Virus record (IMG/VR): IMGVR_UViG_3300021347_000003
Coordinates: 1-48,911 of that record
Length of the DNA stretch: 48,911 nucleotides
Reading direction: 5' to 3' (one strand)
Origin: a virus
Shown: positions 1 through 48,911 of the stretch, in pieces
Layout of the letters: every line of letters starts with the position of its first letter
How positions within the stretch are numbered: the first letter of the stretch is position 1
Notes under the pieces: model-generated
The model's database searches: none
Told to the model about the DNA's origin: nothing
Seen by the model: only the letters and a program-made list of their open reading frames with translations
Made by a program: the position numbers and the translations under genes

Positions 1-644
1 CGAGCCATACGTGCAATCACAGTCAATGGGTTAGCTACGCCAGCAGTTGTTGGTACAGCTTCAGATGCGCGAGGCTTCAAGCCCACACAGTTAGCAGCGT
101 TACCAGCATTAAAGTCAGCGGCTGTCAACTTCATTGAAGTAAGAAGTTCATCTGTGCCAGCAGTGGCAACAGCAACAGTTCCGTTAACAATGTTGTTGAC
201 TACATTAGCGTTACCGTTAATTGCAGCTTGTTTGAAACCAGTCAAGTAGCCTAGTACGTCTTGGTCAAACTGGTCAGCCAAACGGTATGCCGCACGGTTG
301 CTTGAGAGAGACTCAAAGTTAACGTGCGAATGTGCTTCCTCAATGTCGTCAACTTTAAAAGCAAAGTAGTTAGCTTTGTCAACGGTGAGGGTGAAATCCT
401 CATCATCAAGGTCTTGAGGGGTAATAGTTGTACCACGCTCATATGCTTTGACAGTAATCTCAGGTTCTTTAATGATTTTAACTGAATCACCAAAGTTTGC
501 GATTTCTCCAAAGTAGTCATTATTAGTAATCGCGTCACAAACAGCGGCCTTGCGGAATGCAAGCTGCACCTGTTTGGAGTAAATTACAGGACTAAAATTA
601 CCATTCGGTAAGTTGTTATAGCCCGGAGCTCTTGGAAAAGCCAT
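1..644 (-). CDS. Major capsid protein, 3' end cut by window edge
   Basis: An open frame of 214 codons begins at an ATG at 644 and runs off the window without a stop. A ribosome binding site (AGGAGA, 651-656) lies 6 bases upstream. The product begins MAFPRAPGYNNLPNG and contains a short beta-rich stretch (YERGTTITPQDLDDEDFTL) followed by an acidic helix region, the pattern of the N-terminal half of HK97-fold coat proteins of short-tailed phages. Its place directly downstream of the scaffold gene supports the call. Role: forms the icosahedral shell around the scaffold. The identity is by context and general resemblance, not by a catalytic motif. Confidence 0.75.
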   Translation of the reverse strand, partial: MAFPRAPGYNNLPNGNFSPVIYSKQVQLAFRKAAVCDAITNNDYFGEIANFGDSVKIIKEPEITVKAYERGTTITPQDLDDEDFTLTVDKANYFAFKVDDIEEAHSHVNFESLSSNRAAYRLADQFDQDVLGYLTGFKQAAINGNANVVNNIVNGTVAVATAGTDELLTSMKLTAADFNAGNAANCVGLKPRASEAVPTTAGVANPLTVIARMA

Positions 645-874
645 AATCCATCTCCTATGTTTTGGATTTTACAGATGCAAACAGTACAATTCTTTGCAGA
701 GGCTGTATAACGTAGGGTGTACAATGTACAAAGGTGGCCACCGATGTACCAAGTAGGCCATGTTACTCAGGTAATCTTTAAGATGTTTGTAGTTTGCTAT
801 TTTGCAGAGTCGGCAAGGAGCTACCCTGCCTATTCTACATATGACAAAAGCACCCGCCTTTGCCAATTCATTAT
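645..874 (-). other. Scaffold-capsid spacer with two dyads
   Basis: This 230-base gap holds no convincing gene. In leftward order it has a 9-bp hairpin at 842-865 (GGCAAAGGC pairs with GCTTTTGTC through two G.U pairs, loop GGGT) that lacks a T-run, then a second dyad at 726-749 centred on the perfect palindrome GGTGGCCACC (733-742) with GTAC outer arms. A processing site, attenuator or promoter for the abundant capsid protein is plausible. I see no strong sigma-70 promoter here. Confidence 0.4.
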
Positions 875-1732
875 TTATCTAGCTGCACCAGATAAATCAT
901 AAATAAAGTTTCCATTACGAATAGCCTCAGAAATTGCTTCTGCGTGTTTTTCGTATTCCTGTGCAGACATTTTATCTACATCAGATTCTTTTATAGATGC
1001 TGATGCTTCATCCGCTTGAGGTTTGGTTATAGAATTTTTACTAGACACAGACTTTGCTGCATCTTTGTTATTTGATTTTTTAGCCTTTTTAGTTACTATA
1101 TCACTGTCTACTTTATACAGGTCAATAGCACGGGCGGCTGATTTAGCATCGTTTTCATTTTCATACAGTGCTTTCTGTATCCATGCGGGCTGTTCGCTTA
1201 CCCACGAATGAAAATCTTCGCTATTTCTGATTTCATCAAAATCAGGGTGCAATTGAAGTAGCTCTACCTCAGCTCGTTGGCGATTAGATTCAATTTCACG
1301 TTCAGCTATATTCTGTAAACGTTTTTCAATTGAAGAATCTAGTTCCTGTGCTTTCTTAGTAGCAATTGTTTCTACAATTTTAGCAACATCAGGATACTGC
1401 TTTGACCACTCAGAAATCTCTTCATCTGATTTAGGAAGCTTTATGCCTTCCTTTGTGGCTGACGATAGCTGCTCTTCAAGCTGGCGTATCTGGTTGCGCA
1501 TATCTTTTTCTTTTTCTTGGGCATGGCGGCGCAAGTCACCATACCGTTTCTTAAATGTTTTTTCTTCAGGTTGCATAGCTTCAGTTTCTTCAGCATCCTG
1601 TTGTTCTTCAACAATAGCGTTACGTTCGTTTTGTAATGCTTCTAGTTCTGAAATTTCTTCTGAATTATCCCTAGTATATCGTGTAGGGGCAGCTACTGCT
1701 GTAGCCTTTTCTTGTACAGCCATACGAGCCAT
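875..1732 (-). CDS. Capsid scaffolding protein
   Basis: The 285-aa product is highly charged, with a predicted long coiled coil (about residues 25-100 and 120-165) and a Lys/Ser-rich linker near 210-245. It is rich in Glu, Lys and Gln and has no enzyme motif. The start ATG at 1732 has an AGGAG site 8 bases upstream. It lies between the large structural protein gene and the capsid gene, the usual position of a podovirus scaffold. Role: guides procapsid assembly and then leaves the shell. The function rests on position and composition. Confidence 0.75.
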   Translation of the reverse strand: MARMAVQEKATAVAAPTRYTRDNSEEISELEALQNERNAIVEEQQDAEETEAMQPEEKTFKKRYGDLRRHAQEKEKDMRNQIRQLEEQLSSATKEGIKLPKSDEEISEWSKQYPDVAKIVETIATKKAQELDSSIEKRLQNIAEREIESNRQRAEVELLQLHPDFDEIRNSEDFHSWVSEQPAWIQKALYENENDAKSAARAIDLYKVDSDIVTKKAKKSNNKDAAKSVSSKNSITKPQADEASASIKESDVDKMSAQEYEKHAEAISEAIRNGNFIYDLSGAAR

Positions 1733-1796
1733 AGTCTTCTCCTTGTCGGGGCCACCAGTAGCCGAATGGGGTGATGGGTAGCCAGTCTACATCCTA

Positions 1797-1825
1797 ATTA
1801 TAGGCTGTGGAAATAATTATATCAG
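1797..1825 (-). promoter_or_regulatory. Leftward promoter for scaffold-capsid genes
   Basis: Read on the minus strand, CTGATA (1820-1825) and a perfect TATAAT (1797-1802) are separated by 17 bases. The site sits exactly in the gap before the scaffold gene, where extra transcription of scaffold and capsid would be useful. It is sequence-only evidence. Confidence 0.5.
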
Positions 1826-4800
1826 TTATTTTAAGAAAAGTCCAGTAATAAAAAATTGTGCTGTCCTATACACAAAAGTTCCAAGATTGGTAAGACTACG
1901 TTTCCTACCTGTAGCAAAATCTACATAATCCTTAAACTCTTCGTAGTGATTGTGTGCACGACCTGCTTCAATAGCTTTAATGCCATGGTAGCGGTATCCG
2001 CGTCTAACAGCTTCGCCATACCAACGTTTGTGCAGATTCTTAACACACCATCGTACTGCTTCGCGTTTAACGTCCGCAGAAAAGCCTCCATTAGATACAG
2101 CATGTGTAGCAATAACACATCCGTTGCCGCCGCCTTGGCCACCGCCTTTGTCATTATCTGGATTAGTTCCACTAGTTACGACTCCACCGGAACTTGTAGT
2201 AACAGCGTTGCCACTGCTGTCTGTAACAGCACCAGCATTAGGGTTGCCAGTTTGTGCTTGCGCGGCTGCATCAGCATTAGCTTTATTCTCCGACTTTTGA
2301 GCTGCAGCTTGGGCAGGTTCCATACCCGCAGTTGATGGACCCCTAGTGTAACCGGCTGATGTAGTATCAGTGCCTCGGTTTCCAATGTCATCCACACCCG
2401 CAAAGCCGCTTACAGTCCCTGTGCCGGCTGTTGTACTAGAAGGAACATCGGTACCAGCAACTTGTGTGCCTCTTGAAGTAGGAGTTCCAGGTCTATTTCC
2501 AAAGTCATCAACCATTCCAGTTGGGCTATTAAAACCACTCGCAGTGCCATAATTACCAATCTGGCTAATGCCTTGTGTTGCTGTAGGTGAAGTAGACATG
2601 CCTTGGCTATAATCTCCAAGTTGGCTGACGCCTTGTGTTGCCGTAGGTGAAGTAGATATTCCTAATTCATTACTTGTTAATGGGCTAAGTCCAGCCGCCT
2701 GCATCTGCCTATCAATAATTTCGCTAGCAGTGCTACGCTGTGCAGGTGTCATAGCTGCCGTATTCATAGTACTCATTTGTGGCATTGGTTGGGAACTAAC
2801 CGCACCAGTTACAGGGTCAATAGCAGTCATTACTGTTCCAGCCCTATTCGCTATGCCAGGTACGCTTTGTTTTCCAGCAATTACACTTGGAGTTGCTAAA
2901 TTATTGTTTTGTATAGCGGCCATGCTATTCATGCCTGAAGGATAGGCAGCTAATTCATCGGGAATCCCGAAGCCCATCGGTCCTTGAAAAGCCATATTTC
3001 CGCCCTGCACTGATGGGGCAGCTGGGGCAGCTGAAGCACTAGGATTGGAGCTTAAGTCCAATGCAATCATTTCAGCCAAAGATTGACTTGTATAAGGAAT
3101 GCCCATATCTTTAGCTATGGCTTTAGCGGCATCTTGTTGTTCAGCTTTAGTTGGGCCAAAACCTTGTGTACCAAGTACTTGTGAACTAATATCTTTAATG
3201 GCACGACCTACGTTATAGTTAGGGGAATTACGAGCTACGTTTACATCATGGTCAACAGCTTGTTGTGCTGTCATGACAGAATCAATAAACCCAACATGCG
3301 CAGGATTTGTTCTATCTTTTGTCATTGCATCGTAAGTTTCGCGGGATATGACAGCCGTTTGTGGCTTACCATATGCATCAGTTTTGTTATAGTCAGTTAG
3401 CCGAACTTGGTCATAGTCAGTGGTTAACATTCCCATAAGACCTGGCATTCCAGATGGATTACTTGTTTCAAGTCCAAAGCCATATGTACTATGTCCAGAC
3501 AAAAGGCCATTGTTTGATGTGCCACCAAACACTGCGGTACCACCTGGTGTGCTTGATTCATCTGCACCATCCCCACCTTCCGACGTATCCCCGCTGTCTG
3601 GACGCGTAGTAGCGTCACTTGGGTCAGTTACTGCTGGTGGTGTAGATGAAGTTTCTTCACACTGTTGAGTTACATAATTATATGTAAAACCATCAGCACA
3701 TTCCTGTGGACCGCTAGCCGCATAGCTAGTTCTATTTGGTGCATAGACACTACTTGCATCGGTTACTGGAGTGTATGGTTTATTGGGGTCTGGTAAACTT
3801 AAAGGATTTAAAATGCTATTGTTTGGAATAGACAGGCCAGTAGCAGGGTTTACTAATGGATTAGATGCTTTAGAGGTAGTGGGCAAAGTAACAAATTGTT
3901 GTGAAGCAGCTTGAGGAGCGGCTGCATTTGTGCCCTGTAAAAAACGACCGGTTGGTGGGGTTAAAGGAAAAGTTCCAACCTTGCTAGGATTGGGGTTGGT
4001 TATCAAAGCACCTTGGTTGGCTTTAATAATGCCGCCATCATCATCAACTTTATCAGCTTTTTCTGTACCACCACTAACATACTCAATTTGTCCATTAGTC
4101 TCCATATCTTGTAAACCCATAAGAGCATCACGGCGCATACCTTCATACGCACCTAGACCATGGTAGCGAACAACGTTGGCAGGAACTACAAGTTCGCCCT
4201 CACTAAGAAGCACAAGCTGGTCATCAGCTACTTCTTCTTTAGTGGCGCCCGGTGGAGGATTGCCTTCAGCGGCTTCTTCGTAGTCGGCAGGAGGAGCACC
4301 TAAGCCAATCATTACTGACATTCCGCCATCATCAGGCATACCGCCTTTTGCCAGCATAGGAATCTCTTCTGTGGGTGTGGTTGAACCTGTTGGGGGTACA
4401 GGGGAAGCCATTTGGGGAACTGTTTTTGGTATTGGTGCTGGCGTAGGCGCAGAACGTTTTTGCAATTCTTGTGACACTTCTTTAAAGGCCGCATCTCGTG
4501 GGTCGGATGAACCGGCTGGTGCAGGTGCTCCTGTAGGTGCTCCCAAACCTGCTGGTTGTGCCGCAGGGTTAGCTGCTTTTGGGCCACCACCTTGAGGTGC
4601 AGATGTTGCTTCCTCCATTGGTAGCGGCATTTTTCCTTGTTGTGCCATCATTATTCCCCCCTCGGCTTTTTGTGGTACAGGTGTTGCTCCATAGCTTAAC
4701 ATAGGCGACAAATCATCAATGTTTTCTGGTGTATCACCAGCGTACATAGCATTGCTTATATCAATTGCTTTTTGTATAAATTCTTCACGATTTGGATAGG

Positions 4801-5218
4801 CTTTACGTAGTGCTCTACCGAAAGCGTTATTATTTAAATCAATTTCAGATTCAGCAGAACGGTTTTCTTTAGAACCTTCCCTTGCATCTATTAAGGATGA
4901 TGCTACTTTAGAACCGAGTCCAGTACCCAAAAAGTTTTTAGCGCCAAGAACGCTATCTTCTTCACCTACTGTGGCTAGTCCACCCAAAAGAATGTGCCGT
5001 AGGGTGTCTTCAGTTCTATCATCATCCGTAAAATTAAATTTGTTTGCCGTGCCACGTGATATAGATAGCGAATCATTTACAGCATCCGCAGTGCCCGTTA
5101 AATACATCGGCACCATTTCTAACGATGAGATTCCAGCATCTTGGTAATCTTTTATTTCGCCCTTGCCTCTGCGGACTGCATCTTGGCGTGTTAGTCTGTT
5201 ACCAATCATGTCGCTCAT
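1826..5218 (-). CDS. Large low-complexity structural protein
   Basis: The ATG at 5218 is preferred over upstream in-frame starts because it follows the stop of the previous gene by one base; it gives 1130 aa. The N-terminal 200 residues look folded. The middle contains a motif seen in marine phage virion proteins (EGELVVPANVV, then YHGLGAYEGMR) and long Pro/Gly/Ser/Thr/Gln-rich stretches with internal repeats (SPTATQGVSQLGDY, SPTATQGISQIGNY). The last 100 residues form a separate Cys-containing basic domain starting GCVIATHAV and ending in a hydrophobic segment. It follows the portal gene and precedes scaffold and capsid. Probably a virion protein; exact role unknown. Confidence 0.6.
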   Translation of the reverse strand: MSDMIGNRLTRQDAVRRGKGEIKDYQDAGISSLEMVPMYLTGTADAVNDSLSISRGTANKFNFTDDDRTEDTLRHILLGGLATVGEEDSVLGAKNFLGTGLGSKVASSLIDAREGSKENRSAESEIDLNNNAFGRALRKAYPNREEFIQKAIDISNAMYAGDTPENIDDLSPMLSYGATPVPQKAEGGIMMAQQGKMPLPMEEATSAPQGGGPKAANPAAQPAGLGAPTGAPAPAGSSDPRDAAFKEVSQELQKRSAPTPAPIPKTVPQMASPVPPTGSTTPTEEIPMLAKGGMPDDGGMSVMIGLGAPPADYEEAAEGNPPPGATKEEVADDQLVLLSEGELVVPANVVRYHGLGAYEGMRRDALMGLQDMETNGQIEYVSGGTEKADKVDDDGGIIKANQGALITNPNPSKVGTFPLTPPTGRFLQGTNAAAPQAASQQFVTLPTTSKASNPLVNPATGLSIPNNSILNPLSLPDPNKPYTPVTDASSVYAPNRTSYAASGPQECADGFTYNYVTQQCEETSSTPPAVTDPSDATTRPDSGDTSEGGDGADESSTPGGTAVFGGTSNNGLLSGHSTYGFGLETSNPSGMPGLMGMLTTDYDQVRLTDYNKTDAYGKPQTAVISRETYDAMTKDRTNPAHVGFIDSVMTAQQAVDHDVNVARNSPNYNVGRAIKDISSQVLGTQGFGPTKAEQQDAAKAIAKDMGIPYTSQSLAEMIALDLSSNPSASAAPAAPSVQGGNMAFQGPMGFGIPDELAAYPSGMNSMAAIQNNNLATPSVIAGKQSVPGIANRAGTVMTAIDPVTGAVSSQPMPQMSTMNTAAMTPAQRSTASEIIDRQMQAAGLSPLTSNELGISTSPTATQGVSQLGDYSQGMSTSPTATQGISQIGNYGTASGFNSPTGMVDDFGNRPGTPTSRGTQVAGTDVPSSTTAGTGTVSGFAGVDDIGNRGTDTTSAGYTRGPSTAGMEPAQAAAQKSENKANADAAAQAQTGNPNAGAVTDSSGNAVTTSSGGVVTSGTNPDNDKGGGQGGGNGCVIATHAVSNGGFSADVKREAVRWCVKNLHKRWYGEAVRRGYRYHGIKAIEAGRAHNHYEEFKDYVDFATGRKRSLTNLGTFVYRTAQFFITGLFLK

Positions 5219-5219
5219 T

Positions 5220-5438
5220 TTATGATGCCGCCTTAGATATAACTTCATCACGCAATGTGCGTAATCTGCGTAATTCTTGTATAGCACCTTGTGCTTGATA
5301 CACGGCTTTCATGTCATCGCCCTGTTCCATGTTACGGTGCATATCAGTGATACGAGACTCCATGTACATTTCTAATGCATCAAGATTGCGCTTAACATTA
5401 ACGAGGGGTAAAAGTTTCTTAGCTATTTCTGGGGTCAT
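5220..5438 (-). CDS. Small helical protein after portal
   Basis: A 72-aa acidic/basic helical protein (begins MTPEIAKKLLPLVNVK), coupled to the portal gene by an ATGA overlap. It has no Cys, signal peptide or known motif. Small helical proteins in this position sometimes accompany head assembly. I do not recognise the family. Confidence 0.6.
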   Translation of the reverse strand: MTPEIAKKLLPLVNVKRNLDALEMYMESRITDMHRNMEQGDDMKAVYQAQGAIQELRRLRTLRDEVISKAAS

Positions 5439-7540
5439 TTAAGTCCGCCCATTATGCTGGCTAGTTGTGCGCCCATTGCTTGCCCACCTTCTGGCTGTGG
5501 TGCTTGTTCTGGTGCGGCACTAAAGCCTTGTTCCCCAGGAACTGCAGCCCCACCTACACCGATGTTACCTCCGCCGCCGCCAGACATATCCATTGGATTC
5601 ATACCCTGAGCTTGTTCTTCTGGGCCAGCCATACCACCAGCGGCTTTAATGATTTCTGCTTGACGGAATGCTTCACGTTCATCATTAATAATCTTTTCAG
5701 CATCCAAGTCCATAGCCTGTGCCAGCTCCCGCAATACAACAGGGAACTTTACAAATGATGCTAAATTAGGATTGCCGGCAATCTGAAGAAGCTGTAGCAG
5801 GCGTTGGCTACGAACTTCGTTTTTCATAAGGCTCTCTGTACCACGTGCTTTAATCTCTAAGTCGCCACGAACTTCAGGGTCAAAATTAAATTGCATGTTA
5901 AATGCATAGAATGCCTCGCCCAGAGGCTGTAGCAAGTAATCATCAATGTTTTTAACAACGCCCTTAATACTGATTTGGGCAGCACCCATAAGCATGGAGA
6001 TACCTGCCGCAGTTCGACCAGTTCCTTGAACGCCTGTTTGACCATGTGAATAGGAGGGAATACCCGTAGCATCATCAGCAAGCTGTCTAGCCTTATCAAA
6101 CATCATCATGTTTTCTTGTGATACGTTGGGATACTTAGTTCCAAACAGCGACTGCCCCGGTGCCCCACCTTGGCGGCGGAATACCTTACCCGGATACAGT
6201 TCTAAGTCTTGTCCCGGAACAAGGTTGGTTTCGTCAATCTCAAAAATTAAGTTACCCGATAGAACAGCGTTATCAACAGCCATACGCATAAAGCCGTTCA
6301 TTAGCGCTTGTGTATCTGTCATGTTTTCAGCTAGGCCAACACCAAAGAATGAATAAGGATTTAACTCGTATGGTGCGGCAAAGTAAGGAATACGCTTCGG
6401 TGTAAATGGGTTAATAACGAGACGCAACACTTGATTGTGACAAACCCAGCAATTTACCTGTAGTGTATCTAAGTCTTCAAGTTCTTTTGGTATTTCAAGC
6501 CCAGCTTCTTCCGCTTGGTCTTTGTCAATATTACCCCAATACTCAAATATCTCAAATCGTTCTACATCATAAGTATTGCGATAATCTTCAAGGTCGGCTT
6601 CCCACCATTTACGTACATAGTTAGTCCCCATGGTAACAGCGGAATCAATAGCATCATGCCGAAAGTATGGACGCTTTTTAAGGTTACGTAATTCAGAAAA
6701 GCTTAAACGGTGCCGCTGAATAACAAATTCGCACTCATCCATGTTCTTTGCGTCTGAGTCAGGGTATAAGTTCCATAGAGAAACATTCTCTACCTTGGGT
6801 ACGGTTTTAATAATGGGAGAATAATTACCCTCTTCATCCCAGTTAGGGTATTCTTTATCGTATGCAAACGGCCCCTTTAGTACGCCGGTACCAAACAAAG
6901 CCATCTCAAACGCAGTATGACGCAGATGCTTAGAAGCACTTGACTCTTCTAGCTGGTCAAGCATTTTCTTTTCCATGCGTTTCGCTGCAGTTTCTGCAGG
7001 ACGATAGGTTTGGGATGTACCAGTTTTGCCCGGACCTACCCGTAGCTTATCGCCTAGCTCACCCAGTTCTTCAGAAAATACGCCTAAATTTAAGTCATCA
7101 AGCATCTGACTTGTGGCACCTGGAGGCAAGGGCTTCCCATCGCCCGGAAAACCATATTTACTTTCTAGCTCTTCTATGGCATTAGAATCATCTTTAGGGT
7201 CAAAGTGTACAGCTTCTTCAACGCCTTCCGGCACTAGCGTAGATTCAACCCCTAAAGGAAATCTTTGACCAGCAAACAATACATCAATAATTTGACCGTA
7301 TGCCGCTAGGACTTTAGTTTTTGTAATTTTGATAAATACTTTAGATTTTTCAGTGGACGTAAACTGTGTTTCTGTGCCATACAAACCACGATACTGGCGA
7401 TAAGCGTTTAGCCACCGCTCTTCTTCTTCTAACCTGCTAGACTCTACGCTTTCAAATTTACTTGAAATATATCCTGCTAGTGCTTCAGAACCGGTTTCTG
7501 GTTCAAATACTAGTGCTTCAATATGTTCTTCATCAGCCAT
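5435..7540 (-). CDS. Portal protein
   Basis: The 701-aa product has the size and order expected of a podovirus portal, directly downstream of the large terminase. The N-terminal part is acidic and helical; the centre contains aromatic stretches typical of portals (for example SLWNLYPDSDAK followed by CEFVIQRHRLS); the last 60 residues are Gly/Met/Gln-rich and probably disordered. Role: dodecameric ring at one capsid vertex through which DNA is packaged and ejected. Start ATG at 7540 lies three bases after the terminase stop. Confidence 0.85.
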   Translation of the reverse strand: MADEEHIEALVFEPETGSEALAGYISSKFESVESSRLEEEERWLNAYRQYRGLYGTETQFTSTEKSKVFIKITKTKVLAAYGQIIDVLFAGQRFPLGVESTLVPEGVEEAVHFDPKDDSNAIEELESKYGFPGDGKPLPPGATSQMLDDLNLGVFSEELGELGDKLRVGPGKTGTSQTYRPAETAAKRMEKKMLDQLEESSASKHLRHTAFEMALFGTGVLKGPFAYDKEYPNWDEEGNYSPIIKTVPKVENVSLWNLYPDSDAKNMDECEFVIQRHRLSFSELRNLKKRPYFRHDAIDSAVTMGTNYVRKWWEADLEDYRNTYDVERFEIFEYWGNIDKDQAEEAGLEIPKELEDLDTLQVNCWVCHNQVLRLVINPFTPKRIPYFAAPYELNPYSFFGVGLAENMTDTQALMNGFMRMAVDNAVLSGNLIFEIDETNLVPGQDLELYPGKVFRRQGGAPGQSLFGTKYPNVSQENMMMFDKARQLADDATGIPSYSHGQTGVQGTGRTAAGISMLMGAAQISIKGVVKNIDDYLLQPLGEAFYAFNMQFNFDPEVRGDLEIKARGTESLMKNEVRSQRLLQLLQIAGNPNLASFVKFPVVLRELAQAMDLDAEKIINDEREAFRQAEIIKAAGGMAGPEEQAQGMNPMDMSGGGGGNIGVGGAAVPGEQGFSAAPEQAPQPEGGQAMGAQLASIMGGLK

Positions 7541-7542
7541 AA

Positions 7543-9168
7543 TTAATATCCAAAGGTTGCATCAGCGGGTTGCCATCGTTGATTTGGTGGTCCACCAGAA
7601 AAATCAAAAACGGAACGTGATTTTGGACGCGTCATAATACCGTATCGTAACGCATCATATAAGTGGTCTTCTACTTTAGTGTTGACATCTTCTGGATTAG
7701 TTTTATCCATTGGGAGGGTTGGCAATTGAGCAATTAAGTTAGTACAGTTGCTCATTATTTCAATGCCGGCTCTACCGCTTTCTTCGTCAACTTGTAGGCG
7801 CCGGTGTAGTTCGTTCTTACCTGCTACACGACTACCCCTGCTTCTGTCGGATGGGCGCCACCTACACCCTTCAACAATCATTTGTTCTGCAAGGGACGGT
7901 CCTGTGTCTCCGCGCTTATGCCAAAGTGATGAATCAAGTACGCCGTAATGTATTGATTCTCCGTCCTCAGCTTCTAGAACCATATGTGCCAGTTCTTTAG
8001 CTGGTACCTTGCTTACATATAGTTCCCTGTAAACAATTAAAGTTTCGTTGGTAGGGTCTACAGTAAACCAAAGAACGCCAGAAGCAGAAGCGTAACCATA
8101 ATCGCAAGCCCTGAACTTTCTCCATGAGTTCGGTATTTCAAATGGGTCAATAACGTGTACCCGCCTATCAAATTCCGAAAACGCCGCGCCTTCAGCAATG
8201 TCCCAAGACCCTTCTAATAATTGTTTACGCTGTACTTCTGGCAGTGAGAGCAGCATGGCTTCATAATCACCGGCTTCATACAAATATGGGTTATCCAGCA
8301 ATTTAGCTGGCACAAAACGCCTGCTGAAAAGAGGCTGGCCCGCTTTAGAATGCCGACTTGGGTAAGTGAGGGTTTCACCGGTGGTAATATCCGTCGCCCA
8401 AAAGGGTCTTCCAGGGGTGGACGGGTCGATGAACATTTTCTTAACCCAAACATGTCCAGGTCCGCCAGGGTTTGTTGTCGCTCGCATAAAGACTGGGAGC
8501 GAAGGGTCTGCTGTTCTAAGACGCGAGCGTAAATAATCCCAAGCATAAGGTGTAGCATACTGTGTTAATTCATCTATACCAATATATGTAAACGCCTGAC
8601 CTTGGTAACGTAGAACGTCTTTGTCCTGTTCTAGATAGGTCATCCATATTCTGGCACCGGATGGAAAAACCCATTGGCTTTTCTTTTCCATCCACTTCGC
8701 ACCCGGATAAGCATTCGGGTACATCTCTTGACTTTTATGTATCAACTCGCGCAATTCATCATTTGTTCTACGTAGAATTAGCGCATTGAAGTTCTTGTTG
8801 TTGCAATAACGCAACGGGTCTATAATCAAAGCGTAAGACTTGCCGCCTCCGGCTGCGCCGCCATATAAGACTTCGCGCTCAGGTGCCGCAAGAAAATCCG
8901 TTTGGGGGCCAGGATTTGGCTCAAACAGGATTTTATCTTCGGGTTCTTCATTAGACTGCTCAAACCCAGAAGTACCCATAACTTGTATTTCGGGTTCTGG
9001 GTTCTCAAGGCGCTCAAGCTTCTGTATCTTCTTCTGCGCCATATTTAGTTGCATACGTGCAGAACGTTTTTGTTTAGCTAGGCGAGCCTGTTCTTTTTCC
9101 TCTTTAGTTTGAGGTGTTGATGTTGCCTTCGTTTTGGGCCTTGGCGGTACGGCGTTTTTGTTCAGCAT
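7543..9168 (-). CDS. terL: Terminase large subunit
   Basis: A 541-aa packaging motor. The ATPase domain shows Walker A GGAAGGGKS (residues 103-111) and Walker B FTYIGIDEL with the acidic pair D198/E199. The C-terminal half has RNase H-like nuclease features (FRACDYGYAS, YGVLDSSLWHKRGD). The first 60 residues are a basic, probably disordered leader. It overlaps the preceding small gene by 65 bases and is followed by the portal. Role: cuts concatemeric DNA and pumps it into the procapsid using ATP. Confidence 0.95.
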   Translation of the reverse strand: MLNKNAVPPRPKTKATSTPQTKEEKEQARLAKQKRSARMQLNMAQKKIQKLERLENPEPEIQVMGTSGFEQSNEEPEDKILFEPNPGPQTDFLAAPEREVLYGGAAGGGKSYALIIDPLRYCNNKNFNALILRRTNDELRELIHKSQEMYPNAYPGAKWMEKKSQWVFPSGARIWMTYLEQDKDVLRYQGQAFTYIGIDELTQYATPYAWDYLRSRLRTADPSLPVFMRATTNPGGPGHVWVKKMFIDPSTPGRPFWATDITTGETLTYPSRHSKAGQPLFSRRFVPAKLLDNPYLYEAGDYEAMLLSLPEVQRKQLLEGSWDIAEGAAFSEFDRRVHVIDPFEIPNSWRKFRACDYGYASASGVLWFTVDPTNETLIVYRELYVSKVPAKELAHMVLEAEDGESIHYGVLDSSLWHKRGDTGPSLAEQMIVEGCRWRPSDRSRGSRVAGKNELHRRLQVDEESGRAGIEIMSNCTNLIAQLPTLPMDKTNPEDVNTKVEDHLYDALRYGIMTRPKSRSVFDFSGGPPNQRWQPADATFGY

Positions 9169-9442
9169 ACTTCCGTCTGTCTGATTTGTCTGTTTTTACA
9201 CGTTTCCACAGACCCATAGGGGTTATAGAGCGCCCTGTGTACTCTGTAAGCCATCTTGCTACTTCTGGGTAGGAGGATGCCTTCAAGTAGTCTAGACCCT
9301 GCTCCAGCGCCTCTAATTGCTCATTAACGGGCTCTAGGAGCTGAGGGTCGTGTTCTGACCTTTTGTATCCCCACGGTACTCTGGGGCCATTAGTTCTTTC
9401 GTATCGTTCAGTTGGATTCAATTTCTGAGCTAGTGTCATCAT
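9104..9442 (-). CDS. HTH-like protein upstream of terL
   Basis: A 112-aa protein from the ATG at 9442 (an ATG three bases later and one at 9469 are alternatives). It has a WGYKRSEHDPQLLEPV segment and a helix-turn-helix-like stretch near SYPEVARWLTEYTGRSIT followed by a basic tail, resembling the DNA-binding part of resolvase-type recombinases. It overlaps the genes on both sides, 35 bases with the small terminase and 65 with the large. Such proteins occur next to the terminase in marine phages; a role in packaging-site recognition is possible but inferred. Confidence 0.65.
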   Translation of the reverse strand: MMTLAQKLNPTERYERTNGPRVPWGYKRSEHDPQLLEPVNEQLEALEQGLDYLKASSYPEVARWLTEYTGRSITPMGLWKRVKTDKSDRRKYAEQKRRTAKAQNEGNINTSN

Positions 9443-9800
9443 CTTTTGCTGGTAAAATAAATACCCCAATTGGTTTATCTGAAGAAACGTTTAGTTTTTC
9501 TACTTTAGAAAGGCCGACTCTATCCAATACCTGTTGAGAAGCGGCTAGTTTTTCTCTATTACCTACGGCTGAGGGGTCATCAATAACGCCAACCATTGAT
9601 AAAACGGCTTTAGGCGCATTAGCAGCCATCTCTAATTCAGCACGTTCTATGATTTCAGAACGTAATGACTGTATTATAGCATACGGATTAGTACTTGTCG
9701 AGTACCCAGCTAAACGCATAGCTTTAGCATAACTACCCTTAGCTTCGCCAAATAGGGCATCTAAGAAGTTATTTTGTAATTCTGTAAGTTGTTTAGGCAC
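9408..9800 (-). CDS. terS: Terminase small subunit
   Basis: A 130-aa protein with an N-terminal helix-turn-helix of the small terminase type (LTELQNNFLDALFGEA, then SYAKAMRLAGYS) and a central helical region ending in an acidic tail. It lies just upstream of terL with overlapping genes. Role: binds the packaging start site and recruits the large subunit. Confidence comes from motif style plus position. Confidence 0.75.
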   Translation of the reverse strand: MPKQLTELQNNFLDALFGEAKGSYAKAMRLAGYSTSTNPYAIIQSLRSEIIERAELEMAANAPKAVLSMVGVIDDPSAVGNREKLAASQQVLDRVGLSKVEKLNVSSDKPIGVFILPAKDDDTSSEIESN

Positions 9801-10047
9801 GGGGGTTCACCTTTTTTCCTGATTTAGTTCGCGCAAAAGAGCGGTTTGCGCTACGAGATTTGACAGCTAGTTTTTTGTTATTCATGGGATTGCCAGTGCT
9901 ATGGTGTACGTCTTTACCGTCACCCTTAGTAACTTTGCCCTTTTTAGCCATAATGGCTCTAGCCGCATTACGAGATGCCCGTCGTTTCTTTTGCTTTGGC
10001 TTTGCATGGTATTTATCATACTCAGCTCTATAGTTACGCTTGGTCAT
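9793..10047 (-). CDS. Small basic protein with HNH-like motif
   Basis: An 84-aa, very basic protein. The central DVHHSTGNPMNN followed by SRSANRSF resembles the core of HNH endonucleases (D-x-HH ... N-x3-N), but the surrounding zinc Cys residues are absent. HNH proteins near terminase often assist packaging cleavage; here the domain is minimal, so nuclease activity is uncertain. It overlaps terS by 8 bases. Confidence 0.65.
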   Translation of the reverse strand: MTKRNYRAEYDKYHAKPKQKKRRASRNAARAIMAKKGKVTKGDGKDVHHSTGNPMNNKKLAVKSRSANRSFARTKSGKKVNPRA

Positions 10048-10065
10048 CCGTTGCCCTCTGTTTAA

Positions 10066-10545
10066 TTATTTAGGTAAAATAGCCAATGCTAAAAATAAAA
10101 GACCTACGGCAGTGCCAATTACTATACTGACTAGCGCAGTCATCCTTACATTTTCCATCATTTCGTCGTGTGCCCGTTGGGCTTCTCTTCTGGCTTTAGC
10201 CGCTGCTTCCCTAGCTTCTTGTATTCGCTTCTGCCTTTCAACTAAAATGCCCTTCCACGTACCATGCCCAAACCGCATATCTACCATAGTGGCTACTTCT
10301 TGTAATTTTTCTGCTGCAATTTTAGCGTCAATAACATCACGTGCTACATTGTTTACGCCAAACTGGTCTGTTATACCTACACCAGCTTTTTTAGCACGTT
10401 CTTGTTGTACTTGTTTTTCGCCAGCAAATAGGTTATCTATATGGCCAGCAATATCACTTATATCATTAGCAGTGCCGATTGCAGATTTAATGCCGTCCAC
10501 AGCACTTTTTACCAATGCTATTCCTGCTAAAGTTTCGGCAATCAT
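10066..10545 (-). CDS. Coiled-coil membrane-anchored protein
   Basis: The 159-aa product has an N-terminal hydrophobic Ala/Ile-rich segment, a central charged coiled coil (about residues 80-130, Ala/Arg/Glu-rich) and a C-terminal transmembrane helix (about 134-156) ending LPK. It lies between small membrane genes and the terminase group. The topology suggests an envelope-associated or ejected virion protein. Function unknown. Confidence 0.65.
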   Translation of the reverse strand: MIAETLAGIALVKSAVDGIKSAIGTANDISDIAGHIDNLFAGEKQVQQERAKKAGVGITDQFGVNNVARDVIDAKIAAEKLQEVATMVDMRFGHGTWKGILVERQKRIQEAREAAAKARREAQRAHDEMMENVRMTALVSIVIGTAVGLLFLALAILPK

Positions 10546-10557
10546 GGCTAGGGGTTC

Positions 10558-10737
10558 CTACTTGGGTTGTGGTCTACATACTGCAGTTATTTTTTTTCTT
10601 TTACCACCACCCGCTGGAACCGCCTGTTGTCTGGACAACCTTTCAGCAAAGTATAGGCATCTATCCATGTCTACAAACTTCTGTGTTTGGTCTATTACAT
10701 TGGCACCCAAGTACACATATAATACAAATACAATCAC
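10558..10737 (-). CDS. Small membrane protein, GTG start
   Basis: A 59-codon frame begins with GTG at 10737, overlapping the upstream gene stop as GTGA. It starts with a hydrophobic segment (VIVFVLYVYLGANVI) followed by a soluble part with two Cys (DMDRCLYFAERLSRQQ and ITAVCRPQPK). The CxxFAxxL...C pattern resembles small exported marine phage proteins I remember. Too short for usual gene finding. Function unknown. Confidence 0.6.
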   Translation of the reverse strand: MIVFVLYVYLGANVIDQTQKFVDMDRCLYFAERLSRQQAVPAGGGKRKKITAVCRPQPK

Positions 10738-10913
10738 TTTTTTTCTTTATCCATTTTAACACAAAAGCAATTTGCATCAGGATTATCAAATCCGTGTTCA
10801 GTTACAGCTACATGACAAAGGGATAGCCATTTATGAGTATCGTGTACAACTATGCTTACCTCTGAGGAGTTCGCAACAGCGACACAAAACATTACTACGC
10901 CGCCAATTGACAT
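10734..10913 (-). CDS. Small Cys-containing protein
   Basis: A 59-aa frame begins inside the end of the oxygenase-like gene (ATG at 10913; a second in-frame ATG lies at 10892). It begins with a hydrophobic stretch (MSIGGVVMFCVAVA), has four Cys, and ends in DKEKK. The stop overlaps the GTG start of the next gene, a pattern shared by real genes in this operon. No family recognised. Confidence 0.5.
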   Translation of the reverse strand: MSIGGVVMFCVAVANSSEVSIVVHDTHKWLSLCHVAVTEHGFDNPDANCFCVKMDKEKK

Positions 10914-11968
10914 GGGCTACTCGCTTCTACGCCCATCCACTTGCTCCACTCAGCATAGTAGTGGCGCATCCCAACTTCATCATGTATTGTACCATTCTCG
11001 TGTCTACCATGCAGAATGTTACGAGGTTCTGTGCCGGTACGCATTGTTGTGCCCTGACCAGCTACGCCAATCAAATCTTCGTGTAAGTTCCTACCGAATG
11101 GTCCCCAGATAGAGTTATGATGTTTGATGCGTGTCTGCCGTTCTTCAGGGGTATCTTTCTTCAAGCCATATCCACGAAACTCAATCAGTACTTTGTTTGG
11201 TCCTAGTGGTGTTACGCTGTCACTACGGTAGGCACTGCCACGTAAGTTAAAGTTATAGCCGGGGAATAAGTCCACCATGTACCACTGGTTTGGTGGCAGA
11301 TTGGGAAAAGATAACTCCCCCCTATCCTCAAATCCGTCATACTCTTCATAGTTAACAGTAAAGCTGCTGACGTTAACATGACCATTATCAAAAGGGATAT
11401 TCTTTCTAGCGAAATACTCATCGTTAAATCCTGATACACGATTGAAGTAATGCATGAAATCATGGTAGAACTCGCTATTAGTATCGTGCCACAGCTTGTA
11501 GTTAGTATTTATTACGGCTTTGTGGTAGTGAAAGACTTCCATTTCTTCCGTATCAATCGCATCAGCAATACAATCAAAAGCACCGCAAGTCCATTCCTCC
11601 ACTGACATGGTAGGATTGGGGTCTAACGTAATCCAAACCATACCACCATGCTTCACCTCGCAATGTAACTTAGGCTCTGACGTAACTAGTGGGGCGGCAA
11701 AAGTACCCGAAGGCTGTAGTACGTCATAATTACGATATGCTCTAATTTCCTTACCAGTATTATAAGCAAGGATATTCTGCCCTGCTATTTGACCGGTTCT
11801 GAAATTGCCAGAGTTAGGAAGTTCGCTTTTATGAAAGCATGGAACCCACACTTTGGAGAATATATTTTCTACTTCCTGCTCATATAAAGACTGGTCGGAG
11901 TAAATGAGTGAATTGATATATTCAACTTTGGGCGTTTTAATCCAGTCTTTATGATTACGTGGCGGCAT
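10895..11968 (-). CDS. Rieske-type oxygenase homologue lacking the Rieske cluster
   Basis: The 357-aa product follows the fold order of ring-hydroxylating oxygenase alpha subunits. The N-terminal lobe (YEQEVENIFSKVWVPCFHKS, residues 29-48) and the VKHGGMVWITLDP bridge (105-117) are recognisable, but only 25 residues separate AYRN (77-80) from this bridge and the C-x-H and C-x2-H ligands are absent. The catalytic lobe keeps a plausible 2-His-1-carboxylate iron site: H169, H173 in SEFYHDFMHY and D298 in HEDLIG. It may be an electron-partner-independent oxygenase or a binding protein. I recall, without being able to check, that phage HMO-2011 carries a gene annotated as methanesulfonate monooxygenase; this could be its relative. 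Confidence 0.75.
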   Translation of the reverse strand: MPPRNHKDWIKTPKVEYINSLIYSDQSLYEQEVENIFSKVWVPCFHKSELPNSGNFRTGQIAGQNILAYNTGKEIRAYRNYDVLQPSGTFAAPLVTSEPKLHCEVKHGGMVWITLDPNPTMSVEEWTCGAFDCIADAIDTEEMEVFHYHKAVINTNYKLWHDTNSEFYHDFMHYFNRVSGFNDEYFARKNIPFDNGHVNVSSFTVNYEEYDGFEDRGELSFPNLPPNQWYMVDLFPGYNFNLRGSAYRSDSVTPLGPNKVLIEFRGYGLKKDTPEERQTRIKHHNSIWGPFGRNLHEDLIGVAGQGTTMRTGTEPRNILHGRHENGTIHDEVGMRHYYAEWSKWMGVEASSPCQLAA

Positions 11969-11976
11969 TCTGTATC

Positions 11977-12336
11977 CTATCTATTAGGGTCAAAAAATTC
12001 TTCACATGATGTGGTAACAACTAGCTTGCTTGCTGTATCCGCTGTGCATTTGATGATATCACCAGCGTGTAGATACAAAGGTCTGTCTACAGTAAAGATA
12101 GACTCATATGAACCCCCTGAAATAGCATGTGTAGTCAGTAGGTCATACTCTGTATTATCGTCTGCATGAAAAAGATGTAGGCTCAAAGTCACGTTGCCTG
12201 TGTGATTGTTACTTACAAACAAGTTTTCTAAATGTGAAGAAAAGTTTGCAGGTACAGTGTACACATTAGTTTTGTTGGTAGTACCCAGCGCCACTATTTC
12301 TGTACGGAACTTTGAGCCGCCCCCTAATACCGGCAT
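11977..12336 (-). CDS. Small beta-rich protein
   Basis: A 119-aa protein whose alternating hydrophobic pattern (TNVYTVPANFSSHLENLFVS, then VTLSLHLFHAD) suggests a compact beta-sandwich. No signal peptide or catalytic motif. Its start is coupled to the preceding gene stop as TAATG. Beta-sandwich proteins of this size in marine phages are often minor virion or decoration proteins; that role is a guess. Confidence 0.6.
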   Translation of the reverse strand: MPVLGGGSKFRTEIVALGTTNKTNVYTVPANFSSHLENLFVSNNHTGNVTLSLHLFHADDNTEYDLLTTHAISGGSYESIFTVDRPLYLHAGDIIKCTADTASKLVVTTSCEEFFDPNR

Positions 12337-12455
12337 TACTTATTCCAGTCTAGCACATCTCTGTGCTTTTTCCAAAACCAGTTACCGATACAAGTAAAGG
12401 GCTTACCAATATTAAGCAAAGCCATTGCAAAGTAATAAAGTGCTTGCTTTCTCAT
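12336..12455 (-). CDS. 39-aa aromatic/basic peptide
   Basis: Begins ATG at 12455, overlapping the previous stop as ATGA, and ends with TAA overlapping the next ATG. The product (MRKQALYYFAMALLNIGKPF, then a Trp-rich and Lys/His/Asp tail) has a single amphipathic or membrane-seeking helix. Both junctions follow the operon overlap pattern, which supports it as a real gene. Function unknown. Confidence 0.6.
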   Translation of the reverse strand: MRKQALYYFAMALLNIGKPFTCIGNWFWKKHRDVLDWNK

Positions 12456-12610
12456 TTCTTTTTTGTCGTCCCGCCGCGCATCATTTTCTTAGCTACACCG
12501 CCGCGCATCATTTTCTTAGATGCCATTTTAGCCATTCCGCCACCGCGCATTTTTTTAGTTGCAACGCCGCCGCGCATTTTCTTAGATGCCATTTTAGTTT
12601 TGCCCTTCAT
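12452..12610 (-). CDS. KKMRGG-repeat basic peptide
   Basis: A 52-aa peptide made almost wholly of repeats of the type KKMRGGVA / KKMMRGG (residues 10-17, 19-25, 32-39, 41-47), very rich in Lys, Met, Gly and Arg with no acidic residue. It starts 17 bases inside the previous gene. Similar Met-Arg-Gly-Gly repeat peptides occur in marine phages; a nucleic-acid-binding or virion DNA-condensing role fits its charge but is inferred. Confidence 0.65.
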   Translation of the reverse strand: MKGKTKMASKKMRGGVATKKMRGGGMAKMASKKMMRGGVAKKMMRGGTTKKK

Positions 12611-13127
12611 TACGTAAGTTCCTTCTCTCTATTACTAATGATTCATACACATCCGTAGGAAAGTGTTTATAATACCCAGATTTCTCCAGACTCAATGCTG
12701 CATCATCAAGGGTTGATAGCCTTTGTACAAATACCATGCAGTAGGTAAGGCTATTGTCTACTACACCGTCTTCAATTAAAAATCCTAGACCTGCTTTTTC
12801 AGCATCATAATCTGGATGAAATACCATTAGATGAATATCTTTACCGGCAATGGACATGGCTTCGTTTACGCCATCGCACCACCCATCCAAGTAGTGCATA
12901 TCAGGTAAATATTCGCTAGCCCATACAACTATATCATAATCATGTTGGTCAAAGTCTGCAACTTCTTTAGCTAGGCCATCAATTCCGGTGTTGACACTGA
13001 ATACAACTTTGTTGTCTAGCCATGCTTGCTTTGCATAGGGACACGGGGGTAGTCCATTAAGTTTCTCATTAGGTACTTCAAGAAATTCATGTGACCACTT
13101 TCGTATGTCAGCTTCTACACGATGCAT
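12594..13127 (-). CDS. DUF1415-like protein
   Basis: The 177-aa product has a CPYAK motif (LNGLPPCPYAKQAW, residues 23-36) and a later HPDYDAE motif (near 103-109), the same order as the CPFA and HPDY motifs I associate with the DUF1415 family. No membrane segment. The chemical role of DUF1415 is not established. It lies in the cassette with the degenerate oxygenase. The family link is from remembered motifs only. Confidence 0.55.
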   Translation of the reverse strand: MHRVEADIRKWSHEFLEVPNEKLNGLPPCPYAKQAWLDNKVVFSVNTGIDGLAKEVADFDQHDYDIVVWASEYLPDMHYLDGWCDGVNEAMSIAGKDIHLMVFHPDYDAEKAGLGFLIEDGVVDNSLTYCMVFVQRLSTLDDAALSLEKSGYYKHFPTDVYESLVIERRNLRNEGQN

Positions 13128-13519
13128 TAACGTTGTTTTTTACCAACAGTGGGCAATTCCATAATAGATGGTGTAGGCTTCCGCTTACGAAGGTTTGTTC
13201 CGCCACGTTTTTTAGCGGTTGTTTTCATACCCTGTGATTCTAGGTATTCTTGGAACGTTTTGCCTTGTAGCATTTTTGGTAACTTAGCACCAGCAGCCTC
13301 AGCACGTTTAGCATATTTAAAAAGAGTGGCATCAATAGCCTTGCTTCCTGTAATCTTAGGGGCTACGTATTTTTCATAATATTCCTTATGCATTCTTGGA
13401 GGGGCACTAGCTGGATAAGGTTTTGGCAAATCAGTGGATGTACTTTCTGGTGCTTCTTCACGTTTGGTAGAAATTACGGACATATCCACCCCAGAATAGC
13501 CGCTATTTTTATTAGTCAT
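13127..13519 (-). CDS. Basic protein after lysozyme
   Basis: The ATG at 13519 overlaps the lysozyme stop and gives 130 aa. The first 50 residues are Ser/Pro/Thr-rich; the middle is helical (residues 50-90); the last 40 are very basic with RKRKPTPSIMELP. No catalytic motif. Coupled to the next gene by an ATG overlapping its stop. Function unknown; charge suggests nucleic acid contact. Confidence 0.6.
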   Translation of the reverse strand: MTNKNSGYSGVDMSVISTKREEAPESTSTDLPKPYPASAPPRMHKEYYEKYVAPKITGSKAIDATLFKYAKRAEAAGAKLPKMLQGKTFQEYLESQGMKTTAKKRGGTNLRKRKPTPSIMELPTVGKKQR

Positions 13520-14006
13520 TTGAAAACTTCCCCTCTTCCATAGCTTTGGATAACTTAATCGCACGTGTGCCAACTTGTGTAGCCCAACGTGAATCCAGCA
13601 TTTCTACAGCTGCAGTATTGTAATCACCGTCATAAATAGCCGCCCACATATTTTTAAATTTGCAAAGACGTGGCACACCCATGTTAAAAGCCATATCCAT
13701 TACAACTAACTGACGTACAGCATCTAATTCTTCTACACAACTATGGGCTCGGCATAGCTCTTCTTCAACAATCTCAATATCGTTAGTGGCTAAGTAAACC
13801 GCATCTTCTTCAGTTATGCCGTATTCATAGATGTGACCCATGTTAGGAATATCTAAATCGTCTAGCTCTTCTTGAGTAATACCACGGTCTTCTAAGTTCC
13901 TGCCGATACCAATAGTATCAATTCCTAGGGAATCCTTATATACGTTCAGCACAATGCCTTCGTGCTTTATCAGCTTTTCAATATAATGTGCTCTATCGTA
14001 CTTCAT
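13512..14006 (-). CDS. T4-type lysozyme (endolysin)
   Basis: A 164-aa glycoside hydrolase family 24 muramidase. The catalytic triad E16, D25, T31 (KHEGIVLNVYKD, then IDTIGIGR) has exactly the T4 lysozyme spacing. The C-terminal half contains the family helices (LVVMDMAFNMG, near 107-117; WATQVGTRA, near 144-152). No signal sequence, so release needs a holin, found four genes upstream. Role: hydrolyses peptidoglycan at the end of infection. Confidence 0.92.
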   Translation of the reverse strand: MKYDRAHYIEKLIKHEGIVLNVYKDSLGIDTIGIGRNLEDRGITQEELDDLDIPNMGHIYEYGITEEDAVYLATNDIEIVEEELCRAHSCVEELDAVRQLVVMDMAFNMGVPRLCKFKNMWAAIYDGDYNTAAVEMLDSRWATQVGTRAIKLSKAMEEGKFSND

Positions 14007-14116
14007 TTAGTTTTACCCCAGTTAATAATTTCGTCCATGGTACGCCCACAGCCGATGCATCTTATACGTTCTTTATCCAGAACGCAAATTCCTACACAAG
14101 GACTTTTTTTAGTCAT
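14003..14116 (-). CDS. DUF1289-like mini-protein
   Basis: A 37-aa frame linking the spanin-like gene and lysozyme by overlaps at both ends (8 bases and ATGA). The product shows the DUF1289 signature: SPCVGICVLD, then RCIGCGRTMDEI, with Cys at 7, 11, 20 and 23 that could bind zinc or iron-sulphur. Bacterial DUF1289 proteins are a little longer and of unknown function. Finding one inside a phage lysis cluster is unusual. Confidence 0.8.
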   Translation of the reverse strand: MTKKSPCVGICVLDKERIRCIGCGRTMDEIINWGKTK

Positions 14117-14405
14117 GCAGATTTTCTATCTGCAACTTTAGTTTGGCCAGTTCTATTTCTAGTTCGTGGACTCTACCCACTGTATCCTGTACAGATTTAG
14201 GTGGCTCAAACTTATCAATCCAGTCGTCATTTTCTTCAACCTCTTGCATAGTCAATTCTAAGTTGTGTTCAAGAAACGAAATACGTTCGGTTAGGCCAAA
14301 ATAAACCCAGACGCTGACTGCAGTAAACGCAATCATACTAATCAAATTCCGTAAAGGAATAGTGACTTCGCTAGCCTCGTTTAGTCTTGTTGCTGCGGCT
14401 TTCAA
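14109..14405 (-). CDS. Membrane-anchored coiled-coil protein (spanin-like)
   Basis: Start is TTG at 14405 with GGGATA upstream. The 98-aa product has one transmembrane helix (about 20-40) followed by a periplasm-facing coiled coil rich in Glu/Leu (45-97). This layout matches i-spanins, and it lies between holin-like genes and lysozyme. No separate lipoprotein partner was seen. Role inferred: outer membrane disruption. Confidence 0.6.
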   Translation of the reverse strand: MKAAATRLNEASEVTIPLRNLISMIAFTAVSVWVYFGLTERISFLEHNLELTMQEVEENDDWIDKFEPPKSVQDTVGRVHELEIELAKLKLQIENLHD

Positions 14406-14613
14406 CTACATTATCCCCTTTATGCTCGTGCCCCATCCAAATTCCAAAGACACCTGTCATCACGCCCATTACTACGCTTACGAAAGCAGATTGTGACGCC
14501 GTAGGGTCGGGCAAATCCATGAACCATTCAGCGCACCGCCAAGACATTACTGTGCTGGCTAACATCATAAATCTAGGAAGTATCTTCCATTTTAGAAAGG
14601 CTTCTACAGTCAT
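14371..14613 (-). CDS. Small two-helix membrane protein, holin-like
   Basis: An 80-aa protein with two hydrophobic helices (about 10-30 and 41-60) and a charged C-terminus (GHEHKGDNVVESRSN). Coupled to its neighbour by TAATG and overlapping the spanin-like gene by 35 bases. Could be a second holin or antiholin; function inferred from topology and context. Confidence 0.6.
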   Translation of the reverse strand: MTVEAFLKWKILPRFMMLASTVMSWRCAEWFMDLPDPTASQSAFVSVVMGVMTGVFGIWMGHEHKGDNVVESRSNKTKRG

Positions 14614-14732
14614 TACTTACACAAATCCTCATACTTAGTTGTATGCTTCCTGTGCTCCGCCATATCACCGCCGAATTCAACTGGTACAATTGAATTAAGT
14701 AATCTATCTATTATTTTTCTTATAAATTTCAT
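14613..14732 (-). CDS. 39-aa amphipathic peptide
   Basis: From the ATG at 14732, coupled to the holin stop (TAATG), a 39-aa product begins with an amphipathic basic helix (MKFIRKIIDRLLNSIV) and ends in a charged tail. Longer in-frame upstream starts are less likely because they would lie inside the holin gene. Possibly a membrane-active lysis helper. Confidence 0.55.
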   Translation of the reverse strand: MKFIRKIIDRLLNSIVPVEFGGDMAEHRKHTTKYEDLCK

Positions 14733-15121
14733 TATTTTTTTCCAAAGAACTTTGTTGCCGAGCGGACTCCAAAGCTTGCAGCAACAATAACGCCCAAGCT
14801 GTACTGGTACCATTCAGGCATTTGCTCCAATTGTTGAAATCCATTTGCAACTATTTCTTCCATTCCAGGCACGAAGGCCATAACTAGGGGTATACTAAAT
14901 AAAACTGTAAGCCATTCGTCTTTCCAAGAGTTAGAAGACCCCTTGGCCATCTCCAAGTCCCAGTCAATCTCACCGGTAGCTTTTTTCTGCATGACGACAG
15001 CTTCAGCTTGCGCTTTAGCTACCTTAGTCTGTGCATTAGCTTTTGTTTGTTCTACTTTGCCTGACATCCATGTGCCAGCAATTTCTGCAATTGGTCCGAT
15101 TAGTAAGTTTAACACTTCCAC
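14732..15121 (-). CDS. Holin (3-TM type)
   Basis: The 129-aa product has an N-terminal hydrophobic segment, a charged Ala/Gln/Lys helix (20-50), and two C-terminal membrane helices (about 69-85 and 104-122) linked by an amphipathic loop. WKDEWLTVLFSIPLV resembles the 3TM holin family known from gene transfer agents and marine phages. Role: forms inner membrane holes that let lysozyme reach the cell wall. Confidence 0.7.
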   Translation of the reverse strand: MEVLNLLIGPIAEIAGTWMSGKVEQTKANAQTKVAKAQAEAVVMQKKATGEIDWDLEMAKGSSNSWKDEWLTVLFSIPLVMAFVPGMEEIVANGFQQLEQMPEWYQYSLGVIVAASFGVRSATKFFGKK

Positions 15122-15408
15122 CTCTTTCGTGCTTGACGCAAACGACTATTCGGGTCTTTTGCAGCTTTAGGAAACTTCTTCATTTGCCCAGCAGACCGAG
15201 CACAAAACGATTTACGCCGCTTTGCATCTTTACTGCCTTTTTTAACTTTGCCTGTTACGGCTGTCTTTAATTTACTGCCCGGATTAGCGCGTCTATGCGC
15301 AGCCACACCCTTAGCAGTCATGCCAGCACCCGACTTAGTTGGGCGGTAGTTTGCACCCTTACCCGTAGTAGTCTTACGTATAGGTACATCTTTCTTACGT
15401 GGTGCCAT
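15109..15408 (-). CDS. Basic DUF6321/DUF5872-like protein
   Basis: A 99-aa, strongly basic protein with a GMTAKGVAAHRRANPGSKL block and KSFCARSAGQMKKFP, motifs I associate with small basic domains found in aquatic viruses. Overlaps the holin by 13 bases. Its composition suggests nucleic acid binding, perhaps DNA condensation. Family naming is from memory. Confidence 0.6.
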   Translation of the reverse strand: MAPRKKDVPIRKTTTGKGANYRPTKSGAGMTAKGVAAHRRANPGSKLKTAVTGKVKKGSKDAKRRKSFCARSAGQMKKFPKAAKDPNSRLRQARKRWKC

Positions 15409-15656
15409 TATTTAGACTTCCTTTTTGTGGTACTACGCTTCCTGCCGGAGGCAGTTACAGACCATTTCACCTTTGCTGGCCCAGTCTTCTTTGCCGCTTC
15501 CTTTTTAGTGATGCGGCTGGCAACCTTAGCGGGTCTACAAGCTGGATAAGGGCGTTTTTTCTTTTCAGAACCGGAACGACCGCATTTTTTGCCTGTTTTT
15601 ACGTCCCGCCAGTCCTCTTTAAACCACTTTGTCAGTCCGCCCTTTGGTTTAGCCAT
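15408..15656 (-). CDS. Basic DUF5872-like protein
   Basis: An 82-aa basic protein beginning KGGLTKWFKEDW and containing CGRSGSEKKKRPYPACRP, the pattern of the DUF5872 domain of aquatic viruses. Two Cys 15 residues apart could bind metal. Coupled by TAATG and ATG overlaps to both neighbours. Likely a nucleic-acid-associated protein; function unknown. Confidence 0.65.
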   Translation of the reverse strand: MAKPKGGLTKWFKEDWRDVKTGKKCGRSGSEKKKRPYPACRPAKVASRITKKEAAKKTGPAKVKWSVTASGRKRSTTKRKSK

Positions 15657-15796
15657 TACTTATAGGTTCCACCGCGCTTCTTGTACGTCTTTACAAGCCA
15701 TGCGTTAGCATAAGCTGATGGGTACACCTTAAATTTCTTTTTTGCTTCCGCCTTGACACGTGAGTACAAAGCTTTATTCTTTGGGGTTGCAGCCAT
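15656..15796 (-). CDS. 46-aa basic protein of the same cluster
   Basis: From ATG at 15796 (overlapping the previous stop as TAATG) to TAA at 15656 (overlapping the next ATG). The product has the block FKVYPSAYANAWLVKTYKK, a pattern common beside DUF5872 proteins in marine phages. Very basic, no acidic patch. Third member of a small basic trio. Function unknown. Confidence 0.7.
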   Translation of the reverse strand: MAATPKNKALYSRVKAEAKKKFKVYPSAYANAWLVKTYKKRGGTYK

Positions 15797-16008
15797 TAGG
15801 TATTTACTCCGGGGTTTTGAATAGGATTATGCTGACATTTCCATTTTATTTCCGAATCCGGTGGAATAACGGGTATCATGCTATACACCATCTCATCTAC
15901 ACGCTCTTTACATACATAGCGTGATTCATATGGTCCTCTAACGTCTTCTAGCTCCATACAGCCATCTGCAATAGAGATAGAACAAATCATTATGAATGCT
16001 GTGAACAT
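15796..16008 (-). CDS. Small exported Cys-rich protein
   Basis: The 70-aa product starts with a short signal-like hydrophobic segment (MFTAFIMICSISIADG) and has four Cys, three of them after the leader (YVCKERVDEM and WKCQHN). First gene of the leftward operon, 200 bases from the probable promoter. Similar small exported Cys proteins recur in marine podoviruses. Function unknown. Confidence 0.6.
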   Translation of the reverse strand: MFTAFIMICSISIADGCMELEDVRGPYESRYVCKERVDEMVYSMIPVIPPDSEIKWKCQHNPIQNPGVNT

Positions 16009-16206
16009 TATCTTAGCCTTTTCTAAGAGTTATAAAAAAGATGGACGGAACCCAACGTTGTCAAGACTCCGCCCACATGATGCCTTAGAGTGGCTATAGC
16101 GAACCCCGCAGGAATAAGTACAGCATCAGGTCTTTAACAGTAAATTAATCTCAGCAACCAACGTTTTTTAACATCCTCAACACTGGATAAATTTACAATT
16201 GTACAT

Positions 16207-16235
16207 ATTGTATCATAATTAGTTGCATTTGTGAA
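16207..16235 (-). promoter_or_regulatory. Leftward promoter of the virion/lysis operon
   Basis: On the minus strand TTCACA (16230-16235) and TACAAT (16207-16212) are 17 bases apart and an extended -10 TG precedes TACAAT. The site faces the first leftward gene at 16008 with a leader of about 200 bases. Confidence 0.6.
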
Positions 16236-16299
16236 GATAATATTATTGACTTTCTTAACGTTACCAGTACATGCTTTAGATATTAGAATATTTTTCTAT

Positions 16300-16321
16300 T
16301 TTTCTAGACATATATAGAAAA
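16300..16321. promoter_or_regulatory. Operator-like dyad
   Basis: TTTTCTA (16300-16306) and TAGAAAA (16315-16321) form a perfect inverted repeat with an 8-base AT-rich centre. It lies 26 bases upstream of the rightward -35 box and 65 bases from the leftward one, a good position for a regulator, perhaps the XRE-like protein at 19701. Binding is inferred. Confidence 0.4.
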
Positions 16322-16347
16322 GTTATGCGCATTGCATTTTTTAGGGG

Positions 16348-16376
16348 TTGACAAGGGGGTCTAAAAAGCCTATAGT
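16348..16376 (+). promoter_or_regulatory. Strong rightward sigma-70 promoter
   Basis: A perfect TTGACA (16348-16353), a 17-base spacer and TATAGT (16371-16376), five of six to consensus. It faces the 43-aa gene and the early region. Confidence 0.8.
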
Positions 16377-16548
16377 TTGTCTTCCTTTTTCTTTTTTCCC
16401 CTTTTTTCTTTTTCCGGAACAACCTAAGATTAGCAAAATATGAAAAGAAATAAAAAAAAGTACTTTGATTTTACTAGAATTACAAAAAGTAGACATAAAA
16501 CATACAAATCTCCAGTGTATAGCTTTGATTATGTGGAGGTAGAAAGAA

Positions 16549-16680
16549 ATGATAAAAAAGATTACAACAATTCAAGTGATAAATCCAGTAGCAAAAGAAG
16601 CTTGGAAAAAGAAATATACAGTAATACCAAACAAAAAGAAAAAACTACCGAAAAAATACAAATACCAACAAGAAGATTAA
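16549..16680 (+). CDS. 43-aa basic early protein
   Basis: Chosen over a longer 88-codon frame (16440-16706) because the ATG at 16549 has a perfect GGAGG (16535-16539) nine bases upstream. The product begins MIKKITTIQVINPVAKEAWK and ends with a Lys/Tyr-rich tail. First gene after the strong promoter and followed by a terminator, so it is probably expressed very early and alone. Possibly a host-takeover or nucleic-acid-binding peptide; family not certain. Confidence 0.65.
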   Translation: MIKKITTIQVINPVAKEAWKKKYTVIPNKKKKLPKKYKYQQED

Positions 16681-16700
16681 GAAAATTACGAAATCCATTC

Positions 16701-16740
16701 AGCTAGTTTAAGGCGTAAAACCCTTGCTAGCTTTTATTTT
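16701..16740 (+). terminator. Probable terminator after the 43-aa gene
   Basis: An outer stem AGCTAG (16701-16706) with CTAGCT (16727-16732) encloses an inner AAGG/CCTT stem, followed by a T-rich tail TTTTATTTT. Confidence 0.5.
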
Positions 16741-17128
16741 GCCTAAAAACTGACGTAGGGGGCCGCTGCGGTGCACCCGCCGCCACTGGTATACAAGTTA
16801 AAATCCCCAATTTTGTGTCGTACCCATGTACATGTAACTGGTAAGGGGGCGGTGGCCCATGCGTACCCGTCTGCCGCAGATTTTTGCATGGCTGAACCCG
16901 TTGATTTCATTGGGTTTTTTCGGATTGTAATTTTATTACTCTGCAGCGAAACAATGTTGCGCCGGGACCAGCGCCTGTGTAACAATCTTAGGCTATCCGC
17001 CTGTGTGAGTAATATTCTTTCGTGCGGCCAACTATAACGTGATGCAAAAAAGATGCAGGCATAGCGTTTTTGTGTACTAAATAGCATCACCCAAATGCCA
17101 CCCATGGCTTGACACGCGGGCAACGCGT

Positions 17129-17215
17129 GATAGTGAGCGATAGCGAACATATGATAGAAATAAAGTGTTGCGAAGCAACTCTGATAGTACCGAACGAAGT
17201 GAGGAAAAATGATAG
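17129..17215 (-). repeat. Left CTATCA-hairpin array
   Basis: TGATAG occurs at 17129, 17152, 17182 and 17210 (CGATAG at 17139), spaced 23-30 bases. On the minus strand each is CTATCA followed by a short segment; one segment forms the hairpin GTTGC-TTC-GCAAC (17167-17179), and the outermost copy is followed by CACGCG/CGCGTG (17114-17130). It mirrors the right array at 18412-18520. Confidence 0.7.
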
Positions 17216-17243
17216 TGCTTCTTGTATACAAGATAAAATGGCT

Positions 17244-17319
17244 CTGTAACCTATTGATATCATTAAACAATAAAGCCCGACGTCGGGGAATAATGTATAG
17301 TAAAATCAATAGGTTGCAG
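17244..17319. promoter_or_regulatory. Nested stem-loop with central palindrome
   Basis: TGTAACCTATTGAT (17245-17258) pairs with ATCAATAGGTTGCA (17305-17318) through one G.U pair, extended by a further C-G pair at 17244/17319. The loop is centred near the perfect 12-base palindrome CCCGACGTCGGG (17276-17287). It lies upstream of the 276-aa gene promoter. Could be an RNA element or protein-binding site. Confidence 0.5.
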
Positions 17320-17423
17320 CTTTTTTGTAATATTGTTGCGCGACACACCCATTGCAAAGTAATATTGTTTCGTGCCGGGAAGATGGATTTTGTCCAATGT
17401 TTTCAGTAGGTTATGCCGCTTGT

Positions 17424-17452
17424 TTGCATAGCAAGGTTGCTGCCACTATAAT
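17424..17452 (+). promoter_or_regulatory. Promoter of the 276-aa gene
   Basis: TTGCAT (17424-17429), 17-base spacer, perfect TATAAT (17447-17452). The -35 box is weak, so activation is possible. Confidence 0.55.
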
Positions 17453-17459
17453 GATTGAA

Positions 17460-17477
17460 CCAGCCAAGGAAGGCTGG
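17460..17477 (+). promoter_or_regulatory. Leader hairpin of the 276-aa gene
   Basis: CCAGCC (17460-17465) and GGCTGG (17472-17477) pair perfectly around a 6-base loop, just after the predicted transcription start. It may stabilise the 5' end of the message. Confidence 0.5.
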
Positions 17478-17520
17478 CAACGTCAATATTTTGACACTGA
17501 GTCTTTGAAAGGACAAAAAA

Positions 17521-18351
17521 ATGACATATGTTTCAACCGTAAAAACTACCAACGAAGCCACCAACGCAATTCGCGCCAGCCTTAAAAGTTTGAAGGCAAC
17601 CGAACAGCAAAAAAGCCGGATTGTTTCAACCTTGGCAATATCGCTTGCCGATTTGATTAGCCTTTCCGCGCCAGAAATGCGGTCTTTGGAAGGTTGCAAG
17701 GGATTGCTAAAAGACATCGTGAAAGGTTGCGTTGCCCAAGATGAAACCGGCAAGCCGGACAATGGCGAGGTTCAACGCCTCATGTCATCGGCTGGTGATG
17801 CTATCAAATTGGCAATGCTGGTTTTCAATGGCGAAACAACCGGATTTGTTGCCGGATACGTTCGCAATGATGGCGCGGAATATGTAGACGCGGCAACCTA
17901 TAACGGCATGACCAAAGATGCGAAAGGCCGCCATTCCGCCGAAGTGTTTTGGAATATGTCAAAGACGTTTCCAAAGATGAAAATGGCTGGTGCGGCTGTA
18001 CCAACGCCAGACGCTAGAACAATGCCAACGGTTGCCGAAATGGGCAAGGCATACAAGCGGCATTTTGAAAATGTGCCTCTTAATTCTGACCAGACTGGTC
18101 TGGAAGCACCGAAGCGCGACAGTGCTGAAGGTGTAATCAACTCGCCAACTGAGGCGCGGAAAACAGCCCTTGCCCTAATCCATTGGCTGAAAGATGGCAA
18201 CCTGCTTGTTGCGGAAGAAGCCGACAAAGCGAAGAAGGTTGACGGCGCAACCTTGAAGCGGTTGACTGAGCTTGCCCAACAAATTGATTTGTCGGTTGAA
18301 GAAAACGCCAAGGCAACACGCGTTGCTGATGCGGATGAAAAAGCCGCATAA
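17521..18351 (+). CDS. Isolated 276-aa protein of unknown function
   Basis: Start ATG has AAAGGA nine bases upstream. The protein is soluble and mostly helical, Ala/Lys/Glu-rich, beginning MTYVSTVKTTNEATNAIRA; the middle has VFNGETTGFVAGYVRND and the C-terminal 60 residues look like a coiled coil. No family recognised. It is more GC-rich than its neighbours. It has its own promoter, leader hairpin and strong terminator and is flanked by inverted repeat arrays, which suggests an independently acquired unit. Its middle is reminiscent of nothing I can name; DNA binding, for instance to the arrays, is only a hypothesis. Confidence 0.85.
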   Translation: MTYVSTVKTTNEATNAIRASLKSLKATEQQKSRIVSTLAISLADLISLSAPEMRSLEGCKGLLKDIVKGCVAQDETGKPDNGEVQRLMSSAGDAIKLAMLVFNGETTGFVAGYVRNDGAEYVDAATYNGMTKDAKGRHSAEVFWNMSKTFPKMKMAGAAVPTPDARTMPTVAEMGKAYKRHFENVPLNSDQTGLEAPKRDSAEGVINSPTEARKTALALIHWLKDGNLLVAEEADKAKKVDGATLKRLTELAQQIDLSVEENAKATRVADADEKAA

Positions 18352-18370
18352 ATCCCCAACCCTCCCAACT

Positions 18371-18400
18371 GGTCAGCACTCTTGTGCTGGCCTTTTTTTT
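18371..18400 (+). terminator. Strong intrinsic terminator
   Basis: GGTCAGCAC and GTGCTGGCC form a 9-bp stem (one G.U pair) with a TCTT loop, followed by eight T. It closes the 276-aa unit. Confidence 0.9.
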
Positions 18401-18411
18401 GCCCAAAATTT

Positions 18412-18520
18412 CTATCATAGGTATGCCTTCGGCATGACTATCATCCAGGTGCCTTCGGCACTATCATAAGGAGCCTTCGGCAACTTTTTACTATCATATC
18501 AATGCTGATGGCTTCTATCA
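18412..18520 (+). repeat. Right CTATCA-hairpin array
   Basis: CTATCAT occurs at 18412, 18438, 18461, 18491 and 18515, spaced 23-30 bases. The segments between form small stems with TTC loops: TATGCC-TTC-GGCAT, GTGCC-TTC-GGCAC and GCC-TTC-GGC; the last copy is followed by the palindrome TGCCGGCA. It is in inverted orientation to the left array. Confidence 0.75.
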
Positions 18521-18584
18521 TGCTGCCGGCAAACGATGAGTTCAATCTGTGCCATTCACACTTTTTCTGCACAACTTCGCTGTT

Positions 18585-18612
18585 TTGATAACGACTGTTT
18601 CTGTTCTATACT
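18585..18612 (+). promoter_or_regulatory. Promoter of the small early gene cluster
   Basis: TTGATA (18585-18590), 16-base spacer, TATACT (18607-18612), five of six matches in each box. It faces the gene at 18657. Confidence 0.7.
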
Positions 18613-18633
18613 TGTCAAGTAATCAGGAAGCAA

Positions 18634-18830
18634 CACAACCAACGGAGGCACAAGTTATGACTGATTCAAATAATTGGGCTGTAGTTCGATTCGTAGACGA
18701 CAAAGAACAAATTCTTGCCTACTTCTCATCCTTTGACCGCGCATCAGATGCGTGTTCTAAACTTTGTAACACAATTCCCGAAACAGCGTTTGGCTTTTTT
18801 GACGCTGGTTCACAACCAACGGAGGCACAA
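18634..18830 (+). repeat. Duplicated 20-base translation-start element
   Basis: An identical 20-base element containing GGAGG occurs at 18634-18653 and 18811-18830, each directly before a start codon (18657 and 18832). The copies are 177 bases apart. It suggests a local duplication or selection for one start context. Confidence 0.85.
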
Positions 18831-18839
18831 AATGTGTAA
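18657..18839 (+). CDS. Small early protein, 60 aa
   Basis: The ATG at 18657 is chosen because of GGAGG eight bases upstream; an in-frame ATG at 18549 lies before the promoter. The product begins MTDSNNWAVVRFVDDKEQIL, is acidic, and has two Cys (DACSKLCNT). No known domain. It overlaps the next gene by 8 bases. Confidence 0.65.
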   Translation: MTDSNNWAVVRFVDDKEQILAYFSSFDRASDACSKLCNTIPETAFGFFDAGSQPTEAQNV

Positions 18840-19011
18840 CCTAGATAAAATCTCTCATCTATTTCTTTTCACCTGTGGCATTGCTGGCTTCCTTTTAGCT
18901 GGGCATGAGCTGTTCTATTACTCTGGTCTGTATTTGACTGGCCTGTTCGCCACATCCATCGTTGCTATTTGTTGGACTGGTTCCAACATCTGGCGTCACA
19001 TGATTCGCTGA
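18832..19011 (+). CDS. Small early membrane protein, 59 aa
   Basis: The ATG at 18832 follows the second copy of the duplicated start element. Two hydrophobic helices (about 8-25 and 30-50) are visible, ending in a short basic tail WRHMIR. Could modify the host envelope, for example exclusion of other phages; function unknown. It is linked to the next gene by TGATG. Confidence 0.6.
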   Translation: MCNLDKISHLFLFTCGIAGFLLAGHELFYYSGLYLTGLFATSIVAICWTGSNIWRHMIR

Positions 19012-19199
19012 TGGATACGCGTCATATCCGTTGCCTACGCTGCAACGACAAGGCGGATGCTGTTTATCGTGACAGCATCTTCCTTTGTTCTAAACACGCT
19101 TTGGAATATCAGAAGTCCCTACCACCGCTGAAAGAGCGTGTGTTTCCACAATTTTATTCACAAGGAAAAGCAAATGAAACTAACACGTCAACACTATGA
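19011..19199 (+). CDS. Small Cys/His zinc-finger-like protein
   Basis: From the ATG overlapping the previous stop, 62 aa. CLRCNDKADAVY followed by LCSKHALEY gives C-x2-C-x13-C-x2-H, a plausible zinc knuckle within residues 7-30. The C-terminal half is polar. Overlaps the next gene by 26 bases. Possibly an early regulator; inferred. Confidence 0.6.
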   Translation: MDTRHIRCLRCNDKADAVYRDSIFLCSKHALEYQKSLPPLKERVFPQFYSQGKANETNTSTL

Positions 19200-19404
19200 G
19201 GTATTTGCCTCAATCTTTGGCGCTCACTGGCATCGGCTGCCACCCGAGTTTATAAATGAGTTCGTTCACTATTTGGCTCAAAACAATCCAAAGTTTGATA
19301 AGAAAACATTTGCTGCGGCAGTAAGTCGTGCCATCCCCGATAACAGGGATTTCAATAAGTTCATGACTAAGGTACTCACACCGGTTCACATCGAAGAACT
19401 TTGA
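19174..19404 (+). CDS. Small early protein, 76 aa
   Basis: The ATG at 19174 has AAGGA eight bases upstream. The helical product (begins MKLTRQHYEVFASIFG) has the aromatic-rich centre LPPEFINEFVHYLAQNNPKF and no Cys. No family known. Last gene before a terminator. Confidence 0.65.
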   Translation: MKLTRQHYEVFASIFGAHWHRLPPEFINEFVHYLAQNNPKFDKKTFAAAVSRAIPDNRDFNKFMTKVLTPVHIEEL

Positions 19405-19426
19405 GTTCACAATTTCCTCCCCGACT

Positions 19427-19463
19427 GGCCCCTTGTCCTTGTTTGGATAAGGGGTCTTTTTTT
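19427..19463 (+). terminator. Intrinsic terminator
   Basis: CCCCTTGTCC (19429-19438) pairs with GGATAAGGGG (19445-19454) through one G.U pair, with a TTGTTT loop and seven T at 19457-19463. It overlaps the next promoter. Confidence 0.85.
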
Positions 19464-19471
19464 GGTATTAT
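19443..19471 (+). promoter_or_regulatory. Promoter embedded in a terminator
   Basis: TTGGAT (19443-19448), 17-base spacer containing the T-run, TATTAT (19466-19471). The same arrangement recurs at 20217-20245. Weak -35. Confidence 0.45.
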
Positions 19472-19515
19472 ATCTTCAGTTAAGAAATTCACAACGGTTC
19501 AACAAGGAACACACA

Positions 19516-19689
19516 ATGAAACAGGTAATTACATACAAGGTATTTGTCCTTGTCAATAATTCATGGCGGCTCGTTGAGTCCCACAGTAATTTGGAGTCTG
19601 CACAGCTACAGCTTCGTAAGCGTAAAGCTACTCCAAATACCACCGGCGTAATCATTCAGGATTATGTCAATTCAAAAGCTCGTTCTTGA
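19516..19689 (+). CDS. Small early protein, 57 aa
   Basis: ATG at 19516 with AAGGA upstream. The product (MKQVITYKVFVLVNNSW at the N-terminus) looks like a small beta-alpha-beta fold with a basic centre (LQLRKRKATP). No known family. First gene after the terminator/promoter element. Confidence 0.6.
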   Translation: MKQVITYKVFVLVNNSWRLVESHSNLESAQLQLRKRKATPNTTGVIIQDYVNSKARS

Positions 19690-19700
19690 AAGGAATGAAA

Positions 19701-20132
19701 ATGCGTAAAGTAACTTCAAAGCCTACCATGCCCAAAAGCTGGGTTTCTTCACCACTCACACGTGCGTTATGTGCGGCTGGTCTCAATTCAACACACAAGG
19801 TTTCTAAGTCTAGCGGCCTTGCGTGGAGTAACATTGAGAACATTGCCACAGGTAAAACACGTAATCCTCACAGTGGAACCATTCAAAAGCTGATGGCTGT
19901 GTCTGGTATCTCTCGGCAGCAGTATGGCGGTCACACTCGTGTCGTCAATGCCATGCACACACCTGTTGACAAATCTGTTGTCAAGAAGGCTACCACTCGT
20001 ATGGCTGCCAAGAAGCCAAAGGCACCTGCGGCTCACAGAACCATCGGTGATTTGGTTATCCAAGTCCACCAGAATGGGCAAACCACGTCAATCAATGTTG
20101 ACCAACTACAACGTATTCTGCTGTCTCAGTAG
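19701..20132 (+). CDS. XRE/Cro-like DNA-binding regulator
   Basis: From the ATG at 19701 (AAAGGA upstream) 143 aa. Residues 19-70 look like a lambda-repressor-type helix-turn-helix (LTRALCAAGLNSTHKVSKSS, then IENIATGKTRNPHSGT). A Lys/Ala-rich linker follows, and the last 40 residues (IGDLVIQVHQNGQTTSI) look like a small beta domain. Likely a transcription regulator of early genes or of the divergent promoters near 16.3 kb. The target is inferred. Confidence 0.7.
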   Translation: MRKVTSKPTMPKSWVSSPLTRALCAAGLNSTHKVSKSSGLAWSNIENIATGKTRNPHSGTIQKLMAVSGISRQQYGGHTRVVNAMHTPVDKSVVKKATTRMAAKKPKAPAAHRTIGDLVIQVHQNGQTTSINVDQLQRILLSQ

Positions 20133-20178
20133 AATACAGCATGGGAAGATTGTTCAACGTATCACTTCTCATAGCAAT

Positions 20179-20238
20179 AGTGGCTCTTATCATCTTTCAC
20201 ATACTTAACCGTGTGTTTAGATAGGAGCCACTTTTTTG
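20179..20238 (+). terminator. Intrinsic terminator with long stem
   Basis: AGTGGCTCTTATC (20179-20191) pairs with GATAGGAGCCACT (20220-20232), 13 bp with one G.U pair, followed by six T. The loop has a small CACA/TGTG stem. Confidence 0.8.
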
Positions 20239-20245
20239 CTATTAT
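20217..20245 (+). promoter_or_regulatory. Second promoter embedded in a terminator
   Basis: TTAGAT (20217-20222), 17-base spacer holding the T-run, TATTAT (20240-20245). Matches the design at 19443-19471. Confidence 0.45.
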
Positions 20246-20272
20246 TACTTATTCCAATCACAGGAGGTTGTT

Positions 20273-20674
20273 ATGCCTAGAAAATACCAAGACAACCAAC
20301 TGGTGGCTGCGTACTTTGCCACCAGAAGGATGTCGGTTCGATTCCTTGGTGTTGTACAAAAGTACGACTCAGGGAAATACTACGTGCGCTACGTCTGTGG
20401 CGACAGGTCTTTGTCGTGTGACAGGGTGTTCGAATGCCACACCAAAGAACTCTGGGAGCCTTGCAATACTTTCATTGACGAGATGCAAGCGTCTCAGGTG
20501 CAGATGTACAACAACATTGTCAAAAGCCGTGCCGAGCGGACTCATGGATACTATGCCAACAGCAACGAGCGACTTATCTGGTCATCCTTTGCTGCCAAAC
20601 GTATTCTCGGCTCACACTTTTTCCGTACTTTTCCCGTAACTCAAATGGTCTGGAGGACTGATTATGTTTGCTAA
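20273..20674 (+). CDS. Early protein of unknown function, 133 aa
   Basis: ATG has AGGAGG seven bases upstream, one of the strongest sites in the window. The protein starts with a basic beta-rich part (SVRFLGVVQKYDSGKYYVRY) resembling a small nucleic-acid-binding barrel, then Cys-containing CGDRSLSCDRVFEC and a helical C-terminus. No family recognised. It overlaps the next gene by 11 bases. Confidence 0.7.
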   Translation: MPRKYQDNQLVAAYFATRRMSVRFLGVVQKYDSGKYYVRYVCGDRSLSCDRVFECHTKELWEPCNTFIDEMQASQVQMYNNIVKSRAERTHGYYANSNERLIWSSFAAKRILGSHFFRTFPVTQMVWRTDYVC

Positions 20675-21185
20675 CATACGTGTTCAAGATATTGGCGGCA
20701 CTGCTGTACGCCACTCAATCCCTGCCGGTGCTGTATTCAAGTACCAAGATGGTCAGGGCTATTCATACCTATCCCTAGGTGTCTACAAAAATTTCTTTAT
20801 GGGTTGCAAACTTGAATCCGTCAATGCCGTTGCCAACTTCACTATTACTCCGTTTGATTCACAGGTTGCTAATCGTGACTGTGATATTACCGGTGTATTT
20901 GGCTTTGTGCTTGACCTCAGTGGTAATCCAAAGATTGGCTCATCGGAACGTGCTTTCCGTTTCGGTTCAGTCATATCATTGGCAAAAGATGTTGATGATG
21001 ATGGCAACTCACATATGTACTTGACACTGGGTAACAGACCAGACCGCCATGTTAGCGAGCAACTGTTACTGCGCCTCACAGGTCAGAACACTTCCAGACT
21101 GTTCAAAACAGTTCCTTCGGATTCTATCATTGCTGTTCGCGGCACTGCCGCCCTCAATGTCGAATACTTAGAACGCAAAGCATAG
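20664..21185 (+). CDS. Early protein of unknown function, 173 aa
   Basis: ATG with GGAGG nine bases upstream. Beta-rich product beginning MFANIRVQDIGGTAVRHS, with FTITPFDSQVANRDCD and a C-terminal polar region. No membrane segment or enzyme motif. It sits between the 133-aa gene and the 617-aa gene, all with strong ribosome sites and short gaps, so the three are probably co-expressed. Confidence 0.7.
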   Translation: MFANIRVQDIGGTAVRHSIPAGAVFKYQDGQGYSYLSLGVYKNFFMGCKLESVNAVANFTITPFDSQVANRDCDITGVFGFVLDLSGNPKIGSSERAFRFGSVISLAKDVDDDGNSHMYLTLGNRPDRHVSEQLLLRLTGQNTSRLFKTVPSDSIIAVRGTAALNVEYLERKA

Positions 21186-21195
21186 GGAGGGTATT

Positions 21196-23049
21196 ATGCC
21201 TAGAGCAAACTTTGGCCAAATGGCTGACTGTATGCGTGCTATCAATCTGCACGTTCGTGACTATGCAAATGAACATGACGTACCCCGCGACTGGTTCATG
21301 GAACAGCCCACAGAGTTGCATCCGGTAGCCCTTTCAGCTGCCCGCAAGCTACAAATCTTGGCACCATATGTCGAGGAATTCTTCAGTGACTTGAATCAGG
21401 TTTTGCGTAACCATGGTCTTCCAGATGGTCGGCACCGTAATTATTACAACATCGGCAGAGACATGACCATGCAGTATCCTGTCATCTGGAATGCAAACAA
21501 AGACGGTGTCATTTGTTTTCCTAACTTGTCTATGGACTTACTCAGCCCACATAATGGTTTGCGTCATGAGAACCCGTGGTTCCCAAAGTGTAGTGTCTCA
21601 CTTCACCAACGTATCCGTGACGATTTGTCTGACCCCAAGAAAAGCCAAGCATGGTTGCCTGTATCTCGTGGCATCAAGCGGCTTGGTACTCGTACTGAGA
21701 CATCTGTATCTCGTGCGTTGTCAAGGGCTTTCTTGTGGCATGGTGAGAAACTTGCGTGTCCACAGTATATTGACAACACTGCGGCTCGTCTTATTGATAT
21801 GCACAAACCAGCCCAGTTTCAGTTTGCCGATACTGCTGAGGATATGCGCGTTATGTACACACGCGAGAGTAGTTCAGAAACGCCTTCATCATGTATGGAC
21901 TCAAAGCATAGCTTTGCTTTGTATAGTCCACACAGACCTATCGACTTCTATGGACATTGCCCGATTACTAAAGGTGCATACATATCTCGTGGTGGTATTG
22001 TTGTAGCCAGAACGATTTGCTGGCTCGATTCTAAAGATGGTCAGTGGTATCACTCACGTGTGTATTCGTCACGCAATGCTTCAAGTAGTGAGCTAACGAA
22101 GCATCTGGGAGAGCACAATGTCAAATCAATTGACAATCTTCCTAGACCGGTGCGTTTCACTGCTGAGTTCGATATCCCTGCGGGTAAGTACAATGATATT
22201 GCAGCTTGTCCAATGCCCTACTTTGACTCACAGCCGTTTGACGCCATGGTTCTCAAACTGTCAAGTGACAAAACAATGTTTCACGTGCGTATCGGTGCAC
22301 GCAACATTATTGCGCCGAAGGGTGAGGATTGGCAATATCCTAACCTTACATCAACTTCTGGTTCATATTGCGCCTACGAAAGCGCTGAGTGTACCTATTG
22401 CAATGACGAGATTGACACTGAGAATGATTCCTTCTGGAATGTCGAAGGTGATATCTATTGCACTGTACACTGTGCAGAAGAAAATGATGCTGTGTGGTAT
22501 GTGACATCTGGTGACGACAATCTTGTGTACCATTGCAACATTGACTTCACTGACACTATTCGCGCCCATCATGGCAATGGTATCTTCAGTAACCAGCACG
22601 CTGCCAGAGTTCGTGGTTGCGTATATCATCCTGTTCCATGGGCTGATGTCGAGTATCATATGTTTGTACATTGGGATGACCACAGTGGTGATGACATGGG
22701 TCTTGCCTATGTTGGCAACTCTGGCTATGTGTGGGATGCTAAAAGCAAGTCCACAGTGCGTATGTATTGTGATGCTCTGGGTTCACCCAGTGATGTTGCA
22801 CATGCAGTTCTGCCTTACACTGATGGCTACTTCACGTTCCACAGTTTTCCTGTCGTCTCCGAGACTGCCAATCCCAAGAAGGTAGATGACACAACTACTG
22901 TCATGCGTTATATTGCAACGTGTGGCAATCCAGATAATTTTGACGACTCTATGTTTGATGATTTTCTGGGTGACGTACTACGCCCACACGCACCATTACT
23001 TTCTGGTGTGACTATACTTCAACACTTTACAGGCAATGACCTATTCTAA
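21196..23049 (+). CDS. 617-aa SCM-motif protein with zinc ribbon
   Basis: The N-terminal 200 residues are helical. The centre carries MYTRESSSETPSSCMDSKHS (about 219-238) and GGIVVARTICWLDSKDG (about 267-283), motifs I remember from large phage early proteins of unknown function with a conserved Ser-Cys-Met. Near residues 397-430 there is a LIM-like zinc ribbon: ECTYCNDEID, then IYCTVHCAEE. No signal peptide. It is followed by the metallopeptidase gene with a 14-base overlap region. Possible enzyme (the Cys as nucleophile) but unproven. Confidence 0.7.
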   Translation: MPRANFGQMADCMRAINLHVRDYANEHDVPRDWFMEQPTELHPVALSAARKLQILAPYVEEFFSDLNQVLRNHGLPDGRHRNYYNIGRDMTMQYPVIWNANKDGVICFPNLSMDLLSPHNGLRHENPWFPKCSVSLHQRIRDDLSDPKKSQAWLPVSRGIKRLGTRTETSVSRALSRAFLWHGEKLACPQYIDNTAARLIDMHKPAQFQFADTAEDMRVMYTRESSSETPSSCMDSKHSFALYSPHRPIDFYGHCPITKGAYISRGGIVVARTICWLDSKDGQWYHSRVYSSRNASSSELTKHLGEHNVKSIDNLPRPVRFTAEFDIPAGKYNDIAACPMPYFDSQPFDAMVLKLSSDKTMFHVRIGARNIIAPKGEDWQYPNLTSTSGSYCAYESAECTYCNDEIDTENDSFWNVEGDIYCTVHCAEENDAVWYVTSGDDNLVYHCNIDFTDTIRAHHGNGIFSNQHAARVRGCVYHPVPWADVEYHMFVHWDDHSGDDMGLAYVGNSGYVWDAKSKSTVRMYCDALGSPSDVAHAVLPYTDGYFTFHSFPVVSETANPKKVDDTTTVMRYIATCGNPDNFDDSMFDDFLGDVLRPHAPLLSGVTILQHFTGNDLF

Positions 23050-23059
23050 GGAGAGTATC

Positions 23060-24472
23060 ATGACTACATCATATTCATATCTACCACCTGTCAACCCAGT
23101 TGTTGACGTTTCTGAAATGCCGGTTGCAGTTCGCGGCAAAGACATTGACTCTTTGCTCTTTGACTTGCTACGCATTGTATCACCGCATGGTAAAGAATCA
23201 AAAGTCAACGAGGTTCTGCTTGCTTTCATATCTAGAGTGCAACCAAATATCACACCACACGTGGATGTCAAGGGTAATCTTATTGTGCAGATTGGCAAGA
23301 ATCCCAAGACCATGTTCAGCTGCCACACTGACACTGTGCAAAGCGGAATTGACCAAGAGTTTACCACACTGCACATATCTAATGAGCTGTATGTTCATGC
23401 GTCCGTCCCATCCGAGGTTACTTGGTATGAGAACAGTGCCGGTGACACTGTGACTGACACTGACATGAAGCAAGAAGCCCGTGATGCTGGTAATTCGTTT
23501 CCTTTCTACACGTTGCTTGATGGCCGTCTGTATGGTTCCAAAAAGCAGTTTGATGGCTGGGTTGACACACACCAACGCTACGCTACAAGGACTGCTGTGA
23601 AGCCTACAGCCTGTGTGCTGGGCGCCGATGACAAGCTGGGTTGCTACATTTTATGCAAGCTTATCGAAGCAGGTGTCAACGGCCTTTATGTGTTCCATAT
23701 CGGTGAAGAGATTGGCGGCGTCGGTTCCACCTACTTGTCACAGCACAAGCCAGAATACTTTACCGGTGTCCAGCATTGCATCGCATTTGACCGCATGAAC
23801 TACGGCGATATCATCACGCATCAATCTGCTGCGCGTTGTTGTTCAGATGCGTTTGCCAATGCTTTGGCTGACCAGCTATCTGTCAACTTTCCACCGATGC
23901 AAAAGATGGCGCCATCTGACCGTGGCTCATTTACTGACAGCGCCAACTATACTTCGTTGATTGCAGAATGCACCAACGTGTCAGTGGGCTACTTTTCTCA
24001 GCATACATCCAGAGAACGGTTTGACCTTGAGTGGCTTGAACGTCACCTCATCCCTGCACTACTCAAAGTTGACTGGGCTGGGTTGCCAGTGGAGAGGGAG
24101 GCCACACCCTCTTTGCCTCGGTTTCCGCGTCACCGTTCGAACAGCGCGTACTTCGGGGGAGGACGCAACAGTTCGTACCAGAGTCAGAGGTCTGTGGTTC
24201 CAGCAAGGAGCGTTACGCCATCAAAGGATGCCAGACGCACCCAGTCAAGAGTAGACCGCATACAGAACAACCTTGACGAGATGGAGTCCTTTGACCCACG
24301 CGAAGGCTTCTTCAATGGAGAAAGTGCTGGACAAAAAGTACAACGTGTATTATACACCTTTACTAAGGATGACATGACCCTCAGTGATATTGCTCAAATG
24401 GTTGTTGATACAAATGAACACGCAGCCTATGACAAAATTACATGGGAGGATGATGCCTTCTGGAATATGTAA
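23060..24472 (+). CDS. M20/M42-like zinc aminopeptidase
   Basis: The ATG at 23060 has AAGGAG upstream; 470 aa. All co-catalytic metal ligands of the M20/M28/M42 clan are in order: H89 (SCHTDTV), bridging D190 (LGADDKLG), catalytic pair E216/E217 (IGEEIGG), D244 (AFDRMNYGD) and H315 (QHTSRERFD). A clan-typical DRGSFTDSANY lies before the last ligand. The last 120 residues are a basic Ser/Arg-rich extension that the family lacks. Role: probably trims peptides or amides in the host; such an enzyme is rare in phages. It follows the 617-aa gene and is closed by a terminator. Confidence 0.85.
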   Translation: MTTSYSYLPPVNPVVDVSEMPVAVRGKDIDSLLFDLLRIVSPHGKESKVNEVLLAFISRVQPNITPHVDVKGNLIVQIGKNPKTMFSCHTDTVQSGIDQEFTTLHISNELYVHASVPSEVTWYENSAGDTVTDTDMKQEARDAGNSFPFYTLLDGRLYGSKKQFDGWVDTHQRYATRTAVKPTACVLGADDKLGCYILCKLIEAGVNGLYVFHIGEEIGGVGSTYLSQHKPEYFTGVQHCIAFDRMNYGDIITHQSAARCCSDAFANALADQLSVNFPPMQKMAPSDRGSFTDSANYTSLIAECTNVSVGYFSQHTSRERFDLEWLERHLIPALLKVDWAGLPVEREATPSLPRFPRHRSNSAYFGGGRNSSYQSQRSVVPARSVTPSKDARRTQSRVDRIQNNLDEMESFDPREGFFNGESAGQKVQRVLYTFTKDDMTLSDIAQMVVDTNEHAAYDKITWEDDAFWNM

Positions 24473-24485
24473 TCCCCGCGCAACT

Positions 24486-24516
24486 GCCCCTCACTTCGGT
24501 GGGGGGCTTTTTTTTA
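24486..24516 (+). terminator. Intrinsic terminator with TTCG loop
   Basis: GCCCCTCAC pairs with GTGGGGGGC (one G.U pair) around a stable TTCG tetraloop, followed by eight T. It closes the peptidase unit. Confidence 0.95.
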
Positions 24517-24529
24517 TTTTTTTTTTCTA

Positions 24530-24558
24530 TTGACGTACATTTTTCTATATGGTAAAAG
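24530..24558 (+). promoter_or_regulatory. Promoter of the replication operon
   Basis: TTGACG (24530-24535), 17-base spacer, TAAAAG (24553-24558). It follows the terminator and faces primase. The -10 box is imperfect (four of six). Two TTTTTCTAT blocks lie around it, as near the dyad at 16300. Confidence 0.45.
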
Positions 24559-24603
24559 GGCTAACTCCCCGCAGAGATATACTATATAGGGAACACCGAA
24601 GTC

Positions 24604-25374
24604 ATGAAAAGTTACATTCTAAAGAATGCACCGACAGAAGGAAATTCTGTCCGTATCTCTTGCCCTTCCTGTGCAAGCAAAACTTTCACCATTTCAAAAA
24701 TACATGGCAAGCTGTTGTGGAATTGCTACAAAGCAAGCTGTAAAACAAAAGGCTCTGAGCAAATGGAACGCTCAAAAACAGAAATCTCATCAAAAATCCG
24801 CGATACTATCACTTTCTATCATGACGCGGAAACTTTTATAGTTCCCGAATGGTTCACACCTTTCACGGATAATGTCCGTGCTTTGAATTACCTAAAACGA
24901 AATAACTGTATTGATGCTTTTCAGAACGGAAGAGCCAGGATTCTGTATGACCCAAAGCAAGATAGGGTTGTGTTTCTTGTAAAAGAAAACGGCATTACGT
25001 ACGATGCTATTGGCAGAAGCCTAAAGCCTAAAACAATACCAAAGTGGTATCGTTATGGTAAATCACAAAAACTATTCACAGCAGGTGAACATGATATTGC
25101 TGTGCTAGTTGAAGATTCTGCATCCGCCTGTGCCATATCCCCTGTTGCTACTGGCGTTGCGCTACTAGGAACAAATATGAAAGATGCTGACCTTACACAG
25201 CTACGTAAATATGCACACGTATTTGTGTGCTTAGACCCTGACGCCACTCGTAAGGCACTTGACTTACAAAAATACCTATCGTACTTTGTGTCAACAACAA
25301 TAATAAGAATAGATGATGACCTGAAATATTATGATGCGCAGGAGATTAAAAAATTACTACAGAGCAACAACTGA
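24604..25374 (+). CDS. DNA primase
   Basis: 256 aa. Zinc-binding Cys at 20, 23, 41 and 46 (RISCPSC, then WNCYKASC) followed by a TOPRIM domain with E170 (VLVEDSASAC) and the D211-x-D213 pair (VCLDPDATRKA). It is shorter than DnaG and lacks a helicase domain, so priming is separate from unwinding, as in HMO-2011-like phages. Role: makes RNA primers for lagging strand synthesis. The next gene begins inside it. Confidence 0.9.
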   Translation: MKSYILKNAPTEGNSVRISCPSCASKTFTISKIHGKLLWNCYKASCKTKGSEQMERSKTEISSKIRDTITFYHDAETFIVPEWFTPFTDNVRALNYLKRNNCIDAFQNGRARILYDPKQDRVVFLVKENGITYDAIGRSLKPKTIPKWYRYGKSQKLFTAGEHDIAVLVEDSASACAISPVATGVALLGTNMKDADLTQLRKYAHVFVCLDPDATRKALDLQKYLSYFVSTTIIRIDDDLKYYDAQEIKKLLQSNN

Positions 25375-26570
25375 TAAAGCTCCTACTTGGTAAAGAGTTT
25401 TACGATGTAAACAGAACACGCGTATTGCGTTCTATGTTTCCCACTGAACTGTCTGACTTGTACGATACAATTATTGTTGGGCATGAAAAGTATGAGCGTG
25501 ATTTAACCGCTAACGAATTACGTGAACTTTTTCGGGTTCACAATCCCACAGCTACTCGTGCTAAACGCGAATTGATTGCTGAGATTATTGATGACTTAAA
25601 AGCCTACCCACCTATCGGTGATGATGTGGCAGCTGATGTGCTAAAAAGCATGTGGCAACAAGAGATTGGTAGACAGATTGCTGACATGGGCTTGGCCATG
25701 ATGGAGGGCAATCCTGATAAGATACATGAAATCAAAGACTTAGTCGATAAGTCTGAGAATGGTTTTATACCCGAAGATGAACTACAACCAGTCACCACTG
25801 ACTTGGATGAACTACTGGAGTTTGAAAAGAACGCCGACTGTTGGGAATTTAACATCCCATCCCTATCTAAAGTTGTACGTGGTGGACGCGGCGGTGAATT
25901 TATGATTGGCTTTGCCAGACCAGAGATTGGTAAGACAGCTTTCTACGTATCGCTGGCCACTGCACCAAATGGCTTTTGTGCACAAGGCGCCAACGTTCAC
26001 GTCATTACTAATGAAGAACCAGCTATCCGTACAATGAAGCGTGCTATATCCGCGTACACTGGATTGAATGGTGAGCAGTTATACATGAACCGTTCACAAG
26101 CAAAAGAAAAGTTCACAGAAATTGGCGCCAACCTAAACATGTTTGATAAAGTGGATGCCAGTATTGAATGGTTGAATAAGCACTGTGAACGGCATAAGCC
26201 TGACATCATCATCATTGACCAACTGGATAAGCTGGATGTGATGGGTTCATTCGCCCGTACTGACGAGAAGCTACGGCAGATATACTTGAAGTTCCGTGAA
26301 GTTTGTAAACGGCACAATGTATTTGGCATTGGCATCAGTCAAGCATCAGCGGATGCTGAGAATAAAACCAATGTCACGTACGCAATGATGGAGAATAGTA
26401 AGACCGGTAAAGCTGCGGAAGCTGATTTGATTATTGGTATCGGTAAATCCGACATCACTGATAACAATGACAGCCGGCGTTACCTCACAATATCTAAAAA
26501 CAAGTTGACCGGATTCCACGGTAATATAGTATGCAACCTAGAAACAGCAACAAGTAGGTACACAGCATGA
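25353..26570 (+). CDS. Replicative DnaB-like helicase, probable ATT start
   Basis: RecA-fold helicase. With the proposed ATT start at 25353 it has 405 residues. Walker A is FARPEIGKTAF (around 187-197), Walker B IIIIDQLDKL with D290, and later GISQASADAENK. Upstream of the first TTG or ATG (25425, 25434) there is no ribosome site, but the open frame extends and encodes TTEQQLIKLLLGKEFYDV, a normal helicase N-terminus, and a GGAG (25341-25344) lies eight bases before the ATT. Role: unwinds DNA at the fork. Confidence 0.88.
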   Translation: MTTEQQLIKLLLGKEFYDVNRTRVLRSMFPTELSDLYDTIIVGHEKYERDLTANELRELFRVHNPTATRAKRELIAEIIDDLKAYPPIGDDVAADVLKSMWQQEIGRQIADMGLAMMEGNPDKIHEIKDLVDKSENGFIPEDELQPVTTDLDELLEFEKNADCWEFNIPSLSKVVRGGRGGEFMIGFARPEIGKTAFYVSLATAPNGFCAQGANVHVITNEEPAIRTMKRAISAYTGLNGEQLYMNRSQAKEKFTEIGANLNMFDKVDASIEWLNKHCERHKPDIIIIDQLDKLDVMGSFARTDEKLRQIYLKFREVCKRHNVFGIGISQASADAENKTNVTYAMMENSKTGKAAEADLIIGIGKSDITDNNDSRRYLTISKNKLTGFHGNIVCNLETATSRYTA

Positions 26571-28687
26571 TTACTACATTAGATGTTGAAACAATGTTTC
26601 AAAAGAACCCTGAGACTAAACGCACTGACCCTTCACCATTTCACAAGGACAATAAGCTTGTATCCGTACAATATGCAATTGAGGATGACGAGCCGGTGTT
26701 TCGTTGGTTTCACCATGATACCGAAACTATTGACACACGTGAAGTTCACAATGATGTACAGAATGCTTTAGATAAGACTACCCTGCTCATCGGCCATAAC
26801 ATTAAGTTTGACTTGGTGTGGCTGTGGGAGTCTGGCTTTAAGTATGACGGTGACGTATACGACACTATGATTGGTGAATACCTATTACTGCGCTGCCAGA
26901 ACTGGGGCGTAAGCTTGGCTGATAGCTGTACCAGACGCAAGGTATCTCTAAAGAAGGGCGACTTGATTGAAGAATACATCCGTAGCGGCATAGGCTTTGA
27001 CAAGATGCCAAAGGATATTGTCGAGGAGTACGGCATCGCTGACGTTGTATCCACACGTGAGTTATTTTATGCACAACGTAAGCTATACTCCGAGGACAAA
27101 AACGCACCACTTCGTAAGCACTTAAAGCTTATGAACAACTTCCTGCCTGTGCTGGCTACGCTAGAACAGAATGGAATCAAGATTGATTTTTCTGAACTTC
27201 ACAAGGTTCGCTCTGACTACCAGATTGAACGCTCTGAGCTACAGATAAAGCTGGAGGACGTGTGCCATGAGGTCATGGGCGACCGCCCCATTAATTTTGC
27301 ATCGCCGGCACAGATGAGTGAGCTTATTTATTCACGCCGTATCACTGACAAAAAGAAATGGGCTGAGATATTTAACATCGGCTTAAACGATAAGGGTAAG
27401 CCATTGCATCGCCCACAGATGAGCACAGCACAGTTTGCTGCCACTGTGAAGAAGATGACAACGCGCATACATAAAACACGTGCTGTACATTGTCGCCAAT
27501 GCCTAGGTAAGGGCGAGTTCTGGAAAACTAAAGTTAACGGTGAGCTGTGGAAGAATGCCACAAAGTGTAAAACTTGTGCTGGCGAAGGATACATACAGGA
27601 GCCCCTACCTAAAATCGGCGGACTCACAATGAATCCACAAGGTGTGCTTGATGTATCTGCCAGTGGGTTTTCCACAGATAAAACCACATTGCTTCGGCTA
27701 TTACGCGCCGCCATTCACAAAGGTAACGAAAGTGCAGAAACCTTCCTGAGAGCCGCTGTACGGCTTAACGCAGTCGAGGTGTATCTTTCTAGCTTTGTAG
27801 GCGGTATAGCCCGTAACGTGAAGCCCAACGGGATATTACACCCTAAGTTTAACCAATGCATTACTCGTACCACTCGTCTGTCTTCATCTGACCCTAACTT
27901 CCAGAACCAGCCACGGGGTAACACGTTCCCAGTGCGCCGTGTTGTTATATCTAGGTTTGACAACGGTACAATTTTACAGGCTGATTATAGTCAGCTTGAA
28001 TTTCGTGTTGCCGCACAGATGAGCGGTGATGAAAATATGATTAAGGATATTTTAGATGGTGTCGATGTTCACAAATATACCGCGTCAGTTATTTTTGATA
28101 AGCCAGAAGCTGAAGTTACCAAGGAAGAAAGAACAGACGCCAAAGCGCATACGTTCAAACCTCTCTATGGAGGGTCTTCCGGCACACCAAGTGAGATGGC
28201 TTATTACAAAGCGTTTACAGAAAAGTACCCAAAGCTTGCTAAATGGCATCAAGATTTGCAGACTGAGGCTATATCACACAATAGTGTTACTCTGCTTACT
28301 GGTCAGCAATTCGCTTTTCCGGATGCTAGACGCCTTGCTTCAGGTGCTGCATCGGGAGCGCCCTCCATCAAGAACTACCCTGTACAAGGTATGGCGGGTG
28401 GTTGCTTGGTGCCGCTGGCAATGCTTTCGTTGCACAGTGCACTTAGACATAATGGCTGTAAGTCTATTGTCATCAATACGGTCCACGACTCTATAGTTCT
28501 TGATGTATTTCCTGGGGAAGAAGCACTGGTTGCCAAGATTACGTATGATGCAATGACCGGTGTGACTAAGGCTTTTGAAGAGCTATATAATGTCAAGTGG
28601 GTGGTGCCACTTGAAGTCGATGTTGAGGTAGGAAAAAACTGGCTAGACATGGACACTTTTACGCTTGACTACCAACAAGCAATGTGA
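26567..28687 (+). CDS. Family A DNA polymerase with zinc insertion
   Basis: 706 aa. The 3'-5' exonuclease is intact: LDVET (D6, E8), GHNIKFDL and YGIADVVSTREL. The polymerase has motif A ADYSQLEFR (D473), motif B R522...K526...F530...Y534-G535 and motif C HDS (D641). The dNTP-selecting residue equivalent to E. coli 762 is Phe530. Between the two domains is an insertion with C309/C312 (CRQCLGKGE) and C334/C337 (CKTCAGEG), similar to the DnaJ central zinc domain. It overlaps the helicase by 4 bases. Role: replicates the genome. Confidence 0.97.
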   Translation: MITTLDVETMFQKNPETKRTDPSPFHKDNKLVSVQYAIEDDEPVFRWFHHDTETIDTREVHNDVQNALDKTTLLIGHNIKFDLVWLWESGFKYDGDVYDTMIGEYLLLRCQNWGVSLADSCTRRKVSLKKGDLIEEYIRSGIGFDKMPKDIVEEYGIADVVSTRELFYAQRKLYSEDKNAPLRKHLKLMNNFLPVLATLEQNGIKIDFSELHKVRSDYQIERSELQIKLEDVCHEVMGDRPINFASPAQMSELIYSRRITDKKKWAEIFNIGLNDKGKPLHRPQMSTAQFAATVKKMTTRIHKTRAVHCRQCLGKGEFWKTKVNGELWKNATKCKTCAGEGYIQEPLPKIGGLTMNPQGVLDVSASGFSTDKTTLLRLLRAAIHKGNESAETFLRAAVRLNAVEVYLSSFVGGIARNVKPNGILHPKFNQCITRTTRLSSSDPNFQNQPRGNTFPVRRVVISRFDNGTILQADYSQLEFRVAAQMSGDENMIKDILDGVDVHKYTASVIFDKPEAEVTKEERTDAKAHTFKPLYGGSSGTPSEMAYYKAFTEKYPKLAKWHQDLQTEAISHNSVTLLTGQQFAFPDARRLASGAASGAPSIKNYPVQGMAGGCLVPLAMLSLHSALRHNGCKSIVINTVHDSIVLDVFPGEEALVAKITYDAMTGVTKAFEELYNVKWVVPLEVDVEVGKNWLDMDTFTLDYQQAM

Positions 28688-28721
28688 TAAAACTCTCGTT
28701 CAAACTAAGGAAGGGTCAAAA

Positions 28722-29579
28722 ATGACTTCATTACCTACTATAAATAATGGTCTATCTTTTGAGCAGTTAGCTCAAATTACTGGACAAGAAATGCCTCCGA
28801 AGAACAACAACAGCTTAACTGTGTTGAAAATTAACCGTGACTTTGAAGATGATAACGGTAATCCGTTGCCATCGGGTACGTTCACAGTTAATGTGGATGG
28901 CGAAAACATTTATGCTAAAACAGTTAAGTTTCAATTGTTTCAGCAACGTTATCAGTATATTCACTATGACCAAACTGAAGGTGAGTTCATAGGGAAGTCG
29001 ATTATGGCAAATAATCTGTACCCGCAGACAGAGGTTCCTGACTCAATTGGAACTATGCGCTGTGGTTCAGTGCCATCATCTAAACGTGAGAACTTGACTG
29101 TAGAACAGGCCACTAAGCAGAAAGATATTAAATGCTTCCGTATGCTTTTTGGCAAGATTACATTCAATGATGCGGTGACAGCTAGCGGTGAGAAACGTGA
29201 AGTTGTGGGTATGCCGGTATTGTGGAAAGCACGCGGTGCTAACTTCATGCCTATCTCCGTACCTTTGGATGCGTTGACTGCCCAACGCAAGCCATTCATT
29301 TATTATGACATGGATGTTTCCTTGAAGAAGGAAAAGAATGGTTCTGTCATTTACTATGTCGGTACATTTAAAGTGGGGAATGGCCCACTCGACTTTACTG
29401 AGGATGACCAGCAATTGTTGATGGATTTTAATTCATATATTGAGTCCGAAAACAAAGATGTGATGAAGGATTACGATTCTGCATTACGCTCCGCTGGAAA
29501 CATAGTTGACGTAGAATCAACCACTGTTACAATGGATGATGTACTTAACGATGACTTACCGGAGTCAATGGCATCATGA
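28722..29579 (+). CDS. Probable single-stranded DNA-binding protein
   Basis: The ATG at 28722 has AAGGA upstream; 285 aa. A beta-rich core is followed by a strongly acidic C-terminus (MDDVLNDDLPES), the usual partner-binding tail of phage SSBs. It lies between polymerase and exonuclease, where T7-like phages place SSB-type proteins. No sequence motif fixes the fold, so the call rests on tail and position. Confidence 0.6.
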   Translation: MTSLPTINNGLSFEQLAQITGQEMPPKNNNSLTVLKINRDFEDDNGNPLPSGTFTVNVDGENIYAKTVKFQLFQQRYQYIHYDQTEGEFIGKSIMANNLYPQTEVPDSIGTMRCGSVPSSKRENLTVEQATKQKDIKCFRMLFGKITFNDAVTASGEKREVVGMPVLWKARGANFMPISVPLDALTAQRKPFIYYDMDVSLKKEKNGSVIYYVGTFKVGNGPLDFTEDDQQLLMDFNSYIESENKDVMKDYDSALRSAGNIVDVESTTVTMDDVLNDDLPESMAS

Positions 29580-30469
29580 ATGTAAATCAAAGTCGCCTTC
29601 TTTCATTCCTTTCAAAGGCGGCTCGTGGGGAGGCAGAAATGTCTCCTCACACCCTTGATAGGTTTGCACAATACGCGCGTGACGCTATGGAAAAGCAGTT
29701 CACTCCAAAAGATAAAGCATTTACATTGCGTATGAGTAACATTGGTAAGCCAAGCTGCCAATTACAGATGCAAGCCAAGGGCATACAACCAGAATCCCCA
29801 TCATATGATTTTAAGATGCGTATGATTATGGGCGACTTAATGGAAGCTGCCATGTTCACATTGATGGAAGCGGCTGGCATTGACATCAAATCTAAACATA
29901 CAAAAGTATCTCACCAAGTAGGTGACACAGTCATCAATGGTGAGTATGACGTCGAACTAGATGACGGCATCTGGGATATTAAAACTGCATCACCATTTGC
30001 GTTTGAGCAAAAGTTCAACACACCTGATGGTTTTAACAGAATTAAAGATAAAGATTCATTTGGTTACGTAGCACAAGGTATTGGCTATGGTATGGGCGCT
30101 GGAAAGCCTTTCAAAGGATGGATTGCTTTAAATAAATCTACTGGAGAAATTGCTTTTACTGAGGCCACCGATAATGATACGGAGAAGGAAGAAGTAAATG
30201 AGAAAATACAGAAATCTATTTCTGCAACAAACTCCACTGAGCCGTTTAAACGACAGTTTTCTGATGCTCCAGAGTCTTTCTACAAGAAAGAAACCGGAAA
30301 TCGGGTATTGGGGTTTGAGTGCACATGGTGCGACTACAAAGAACATTGCTGGGAAAACTTGGAATTCAGAAAGCAATTACCAAGTAAATCCAAAAACCCC
30401 AAGTTCGTCTGGTACACACACATCACAGACTACTGGCGTAATCATGACAATACAGTACAGGACACCTGA
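29576..30469 (+). CDS. Cas4/RecB-type exonuclease with Fe-S cysteines
   Basis: 297 aa. RecB-family nuclease motifs are visible: GDLMEA (86-91), D125 in GEYDVEL, DIKTAS with D134 and K136, and the QxxxY motif YVAQGIGYGM (Q167, Y171). Four Cys (C61, and C249, C252, C258 in FECTWCDYKEHCW) match the Fe-S cluster pattern of Cas4 and AddB. It overlaps SSB by ATGA. Role: 5' exonuclease for host DNA degradation or recombination. Confidence 0.85.
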   Translation: MNVNQSRLLSFLSKAARGEAEMSPHTLDRFAQYARDAMEKQFTPKDKAFTLRMSNIGKPSCQLQMQAKGIQPESPSYDFKMRMIMGDLMEAAMFTLMEAAGIDIKSKHTKVSHQVGDTVINGEYDVELDDGIWDIKTASPFAFEQKFNTPDGFNRIKDKDSFGYVAQGIGYGMGAGKPFKGWIALNKSTGEIAFTEATDNDTEKEEVNEKIQKSISATNSTEPFKRQFSDAPESFYKKETGNRVLGFECTWCDYKEHCWENLEFRKQLPSKSKNPKFVWYTHITDYWRNHDNTVQDT

Positions 30470-30665
30470 TGGTACTGCGTCAGCAAAAATCTTTAAAACG
30501 ACTGAAGCGGAAGCCTACGACTTCATCACGGAGCTCAAAGAAGGCATCCCCTTCCCCACGCTCTACTGTGAAGGCCAAGTCTGTGCCTTCTCAGCGAAGC
30601 ACATCAACGAAGTCCGTGCCGAAAAAACGGATGTCGGTGAGGTCAGCGAAAGCAAAGGGTCGTAA
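30444..30665 (+). CDS. Small protein of unknown function, 73 aa
   Basis: ATG at 30444 lies inside the exonuclease end. The product (TIQYRTPDGTASAKIFKT at the start) has a compact alpha/beta look with EGIPFPTLYCEGQVCAFSAK and two Cys. A real gene is favoured over the overlapping frame because of its balanced composition. Overlaps the next gene by 35 bases. Function unknown. Confidence 0.6.
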   Translation: MTIQYRTPDGTASAKIFKTTEAEAYDFITELKEGIPFPTLYCEGQVCAFSAKHINEVRAEKTDVGEVSESKGS

Positions 30666-30984
30666 GTTGCAGAACTGGGTGGCGGAGCAGTTACTGGGTA
30701 TTCTAAAGAAAGTAACTTCTCTGGATGTCCGGTCTACCCCAATGGGTGTCAATGGTGTTGATGTACAGATGTCAACTGCCGCTTACGTACAGTTTCCTTA
30801 TGACATAGAGTGTAAAAATACAGAGCGTATGACTACGCTTTATAATTATTACGAACAGGCAATTAGCCATGACTCCGGTGGAGAACCTTTGTTGATTGTA
30901 AAAATGAACCACAAAAAGCCTCTTGCTGTTGTAGATGCAGAGCATTTTATAAAGGTAGCCACATGTCAGAAAAAAACCCAGTAG
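30631..30984 (+). CDS. Small PD-(D/E)XK endonuclease
   Basis: From the ATG at 30631, 117 aa; the frame upstream is a Ser/Lys-rich run probably not translated. The core is G40-V-N-G-V-D44 and YDIECKN with E60 and K62, typical of resolvase-like PD-(D/E)XK nucleases that replace T7 gene 3 endonuclease. Role: resolves branched phage DNA before packaging. Confidence 0.7.
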   Translation: MSVRSAKAKGRKLQNWVAEQLLGILKKVTSLDVRSTPMGVNGVDVQMSTAAYVQFPYDIECKNTERMTTLYNYYEQAISHDSGGEPLLIVKMNHKKPLAVVDAEHFIKVATCQKKTQ

Positions 30985-31217
30985 ACTTGAATCCAGGTGA
31001 TTCTGCCGTTGTCGTACGCCATGAAGATGGAAACGATGGATTTGGAATTGAAATATATCATCACCCATTAACAGATATGGATGAAGAAGATTTAATATTT
31101 TACACTTTGTTAACCAGAGGTATGGCATTTCAAGCCACAATAGATACAGAAGCGGTTCTAGAACTTGGTGAAGAAAGCCTCACTGATGGCAAAGATGTAA
31201 GCATAACGGAGCATTAA
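30963..31217 (+). CDS. Small acidic protein, 84 aa
   Basis: Begins with ATG inside the nuclease end. Acidic (FGIEIYHHPLTDMDEEDL) with a helical C-terminus. No Cys or enzyme motif. Such proteins accompany replication genes in marine phages; function unknown. Followed immediately by the next ATG. Confidence 0.6.
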   Translation: MSEKNPVDLNPGDSAVVVRHEDGNDGFGIEIYHHPLTDMDEEDLIFYTLLTRGMAFQATIDTEAVLELGEESLTDGKDVSITEH

Positions 31218-31433
31218 ATGGCAAATATAATTAAAGCGCTATCGTCACACGCACAAGGCAGCATTGCTTTGCATAAGACAAATATTATGGTATACCTAGA
31301 GAATCCAGTTGGCATCGGGGAGCACTCAGATATACTTGAGGCTATCCAAGGTGAGCTGGATAAAATAGCTGTGCATCAAGACCGTTTGGACTTGTTGCGT
31401 GTTATACAAAAGGAAAGTGAAAACAAACTATAA
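31218..31433 (+). CDS. Small helical protein, 71 aa
   Basis: ATG directly follows the previous stop. Helical product ending LDLLRVIQKESENKL, with no known motif. Co-transcribed with the nuclease group. Function unknown. Confidence 0.55.
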   Translation: MANIIKALSSHAQGSIALHKTNIMVYLENPVGIGEHSDILEAIQGELDKIAVHQDRLDLLRVIQKESENKL

Positions 31434-31453
31434 CAGCATGTAGGAGTCGTGTA

Positions 31454-32464
31454 GTGAGACACGTAGATTTGTGTAGTGGTATCGGCGGCTTTGCTCTAGG
31501 ATTTGAGCAAGCTAATCTTTCAACCCCAGTTATGTTCTGTGATATAGAACCGTGGTGTAGAAATATACTTAAACAACACTGGAATAACGTACCTATTAAA
31601 TCTGATGTAAAGGAATTAGCTAATGACCCAGACAACCTTGTTCCCGATTGCGACATCCTCACAGCAGGATACCCCTGTCAGCCCTTCTCCCAAGCGGGGA
31701 ACCGCAAAGGCAAAGAAGACCCACGTCACATCTGGCCGCACATCCGCAAAATTGTTGCATCCAAAAGACCCTCTTGGGTTGTTTTCGAAAACGTTTATGG
31801 TCACATCAGCTTGGGACTCGACGCTGTGCTCCTTGACTTGGAAACCGAAGGCTACGCCACAAGGACGTTTGTTGTTCCAGCTAGCGGCATCGGCGCACCC
31901 CATAAGCGAGATAGAGTCTGGATTGTGGGCTACACCGAACACAATGGACCATCTACCGCTACGCTCCAAGGAGAGCATGGAGAAAATGAAAGAGGGTCAC
32001 AGGAAGGGCAGGAAGCGTCCCAGCAATCTGCGGGAACAGGTGAATCCAGAGTACGTGAAGATGTGGGCAACTCCAAGGACAACGGATGGGACGGGCGGCC
32101 CACGCCAACTGGACGAAAAGGGTCGCAGGATAAGCAAGACGAATCCAGACCTGAAATTCGGGGCGAATCTAGCGGACCAAGTACGGATGTGGCCGACACC
32201 AACAACCAGAGACCACAAGGGCGGCTATCAGGGTGGCAGGATACGCAACGGCAAGGTGTCGTGGGACACACTGGATGTAGCAGTTCAACACACCGACAAC
32301 CAGAGCAAAACTGGTGGACAACTGAACCCGATGTGGGTAGAGTGGCTAATGGGATACCCAAAAGGGTGGACAGACTTAAAGGACTAGGCAACGCCATAGT
32401 ACCGCAAATTGCACAACAAATCGCTGAATCAATAAAGGTAGTAGAAAATGCCAAAAGATGTTAG
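31454..32464 (+). CDS. dcm: C5-cytosine DNA methyltransferase
   Basis: GTG start at 31454; 336 aa. Dcm motifs: I DLCSGIGGFALGFE (5-18), IV GYPCQPFSQAG with catalytic C75, VI VFENV (E112), VIII RDRVWIV (152-158) and X RLKGLGNAIVPQ (about 308-319). Residues 165-290, the usual target-recognition region, are hydrophilic and low-complexity, because the same DNA also encodes a second frame. Role: methylates phage DNA, probably against host restriction or by host-pattern mimicry. No partner restriction enzyme is next to it. Confidence 0.93.
   Translation: MRHVDLCSGIGGFALGFEQANLSTPVMFCDIEPWCRNILKQHWNNVPIKSDVKELANDPDNLVPDCDILTAGYPCQPFSQAGNRKGKEDPRHIWPHIRKIVASKRPSWVVFENVYGHISLGLDAVLLDLETEGYATRTFVVPASGIGAPHKRDRVWIVGYTEHNGPSTATLQGEHGENERGSQEGQEASQQSAGTGESRVREDVGNSKDNGWDGRPTPTGRKGSQDKQDESRPEIRGESSGPSTDVADTNNQRPQGRLSGWQDTQRQGVVGHTGCSSSTHRQPEQNWWTTEPDVGRVANGIPKRVDRLKGLGNAIVPQIAQQIAESIKVVENAKRC
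31623..32387 (+). CDS. Overprinted WPTP-repeat protein inside dcm
   Basis: A 254-codon frame, +1 to dcm, begins with ATG at 31623 and has its own ribosome site (AAAGGA, 31609-31614, eight bases before). Its protein is not random: LWATPNTMDH, MWATPRTTDGTGG and MWPTPTTRDHKGG are repeats of one block and it ends QLNPMWVEWLMGYPKGWTDL. I recall this WPTP and WVEWLMG-x-P-x-GWT pattern as a C-terminal part of, or a neighbour to, phage cytosine methyltransferases. The two proteins share 765 bases. Whether it is translated alone or by frameshift cannot be seen here. Confidence 0.55.
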   Translation: MTQTTLFPIATSSQQDTPVSPSPKRGTAKAKKTHVTSGRTSAKLLHPKDPLGLFSKTFMVTSAWDSTLCSLTWKPKATPQGRLLFQLAASAHPISEIESGLWATPNTMDHLPLRSKESMEKMKEGHRKGRKRPSNLREQVNPEYVKMWATPRTTDGTGGPRQLDEKGRRISKTNPDLKFGANLADQVRMWPTPTTRDHKGGYQGGRIRNGKVSWDTLDVAVQHTDNQSKTGGQLNPMWVEWLMGYPKGWTDLKD

Positions 32465-32624
32465 ACGTAGGCTAGAAGCCGACAGTTCCGCAGAACTACA
32501 AGAAGATATAGATAGATATTACAGCATGTACCCATCACTAGGCTATGATACAAGAGTTATCAAAACCGCCCAAGAAGATGATAAGTACGTTGCGTACATG
32601 TCCCGAATGGACTCCTGTGATTAA
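32448..32624 (+). CDS. Small acidic protein, 58 aa
   Basis: ATG overlaps the dcm end by 17 bases, with AAGG upstream. The product (MPKDVRRRLEADSSAE, then IDRYYSMYPSLGYDTRVI) is acidic and helical and resembles short conserved marine phage proteins of unknown function. Its stop is one base from the next start. Confidence 0.6.
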   Translation: MPKDVRRRLEADSSAELQEDIDRYYSMYPSLGYDTRVIKTAQEDDKYVAYMSRMDSCD

Positions 32625-32625
32625 T

Positions 32626-32901
32626 ATGGAAAAGCACGAGGCTTATATGAAGCGTAGACTTAAAGAAGTAGACATGGTTAATCACCCACCTCACTATAAA
32701 AAGAATGGGATTGAGTGTATTGAGGCCATCAAAGCTGCTTTGACTACGGAAGAATTTAGAGGGTATTGCAAAGGTAATACTCTCAAATACACGTGGCGTG
32801 AACGCTACAAAGGCAAGTCTGTAGAGGACTTGCGGAAAGCGCGGTTTTATTTAGACCGTTTAATTTTGGAACTAGAAAATGAGCAGGAAGATAAGAGCTA
32901 A
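32626..32901 (+). CDS. DUF3310 protein
   Basis: From the ATG at 32626, 91 aa. The block VNHPPHYKKNGIECIEAI, then YCKGNTLKYTWR and LRKARFYLDRLI, is the DUF3310 (SaV-like) signature common in phages. Sometimes called a nucleotide kinase, but the biochemical role is unproven. It sits among nucleotide metabolism genes. An in-frame ATG at 32647 is an alternative start. Confidence 0.85.
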   Translation: MEKHEAYMKRRLKEVDMVNHPPHYKKNGIECIEAIKAALTTEEFRGYCKGNTLKYTWRERYKGKSVEDLRKARFYLDRLILELENEQEDKS

Positions 32902-33052
32902 CATTACAATATCTGCTTCTATTGATTTAGATGAATTTAACGCTGACGTTGATGAAATTTCTGATACTGTAAAAGACTATATAGAAGATTTATTGTTTGA
33001 TGTTGAAGGTATCAAACCTGCTAAAATTAGCGTGAGGATGACACATGAATAA
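32879..33052 (+). CDS. Small acidic protein, 57 aa
   Basis: ATG at 32879 overlaps the DUF3310 gene end, and its stop overlaps the reductase start. The product (NITISASIDLDEFNADVDEI) is acidic with one short helix. Overlap at both ends supports a real gene. Function unknown. Confidence 0.6.
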   Translation: MSRKIRANITISASIDLDEFNADVDEISDTVKDYIEDLLFDVEGIKPAKISVRMTHE

Positions 33053-34973
33053 CCAATTACCTACAGATTATCAGAATTTTATTGCCCTATCTCGTTATGC
33101 GAGGTGGAAGGAAGACGAACAGCGTCGGGAGACTTGGAGTGAGACTGTATCCAGATATTTTGATTATATGGCTGACCATCTGCATCATAAACACGGCTAT
33201 AAGCTTCAACCTGCACTGAAGAAAGAACTGGAAGAAGCAGTGTTGAATCAGTCAATTATGCCCAGTATGAGAGCCTTAATGACTGCCGGTCCAGCACTAG
33301 ACCGCTGCCACGTAGGTGGTTACAACTGTTCTTACGTGCCTGTAGATAGCCCACGTGCGTTTGATGAGACCATGTATATTCTTATGTGTGGTACAGGAGT
33401 AGGCTTCTCTGTTGAACGCCACTGTATTGAAAAGCTACCCATCGTAGCGGAAGAATTTCACAACACAGACACTGTAATTAAAGTTGGCGACAGTCGGCCT
33501 GGATGGGCAAAGTCCCTCAAAGAACTGATTGCTATGCTGTACACAGGCCAAGTTCCTAAGTGGGACGTGTCTGATGTGCGTCCTGCTGGTGCTAGACTCA
33601 AGACATTTGGTGGCAGGGCATCAGGCCCACAGCCATTGGTTGAGTTGTTTGAGTTCGTTGTACAGAAGTTTAAGGGTGCCGCAGGGCGCCGGCTATACCC
33701 AATTGAGTGTCATGACATCATGTGTAAGATTGGTGAAGTTGTAGTCGTAGGCGGTGTACGCCGCAGTGCGTTGATTTCATTGTCTAATCTTAATGATGAC
33801 CAGATGGCACATGCCAAGTCAGGTCAGTGGTGGGAGAATGAAGGACAACGTGCGTTAGCTAATAACTCTGTGGCGTACAAGACTAAGCCTGAGATGGGTA
33901 CATTCATGCGTGAATGGTTATCATTGTACGACAGTAAGTCGGGTGAGCGTGGCATTTTTAACAGACAGTCGGCTAAAAAGCAGGCGGCTAAGAACGGCAG
34001 ACGTGATGTAGAGCACGACTTCGGATGTAATCCTTGCAGTGAGATAATCTTACGCCCATACCAGTTCTGTAATCTGTCAGAGGTAGTTGTACGTGAGAAC
34101 GATACGATTGAAGTGCTGAAGAACAAGGTGCGCCTTGCTACCATCCTTGGTACATTCCAATCTACACTGACTAACTTTAAGTATCTTCGTCATGTATGGA
34201 AGAAGAATACTGAGGAAGAAAGACTGCTTGGAGTGTCACTGACTGGTATCATGGATAGCACGGTAACTGCTACGGCTGGTAATAAGCTAGAAACCCTGCT
34301 TGAAATGCTACGTGATATTTCTGTGCAGACTAACAAGGAGCTTTCTACTAAGCTTCAGATTCCCCAGTCTACTGCGGTAACATGCGTAAAGCCTAGCGGA
34401 ACTGTATCACAGCTCACAGATGCTGCCAGCGGTATCCATGCACGGCATAATCCTTATTACATTCGCACTGTACGCGGTGACAACAAAGACCCGCTCACAC
34501 AGTTCTTAGTCTCTGAGGGTATTCCAGCAGAGCCTGATGTAATGAAGCCCGACAGCACTACAGTGTTTAGCTTTCCAATGAAGTCACCACAAGGTGCAGT
34601 AACACGTACTGCCATGACTGCCATTGAACAGCTCAAGCTGTGGCTAACGTATCAACGTCACTGGTGCGAACACAAACCATCTGTAACAATTTCTGTGAAG
34701 GAATCGGAATGGATGGATGTAGGTGCGTGGGTCTACGAACACTTTGATGAGGTTAGTGGTATTAGCTTCCTGCCATTTAGTGAGCACACGTATCAGCAAG
34801 CCCCATACCAAGATATTGATGAAGTACAATACAAAGAGTTCTTGACTAAGATGCCAAAAAAGGTAGACTGGTCTAAGCTACAGGACTTTGAAAAAGAAGA
34901 TACTACATCAGGTGGACGTGAGTTAGCGTGTACCGCAGGTGTGTGTGAAATTGTAGATATTTCAGCAGGGTGA
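33045..34973 (+). CDS. nrdJ: AdoCbl-dependent ribonucleotide reductase (class II)
   Basis: 642 aa, monomeric class II type. C95 (GGYNCSYVPV) and C342 form the redox pair, C331 in NPCSEI (E333) is the radical Cys with the usual 11-residue spacing to C342, and the C-terminal pair C629/C634 (ELACTAGVCEIV) regenerates them. No ATP-cone is seen at the N-terminus. Role: makes deoxyribonucleotides from ribonucleotides using host-supplied cobalamin, without oxygen. No activating subunit is needed. Confidence 0.97.
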   Translation: MNNQLPTDYQNFIALSRYARWKEDEQRRETWSETVSRYFDYMADHLHHKHGYKLQPALKKELEEAVLNQSIMPSMRALMTAGPALDRCHVGGYNCSYVPVDSPRAFDETMYILMCGTGVGFSVERHCIEKLPIVAEEFHNTDTVIKVGDSRPGWAKSLKELIAMLYTGQVPKWDVSDVRPAGARLKTFGGRASGPQPLVELFEFVVQKFKGAAGRRLYPIECHDIMCKIGEVVVVGGVRRSALISLSNLNDDQMAHAKSGQWWENEGQRALANNSVAYKTKPEMGTFMREWLSLYDSKSGERGIFNRQSAKKQAAKNGRRDVEHDFGCNPCSEIILRPYQFCNLSEVVVRENDTIEVLKNKVRLATILGTFQSTLTNFKYLRHVWKKNTEEERLLGVSLTGIMDSTVTATAGNKLETLLEMLRDISVQTNKELSTKLQIPQSTAVTCVKPSGTVSQLTDAASGIHARHNPYYIRTVRGDNKDPLTQFLVSEGIPAEPDVMKPDSTTVFSFPMKSPQGAVTRTAMTAIEQLKLWLTYQRHWCEHKPSVTISVKESEWMDVGAWVYEHFDEVSGISFLPFSEHTYQQAPYQDIDEVQYKEFLTKMPKKVDWSKLQDFEKEDTTSGGRELACTAGVCEIVDISAG

Positions 34974-34980
34974 GGATACA

Positions 34981-35172
34981 ATGGCTAATAACAAAGCAGT
35001 GGACAGGTTTTATCATGAGGGGCGTAAGTCTTTTAGTGTAGTAGAAAAGTGTGGTAAATACTACCACAGTGCTGCCAATCCATATTCAATGGATTCATTT
35101 AGGGGAAAGGAATGGCAACGTGGGTATAACCTCAGCTATTTCCAAAACTTAAAAAGGGTTCAAGCACGATGA
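34981..35172 (+). CDS. Small basic protein, 63 aa
   Basis: A small basic protein with NPYSMDSFRGKEWQRGYNLS, reminiscent of ribosome modulation factor-like phage proteins (GKEWQRGYN). It lies between the reductase and MazG and overlaps MazG by ATGA. The similarity is loose. Confidence 0.55.
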   Translation: MANNKAVDRFYHEGRKSFSVVEKCGKYYHSAANPYSMDSFRGKEWQRGYNLSYFQNLKRVQAR

Positions 35173-35588
35173 ATGCAAGAGAAAACCAAGTCCGCCGCTT
35201 TCAACAAGCCATGGAACAGCCCATTGATATACCAATGTCTAGCAAAGAACTGATGTTACGTATGTCCTTTATTGATGAAGAAGTAAAGGAGCTACGTGAT
35301 GAAGTGGTGACTGCGGTTAAGGAGCTGGGGGATACCACAGAGGTTTCACATGAAATACGTGTGAAGCTATTAAAAGAACTGAGCGACGTTATGTACGTGG
35401 CTTCTGGCTTTGCTGTAACTTTTGGCTTGCCAATATCTAGGGCTTTTGATAGGGTACATGCATCTAATATGAGCAAGATGGTTGACGGTAAGGCTATCAA
35501 GAATGACGAAGGCAAAGTCATGAAGGGGCCGAACTACAAGCCACCCTTACTAGATGACTTAATAAGCGACCAATTAGAATTATTCTAG
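35169..35588 (+). CDS. MazG-like nucleotide pyrophosphohydrolase
   Basis: 139 aa. The metal-binding pattern E37-E38-x2-E41 (FIDEEVKELRDEV) with E70-x2-D73 (KELSDVMYV) is that of MazG/HisE all-alpha NTP pyrophosphatases. The C-terminal NYKPPLL is common in phage members. Role: hydrolyses NTPs or (p)ppGpp, tuning host nucleotide pools in infection. Confidence 0.85.
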   Translation: MNARENQVRRFQQAMEQPIDIPMSSKELMLRMSFIDEEVKELRDEVVTAVKELGDTTEVSHEIRVKLLKELSDVMYVASGFAVTFGLPISRAFDRVHASNMSKMVDGKAIKNDEGKVMKGPNYKPPLLDDLISDQLELF

Positions 35589-35597
35589 GAGTACCCT

Positions 35598-35819
35598 GTG
35601 TCAGATAACGAAGATATAGTCACCATTAACGGTGTTAAATACAATTACTTTGAGTTGGAAGACTCACAGCAATATATGGTCAATCAAATACGTAGTCTGA
35701 ATGATAAAATTCTGAAAGCTAGGTTTGAATTGGAACAGATTAAAATAGCGCATGGAGCATTTTCTTCACAGCTTATTCAATCTGTAAAAGAAACAGAACC
35801 AGAAAAGGCTTCGGAATAA
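35598..35819 (+). CDS. Small coiled-coil protein (DUF6447-like)
   Basis: GTG start at 35598 with AGGAG seven bases upstream; 73 aa. ITINGVKYNY-like N-terminus (TINGVKYNYFELEDSQQ) followed by a coiled coil. Resembles the small DUF6447 type seen in phages. It ends directly at the next start. Confidence 0.6.
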   Translation: MSDNEDIVTINGVKYNYFELEDSQQYMVNQIRSLNDKILKARFELEQIKIAHGAFSSQLIQSVKETEPEKASE

Positions 35820-36269
35820 ATGGAAAATCTAGAACCAGTAAAGAAAGACCGTAAGAAATTTGACTTGGATTTGCAATACGGCAAAGTTCGTGAACAGCGT
35901 ATCGCTGACATGCTTCAGAATAAAAAGATTGAGGTGAAGTCAGAAAGGGATATGTGGGCACGTACCGGTAACATTGCTATTGAGTATCAGTCGTACGGTA
36001 AGCCAAGTGGAATTGCTGCCACAGAAGCTGACTACTGGTTCCACAATTTGTGTATCGGTGATGATACGTTTGCTACACTTGTGTTTAGCACCGACTCACT
36101 AAAAAGAATTATCGCTAACCTTGATTACAAGAAAACAGTGAAGGGCGGCGACAACTACGCCTCTCAGATGTATCTTCTGAATATACAAAAGCTATTTTCA
36201 TCTGACGTAATTAAAGCATTTAAGGAAAACGAAAATGGCATCAATGAAGACGCTATCAATACACAGTGA
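35820..36269 (+). CDS. PD-(D/E)XK-type nuclease
   Basis: 149 aa. YGKVREQRIADML followed by IEVKSERDMWARTGNIAIEY gives E38-x-K40 and E55, the layout of restriction-like nucleases in T4-like and marine phages; SGIAATEADYWFHNL continues the family pattern. Role: probably endonucleolytic host DNA degradation. Overlaps the next gene by 35 bases. Confidence 0.75.
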   Translation: MENLEPVKKDRKKFDLDLQYGKVREQRIADMLQNKKIEVKSERDMWARTGNIAIEYQSYGKPSGIAATEADYWFHNLCIGDDTFATLVFSTDSLKRIIANLDYKKTVKGGDNYASQMYLLNIQKLFSSDVIKAFKENENGINEDAINTQ

Positions 36270-36537
36270 GCTAGATGTACACCTGAGCATAACCAAGCAG
36301 GGCATCGGTGTAACCATATCAGGCGAAGAAGCTGAGACTTCATTTAGTGAATATACATGGGATGAGCTGTCTGATGACATGATTGAACAGCATGCTGTAC
36401 CTGTGCTAGCTAGCAATGACTATAAGATAAGCAAAGATAGCCGCGACTTTATCAAAGAGGCGGCACAAAAAATGCGCTATGCCGCTAGTAAAATGGCACA
36501 GCGCACTGATAATATGGATGTTGTTGATATTAGTTAG
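36235..36537 (+). CDS. Small protein at the end of the rightward operon
   Basis: 100 aa from ATG at 36235, within the nuclease end. Acidic, beta then helical (LDVHLSITKQGIGVTISG, then RDFIKEAAQKMRYAAS). Its stop TAG shares bases with the stop of the opposing structural gene. Function unknown. Confidence 0.65.
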   Translation: MASMKTLSIHSELDVHLSITKQGIGVTISGEEAETSFSEYTWDELSDDMIEQHAVPVLASNDYKISKDSRDFIKEAAQKMRYAASKMAQRTDNMDVVDIS

Positions 36538-39500
36538 GGATTAGTAGTCCCATACATACCTTGAACTGACTGGGATGCTGCGGAACTACTCTGTAGCATC
36601 CTTTCTGTTTGGTCTGCATCAGATTCACGTACGCCCATACCTTCCATAGCTACCTTAGCAATTAGAGTACCGTACGCACCAGACCCAAAGAACATTTGCT
36701 TTAGTTTATCTGCAGTTGTCTGTGCTTTACCAGTCCCTGTTACTGCTTTAACGAACTCATCATTAGCAAGTAATCTTGCAACTCGTGCCTGCGTACCCAA
36801 ACGTGCAAGACCAGAAACAAACTTTCCAGGGTCTACTGTGAACATTTCACCAATAATTTGTGCACCTGCAAGTGCAGAACCTGCATCAGCGCCCTGTCTA
36901 TTAATTACTCCAGCATACTCAGTGATGGCATCTAGAACTTTTTCATCTGTTTCATTTAGGATATCCCTAAATACACCAGCAGATTTAAGCTTTGTCATAA
37001 CATTTTGCAATGCAGCTACATCTATTGTCTGCTGACCTACCTCTGCAAAAGCACTATTACTTTGTACTTCTTTTAGTACACCGCTTTGTGGCGAAATAAT
37101 AAAATTAAGTAACCCCTCACGTAAATTTGAGGCCACCCCTTCTTTACCTTCTGGGGTTGCTTGTCTACGCCCCACTGCCAGCAGTTCATTTAAGGATGCA
37201 CGAATTTGTGCAGAGTCTCCGCTAAGTGCTGTTTCAAACACTTCAGCCATTGTGCCGGATTGGGGTGCACCCAATACTTGGTCTATGCTTCCACCACGTT
37301 GCAGGTTAGCAATTAAGGTAGCATCATTCCGTATCTGCGCTTCTTGTGCTTCATCAATACCCAACGCACGTAATTGACGTGGTTCAAATGAATCTAGAAA
37401 GTTAGTTACATCAGTTGCACCAGTAACATCCGACAAATCAGTAGGCATCATACGTGATAGCTTGCTACTCAATACGCTAGCAAAAGAATTCTTTAGGTCA
37501 GTGGCAGCACCTATAACTTCCGGCCCAGTTTTAGATGGGTCAATCCTATCTATATTTTGGCGTACGTATGCTTCCTGTGCATTAATGTTTTCCATAGTTA
37601 CGGTTGCTGGTAAAGCACGACCACCCCCACCTGGAACTGTTGTTAGCTGTTCTGCTAATGTAGCAGGTTCAGGTGTTTCTGTACTTCTACGGCCTATACG
37701 AGCTTGTGTCTGAAGCCCAGTGCCTGTTAACTCAAAAGTTTCTTTATAGAAATCATTTGCTTTTGCTAGGTTGTCTGCTACTCCATCAATTGGTTTTACA
37801 GGTTTACCAATTAAGTCAAGAAGTGCATTACGCATTTCCATAGCCTGCCCAAATAGCTTTGGATTAGTTGCTGTGCCTGCAGTGCCAAATGTGTCACGTG
37901 CCAGCTCACCGTAACGAGATGCATATAACTGTAGTATTTTAGCTGGGCTGTCTACAGATTTAGCATCAAAGTTAAACCCTGGGTTATCTTCCGCAAATTG
38001 TTTTACAGCTGCCCTAATTTGTGATGGATTAATCTGACGAGTGCCGTCTTTTTGTACTTTACCCATAGTAATAAGGCTATCCATGAGATTACTCATAAGC
38101 CGTTCACCACGTACTTCTGGCGGCAAATCTGCAGCTATCGTTGTTTTATCAAGTCTAGTTGCATCCGCTGGTGTTACGGGGATAATAGTTGTAGTGTTTT
38201 CTGGCAGAAACGCACGTATATCATCTAAGTTGTATGACGAGTTCTTTACTTTATCAAAGACATCTGAGTATAACCCACGAGCCTCAACAGCACGAAGCCG
38301 TAGAAACAAGTCTTCTAAAGAACCTAGGTTTTCACCTATGGTAGTTAAGTCTGGTCGCTCACCCACTGGTGCATCCTGTACAGATTTTAGTGTTTGTCCG
38401 ATACCTGCTACGTCTTGTTGGAACTTTTTAAAGTCTCCTTCACCTACATCGTCACCGTATTTTTTAAGATACGCCACAACAGACTGCATCTGTTCTTGTG
38501 TTTTAAGGGGAATAATTAGGGATGTCTGTTCTGCTAAACTTGATACACGACCGATTAATCTGCTAGGCACAACCTGCTGTAGCATCAAGTTTTCTAGTGG
38601 AATGCCAATATCCATGGCGCCACCAGCGGCTGTTTCTGCTACTGTTTCTTGTGCTCTAACTGCGGATTCATAAGTTGTAGGTTTGATTTGTCCTTTAGAA
38701 CGCACACTACCTATGGCTAGTTTCATTTTGTCTTTTAGACCAGGAATTAGGGCAAAAGCAGTTTCTAAGGCGCCGGCAATTTCACGTTGTTTTTCAGCTT
38801 CGGTAGCTTCACCTTCTTGAAATACCTCTGGAACAGTTAGTTCTTTAATTAAATCTAATGTTCCAGAAAACTGCAGGGCTTCTTCTTTGTTTAACCCAAG
38901 TTCATCTTGTAGGTATTGCCTACCAGCTTCTACAGATTTTCCACCAACGTACAGTGTATACCCAAACATTATTGGAGCAGTAACGACAGCAAGAGGACCA
39001 CTTACGGCAGCTGTAGCCGCGCTAGTAGCAAAAGCGGCAGGAACGATAGCTAAAGAAGCCCCTGTTTCAGCAAGTACACCTGGTGCGTAGCGTTCCACCA
39101 TAGCCTCAGCCCCAACAGTAGCAGGAGCAAAGTCGGTATATGTGCCATCATCACGCTTAATTGATACGTAATTACGTGGTGCAAACATACTAAGATTAGG
39201 ACCATCGTCCTTAATCATGCGTACGTTGCCCTTACCAAAGGTTTTTTCCATAGCGTTAAAATACTGTTCATCAGTATCAGCTAAGTAAAGTTCCTTTTGT
39301 GCACCGGCGGCACTAATTAGGTTAGATACCTCCGCACCTCTAGGGTCAACACTTACACCGTATTCCTGTGCTTTTGGTGTGAGCCTGTCCATGCGAGCTG
39401 CTTCAAACAGTTGTTCCGACTGCGCTAAAGCTTCTGGTGTTGTTTCTGAAAAAGCTTCTGAAGATGGCGTATCAAAAAGACCAAAGAATGTTTTTTCCTT

Positions 39501-39665
39501 CGGTAATTCATCTGCCTTTTTAGGGTCAAACATAACCCCTGGATATACTTCAATAGGGCCGGGAAGCACTACTTCGTCATCTTGGTCTACGGGTGCACTT
39601 GCTTGTGCAGGTAAAGGTGTTGAACCATACATCCCTGCTACAGATTGTGATGCTGTGTTGGCCAT
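36534..39665 (-). CDS. Giant internal virion protein, 1043 aa
   Basis: A 1043-aa protein, last of the leftward structural operon. It begins MANTASQSVAGMYGSTPLP and ends AASQSVQGMYGTTNP, the same motif at both ends. Residues 190-235 form an Ala-rich hydrophobic region (FATSAATAAVSGPLAVVTAP), and the remainder is helical and Gln/Glu-rich. Podoviruses eject such proteins to form a channel in the envelope. No transglycosylase motif is seen. Confidence 0.7.
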   Translation of the reverse strand: MANTASQSVAGMYGSTPLPAQASAPVDQDDEVVLPGPIEVYPGVMFDPKKADELPKEKTFFGLFDTPSSEAFSETTPEALAQSEQLFEAARMDRLTPKAQEYGVSVDPRGAEVSNLISAAGAQKELYLADTDEQYFNAMEKTFGKGNVRMIKDDGPNLSMFAPRNYVSIKRDDGTYTDFAPATVGAEAMVERYAPGVLAETGASLAIVPAAFATSAATAAVSGPLAVVTAPIMFGYTLYVGGKSVEAGRQYLQDELGLNKEEALQFSGTLDLIKELTVPEVFQEGEATEAEKQREIAGALETAFALIPGLKDKMKLAIGSVRSKGQIKPTTYESAVRAQETVAETAAGGAMDIGIPLENLMLQQVVPSRLIGRVSSLAEQTSLIIPLKTQEQMQSVVAYLKKYGDDVGEGDFKKFQQDVAGIGQTLKSVQDAPVGERPDLTTIGENLGSLEDLFLRLRAVEARGLYSDVFDKVKNSSYNLDDIRAFLPENTTTIIPVTPADATRLDKTTIAADLPPEVRGERLMSNLMDSLITMGKVQKDGTRQINPSQIRAAVKQFAEDNPGFNFDAKSVDSPAKILQLYASRYGELARDTFGTAGTATNPKLFGQAMEMRNALLDLIGKPVKPIDGVADNLAKANDFYKETFELTGTGLQTQARIGRRSTETPEPATLAEQLTTVPGGGGRALPATVTMENINAQEAYVRQNIDRIDPSKTGPEVIGAATDLKNSFASVLSSKLSRMMPTDLSDVTGATDVTNFLDSFEPRQLRALGIDEAQEAQIRNDATLIANLQRGGSIDQVLGAPQSGTMAEVFETALSGDSAQIRASLNELLAVGRRQATPEGKEGVASNLREGLLNFIISPQSGVLKEVQSNSAFAEVGQQTIDVAALQNVMTKLKSAGVFRDILNETDEKVLDAITEYAGVINRQGADAGSALAGAQIIGEMFTVDPGKFVSGLARLGTQARVARLLANDEFVKAVTGTGKAQTTADKLKQMFFGSGAYGTLIAKVAMEGMGVRESDADQTERMLQSSSAASQSVQGMYGTTNP

Positions 39666-39673
39666 ATTATTCC

Positions 39674-42037
39674 TTATGAATTTCTGTTTGCTTGTCTAAT
39701 CTTTGCAGCTTCTAATTCATCTGCAAGTGCTGATGCATTTGTTACGCCTGGAATACGTGCAAGATTAGAAGAATTAGAATATGCTTCTCTATAAGCTTCT
39801 GTGTCACCATTTAAATCACGGAAGGAATTCACACGCTGCATAGCCCTCTGTGTCATCTGCTGTACACGGAATATCTGTTCCTCGTATCGACCACGCTGTG
39901 CTACAGGCAATGCTTCATACTCATTCTTATTGAGAAGCTTTACACCATGTGACTGTGCTATATTTTTCATAATCTCTACAGATATGTTATTTTCAAGTAG
40001 CTTACCAGAATCATCTGTAATTTTTATAGAGCCATCGTCACGCGCTTCCATGATTGTCAGTGATGGATTATTTTGATACATTCTCATGGCTGTATCCATA
40101 GCCATTGCTTCTTGTAATCCAATCAATGCTTGTGTAGCACGAGTTGAACCAATTCCAGAGTCATTAATTACAGCAACGTAATCTAGCACAATTTTCAAGT
40201 CTTGGTCAGATAGCCTTGGGTCTTCAAACAACTGGTCTTTTGCTGTAGAAATCAAAGGAATTGTAGCTTGACGCATCTGTGTAATTTCTTGTGTTTCAGT
40301 TTCAAACCCTGGGATTGTTGTTCCAAGCACAGAATTAGCAATATCTACAGTATCTTGTGTACGCATAATGATGTCGCCCACAATGTTAAATCCATTTGGA
40401 TTTCTTGCGGTAAGTTGTATTGCATTACCGATATCCATAGAACGTGCATTATTAGTACCGATTTTTGTAATGTTAAGTGCTTTAGTTTTAGGACGGGGTT
40501 CTACAAAACCACCAGATGAGACAATTGGTGCACGTTGTAAAGTAACTGTGCCATTTGGCCCCACCATGGGAACCATTGCTATACCATCTTGGGTTGTTAA
40601 TCCACCAGCTGCAACAAATGACCCAGCTCTAGACCTGACTTCATCTTCATTCTGACTTGGGTCTACTCGCATACTTTCCGCAACTATTGATTCAACCTTT
40701 TCTTGGAACACGCTCATTTTATCTGCACCAGCTTCTGGTACTTTAGGAATGAAGTCAGTGGTCAAGGAGTTTTCAATAGCATTGAAAATAGTATCGTCTT
40801 TGGTTTTTGTAGCTATTGCTAGCTGTTGTGGCATAGCAAAAATTAGTTCTAGCTGGTCTGAAGTATATTTATCAGAATGCTCTCTAGCATGTTTAACAGT
40901 TTCTTCAACTAGCTTTGATATATGACCATAGCGTGTATCAGTTACTGTCCCTGCACCCAGCAGTTTCCTACCTTTAATAACTAGGCTATTTACAGTATCT
41001 GCAACGCCCTCTTTAGCCGCATACCCTGGAACGGTAGCCGCGTCATACATATGCTTAGTAAGTTCTGTTGATATTGTTGATAGCTGGTCACGTGTACCCT
41101 GCGACAGCTTATCATCAGAAATACCTGCTGAAATAGCTGAGATGCTAGTCCCATGTACCTCCTGAAAGAAACCCTTTAAGTCAGGGGGCATCATTGTGGT
41201 TAGAGCAAAGTTTTGTAACTGAGATACTTCAGCACCACCGGTACCGTCTACAGAGAACGTTTCGTAATCTTTCATAACTTTTGCAGCCAACTCACGACCT
41301 GTAACGGTTGTACCATCTGGCATTTGTATGTTTTCCATACGTAGAAAATCAGGCTTAGTTATTACATTTAGAACGCTACTTTGTTTAGCATCAACTACTT
41401 CTTTGTATTTATCTGTCGGAGCAATAGCTAAAGCTGCTGTTGGGTCTGCACGTGTAGGCATTGTACCAGCAATAACTTTACGATACTGTTCAATTGACAT
41501 ACCCAGCCTTTTTGCAGCTCTTTGCTCAATTTCTTCTTCATTAGCGCCACCAAATAAACGACCCATAAAAGAATCAAAGCCAGCATCAGGTTTTACAGGT
41601 GCTTCCGCCGCAGCTAATGCAGCTTCAGTTTGTGCCATATCTGGAGTTTCCACGACAGTCTGTGCAGTGGACTTCAACGGCTTAATAGAGAGTTTATCTC
41701 TATTATTTAAATAAAAATCAATAGGGTCTTTGCCGCCTGATAAATTAATAAGGCTACGCGCTATGCTATTTAGTTCATCTTGGCTAGCGTTTTGTATAAA
41801 TTCATCATCCTGTACAGATAATGCCTGTGCAATGTTGTCAATTTTTTTACTTTCAGCATTATAAGCATTTATACCGTCATCGTATGCCTTCTTTTTAGCG
41901 CCAAAACCCTGAACTCGTGATTGAATCCCTTCTTCGTCACGAACAGCATTAGCCTGTATAATATCAGTAGCAGTATCCAAGCTACCACGTAGAAAAGCAC
42001 CTGATGTGCCCCGCATCAATCCACCAAGAAATGCCAT
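39674..42037 (-). CDS. Internal virion protein, 787 aa
   Basis: 787 aa. The N-terminal 25 residues are Gly-rich and hydrophobic (MAFLGGLMRGTSGAFLRG), then a helical, Ala/Asp/Gln-rich body without Cys motifs. Its start follows the stop of the 183-aa gene by TAATG. Probably an ejected or core protein like those next to it. Confidence 0.65.
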   Translation of the reverse strand: MAFLGGLMRGTSGAFLRGSLDTATDIIQANAVRDEEGIQSRVQGFGAKKKAYDDGINAYNAESKKIDNIAQALSVQDDEFIQNASQDELNSIARSLINLSGGKDPIDFYLNNRDKLSIKPLKSTAQTVVETPDMAQTEAALAAAEAPVKPDAGFDSFMGRLFGGANEEEIEQRAAKRLGMSIEQYRKVIAGTMPTRADPTAALAIAPTDKYKEVVDAKQSSVLNVITKPDFLRMENIQMPDGTTVTGRELAAKVMKDYETFSVDGTGGAEVSQLQNFALTTMMPPDLKGFFQEVHGTSISAISAGISDDKLSQGTRDQLSTISTELTKHMYDAATVPGYAAKEGVADTVNSLVIKGRKLLGAGTVTDTRYGHISKLVEETVKHAREHSDKYTSDQLELIFAMPQQLAIATKTKDDTIFNAIENSLTTDFIPKVPEAGADKMSVFQEKVESIVAESMRVDPSQNEDEVRSRAGSFVAAGGLTTQDGIAMVPMVGPNGTVTLQRAPIVSSGGFVEPRPKTKALNITKIGTNNARSMDIGNAIQLTARNPNGFNIVGDIIMRTQDTVDIANSVLGTTIPGFETETQEITQMRQATIPLISTAKDQLFEDPRLSDQDLKIVLDYVAVINDSGIGSTRATQALIGLQEAMAMDTAMRMYQNNPSLTIMEARDDGSIKITDDSGKLLENNISVEIMKNIAQSHGVKLLNKNEYEALPVAQRGRYEEQIFRVQQMTQRAMQRVNSFRDLNGDTEAYREAYSNSSNLARIPGVTNASALADELEAAKIRQANRNS

Positions 42038-42588
42038 TATACAATTTCCTCCACAACTTCTTCTTCAACCTTCGGAGGAGCCATAAGACCACCGGAGCGT
42101 TCAGCTTTAATCTCTTCAATCTTTTCTTCGACTTCTGGCATGAATGTAGCATCTCGCGCTTTAATTGATTCTTTTAATTCCACTGCGTTCCTAATAGAAT
42201 CACTAACACCAGTCTTTTCACCAACTTTGTAATCAATCTCTGCTTCTTCAGCGATAGCCATAATGAGCATACCCAGCTCTTCACCAACTAGAATACCTAG
42301 GTCTGGTGTGTACAAACCCTCTGAGAAACCATGCATAATCATTGATGTAACAATAGTTGTTACGGGAATACCGGACTCCAGCATGGCAAATAGCCCAAAC
42401 AGTGTGTCTTCATTATCAAATTTATCAAAGTAATAATCCATGACTTCATCATTAGTCGTGAACATAGCAGGGCTTTCCCATGGATAAGCCTTGGGTTCTT
42501 TCGTCAATGATTGCCCCGGAATAGCAACGTCAAAACGAGAGCGTTCCGTTCCAGAAGGCATAGTGAGGTTTTCGGGTATTTCAATCAT
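42037..42588 (-). CDS. Small structural-operon protein, 183 aa
   Basis: 183 aa, acidic, with a predicted helical centre (LFAMLESGIPVTTIVTSMI) and a Glu/Val-rich C-terminus (KVEEEVVEEIV). No known domain. Between the internal proteins, linked by TAATG. Possibly virion assembly; function unknown. Confidence 0.6.
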   Translation of the reverse strand: MIEIPENLTMPSGTERSRFDVAIPGQSLTKEPKAYPWESPAMFTTNDEVMDYYFDKFDNEDTLFGLFAMLESGIPVTTIVTSMIMHGFSEGLYTPDLGILVGEELGMLIMAIAEEAEIDYKVGEKTGVSDSIRNAVELKESIKARDATFMPEVEEKIEEIKAERSGGLMAPPKVEEEVVEEIV

Positions 42589-42590
42589 AT

Positions 42591-42881
42591 TTATGCCTTT
42601 GTAATTTTAGCTTCTTTAACTTTTTCTTTGTTTTGTCGCAACATTCGTGCTAATGTTGACTTCAGAATAGAATCCGCACCAGGAGTTGATGCCATAGTAA
42701 CTGGAGCTGCACGAGATTGACTGGCCTGTGAACCACGACGCCCAACAGCACGTTTGTAGCCACCCAGGTTTAGCTGCGGTGTTTGTTGTGCTGGTGTAGC
42801 TTGCGCTCTAGCGCCGCTTTTTCCACTACCACCAAGTAAATTCATTGCTAAATTAGCGCCAAATGTTGCCCAAAAACTCAT
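42591..42881 (-). CDS. Small basic structural-operon protein, 96 aa
   Basis: 96 aa with a short hydrophobic N-terminus (MSFWATFGANLAMNLLGG) and a basic, Ser/Gln/Ala-rich remainder. The layout resembles podovirus internal proteins of the gp14 class, which are membrane-contacting. Function inferred. Confidence 0.55.
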   Translation of the reverse strand: MSFWATFGANLAMNLLGGSGKSGARAQATPAQQTPQLNLGGYKRAVGRRGSQASQSRAAPVTMASTPGADSILKSTLARMLRQNKEKVKEAKITKA

Positions 42882-42893
42882 CAGTAACTCCTA

Positions 42894-45140
42894 TTATCCG
42901 TATTTTGCACCGATGTATGATGCTCCAATTGTAGTCAGAAAACTACCAATAGATGATGCGGTGCTTTGGTCTAGATATTTATCTTGATTTTCTCTATTTA
43001 CATCAGCTTCTAGAACTGCCATAGCCATATTAAAAGCACGGTCATGTGCATTTTCAGCAGATGAATATGCATAATCAGCTTCATCACGGAACTGTTGCCA
43101 TACATTATTTAGTGCTGTGTTTGAAATTGCTAAGTAATTAGCAGCATTAACTTGGTTAGCCGCATTTTGTTGTGCTGTATTTGCAGTATTAACTTCACGA
43201 CGCCATTGTACATTACTTTGCTCAATAGCTAAAGCATTTTGTGCATTAAATTGTTCTCTTTGATTCTGCATTGTTGCAGTAAATTGTTGCATAGCGTTGC
43301 TTTGCCCAGCATTAAATTGTGAAGAGGCGCTAGCTGCTGCGGCATTGTACTTATTAATATCTTGCGTAAGATTAGCAAAAAACTGGTTAGTTTGGTTTGC
43401 ACTCGTTGCATTAAATTGTTGTGCTGCATTTTGGGCAGCTTGGTCAGATAGCATAGCTTGTTGTTGCGCTTGTTGATTTATTACTGCTGACTGTTGTGCA
43501 TTAGACATATTAGCCATGTCCATCTGCATAAAGCTTTGTGCATTTTGCACAGCCGCTTGTTGGCGAGTATTAAGATTCGCCATGTCCATCTGTGCCATAG
43601 TTGCCGCGTTAGCCAAAGCTGCGGCCTGTGTGTTAGACAGATTACTAAGATTAAGTGTTTCCACCATCTTAGAATTAGCAAATACGCGTTGTTGTTCTTG
43701 TGTAAACGTCATATTTGCTGCTTCGGCAAATCTTTCAGCGTTGAGGATGTTAGTCTGCTGTTGGTTGCTGAGTTCTTGTCCTGCCAAAGACGCATTAACT
43801 TGCATTTTAGCCAAGGCCATTTGTTGGCGATTTGACGTATTAGCTAAGTCAACATTCATATTATTCTGTGTATTAGCAAGCATAGCCTGCTGTTCGTTAG
43901 ACATAATCTGCGCTGCAGTTTTAAAATATGTCTGAGAATCTTGTGTAGCAATAGGAAGCGCCGCTTCCATAGCCGCTTGTGTAATTGCGGCACCTGCCAT
44001 AGACGATGCAGAAAGTCCGCGAGCTGCCATGGTAGCATCAGCGTTACGTATCGCACCTGCCGCCCATGAAGGGACTTGACCACCCGCAAACTGTGTAGAT
44101 AACCTAGCTAATTGCCCTTCTACAGTCATGTTCGGCGTTACTTGCATAGTCGCGCCTTGCGCGGTACTTACAAAACCAGATTGTGCCGCTTGATACGGGG
44201 TTAAAAATGCTGTATTAGCTGTAGCTGCTTGTGCTTGTTCTGGGGCTGTTACGGTGCGCCCTGTTAAAGGATTGATATTACCAGCAATTTGCCCTTGAGC
44301 TCCTTGAGCTTGCTGAGTTAGGGCTCCTTGCTGTGCCTGAACTTGTGCATCAGTAGATACTGTGCCCTGTGCAGTATTTACTTGGGGAGCATTTCCCATT
44401 GTTGCGGCGGCATATTGTTGTGCGGCTGTGGCTGCGGGTCCAACAGCTTGTGTAGCACTGGCCGCAGTTGTTGCAGGAGCAACTTGCCCTGTTACTTGTC
44501 CGGAAGTACCGGCAACTAATTCATCAGTACCTATAGTTTGAGTTTCTGGTAAATACAAACCCTGTTGAGGCATCAAAGGGTTAACTGATTGCTCACCCAT
44601 ATATTCATCAACAGCTCTAGGATTTGCTCCAGTGCCTACATTTGGTATTGTCATTTCTGGAACTCCTACTGGATTACTCGTACTGCCTGTACTTCCTGTA
44701 CTTGTACTGCCTGTACTTGTACTGCCTGTGCCACCCGTATTTGATGTTGGCTGAAAAGATTGCTGTGAGTAGCTAACAGGAACATAAGGTTGGGTTTGAG
44801 ATACGATTGCTCCTGTTCCTTGATTCCAATTAGGGTCGGTTTGTGCTGCTAGGGCTCTATTTGCAGCAGTATCTTGAGGAGAGCCTACTCGAACTATATA
44901 ATTCGAAGCGTCATCCGCACCTTCCATGCCCCAATTTTGATATGAATAATATTGATTTCCGCCCCTAGTCATGATATTGCCTTCGGGCATGGCGTCACCT
45001 TCAAAAGAAGGAATGCCCATTGGACCCGGCTCACCTGAACCGCCATACGCCTTTAGCAACTCACCTTCAGCAGGTGTAATGTAAGCAAGCAGATGGTCTT
45101 GACCTTTAATGTCGATATGGCGAGGAGGTGAATCAACCAT
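42894..45140 (-). CDS. Gln/Asn/Ala-repeat internal virion protein, 748 aa
   Basis: 748 aa. The first 90 residues look folded, then Ser/Thr/Gly linker repeats (STSTGSTGST) and Gln/Ala-rich low complexity, then from about residue 400 repeated helical units of the form NLSNTQAAALANAATMAQMD and NLNTRQQAAVQNAQSFMQMD. The C-terminal 40 residues are hydrophobic (ASSIGSFLTTIGASYIGAKY). Probably a core or ejection protein forming an alpha-helical tube. Confidence 0.65.
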   Translation of the reverse strand: MVDSPPRHIDIKGQDHLLAYITPAEGELLKAYGGSGEPGPMGIPSFEGDAMPEGNIMTRGGNQYYSYQNWGMEGADDASNYIVRVGSPQDTAANRALAAQTDPNWNQGTGAIVSQTQPYVPVSYSQQSFQPTSNTGGTGSTSTGSTSTGSTGSTSNPVGVPEMTIPNVGTGANPRAVDEYMGEQSVNPLMPQQGLYLPETQTIGTDELVAGTSGQVTGQVAPATTAASATQAVGPAATAAQQYAAATMGNAPQVNTAQGTVSTDAQVQAQQGALTQQAQGAQGQIAGNINPLTGRTVTAPEQAQAATANTAFLTPYQAAQSGFVSTAQGATMQVTPNMTVEGQLARLSTQFAGGQVPSWAAGAIRNADATMAARGLSASSMAGAAITQAAMEAALPIATQDSQTYFKTAAQIMSNEQQAMLANTQNNMNVDLANTSNRQQMALAKMQVNASLAGQELSNQQQTNILNAERFAEAANMTFTQEQQRVFANSKMVETLNLSNLSNTQAAALANAATMAQMDMANLNTRQQAAVQNAQSFMQMDMANMSNAQQSAVINQQAQQQAMLSDQAAQNAAQQFNATSANQTNQFFANLTQDINKYNAAAASASSQFNAGQSNAMQQFTATMQNQREQFNAQNALAIEQSNVQWRREVNTANTAQQNAANQVNAANYLAISNTALNNVWQQFRDEADYAYSSAENAHDRAFNMAMAVLEADVNRENQDKYLDQSTASSIGSFLTTIGASYIGAKYG
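44670..44735 (-). repeat. Tandem Ser-Thr-Gly codon repeats
   Basis: Short repeats of the GTACAGGCAGTACAAG type encode Ser/Thr/Gly units in the linker of the 748-aa protein. Such tracts can vary in copy number. Confidence 0.7.
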
Positions 45141-45143
45141 CTA

Positions 45144-45368
45144 CTAATCCCTACTTAATACACGGTCTAACTTGTCTTCTACACGATGTAATGCTTCCAT
45201 AACACGGCTCATGTCTTCTCGCACTTCAGTACGTGTCACATACTCTTCACGTGTTCTATTCATTAATATATCCATGCGCTTAATCTCTTTAGCTATGCCA
45301 GCAAGAAACCAAGCACCGCCCATGACTACTATACCGATTAGGGTGTCTATGATATGCACTAAGTCCAT
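45144..45368 (-). CDS. Small membrane/coiled-coil protein, 74 aa
   Basis: 74 aa: an N-terminal transmembrane helix (residues 5-25, GIVVMGGAWFLAGIA), then a charged coiled coil (EIKRMDILMNRTREEYVTRT). It follows the 748-aa gene's upstream neighbour by overlap. The layout suits an envelope-spanning assembly or spanin-like protein. Function unknown. Confidence 0.6.
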   Translation of the reverse strand: MDLVHIIDTLIGIVVMGGAWFLAGIAKEIKRMDILMNRTREEYVTRTEVREDMSRVMEALHRVEDKLDRVLSRD

Positions 45369-45574
45369 CAGTCAGCATCTGCTATGGTTAAGGTTCCAGC
45401 AGCTACTTGGCGCAGGATTTCTGCGTAGTGGCGGTTGGCTGGGTCTAGGGGTACAATCATTTCAGTGCCATCAATGGTGGCTACAACTCCTTCATTAATT
45501 CCGTCAGCAGATACAGAACCATCATCCTTATCAATAATTATTCCTTGAAAATACTTTGCATTAATAATAACCAT
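45368..45574 (-). CDS. Small protein before fibre genes, 68 aa
   Basis: From the ATG at 45574, 68 aa. A beta-rich protein (MVIINAKYFQGIIIDKDDGS, then IVPLDPANRHYAEI) resembling small marine phage proteins found between tail-fibre genes. Begins one base after the previous stop. Function unknown. Confidence 0.55.
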   Translation of the reverse strand: MVIINAKYFQGIIIDKDDGSVSADGINEGVVATIDGTEMIVPLDPANRHYAEILRQVAAGTLTIADAD

Positions 45575-45575
45575 T

Positions 45576-46628
45576 TTATAACTCCGCATCTGCTTTAAAA
45601 TCATTTACAAAAATTCCCTGACTAGCAGACCAGTTATTAGCACTATTATAAATGTGTACATTGTTTGAACTTGTAGTGGCTAAAGCAAGTGTACCGCCAT
45701 TTCCACTTTGCGCACTAAGAGTTCCTGATACTGTTGGCGTGGCTCTCATTTTAGGTGTAAACTGCACTGTACCAGAACTTGCAACAGCGTAATTTCCAGA
45801 ACCAAGATTGTAACCTAGATGACAAGAATCGGACTGAAAGTACCTTCTGCATTTTTCTAACGTAGTTCCAAAGTTCTCATGTTCAAACGGCGTGGCTACA
45901 TCTCCGATTTCAAGCTGGACTTGGGATAAGTAAAAGTTATTACTTGTGCTATCCATCCAGTTTACTTGATTAGATGTACTGTAATGATTTGAATTAGAAG
46001 ACCAAGTATTATTTGTTCCACCAGCGTAAGTTGAACCCCAAGCAAGCCCAAATATAACCATCATACCTTCCGCGTTGTTGTTGTCTATTGCCCCTCCTGA
46101 TGCAGTAATCAGTGATGTTCCCCCAGCAGTAGGGGTTACTGTAATTGTTTTCTTTTCCCAAGTGTTAGCACTGTCAATTGTGTACTCAACAGGAATTACA
46201 GAGATTGTATTATCACTCTTATATAGAGTTATTACATATGTCCCAGTTTTATTAGACTTTACCCAAAACGACAATGTAACAGTTTTAGCAGAAGATGTTC
46301 CGTATAATAAAGACTGTAAATTTTGTGCCTCTATACTTTGAGACAAGAAAAGATACTGTCCCGCAGCAACACTTGTATCTGCTGTAGTTACTGCCATTTT
46401 CAGCGAGTTGCCTGTTCCAAAAGGATTATCTGTTGACTGCTCAATGGTAAAAGCCCCATCGTTACTTTTATGTGTCTTAAATCGGTCGATTGTGTAATAT
46501 CCTGAACCAACAGCCGTAGCACCTGTGGCTCTCTGTGACACTTGCATATCGCCATTGATTATAAAATTCTTATTACCCTGCGCCTGACCTGAACCAATCA
46601 GCGCGGCTAATTCTGCTGCTTTACTCAT
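45576..46628 (-). CDS. Tail-fibre / receptor-binding protein
   Basis: 350 aa from the ATG at 46628, which overlaps the previous stop (ATGA); a longer start is less likely. The product begins SKAAELAALIGSGQAQGNKN, then carbohydrate-module-like beta sheets (FIINGDMQVSQRATG, YYTIDRFKTHK), consistent with a receptor-binding tip. Role: host surface recognition, inferred from position and fold style. Confidence 0.7.
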   Translation of the reverse strand: MSKAAELAALIGSGQAQGNKNFIINGDMQVSQRATGATAVGSGYYTIDRFKTHKSNDGAFTIEQSTDNPFGTGNSLKMAVTTADTSVAAGQYLFLSQSIEAQNLQSLLYGTSSAKTVTLSFWVKSNKTGTYVITLYKSDNTISVIPVEYTIDSANTWEKKTITVTPTAGGTSLITASGGAIDNNNAEGMMVIFGLAWGSTYAGGTNNTWSSNSNHYSTSNQVNWMDSTSNNFYLSQVQLEIGDVATPFEHENFGTTLEKCRRYFQSDSCHLGYNLGSGNYAVASSGTVQFTPKMRATPTVSGTLSAQSGNGGTLALATTSSNNVHIYNSANNWSASQGIFVNDFKADAEL

Positions 46629-46993
46629 GCGAGGTCTCCATGTACTGAACAGTAACATCGTCCAGTGTCACCTAAAGTTCCAGATGCATTTGACGTATTT
46701 ATTGGCATTTTATTCGCAGCACCAGAATTGCTATCCCAGCATTGGTAACTGTTGCTACTTCTCATATGCATACCTTGATTTGCCGCTAGTGCGTTTGTCA
46801 AAATTGGTTCATAATTTCCTGTACCCAAATCCGTAACTGATGACACGTTTAGTGAGTATCCAGAAATTGCAACTGTTCCACTGCCATTAAATCTAACGTG
46901 CGCCTTTGCTGTACCCTCTGCAACATACTCCATACCCACGCTGTTGTTCCCAGCGGCATCCTTCAGGGTGTTTACTCTAAGTTCGCTTGCCAT
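46625..46993 (-). CDS. Tail-fibre mini-protein 3
   Basis: 122 aa. It starts with ASELRVNTLKDAAGNNS and ends CSVHGDLA. The N-terminal block and the GDLA end are shared with the two preceding genes, so these are paralogues with a common coiled or beta anchor and variable middle. The set may be modular receptor-binding parts. Linked to neighbours by ATG/TAA overlap. Confidence 0.7.
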   Translation of the reverse strand: MASELRVNTLKDAAGNNSVGMEYVAEGTAKAHVRFNGSGTVAISGYSLNVSSVTDLGTGNYEPILTNALAANQGMHMRSSNSYQCWDSNSGAANKMPINTSNASGTLGDTGRCYCSVHGDLA

Positions 46994-47379
46994 TATGCTA
47001 GGTCTCCGTGTGAAAGAACAAAAACTCTGCTTTCATCCGCAGCGGAGTGTGAGGAGTTGTAAGTTCCAATTAATACAGTAGAAGCTGAACCACCACCCCT
47101 GTTATTGGCGTGATAAGCACCCGAACAAGTTGTGTGAGACCCTTCATTTGCGGAGTATGGGTTGGTCATATTTACCGTATACTGACCTGTTCCATCATCT
47201 GCGACACTTGCTTGATTGAAGCTGTCAACACCAGCAAAACTAGAACCATTAAAACGTGACCATACCTTACACAACCCCTGCTGAAGATTAGTTGTGGTTG
47301 AGTTGCCTTCGCCAGTAACGCTAATAGAGCCAGCGGTGGTTACACCTGTTAGTGCATCTACTTTAAGTAAACTAGCCAT
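46993..47379 (-). CDS. Tail-fibre mini-protein 2
   Basis: 128 aa with ASLLKVDALTGVTTAGS at the start and VLSHGDLA at the end. The middle (VWSRFNGSSFAGVDSFN, VNMTNPYSANEG) is a beta-repeat like that of its paralogues. Gene boundaries overlap by one base. Role inferred: host contact. Confidence 0.7.
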   Translation of the reverse strand: MASLLKVDALTGVTTAGSISVTGEGNSTTTNLQQGLCKVWSRFNGSSFAGVDSFNQASVADDGTGQYTVNMTNPYSANEGSHTTCSGAYHANNRGGGSASTVLIGTYNSSHSAADESRVFVLSHGDLA

Positions 47380-47789
47380 TATGCGAGGTCTCCTGCTACT
47401 AGTACTTGCATAAAGTTATCTACATATGCGCTACCATTATAGCTATAAGTAGTTACCCCAGTAGCTCCAGCCCAATCACAGAAAGAAGAGGTAGTGCCTA
47501 CACTACGCATTGACGCAACTGGTGTGAAAACACTTGCAGTAAATGGATTAGTAAAGTTATGCGTTTGTTGTCCTGTACCCACATCAGTTAAAGATGCAAT
47601 ATTAAATCTTTCATAAAAATCAGTACCAGCACTATTTGTATTACTTCTCGCTTTTAAAAGACATGGGATTATATCTTGCGAAGCATTACCACCATCTGAC
47701 ACATAGGTAGATGTATTAGCCACCTTGACATTTGTACCGCCAGAGCCAGCCTTATCTACAATGGTATCTACATTTAACTGACTGGTCAT
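47379..47789 (-). CDS. Tail-fibre mini-protein 1
   Basis: From the ATG at 47789, which overlaps the upstream stop (ATGA), 136 aa. TSQLNVDTIVDKAGSGGTN is the usual N-terminal motif of these proteins; the end is QVLVAGDLA. Central FNIASLTDVGTGQQTHNFTN matches the pattern in its paralogues. Role inferred: tail fibre or receptor contact. Confidence 0.7.
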   Translation of the reverse strand: MTSQLNVDTIVDKAGSGGTNVKVANTSTYVSDGGNASQDIIPCLLKARSNTNSAGTDFYERFNIASLTDVGTGQQTHNFTNPFTASVFTPVASMRSVGTTSSFCDWAGATGVTTYSYNGSAYVDNFMQVLVAGDLA

Positions 47790-48247
47790 ACGATACTCCA
47801 ATATCCGTTAACAGTGACGGTGGCATTGTCCTGTGTGATAGGGCCAGCCGATACGCCATTCTCATCGCTGTCAATCGTGATGTCTGCTGTGATGGTCTGC
47901 CCATTCAAACGGATGATGCTGTCATTGCCCTTGAATGGATAGCGTGTGTCAGCCTCTGCTTTGGTGTAGCTGTTGGCTACAGAGAATGTGTCATAGATAA
48001 TCATCTCAACTACGTCATTGAGGGATGCCCCTGTGACCAGTACCATTGTTGTACCTGTCGTGGCTGTATAGTCTGTACCGGGTTTGAGTAGGACACCATT
48101 CTGATACACGTCCATGTACAGGCTATCCTGATAGGTCAGTACCTTTGCATCTTGGTCACTGCCACTAAAGCTAGTCTGTCCTGCTGTCGCCTGATATACA
48201 AAACGATTGCGAACTCCTACTGATGGGGATTTACCTATGTATGGCAT
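47786..48247 (-). CDS. Tail-fibre protein with coil-like repeats
   Basis: 153 aa beginning MPYIGKSPSVGVRNRFVYQA. The middle (QNGVLLKPGTDYTATTG) and VANSYTKAEADTRYP look like the helical/beta-prism stretches of T7-like and marine phage tail fibres. Followed by the mini-fibre paralogues. Role: fibre shaft or adaptor, inferred. Confidence 0.75.
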   Translation of the reverse strand: MPYIGKSPSVGVRNRFVYQATAGQTSFSGSDQDAKVLTYQDSLYMDVYQNGVLLKPGTDYTATTGTTMVLVTGASLNDVVEMIIYDTFSVANSYTKAEADTRYPFKGNDSIIRLNGQTITADITIDSDENGVSAGPITQDNATVTVNGYWSIV

Positions 48248-48256
48248 CGTTCTTCC

Positions 48257-48637
48257 TTATGGTTTCGTAGGCCAAGTGACATCATCTAGTGATGTGGCAC
48301 TGTCTGTGATGTCTCGTAGGGCTTGGCGGTATGTTGTCTGGGCAGATGTCATGGTTAGGTCTGATGATGCCCACCAATCCGTTTCTGCAATTAATCGGTC
48401 ACGTTCTGCGCGGAGCAAACGCATAGGCTCTGCATTAACAAGTTCCGTTTTCTTAGCTGACACCTGTGACCAAGTTACACCAAAGTCGCTTGGTGTGGAT
48501 GATTCAATAGCACTACCATTAGAGTCAGCACCAGTAACCTTACGGAACATCTGATTAAACTGAGCCTCCGTAGTTGGCTCACCACGAAGTACCCATTCGG
48601 TGATGCCTAGTTCAGTTAGTGCGTCTGTTACATTCAT
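48257..48637 (-). CDS. Tail-assembly chaperone-like protein
   Basis: 126 aa. LLRAERDRLIAETDWWASSD, then TYRQALRDITDSA and VTWPTKP at the C-terminus match the tail-fibre assembly chaperone pattern (PF16778-like). Role: helps fold or trimerise fibres. Found beside the fibre genes, as usual. Confidence 0.8.
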   Translation of the reverse strand: MNVTDALTELGITEWVLRGEPTTEAQFNQMFRKVTGADSNGSAIESSTPSDFGVTWSQVSAKKTELVNAEPMRLLRAERDRLIAETDWWASSDLTMTSAQTTYRQALRDITDSATSLDDVTWPTKP

Positions 48638-48911
48638 TGGGCAATCTCCATAGCCATAATTATCCTGTCATCAGCATTTGACCATTGATTAGTTAGCGTT
48701 CCACCGCTTTGTATTTGCGCTTGAAACTGCAATCGCATTGCGTTTGTTGTTCCGGCGGTGTTTATGTGAAAGTAGGGATAGTCTAACCACACAGTCGTGG
48801 CTTGATAATATGCTGCACTACCCATACGGTCGTTTGTATTCCATTTCGTATCGCTATTATTAGAATCTACAATTCTAAGTTGTGCATAGCCATCTTGGTC
48901 ATTAAGGTTCA
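48634..48911 (-). CDS. Partial tail-fibre gene at the window edge
   Basis: An open frame without start inside the window encodes DGYAQLRIVDSNNSDTKW, WLDYPYFHINTAG and ends IIMAMEIAQ. It overlaps the chaperone-like gene by ATGA. Composition and order match the mini-fibre family, though the end GDLA is replaced by EIAQ. Start lies beyond 48911; an internal ATG at 48825 is not the likely one. Confidence 0.6.
   Translation of the reverse strand, partial: NLNDQDGYAQLRIVDSNNSDTKWNTNDRMGSAAYYQATTVWLDYPYFHINTAGTTNAMRLQFQAQIQSGGTLTNQWSNADDRIIMAMEIAQ

Follow-up and report, generated by a model that had tools for sequence, protein, structure and literature searches.

A marine phage gene for an MsmA-type oxygenase subunit without a Rieske cluster, candidate catalytic half of a split methanesulfonate monooxygenase

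The alpha subunits of ordinary Rieske oxygenases form an alpha3 ring in which the Rieske cluster of each subunit passes electrons to the mononuclear iron in the adjacent one. Given this inter-subunit path, an iron-only subunit can in principle work beside a Rieske-only subunit, such that two half-dead alpha subunits make one working enzyme. The closest mechanistic precedent for the arrangement considered here is the caffeine N7-demethylase NdmC/NdmD/NdmE, for which PMC4408171 describes NdmC as having no cluster, the reductase NdmD as carrying a Rieske domain, and NdmE as thought to align them. This combination of an iron-only oxygenase subunit with a Rieske domain on a reductase-fused partner recurs in a pair of proteins from SAR116 bacteria, and through the host homolog alone does the likeness extend to the phage protein; it concerns the working principle and not descent. 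Ndm is a different Rieske oxygenase with a Rieske domain appended to its reductase, whereas the SAR116 partner (named MsmA1 here) is an entire alpha subunit whose iron site is dead. In the portions of the literature covered here, no NdmCDE counterpart from a phage is described.

The same type of protein as the one analyzed here is known from phage HMO-2011 (MsmA-like protein) and as the second MsmA (methanesulfonate monooxygenase hydroxylase alpha subunit) of Ca. Puniceispirillum marinum IMCC1322. It was reported in 2015 (PMC4433239) that the HMO-2011 protein and one of the two MsmA proteins of IMCC1322 lack the Rieske motif, and the idea that the phage gene is an auxiliary metabolic gene was repeated in a review (PMC4928673). 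In SAR116, msmA lies near dmsABC-type genes and is confined to one subclade, according to PMC8547437 and PMC12262181. Iron-site loss in a partner protein, or a split enzyme, is not described in the available parts of this literature, including PMC4433239, and a paper treating methylophage Venkman makes no mention of an MsmA gene in that phage. The missing motif was therefore already known, and what appears to be new is the electron source, a complementary MsmA1. It offers a testable answer to a loose end that dates from 2013–2015, namely why one of the most abundant types of marine phage carries an apparently broken methanesulfonate (MSA) monooxygenase.

The window, i.e., the whole 48,911-nt stretch of viral DNA analyzed (IMG/VR record IMGVR_UViG_3300021347_000003), is from a phage. 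Its terminase large subunit (7543..9168, minus strand) places it in an HMO-2011-type neighborhood, with 60–68% identity to HMO-2011 and CRP-group roseophages and 46–48% to pelagiphages. The gene of interest is a 357-aa CDS with an ATG start (10895..11968, minus strand), confirmed exactly as first called, and encodes a Rieske-less MsmA-type oxygenase alpha subunit (MsmA2). The catalytic domain PF00848 was the sole Pfam match in this protein (31.6 bits against a cut-off of 24.9; residues 141–346); the Pfam scan found no Rieske domain (PF00355) in it, and PHROGs contained no family for it. Sequence matches in the PDB were nearly all Rieske oxygenases, aligned over the N-terminal base (about residues 17–81) and only weakly over the C-terminal part.

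The flanks of the cluster lobe are kept in the phage protein (FRT at 56, N80, and GGMVW at 108), but the spacing from FRT to GGxxW is 52 residues, vs. 100 in full-length MsmA, and 48 residues bearing CPH...CMFH have therefore been lost. Residues 1–80 (11729..11968, minus strand) make up the opening portion of the Rieske base subdomain, which is retained, with PDB Rieske oxygenase matches over 17–81, and are followed by a hypervariable scar in place of the 2Fe-2S cluster-binding lobe (residues 81–107; 11648..11728, minus strand), 48 residues shorter than in full MsmA. The remainder of the base subdomain (GGMVWITLD...; residues 108–140; 11549..11647, minus strand) and the catalytic helix-grip domain (residues 141–345; 10934..11548, minus strand; PF00848) complete the protein. 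Judged from the alignments, the cluster-binding lobe of the Rieske domain is removed and the beta base and catalytic domain are kept. The preliminary description had proposed such an oxygenase with its fold order kept and the cluster gone, and this holds, with neither PF00355 nor a CXH...CXXH motif present; its count of 25 residues between the conserved sites is to be replaced by the 27 residues of the scar. Among phages, residues 81–107 share only 42% identity and change in length; in most cellular MsmA2 proteins the scar is conserved as CPxIDRPxGNG, in which the first cluster Cys survives as a relic.

The mononuclear iron site is intact, as had been supposed from the single sequence. The ligands H169 (11462..11464), H173 (11450..11452) and D298 (in an HED motif; 11075..11077), together with E166 (11471..11473; all on the minus strand), which corresponds to the bridging Asp/Glu between the Rieske centre of the neighbor and the iron in Rieske oxygenases, were present in 81 of 82 aligned phage copies (the remaining row is gapped) and in all 12 cellular Rieske-less copies; loss of these ligands in relatives, which would have spoken against an iron site, did not occur in either group. 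E166 is also invariant in full MsmA and is lost in MsmA1. The H-x3-H spacing of the site is likewise invariant in full MsmA, from which it is evidently inherited; H-x4-H is the spacing familiar from other Rieske oxygenases.

An AlphaFold2 model of the phage protein, built on 40 homologs (pLDDT 85, pTM 0.88; high confidence from about residue 20), gave, along almost the full protein, top structural matches to Rieske-oxygenase alpha subunits, led by terephthalate dioxygenase (TPADO; 7q06_F, Z 32.5, 2.7 A, 320 residues) and including NagGH salicylate 5-hydroxylase (7c8z, Z 32.1). In the model, the phage protein has the alpha-subunit fold of Rieske oxygenases, common to both enzymes at Z of about 32 over 311–328 residues, even though identity is about 20% and, unlike the phage protein, both have a Rieske lobe of their own. 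A different fold is unsupported, given that the best structural matches are Rieske oxygenases and not members of another family.

Relatives of the gene are encoded on at least 599 viral contigs, and the C-x-H...C-x-x-H motif is absent from every phage copy in the alignment. The catalytic domain is almost invariant among phages (mean pairwise identity 94%), with an omega of 0.014 compared with 0.10 for the N-terminal base (residues 1–80) and 0.035 for base residues 101–140, values to be read as orders of magnitude from the computable pairs only, with synonymous sites near saturation. The number of contigs, the low omega and the loss of the motif in all phage copies rule out chance, a frameshift, a pseudogene or an assembly artifact. 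The near-invariance of the iron ligands and catalytic domain also disfavors the earlier suggestion that the protein works as a binder.

Cellular relatives were sought in 84,980 species genomes, and two sorts were recovered. The first comprises full MsmA proteins (L100–L162) of 409–433 aa with a C-x-H-x26-C-x-x-H motif (one position is masked in L151). They share with the phage protein the catalytic domain and the E-x2-H-x3-H ... D site, whereas the phage protein lacks the CXH-X26-CXXH lobe that defines MsmA; its identity to full MsmA is 56–66% (about 50–59% to L100–L162 by tblastn). The second sort (L083–L099), here termed MsmA2, consists of Rieske-less proteins of 352–364 aa, mostly from SAR116 genomes, that are 71–78% identical to the phage protein. 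In quick trees of the catalytic domain with SH-aLRT support, the phage proteins and MsmA2 formed a single clade (support 99) beside alphaproteobacterial MsmA, bearing out the comparison with the large subunit of methanesulfonate monooxygenase that had been suggested at the outset. One further contig, L086, binned into a bacterial genome, also carries the oxygenase gene and could belong to either a cell or a phage.

The cellular MsmA2 homologs are linked to msmB, msmC and a reductase, which is not the case in the phage, where none of msmB, msmC and msmD was found in the window. The msm locus of SAR116 comprises, in order, an MsmEFGH-like transporter encoded on the other strand, an MsmA1-reductase of about 800 aa, MsmB (PF00866/SnoaL), MsmC (a Rieske ferredoxin, PF00355), a protein of about 280 aa of unknown function, MsmA2, a LysR regulator, the sulfite exporter TauE, and C1 genes including formate-tetrahydrofolate ligase. 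MsmA1 joins an MsmA to a flavoprotein reductase (Pyr_redox_2 + Reductase_C) in one polypeptide. Its Rieske lobe is intact (CPHRG...CMFHAW), whereas the iron-site motifs and the bridging Glu are gone in all aligned copies; all 12 tallied MsmA1 proteins keep the four cluster ligands and miss the H-x3-H/D site. In G094 (a genome in a single contig of 2,753,527 bp) and L097, the dead site still resembles a worn original, e.g., KLNHDRTIKFHQDFMK in place of KLWHDTNSEFYHDFMH, and this worn-copy look fits decay after duplication. An AlphaFold model of the MsmA1 fusion was poor (pLDDT 64, pTM 0.45) and was left out of the analysis, and the alpha-subunit fold of MsmA1 is therefore a presumed one.

The composition of these loci varies. 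In G094, genes for a molybdopterin-type oxidoreductase of 962 aa and its iron-sulfur and membrane subunits (L199:7412-12002) lie between msmC and the 276-aa unknown gene plus msmA2, and this set is probably the dmsABC or soeABC of published papers. G001, from the SAR116 order, has two complete MsmA1/MsmA2 pairs on separate contigs (L200, L201). MsmA1 and the reductase are two overlapping ORFs rather than one fusion in G008 (L214:14689-17075), which could be a real fission or a sequencing frameshift. The unknown protein belongs to a family of about 275–290 aa without a Pfam match that adjoins MsmC and/or MsmA2 in the split loci (L094:7921-8745, L199:12055-12885 and L214:18111-18986, all plus strand) and of which no member turned up in the four full-length MsmA loci used for comparison; by analogy with NdmE, we would guess that it is an adaptor.

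MsmA1 and MsmA2 co-occur closely. Within the SAR116 order, 12 of 136 genomes contain MsmA2, 11 of these 12 contain MsmA1, and the twelfth (G007) shows a fused reductase tail at a contig edge; MsmA1 was found in none of the other genomes among the 136 scanned (Fisher test: 2e-15, ignoring the relatedness of the genomes). The only genome of the order with a full-length MsmA (G018) is without MsmA2. Mean pairwise identities of the Rieske lobe and catalytic domain are 80% and 80% in full MsmA and 97% and 42% in MsmA1, and the catalytic domain stands at 94% in both MsmA2 and the phage proteins, from which the lobe is absent. The omega in MsmA1, again as an order of magnitude, is 0.0016 for the Rieske lobe and 0.156 for the catalytic remnant. 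Selection is thus reciprocal between MsmA1, on the Rieske lobe, and MsmA2 and the phage protein, on the catalytic domain, where omega is about 0.01. A scan of viral contigs for exact 8-mers from the Rieske region of one MsmA1 sequence, which divergent copies could escape, found no relative; neither the Rieske half nor a full-length MsmA sharing these peptides turned up in a phage. Phages seem, on these peptide matches, to carry just the iron half.

From these patterns, we consider it probable that the phage gene supplies MsmA2 as the catalytic-iron subunit of a split heteromeric MSA monooxygenase, with the Rieske/reductase subunit made by the host. We also favor, with a little less assurance, the broader reading that a SAR116 Rieske oxygenase became two complementary, mutually dependent alpha subunits, and that their very abundant phages bring along the catalytic subunit alone, as a plug-in part for the electron-delivering half of the host, comparable in its logic to cyanophage psbA as a replacement part carried by a phage. 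Heteromer formation, inter-subunit electron transfer, MSA as the substrate and the benefit to the phage are what we infer under this model. An ancestral MsmA in SAR116 would have been duplicated and the copies would have degenerated in complementary ways: MsmA1 would have kept the Rieske lobe, lost all iron ligands and become fused to an NAD(P)H-flavin reductase, and MsmA2 would have kept the iron site and lost the Rieske lobe. Phage MsmA2, carried alone, would most likely insert into the host MsmA1/B/C complex, and the catalytic half, renewed or raised during infection, would boost the oxidation of MSA to sulfite and formaldehyde/C1 units. The weakest structural point is that a trimer cannot alternate two subunit types, and there would therefore be one productive MsmA1-to-MsmA2 interface per alpha3 unless assembly differs.

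An oxygenase without a cluster had been expected to need another electron donor, an expectation that the cellular loci support in offering, beside the MsmA2 homologs, a plausible one: the reductase-fused alpha subunit that has a Rieske cluster but a dead iron site. A donor encoded by the phage itself was rejected, with no Rieske (PF00355) or Fer2 (PF00111) gene within the window and no reductase among the long ORFs scanned with Pfam. MsmC, as a separate Rieske ferredoxin, could also donate directly to MsmA2. Taken further, MsmA2 might be an independent oxygenase that receives its electrons from host MsmC docking at the site of the lost lobe, with MsmA1 merely a reductase carrying a vestigial oxygenase domain; MsmC is indeed kept in the operon, and the phage scar varies as if it were a free surface. 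We regard this as unlikely, since no part of the system is more tightly constrained than the MsmA1 Rieske lobe, contrary to what a vestige would show, and a large alpha-subunit remnant has been retained in MsmA1 across a long divergence.

Under the split-enzyme reading, the substrate might instead be another small sulfonate or a C1/N-methyl compound, and the variable N-terminal part of the phage proteins could accommodate this. The closeness of the protein to bona fide MsmA, an operon with an MsmEFGH-type transporter, TauE and C1 genes, and the assignment of msmA to MSA use in the SAR116 papers (PMC12262181 and PMC8547437) all make this improbable. If the split-enzyme reading with MSA is true, what looks like a "broken" gene encodes one intact half of a two-part enzyme, and complementary loss across an inter-subunit electron path is a route by which Rieske oxygenases can evolve. 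With one subunit, a phage could then drive a host sulfur/C1 pathway, and users of MSA in the ocean would be miscounted in msmA surveys, whether these demand the Rieske motif or disregard it.

The oxygenase gene shares a late block with the genes for lysozyme, terminase and portal. Directly upstream, after a gap of 8 nt, is a 119-aa gene of phrog_1276 with no assigned function (11977..12336, minus strand), and the phage lysozyme (PF00959; 13512..14006, minus strand) belongs to the same block; in related loci the neighbors share the orientation of the oxygenase gene and its position relative to the lysozyme gene varies. A location in the lysis/packaging block counts against a metabolic role in that late expression would limit the metabolic benefit. 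Proximity to the lysozyme and packaging genes would also suit a virion or lysis-module protein without enzymatic activity that was exapted from MsmA, but we consider this very improbable, because the active site is extremely conserved and the gene also occurs on at least one phage-like contig with a different neighborhood. A decoy that joins and poisons the host oxygenase, or sequesters MSA or iron, and so shuts down host C1/sulfur metabolism, is improbable too. Carriage of a single subunit, in a late block, would be in keeping with it, yet phages conserve the iron ligands and pocket to the degree seen in cells, a decoy would have no use for a catalytic triad, and the Rieske-less subunit is present in the host cells as well. 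A host homolog of the phage gene exists and is metabolic (SAR116 MsmA2), and an auxiliary metabolic gene, as first suggested, is a reasonable designation by homology.

Among annotated phages, the sole close match to the window protein is the HMO-2011 copy (ADW08429.1; 76% identity), from a phage isolated on Ca. Puniceispirillum marinum (SAR116). Among the terminase relatives listed, including 11 CRP roseophages and four pelagiphages, only this SAR116-infecting isolate carries the gene, and the association between gene and SAR116 among isolates depends on it (Fisher test: 0.06). SAR116 would be the likely host of the window phage.

The phage-like contig with a different neighborhood, a 30-kb contig binned as Rickettsiales, encodes MsmA2 (L098:9001-10086) beside phage-type class I ribonucleotide reductase and endolysin genes. 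Apart from the oxygenase, it had no match to the genes of the window or HMO-2011 and, with its phage-type genes, therefore looks like another kind of phage. In the window, a plus-strand block includes genes for a cytosine-C5 methylase (31454-32464), a B12-type ribonucleotide reductase (33045-34973) and a MazG/PRA-PH-like pyrophosphohydrolase (35169-35588). The DNA polymerase A gene (26567-28687, plus strand) shows a weak match, below the cut-off, to the DnaJ central zinc finger (PF00684) between its exonuclease and polymerase parts.

Follow-up and report, generated by a model that had tools for sequence, protein, structure and literature searches.

Gene organization of the locus

The window, i.e., the whole stretch of 48,911 nucleotides analysed here (IMG/VR virus record IMGVR_UViG_3300021347_000003), carries a C5-cytosine DNA methyltransferase gene (dcm), within which a second open reading frame, ORF2 (31623..32387, + strand, 254 aa), starts with an ATG at dcm codon 57 and lies wholly inside the first gene at an offset of +1. 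The original prediction of a 254-codon frame shifted by one base inside dcm proved exact, and the AAAGGA ribosome site with an eight-base spacing to the ATG, the W(A/P)TP repeats and the C-terminal end that it described were all found in place. With alpha denoting the product of dcm and beta that of ORF2, the features of the locus are listed below.

31442..31446, + strand: AGGAG Shine-Dalgarno of dcm (alpha), 7 nt 5' of the GTG, read from the sequence
31454..32464, + strand: dcm (alpha), C5-cytosine DNA methyltransferase in frame 0, 336 aa, GTG start; PF00145, phrog_363 and M.HhaI fold match
31454..31942, + strand: alpha catalytic domain, motifs I-VIII, aa 1-163 (G9-IGG, PCQPFS, ENV, KRDRVW); pLDDT mostly >90, M.HhaI match, conserved columns
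31609..31614, + strand: AAAGGA Shine-Dalgarno of ORF2, 8 nt 5' of the ATG, kept at a dcm-synonymous site
31623..32387, + strand: beta (ORF2), nested +1 gene of 254 aa, proposed target-recognition/motif IX subunit; phrog_1008, +1 phase in 238/238 loci, codon-position pattern
31797..31925, + strand: beta N-terminal core, aa 59-101 (STLCSLTWKPKATPQGRLLFQL), over the coding of alpha motifs VI-VIII; dcm wobble rate 0.023 vs 0.157 upstream; weak hairpin, pLDDT ~70
31926..32063, + strand: beta cassette 1 (WATPNTMDHLP...REQVNPEYVKM); cassette family 0, 62 loci
31943..32359, + strand: alpha frame-0 linker, aa 164-302, unstructured and stop-free; pLDDT ~30, amino acids neutral over aa 164-285
32064..32189, + strand: beta cassette 2 (WATPRTTDGTGG...LADQVRM); cassette family 1, 37 loci
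32190..32321, + strand: beta cassette 3 (WPTPTTRDHKGGYQGGRIRNGK...); cassette family 2
32322..32378, + strand: beta motif IX element LNPMWVEWLMGYPKGWTDL, whose bases also encode alpha EPDVGRVANGIPKRVDRL; invariant G-LNP and LMG in both A1 and A2, serial before motif X in staggered loci
32324..32461, + strand: alpha EPDVGRV...RVDRLKGLGNAIVPQ and motif X helix, aa 291-336; conserved columns, pLDDT 77-96 from ~aa 310

The methyltransferase is surrounded in the window by a replication cluster (DnaB-like helicase, DNA polymerase, Cas4-domain exonuclease, RusA-like resolvase and ribonucleotide reductase), a position that is what an orphan protective methyltransferase would show. The rest of the window is recognisable as a tailed-phage genome, with terminase, portal/head-tail adaptor, tail fibre and RNR genes. 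Within it, a 155-aa ORF (30198-30665, + strand) overlaps, in other frames, the last part of the Cas4-like exonuclease gene as well as the first part of the RusA-like gene, and may be a further small gene; several large ORFs (617-1153 aa; 1826-5287, 21196-23049, 36534-39665, 39674-42037 and 42894-45140) had no PHROG match at E 1e-5.

Catalytic frame

The dcm product matched PF00145 (E 4.6e-42) and phrog_363 (E 8.4e-74), with motifs I-VIII and X, including IV (PC) and VI (ENV), present in its frame as conserved or invariant columns. The AlphaFold model, built on a 38-row alignment, is ordered at aa 1-163 (pLDDT mostly >90) and again at about aa 309-336, the motif X helix, while aa 166-302 stand at pLDDT ~30 and form neither helix nor strand. 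Its best fold matches were M.HhaI (top) and M.HaeIII over ~166 columns, and the M.HhaI sequence match was confined to alpha aa 1-160. No L-x-P...GFP motif IX appeared in frame 0, either in the sequence or among the conserved columns. Taken together, the model, this motif check and the selection analysis below reveal no ordered small domain carrying the target-recognition region and motif IX in the dcm chain. In M.HhaI-type enzymes, the small domain determines specificity through its variable region and motif IX (PMC3404938); that is to say, the parts absent from the dcm product are precisely those that give such enzymes their specificity.

Identity and start of ORF2

ORF2 matched phrog_1008 (E 3.6e-34), and despite the PHROG label of that family, 'DNA methyltransferase', it is devoid of catalytic motifs; the family probably owes this name to the partner gene that overlaps it. 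It gave no match in Pfam or NCBIfam, nor in a profile search of the PDB. The AlphaFold model of ORF2 alone, with 52 relatives, was of low confidence (pLDDT 54, pTM 0.24) and, therefore, was not used for fold claims.

The start of ORF2 and its ribosome site are located in the dcm codons for VKELAND. At this place the lysine codon of KE is AAG in 36 of 37 cases, as against 71 of 207 lysines upstream or elsewhere (P 6e-14), and the codon at ND is AAT in 36/36, as against 68/103 upstream (P 8e-6), both P values being inflated by relatedness. Some relatives begin with GTG instead of ATG, which is the exchange expected of a start codon. When dcm codons were shuffled synonymously, 1.1% of the shuffled versions of the window locus retained an open ORF2, and in 17 other divergent loci the share was 0-0.6% per locus. 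Furthermore, the same DNA encodes VADTNNQRPQGR and WPTPTTRDHKGG in its two frames, and both of these motif-like strings, already pointed out in the original prediction, are conserved; the 'VADT' of frame 0 is a shadow of the 'MWPTP' of frame +1.

Selection passes from one frame to the other

Changes in the two frames were counted over 136 pairs using a custom OLGenie-style script; the pairs are not fully independent, and a disjoint set agrees. The parts of dcm before and after the overlap served as internal controls within the same gene. Outside the overlap, the dcm changes in pairs at least 90% identical fall mostly at the wobble position (0.157 and 0.128), and in this identity class the dcm wobble rate is 0.148 outside vs 0.035 inside the overlap. 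This is the picture of an overprinted pair, with both frames conserved and the substitutions shaped by the second of them.

Along the gene, the selected frame changes. In dcm codons 57-163, both frames are under constraint, dcm (0.16-0.38) more strongly than ORF2 (0.31-0.73), with the ORF2 frame already constrained at codons 116-163. Over codons 164-285, the rate is 0.12-0.13 at dcm position 1, the wobble position of ORF2, as against 0.022 at position 2 and 0.012-0.017 at position 3, and amino-acid change amounts to 0.135 in dcm vs 0.023 in ORF2. Here the dcm frame is neutral (dNN/dSN 1.05, dNS/dSS 1.13) and the ORF2 frame strongly conserved (0.107 and 0.115), NS exceeding SN in 22 of 22 disjoint pairs; at codons 286-311 the values are 0.11 for ORF2 and 0.52 for dcm. 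From this pattern it follows that the selected frame switches at the motif VIII boundary, and, with the dcm frame neutral exactly where the target-recognition domain should be, that this domain is encoded in the second frame and not in both. The original view that both frames are patterned across the recognition region is hence not borne out on the dcm side.

Could ORF2 nevertheless be a by-product of the repeats and composition of dcm, and no gene at all? An open +1 frame in one locus is about 1% likely given the dcm codons, and the first ~58 aa of ORF2 are indeed weakly constrained. However, the frame is open and stop-free in every complete divergent relative, the Shine-Dalgarno and ATG are conserved at dcm-silent sites, the staggered loci described below continue the ORF2 frame with no dcm above it, and the substitutions are codon-like in the ORF2 frame where dcm is neutral; the last two findings already refute this explanation. 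A chance or by-product ORF was accordingly rejected on codon shuffles, wobble rates and dual-frame selection ratios, and its probability is practically nil. The checks proposed with the original prediction, namely a start and ribosome site conserved in homologues, the absence of stops from their second frame, and a synonymous vs nonsynonymous comparison in both frames, all turned out in favour of ORF2. The overlap is confirmed as a real, conserved gene pair with ORF2 under selection, overprinted on the methyltransferase recognition region as had been predicted, and the low-complexity look of that region comes from dual coding.

Modular cassettes in the second frame

The greater part of ORF2 is an array. 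Its relatives hold mostly 1-7 units of ~41 aa each, beginning with W/L/F-x-T-P, and the 657 units collected fall into 196 families, 51 of which have at least three members. Members of one family occur at varying positions and with varying neighbours, distant relatives included: cassette 2 of the window is 90% identical to its counterpart in locus L084, as against 47% for the catalytic domain and 32% for the N-terminal part of ORF2, and cassette 3 is 81% identical to one in the bacterial locus L138, as against 38% for the catalytic domain. A family is repeated within one gene in only 1 of 151 distinct sets, vs 11.3 expected from random dealing (0/5000 shuffles as low). Modular, non-repeating cassettes exchanged between diverged loci have the look expected of exchangeable target modules. 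Judging from their position, modularity and non-repetition, we consider the cassettes putative target-recognition units, each of which probably sets one target, so the copy in the window may have up to three.

Motif IX and the interchange of layouts

A motif IX (LNPxWVEWLMGYPxGWTDL), assigned by sequence and position, lies in ORF2. In the window and most relatives the layout is nested, frame 0 comprising motifs I-VIII and X and frame +1 the cassettes and IX. A staggered layout occurs in some 40 loci, among them L145 from bacteria and L168, L182 and L195 from viruses: alpha terminates after motif VIII, and beta, in the +1 frame and with a similar internal start, spans the cassettes, IX and X. 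The overlap of the two genes there, measured from stop to stop, is 335-630 nt in +1 phase, with all cassettes in beta, and frame 0 contains 6-40 stops past the end of alpha. These loci form a natural control: the cassettes are free of frame-0 stops only if frame 0 has to continue to motif X. In staggered genes, moreover, LNPDWVEWLMGY and EPDIPRV...RLKxLGN are serial, separate and both conserved, the very elements that share the same bases in two frames in the window. The profile of the staggered IX-X part (A3) found in the PDB only 4ONJ/4ONQ, which are C5 methyltransferases, at IX and X, with an E value of 0.54 that makes the match suggestive. On the FastTree tree of the catalytic domain, the layout changed 8 times by parsimony, at least 6 of them forced by supported branches.

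A third layout was observed in two actinophages, Gordonia phage Baddon (L248, 1655-2722 + 1701-2450) and Rhodococcus phage ReT1v-2 (L249, 1523-2680 + 1521-2450), where IX and X are both in the catalytic frame (the Baddon motif IX reads LSPVFVEWMMGLPRGWVT) and the nested +1 ORF consists of PTP cassettes only; the methyltransferase annotation of ReT1v-2 covers only a 153-nt fragment. In every case examined, across all layouts, the cassettes are in the +1 frame.

A single chain made by ribosomal frameshifting, i.e., frame 0 to motif VIII, +1 for the cassettes and IX and, in nested loci, back to frame 0 for X, would account for the movement of selection from frame 0 to +1 near motif VIII, and one +1 shift would complete the methyltransferase in staggered loci. 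On such a scheme, however, ORF2 would not need its own conserved start and ribosome site ~100 codons upstream, the constraint on the +1 frame at codons 116-163 would be superfluous, the nested form would take two shifts, and nothing in a double shift requires the frame-0 linker that nested loci keep open. We regard this explanation as improbable, and the fusion by frameshift once proposed for this locus finds no support, ORF2 having a start and ribosome site of its own.

Distribution of the gene pair

Relatives of ORF2 were detected by tblastn in 95 phage records, including Paenibacillus Fernvirus, P2-like phages of Salmonella, E. coli and Klebsiella, and phages of Lacticaseibacillus and Xanthomonas, some of which already have two overlapping 'methyltransferases' annotated. 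They are further encoded in 588 IMG/VR stretches and in 429 stretches of bacterial genome contigs from many phyla. We analysed 247 loci, and in all 238 with both parts on different ORFs, ORF2 was overlapping and in +1 phase, the others being cut, broken or ambiguous.

No ORF2 was found without a methyltransferase among the 247 loci, barring cut contigs and broken genes, and this constancy bears on two further explanations. The first treats ORF2 as a protein in its own right (an inhibitor, a regulator or an anti-restriction protein) that is located in dcm by chance, as its lack of a Pfam family and its low-confidence fold model would allow. Against it stand not only the constant company of the methyltransferase but also the beta motif IX element, which in staggered loci stands at the position of IX, ahead of X, and an alpha with no ordered recognition domain of its own; we judge it rather improbable. 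The second invokes an inserted out-of-frame homing element of the type known from ShiLan, an HNH endonuclease in actinophage methylases (PMC11855218), which is likewise a hidden ORF in another frame of a phage methylase gene. Yet ORF2 has no HNH or other nuclease match, it overlaps the conserved motifs IV-VIII and the region before X, so it is no insertion, and it is present in every relative and not scattered. A homing HNH or other insertion was rejected on the lack of a nuclease match and the conserved presence, leaving it a negligible probability.

Several observations on individual genomes may be added. A homologue occurs in 68 of 5426 E. coli genomes (e.g., H134-H173), and among the records listed the match mostly lies under a single 'DNA cytosine methyltransferase' CDS, so that the nested subunit is likely missing from those annotations. 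The Roseovarius MAG chromosome OX638333.1 has five copies of the pair (L106, L107, L108, L110 and L111) with identical match scores, mostly ~46-49 kb apart around the origin, and these represent either prophages arrayed in tandem or phage concatemers that were assembled as such. Lactobacillus phage Lc-Nu (L251:2001-2552) has an ORF2 relative that carries a single cassette and whose motif IX is reduced (FQETMMGFPKGWTDL, LNP missing), a decayed or minimal form. In a low-coverage MAG (L124:2675-3689), ORF2-like sequence (TPGGRLLFRLQPSMPRT) appears mid-gene in the dcm frame, probably through sequencing frameshifts.

A proposed two-polypeptide methyltransferase

We propose, with a probability of roughly 0.8, that a single C5-cytosine DNA methyltransferase is made from this locus in two chains, a catalytic alpha subunit and a beta subunit for target recognition and motif IX. 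Both would be translated from one message, each from its own start: frame 0 would yield alpha, in which a disordered linker connects the SAM-binding and catalytic domain (I-VIII) to the motif X helix, and frame +1, from its own ribosome site, would yield beta, with the cassettes for target recognition and motif IX of the small domain. The two would then associate into an active, sequence-specific enzyme, in which the linker of alpha would let X pack and beta would supply the small domain. Such an enzyme, probably an orphan methyltransferase, could methylate phage DNA at the targets of its cassettes and shield it from host restriction, and beta is possibly multispecific. Among the roles first guessed for ORF2, accessory, anti-restriction or specificity protein, the last fits best, and anti-restriction is unsupported.

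At about even odds, we would extend this to a widespread family of phage and bacterial cytosine methyltransferases in which specificity is a combinatorial, exchangeable cassette array in a second, overlapping frame, a cassette swap retargets a multispecific enzyme, the catalytic frame is a neutral linker over that stretch, and switching between nested and staggered layouts has been repeated.

Well-supported cases of long genes overlapping on the same strand are rare among prokaryotes, and the present pair occurs in hundreds of loci, with selection visibly passing between frames within one gene. It also suggests that many 'DNA cytosine methyltransferase' annotations omit the subunit that chooses the target; if so, the assignment of methylomes to genes would fail for these enzymes. 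Provided that the cassettes are target modules, each with a sequence of its own, they would make it easy to read the methylation that phages set against host restriction, or to redirect it.

Comparison with known systems

M.EcoHK31I (target YGGCCR) is, like M.EaeI, a two-polypeptide C5 methyltransferase, and its small subunit was reportedly described by Lee et al. in 1995 as encoded inside the large-subunit gene in another frame. The window likewise has its proposed small-subunit gene nested in another frame. In M.EcoHK31I, motifs I-VIII and X are in the large subunit and IX in the small one, with the TRD predicted in the large subunit (PMC3404938). The window follows the same motif plan (alpha with I-VIII and X but without IX, beta with IX). 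Unlike in M.EcoHK31I, the recognition stretch of the window is selected in the nested frame, as a modular cassette array, and relatives move X (staggered loci) or IX (actinophages) to the other frame; the assignment of the M.EcoHK31I TRD to the large subunit merits a second look. A search for M.EcoHK31I itself through plasmids and E. coli genomes returned phage- or prophage-type homologues only, none identified as EcoHK31I.

In M.AquI, one polypeptide holds motifs I-VIII and the second holds IX-X (PMC3404938), a split that the staggered relatives resemble; however, its variable region is divided between the subunits, whereas the staggered relatives keep all cassettes in beta. The window differs from M.AquI in having motif X in alpha, apart from IX. 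As for the ShiLan element, it is, like ORF2, a hidden ORF in another frame of a phage methylase gene, but it is a homing insertion, whereas ORF2 is a conserved partner gene that is not inserted and has no nuclease motifs.

The cassettes also invite comparison with the multispecific C5 methyltransferases of Bacillus phages, for which PMC12707154 cites Trautner et al. (1996). In those enzymes, several target-recognising modules of ~40 aa each are reported to stand in a row between motifs VIII and IX. The modular, non-repeating cassettes of the window lie at the corresponding place and may be modules of this kind. The Bacillus phage enzymes are a single chain in one frame, whereas the putative modules of the window are in a second frame and a putative second polypeptide. 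Our literature search found no paper on this overlap, with EcoHK31I mentioned in passing only. What the present locus adds to these systems is a recognition region placed in the other frame, an array of cassettes, layouts that interconvert, and an arrangement that is spread broadly over phages and bacteria.
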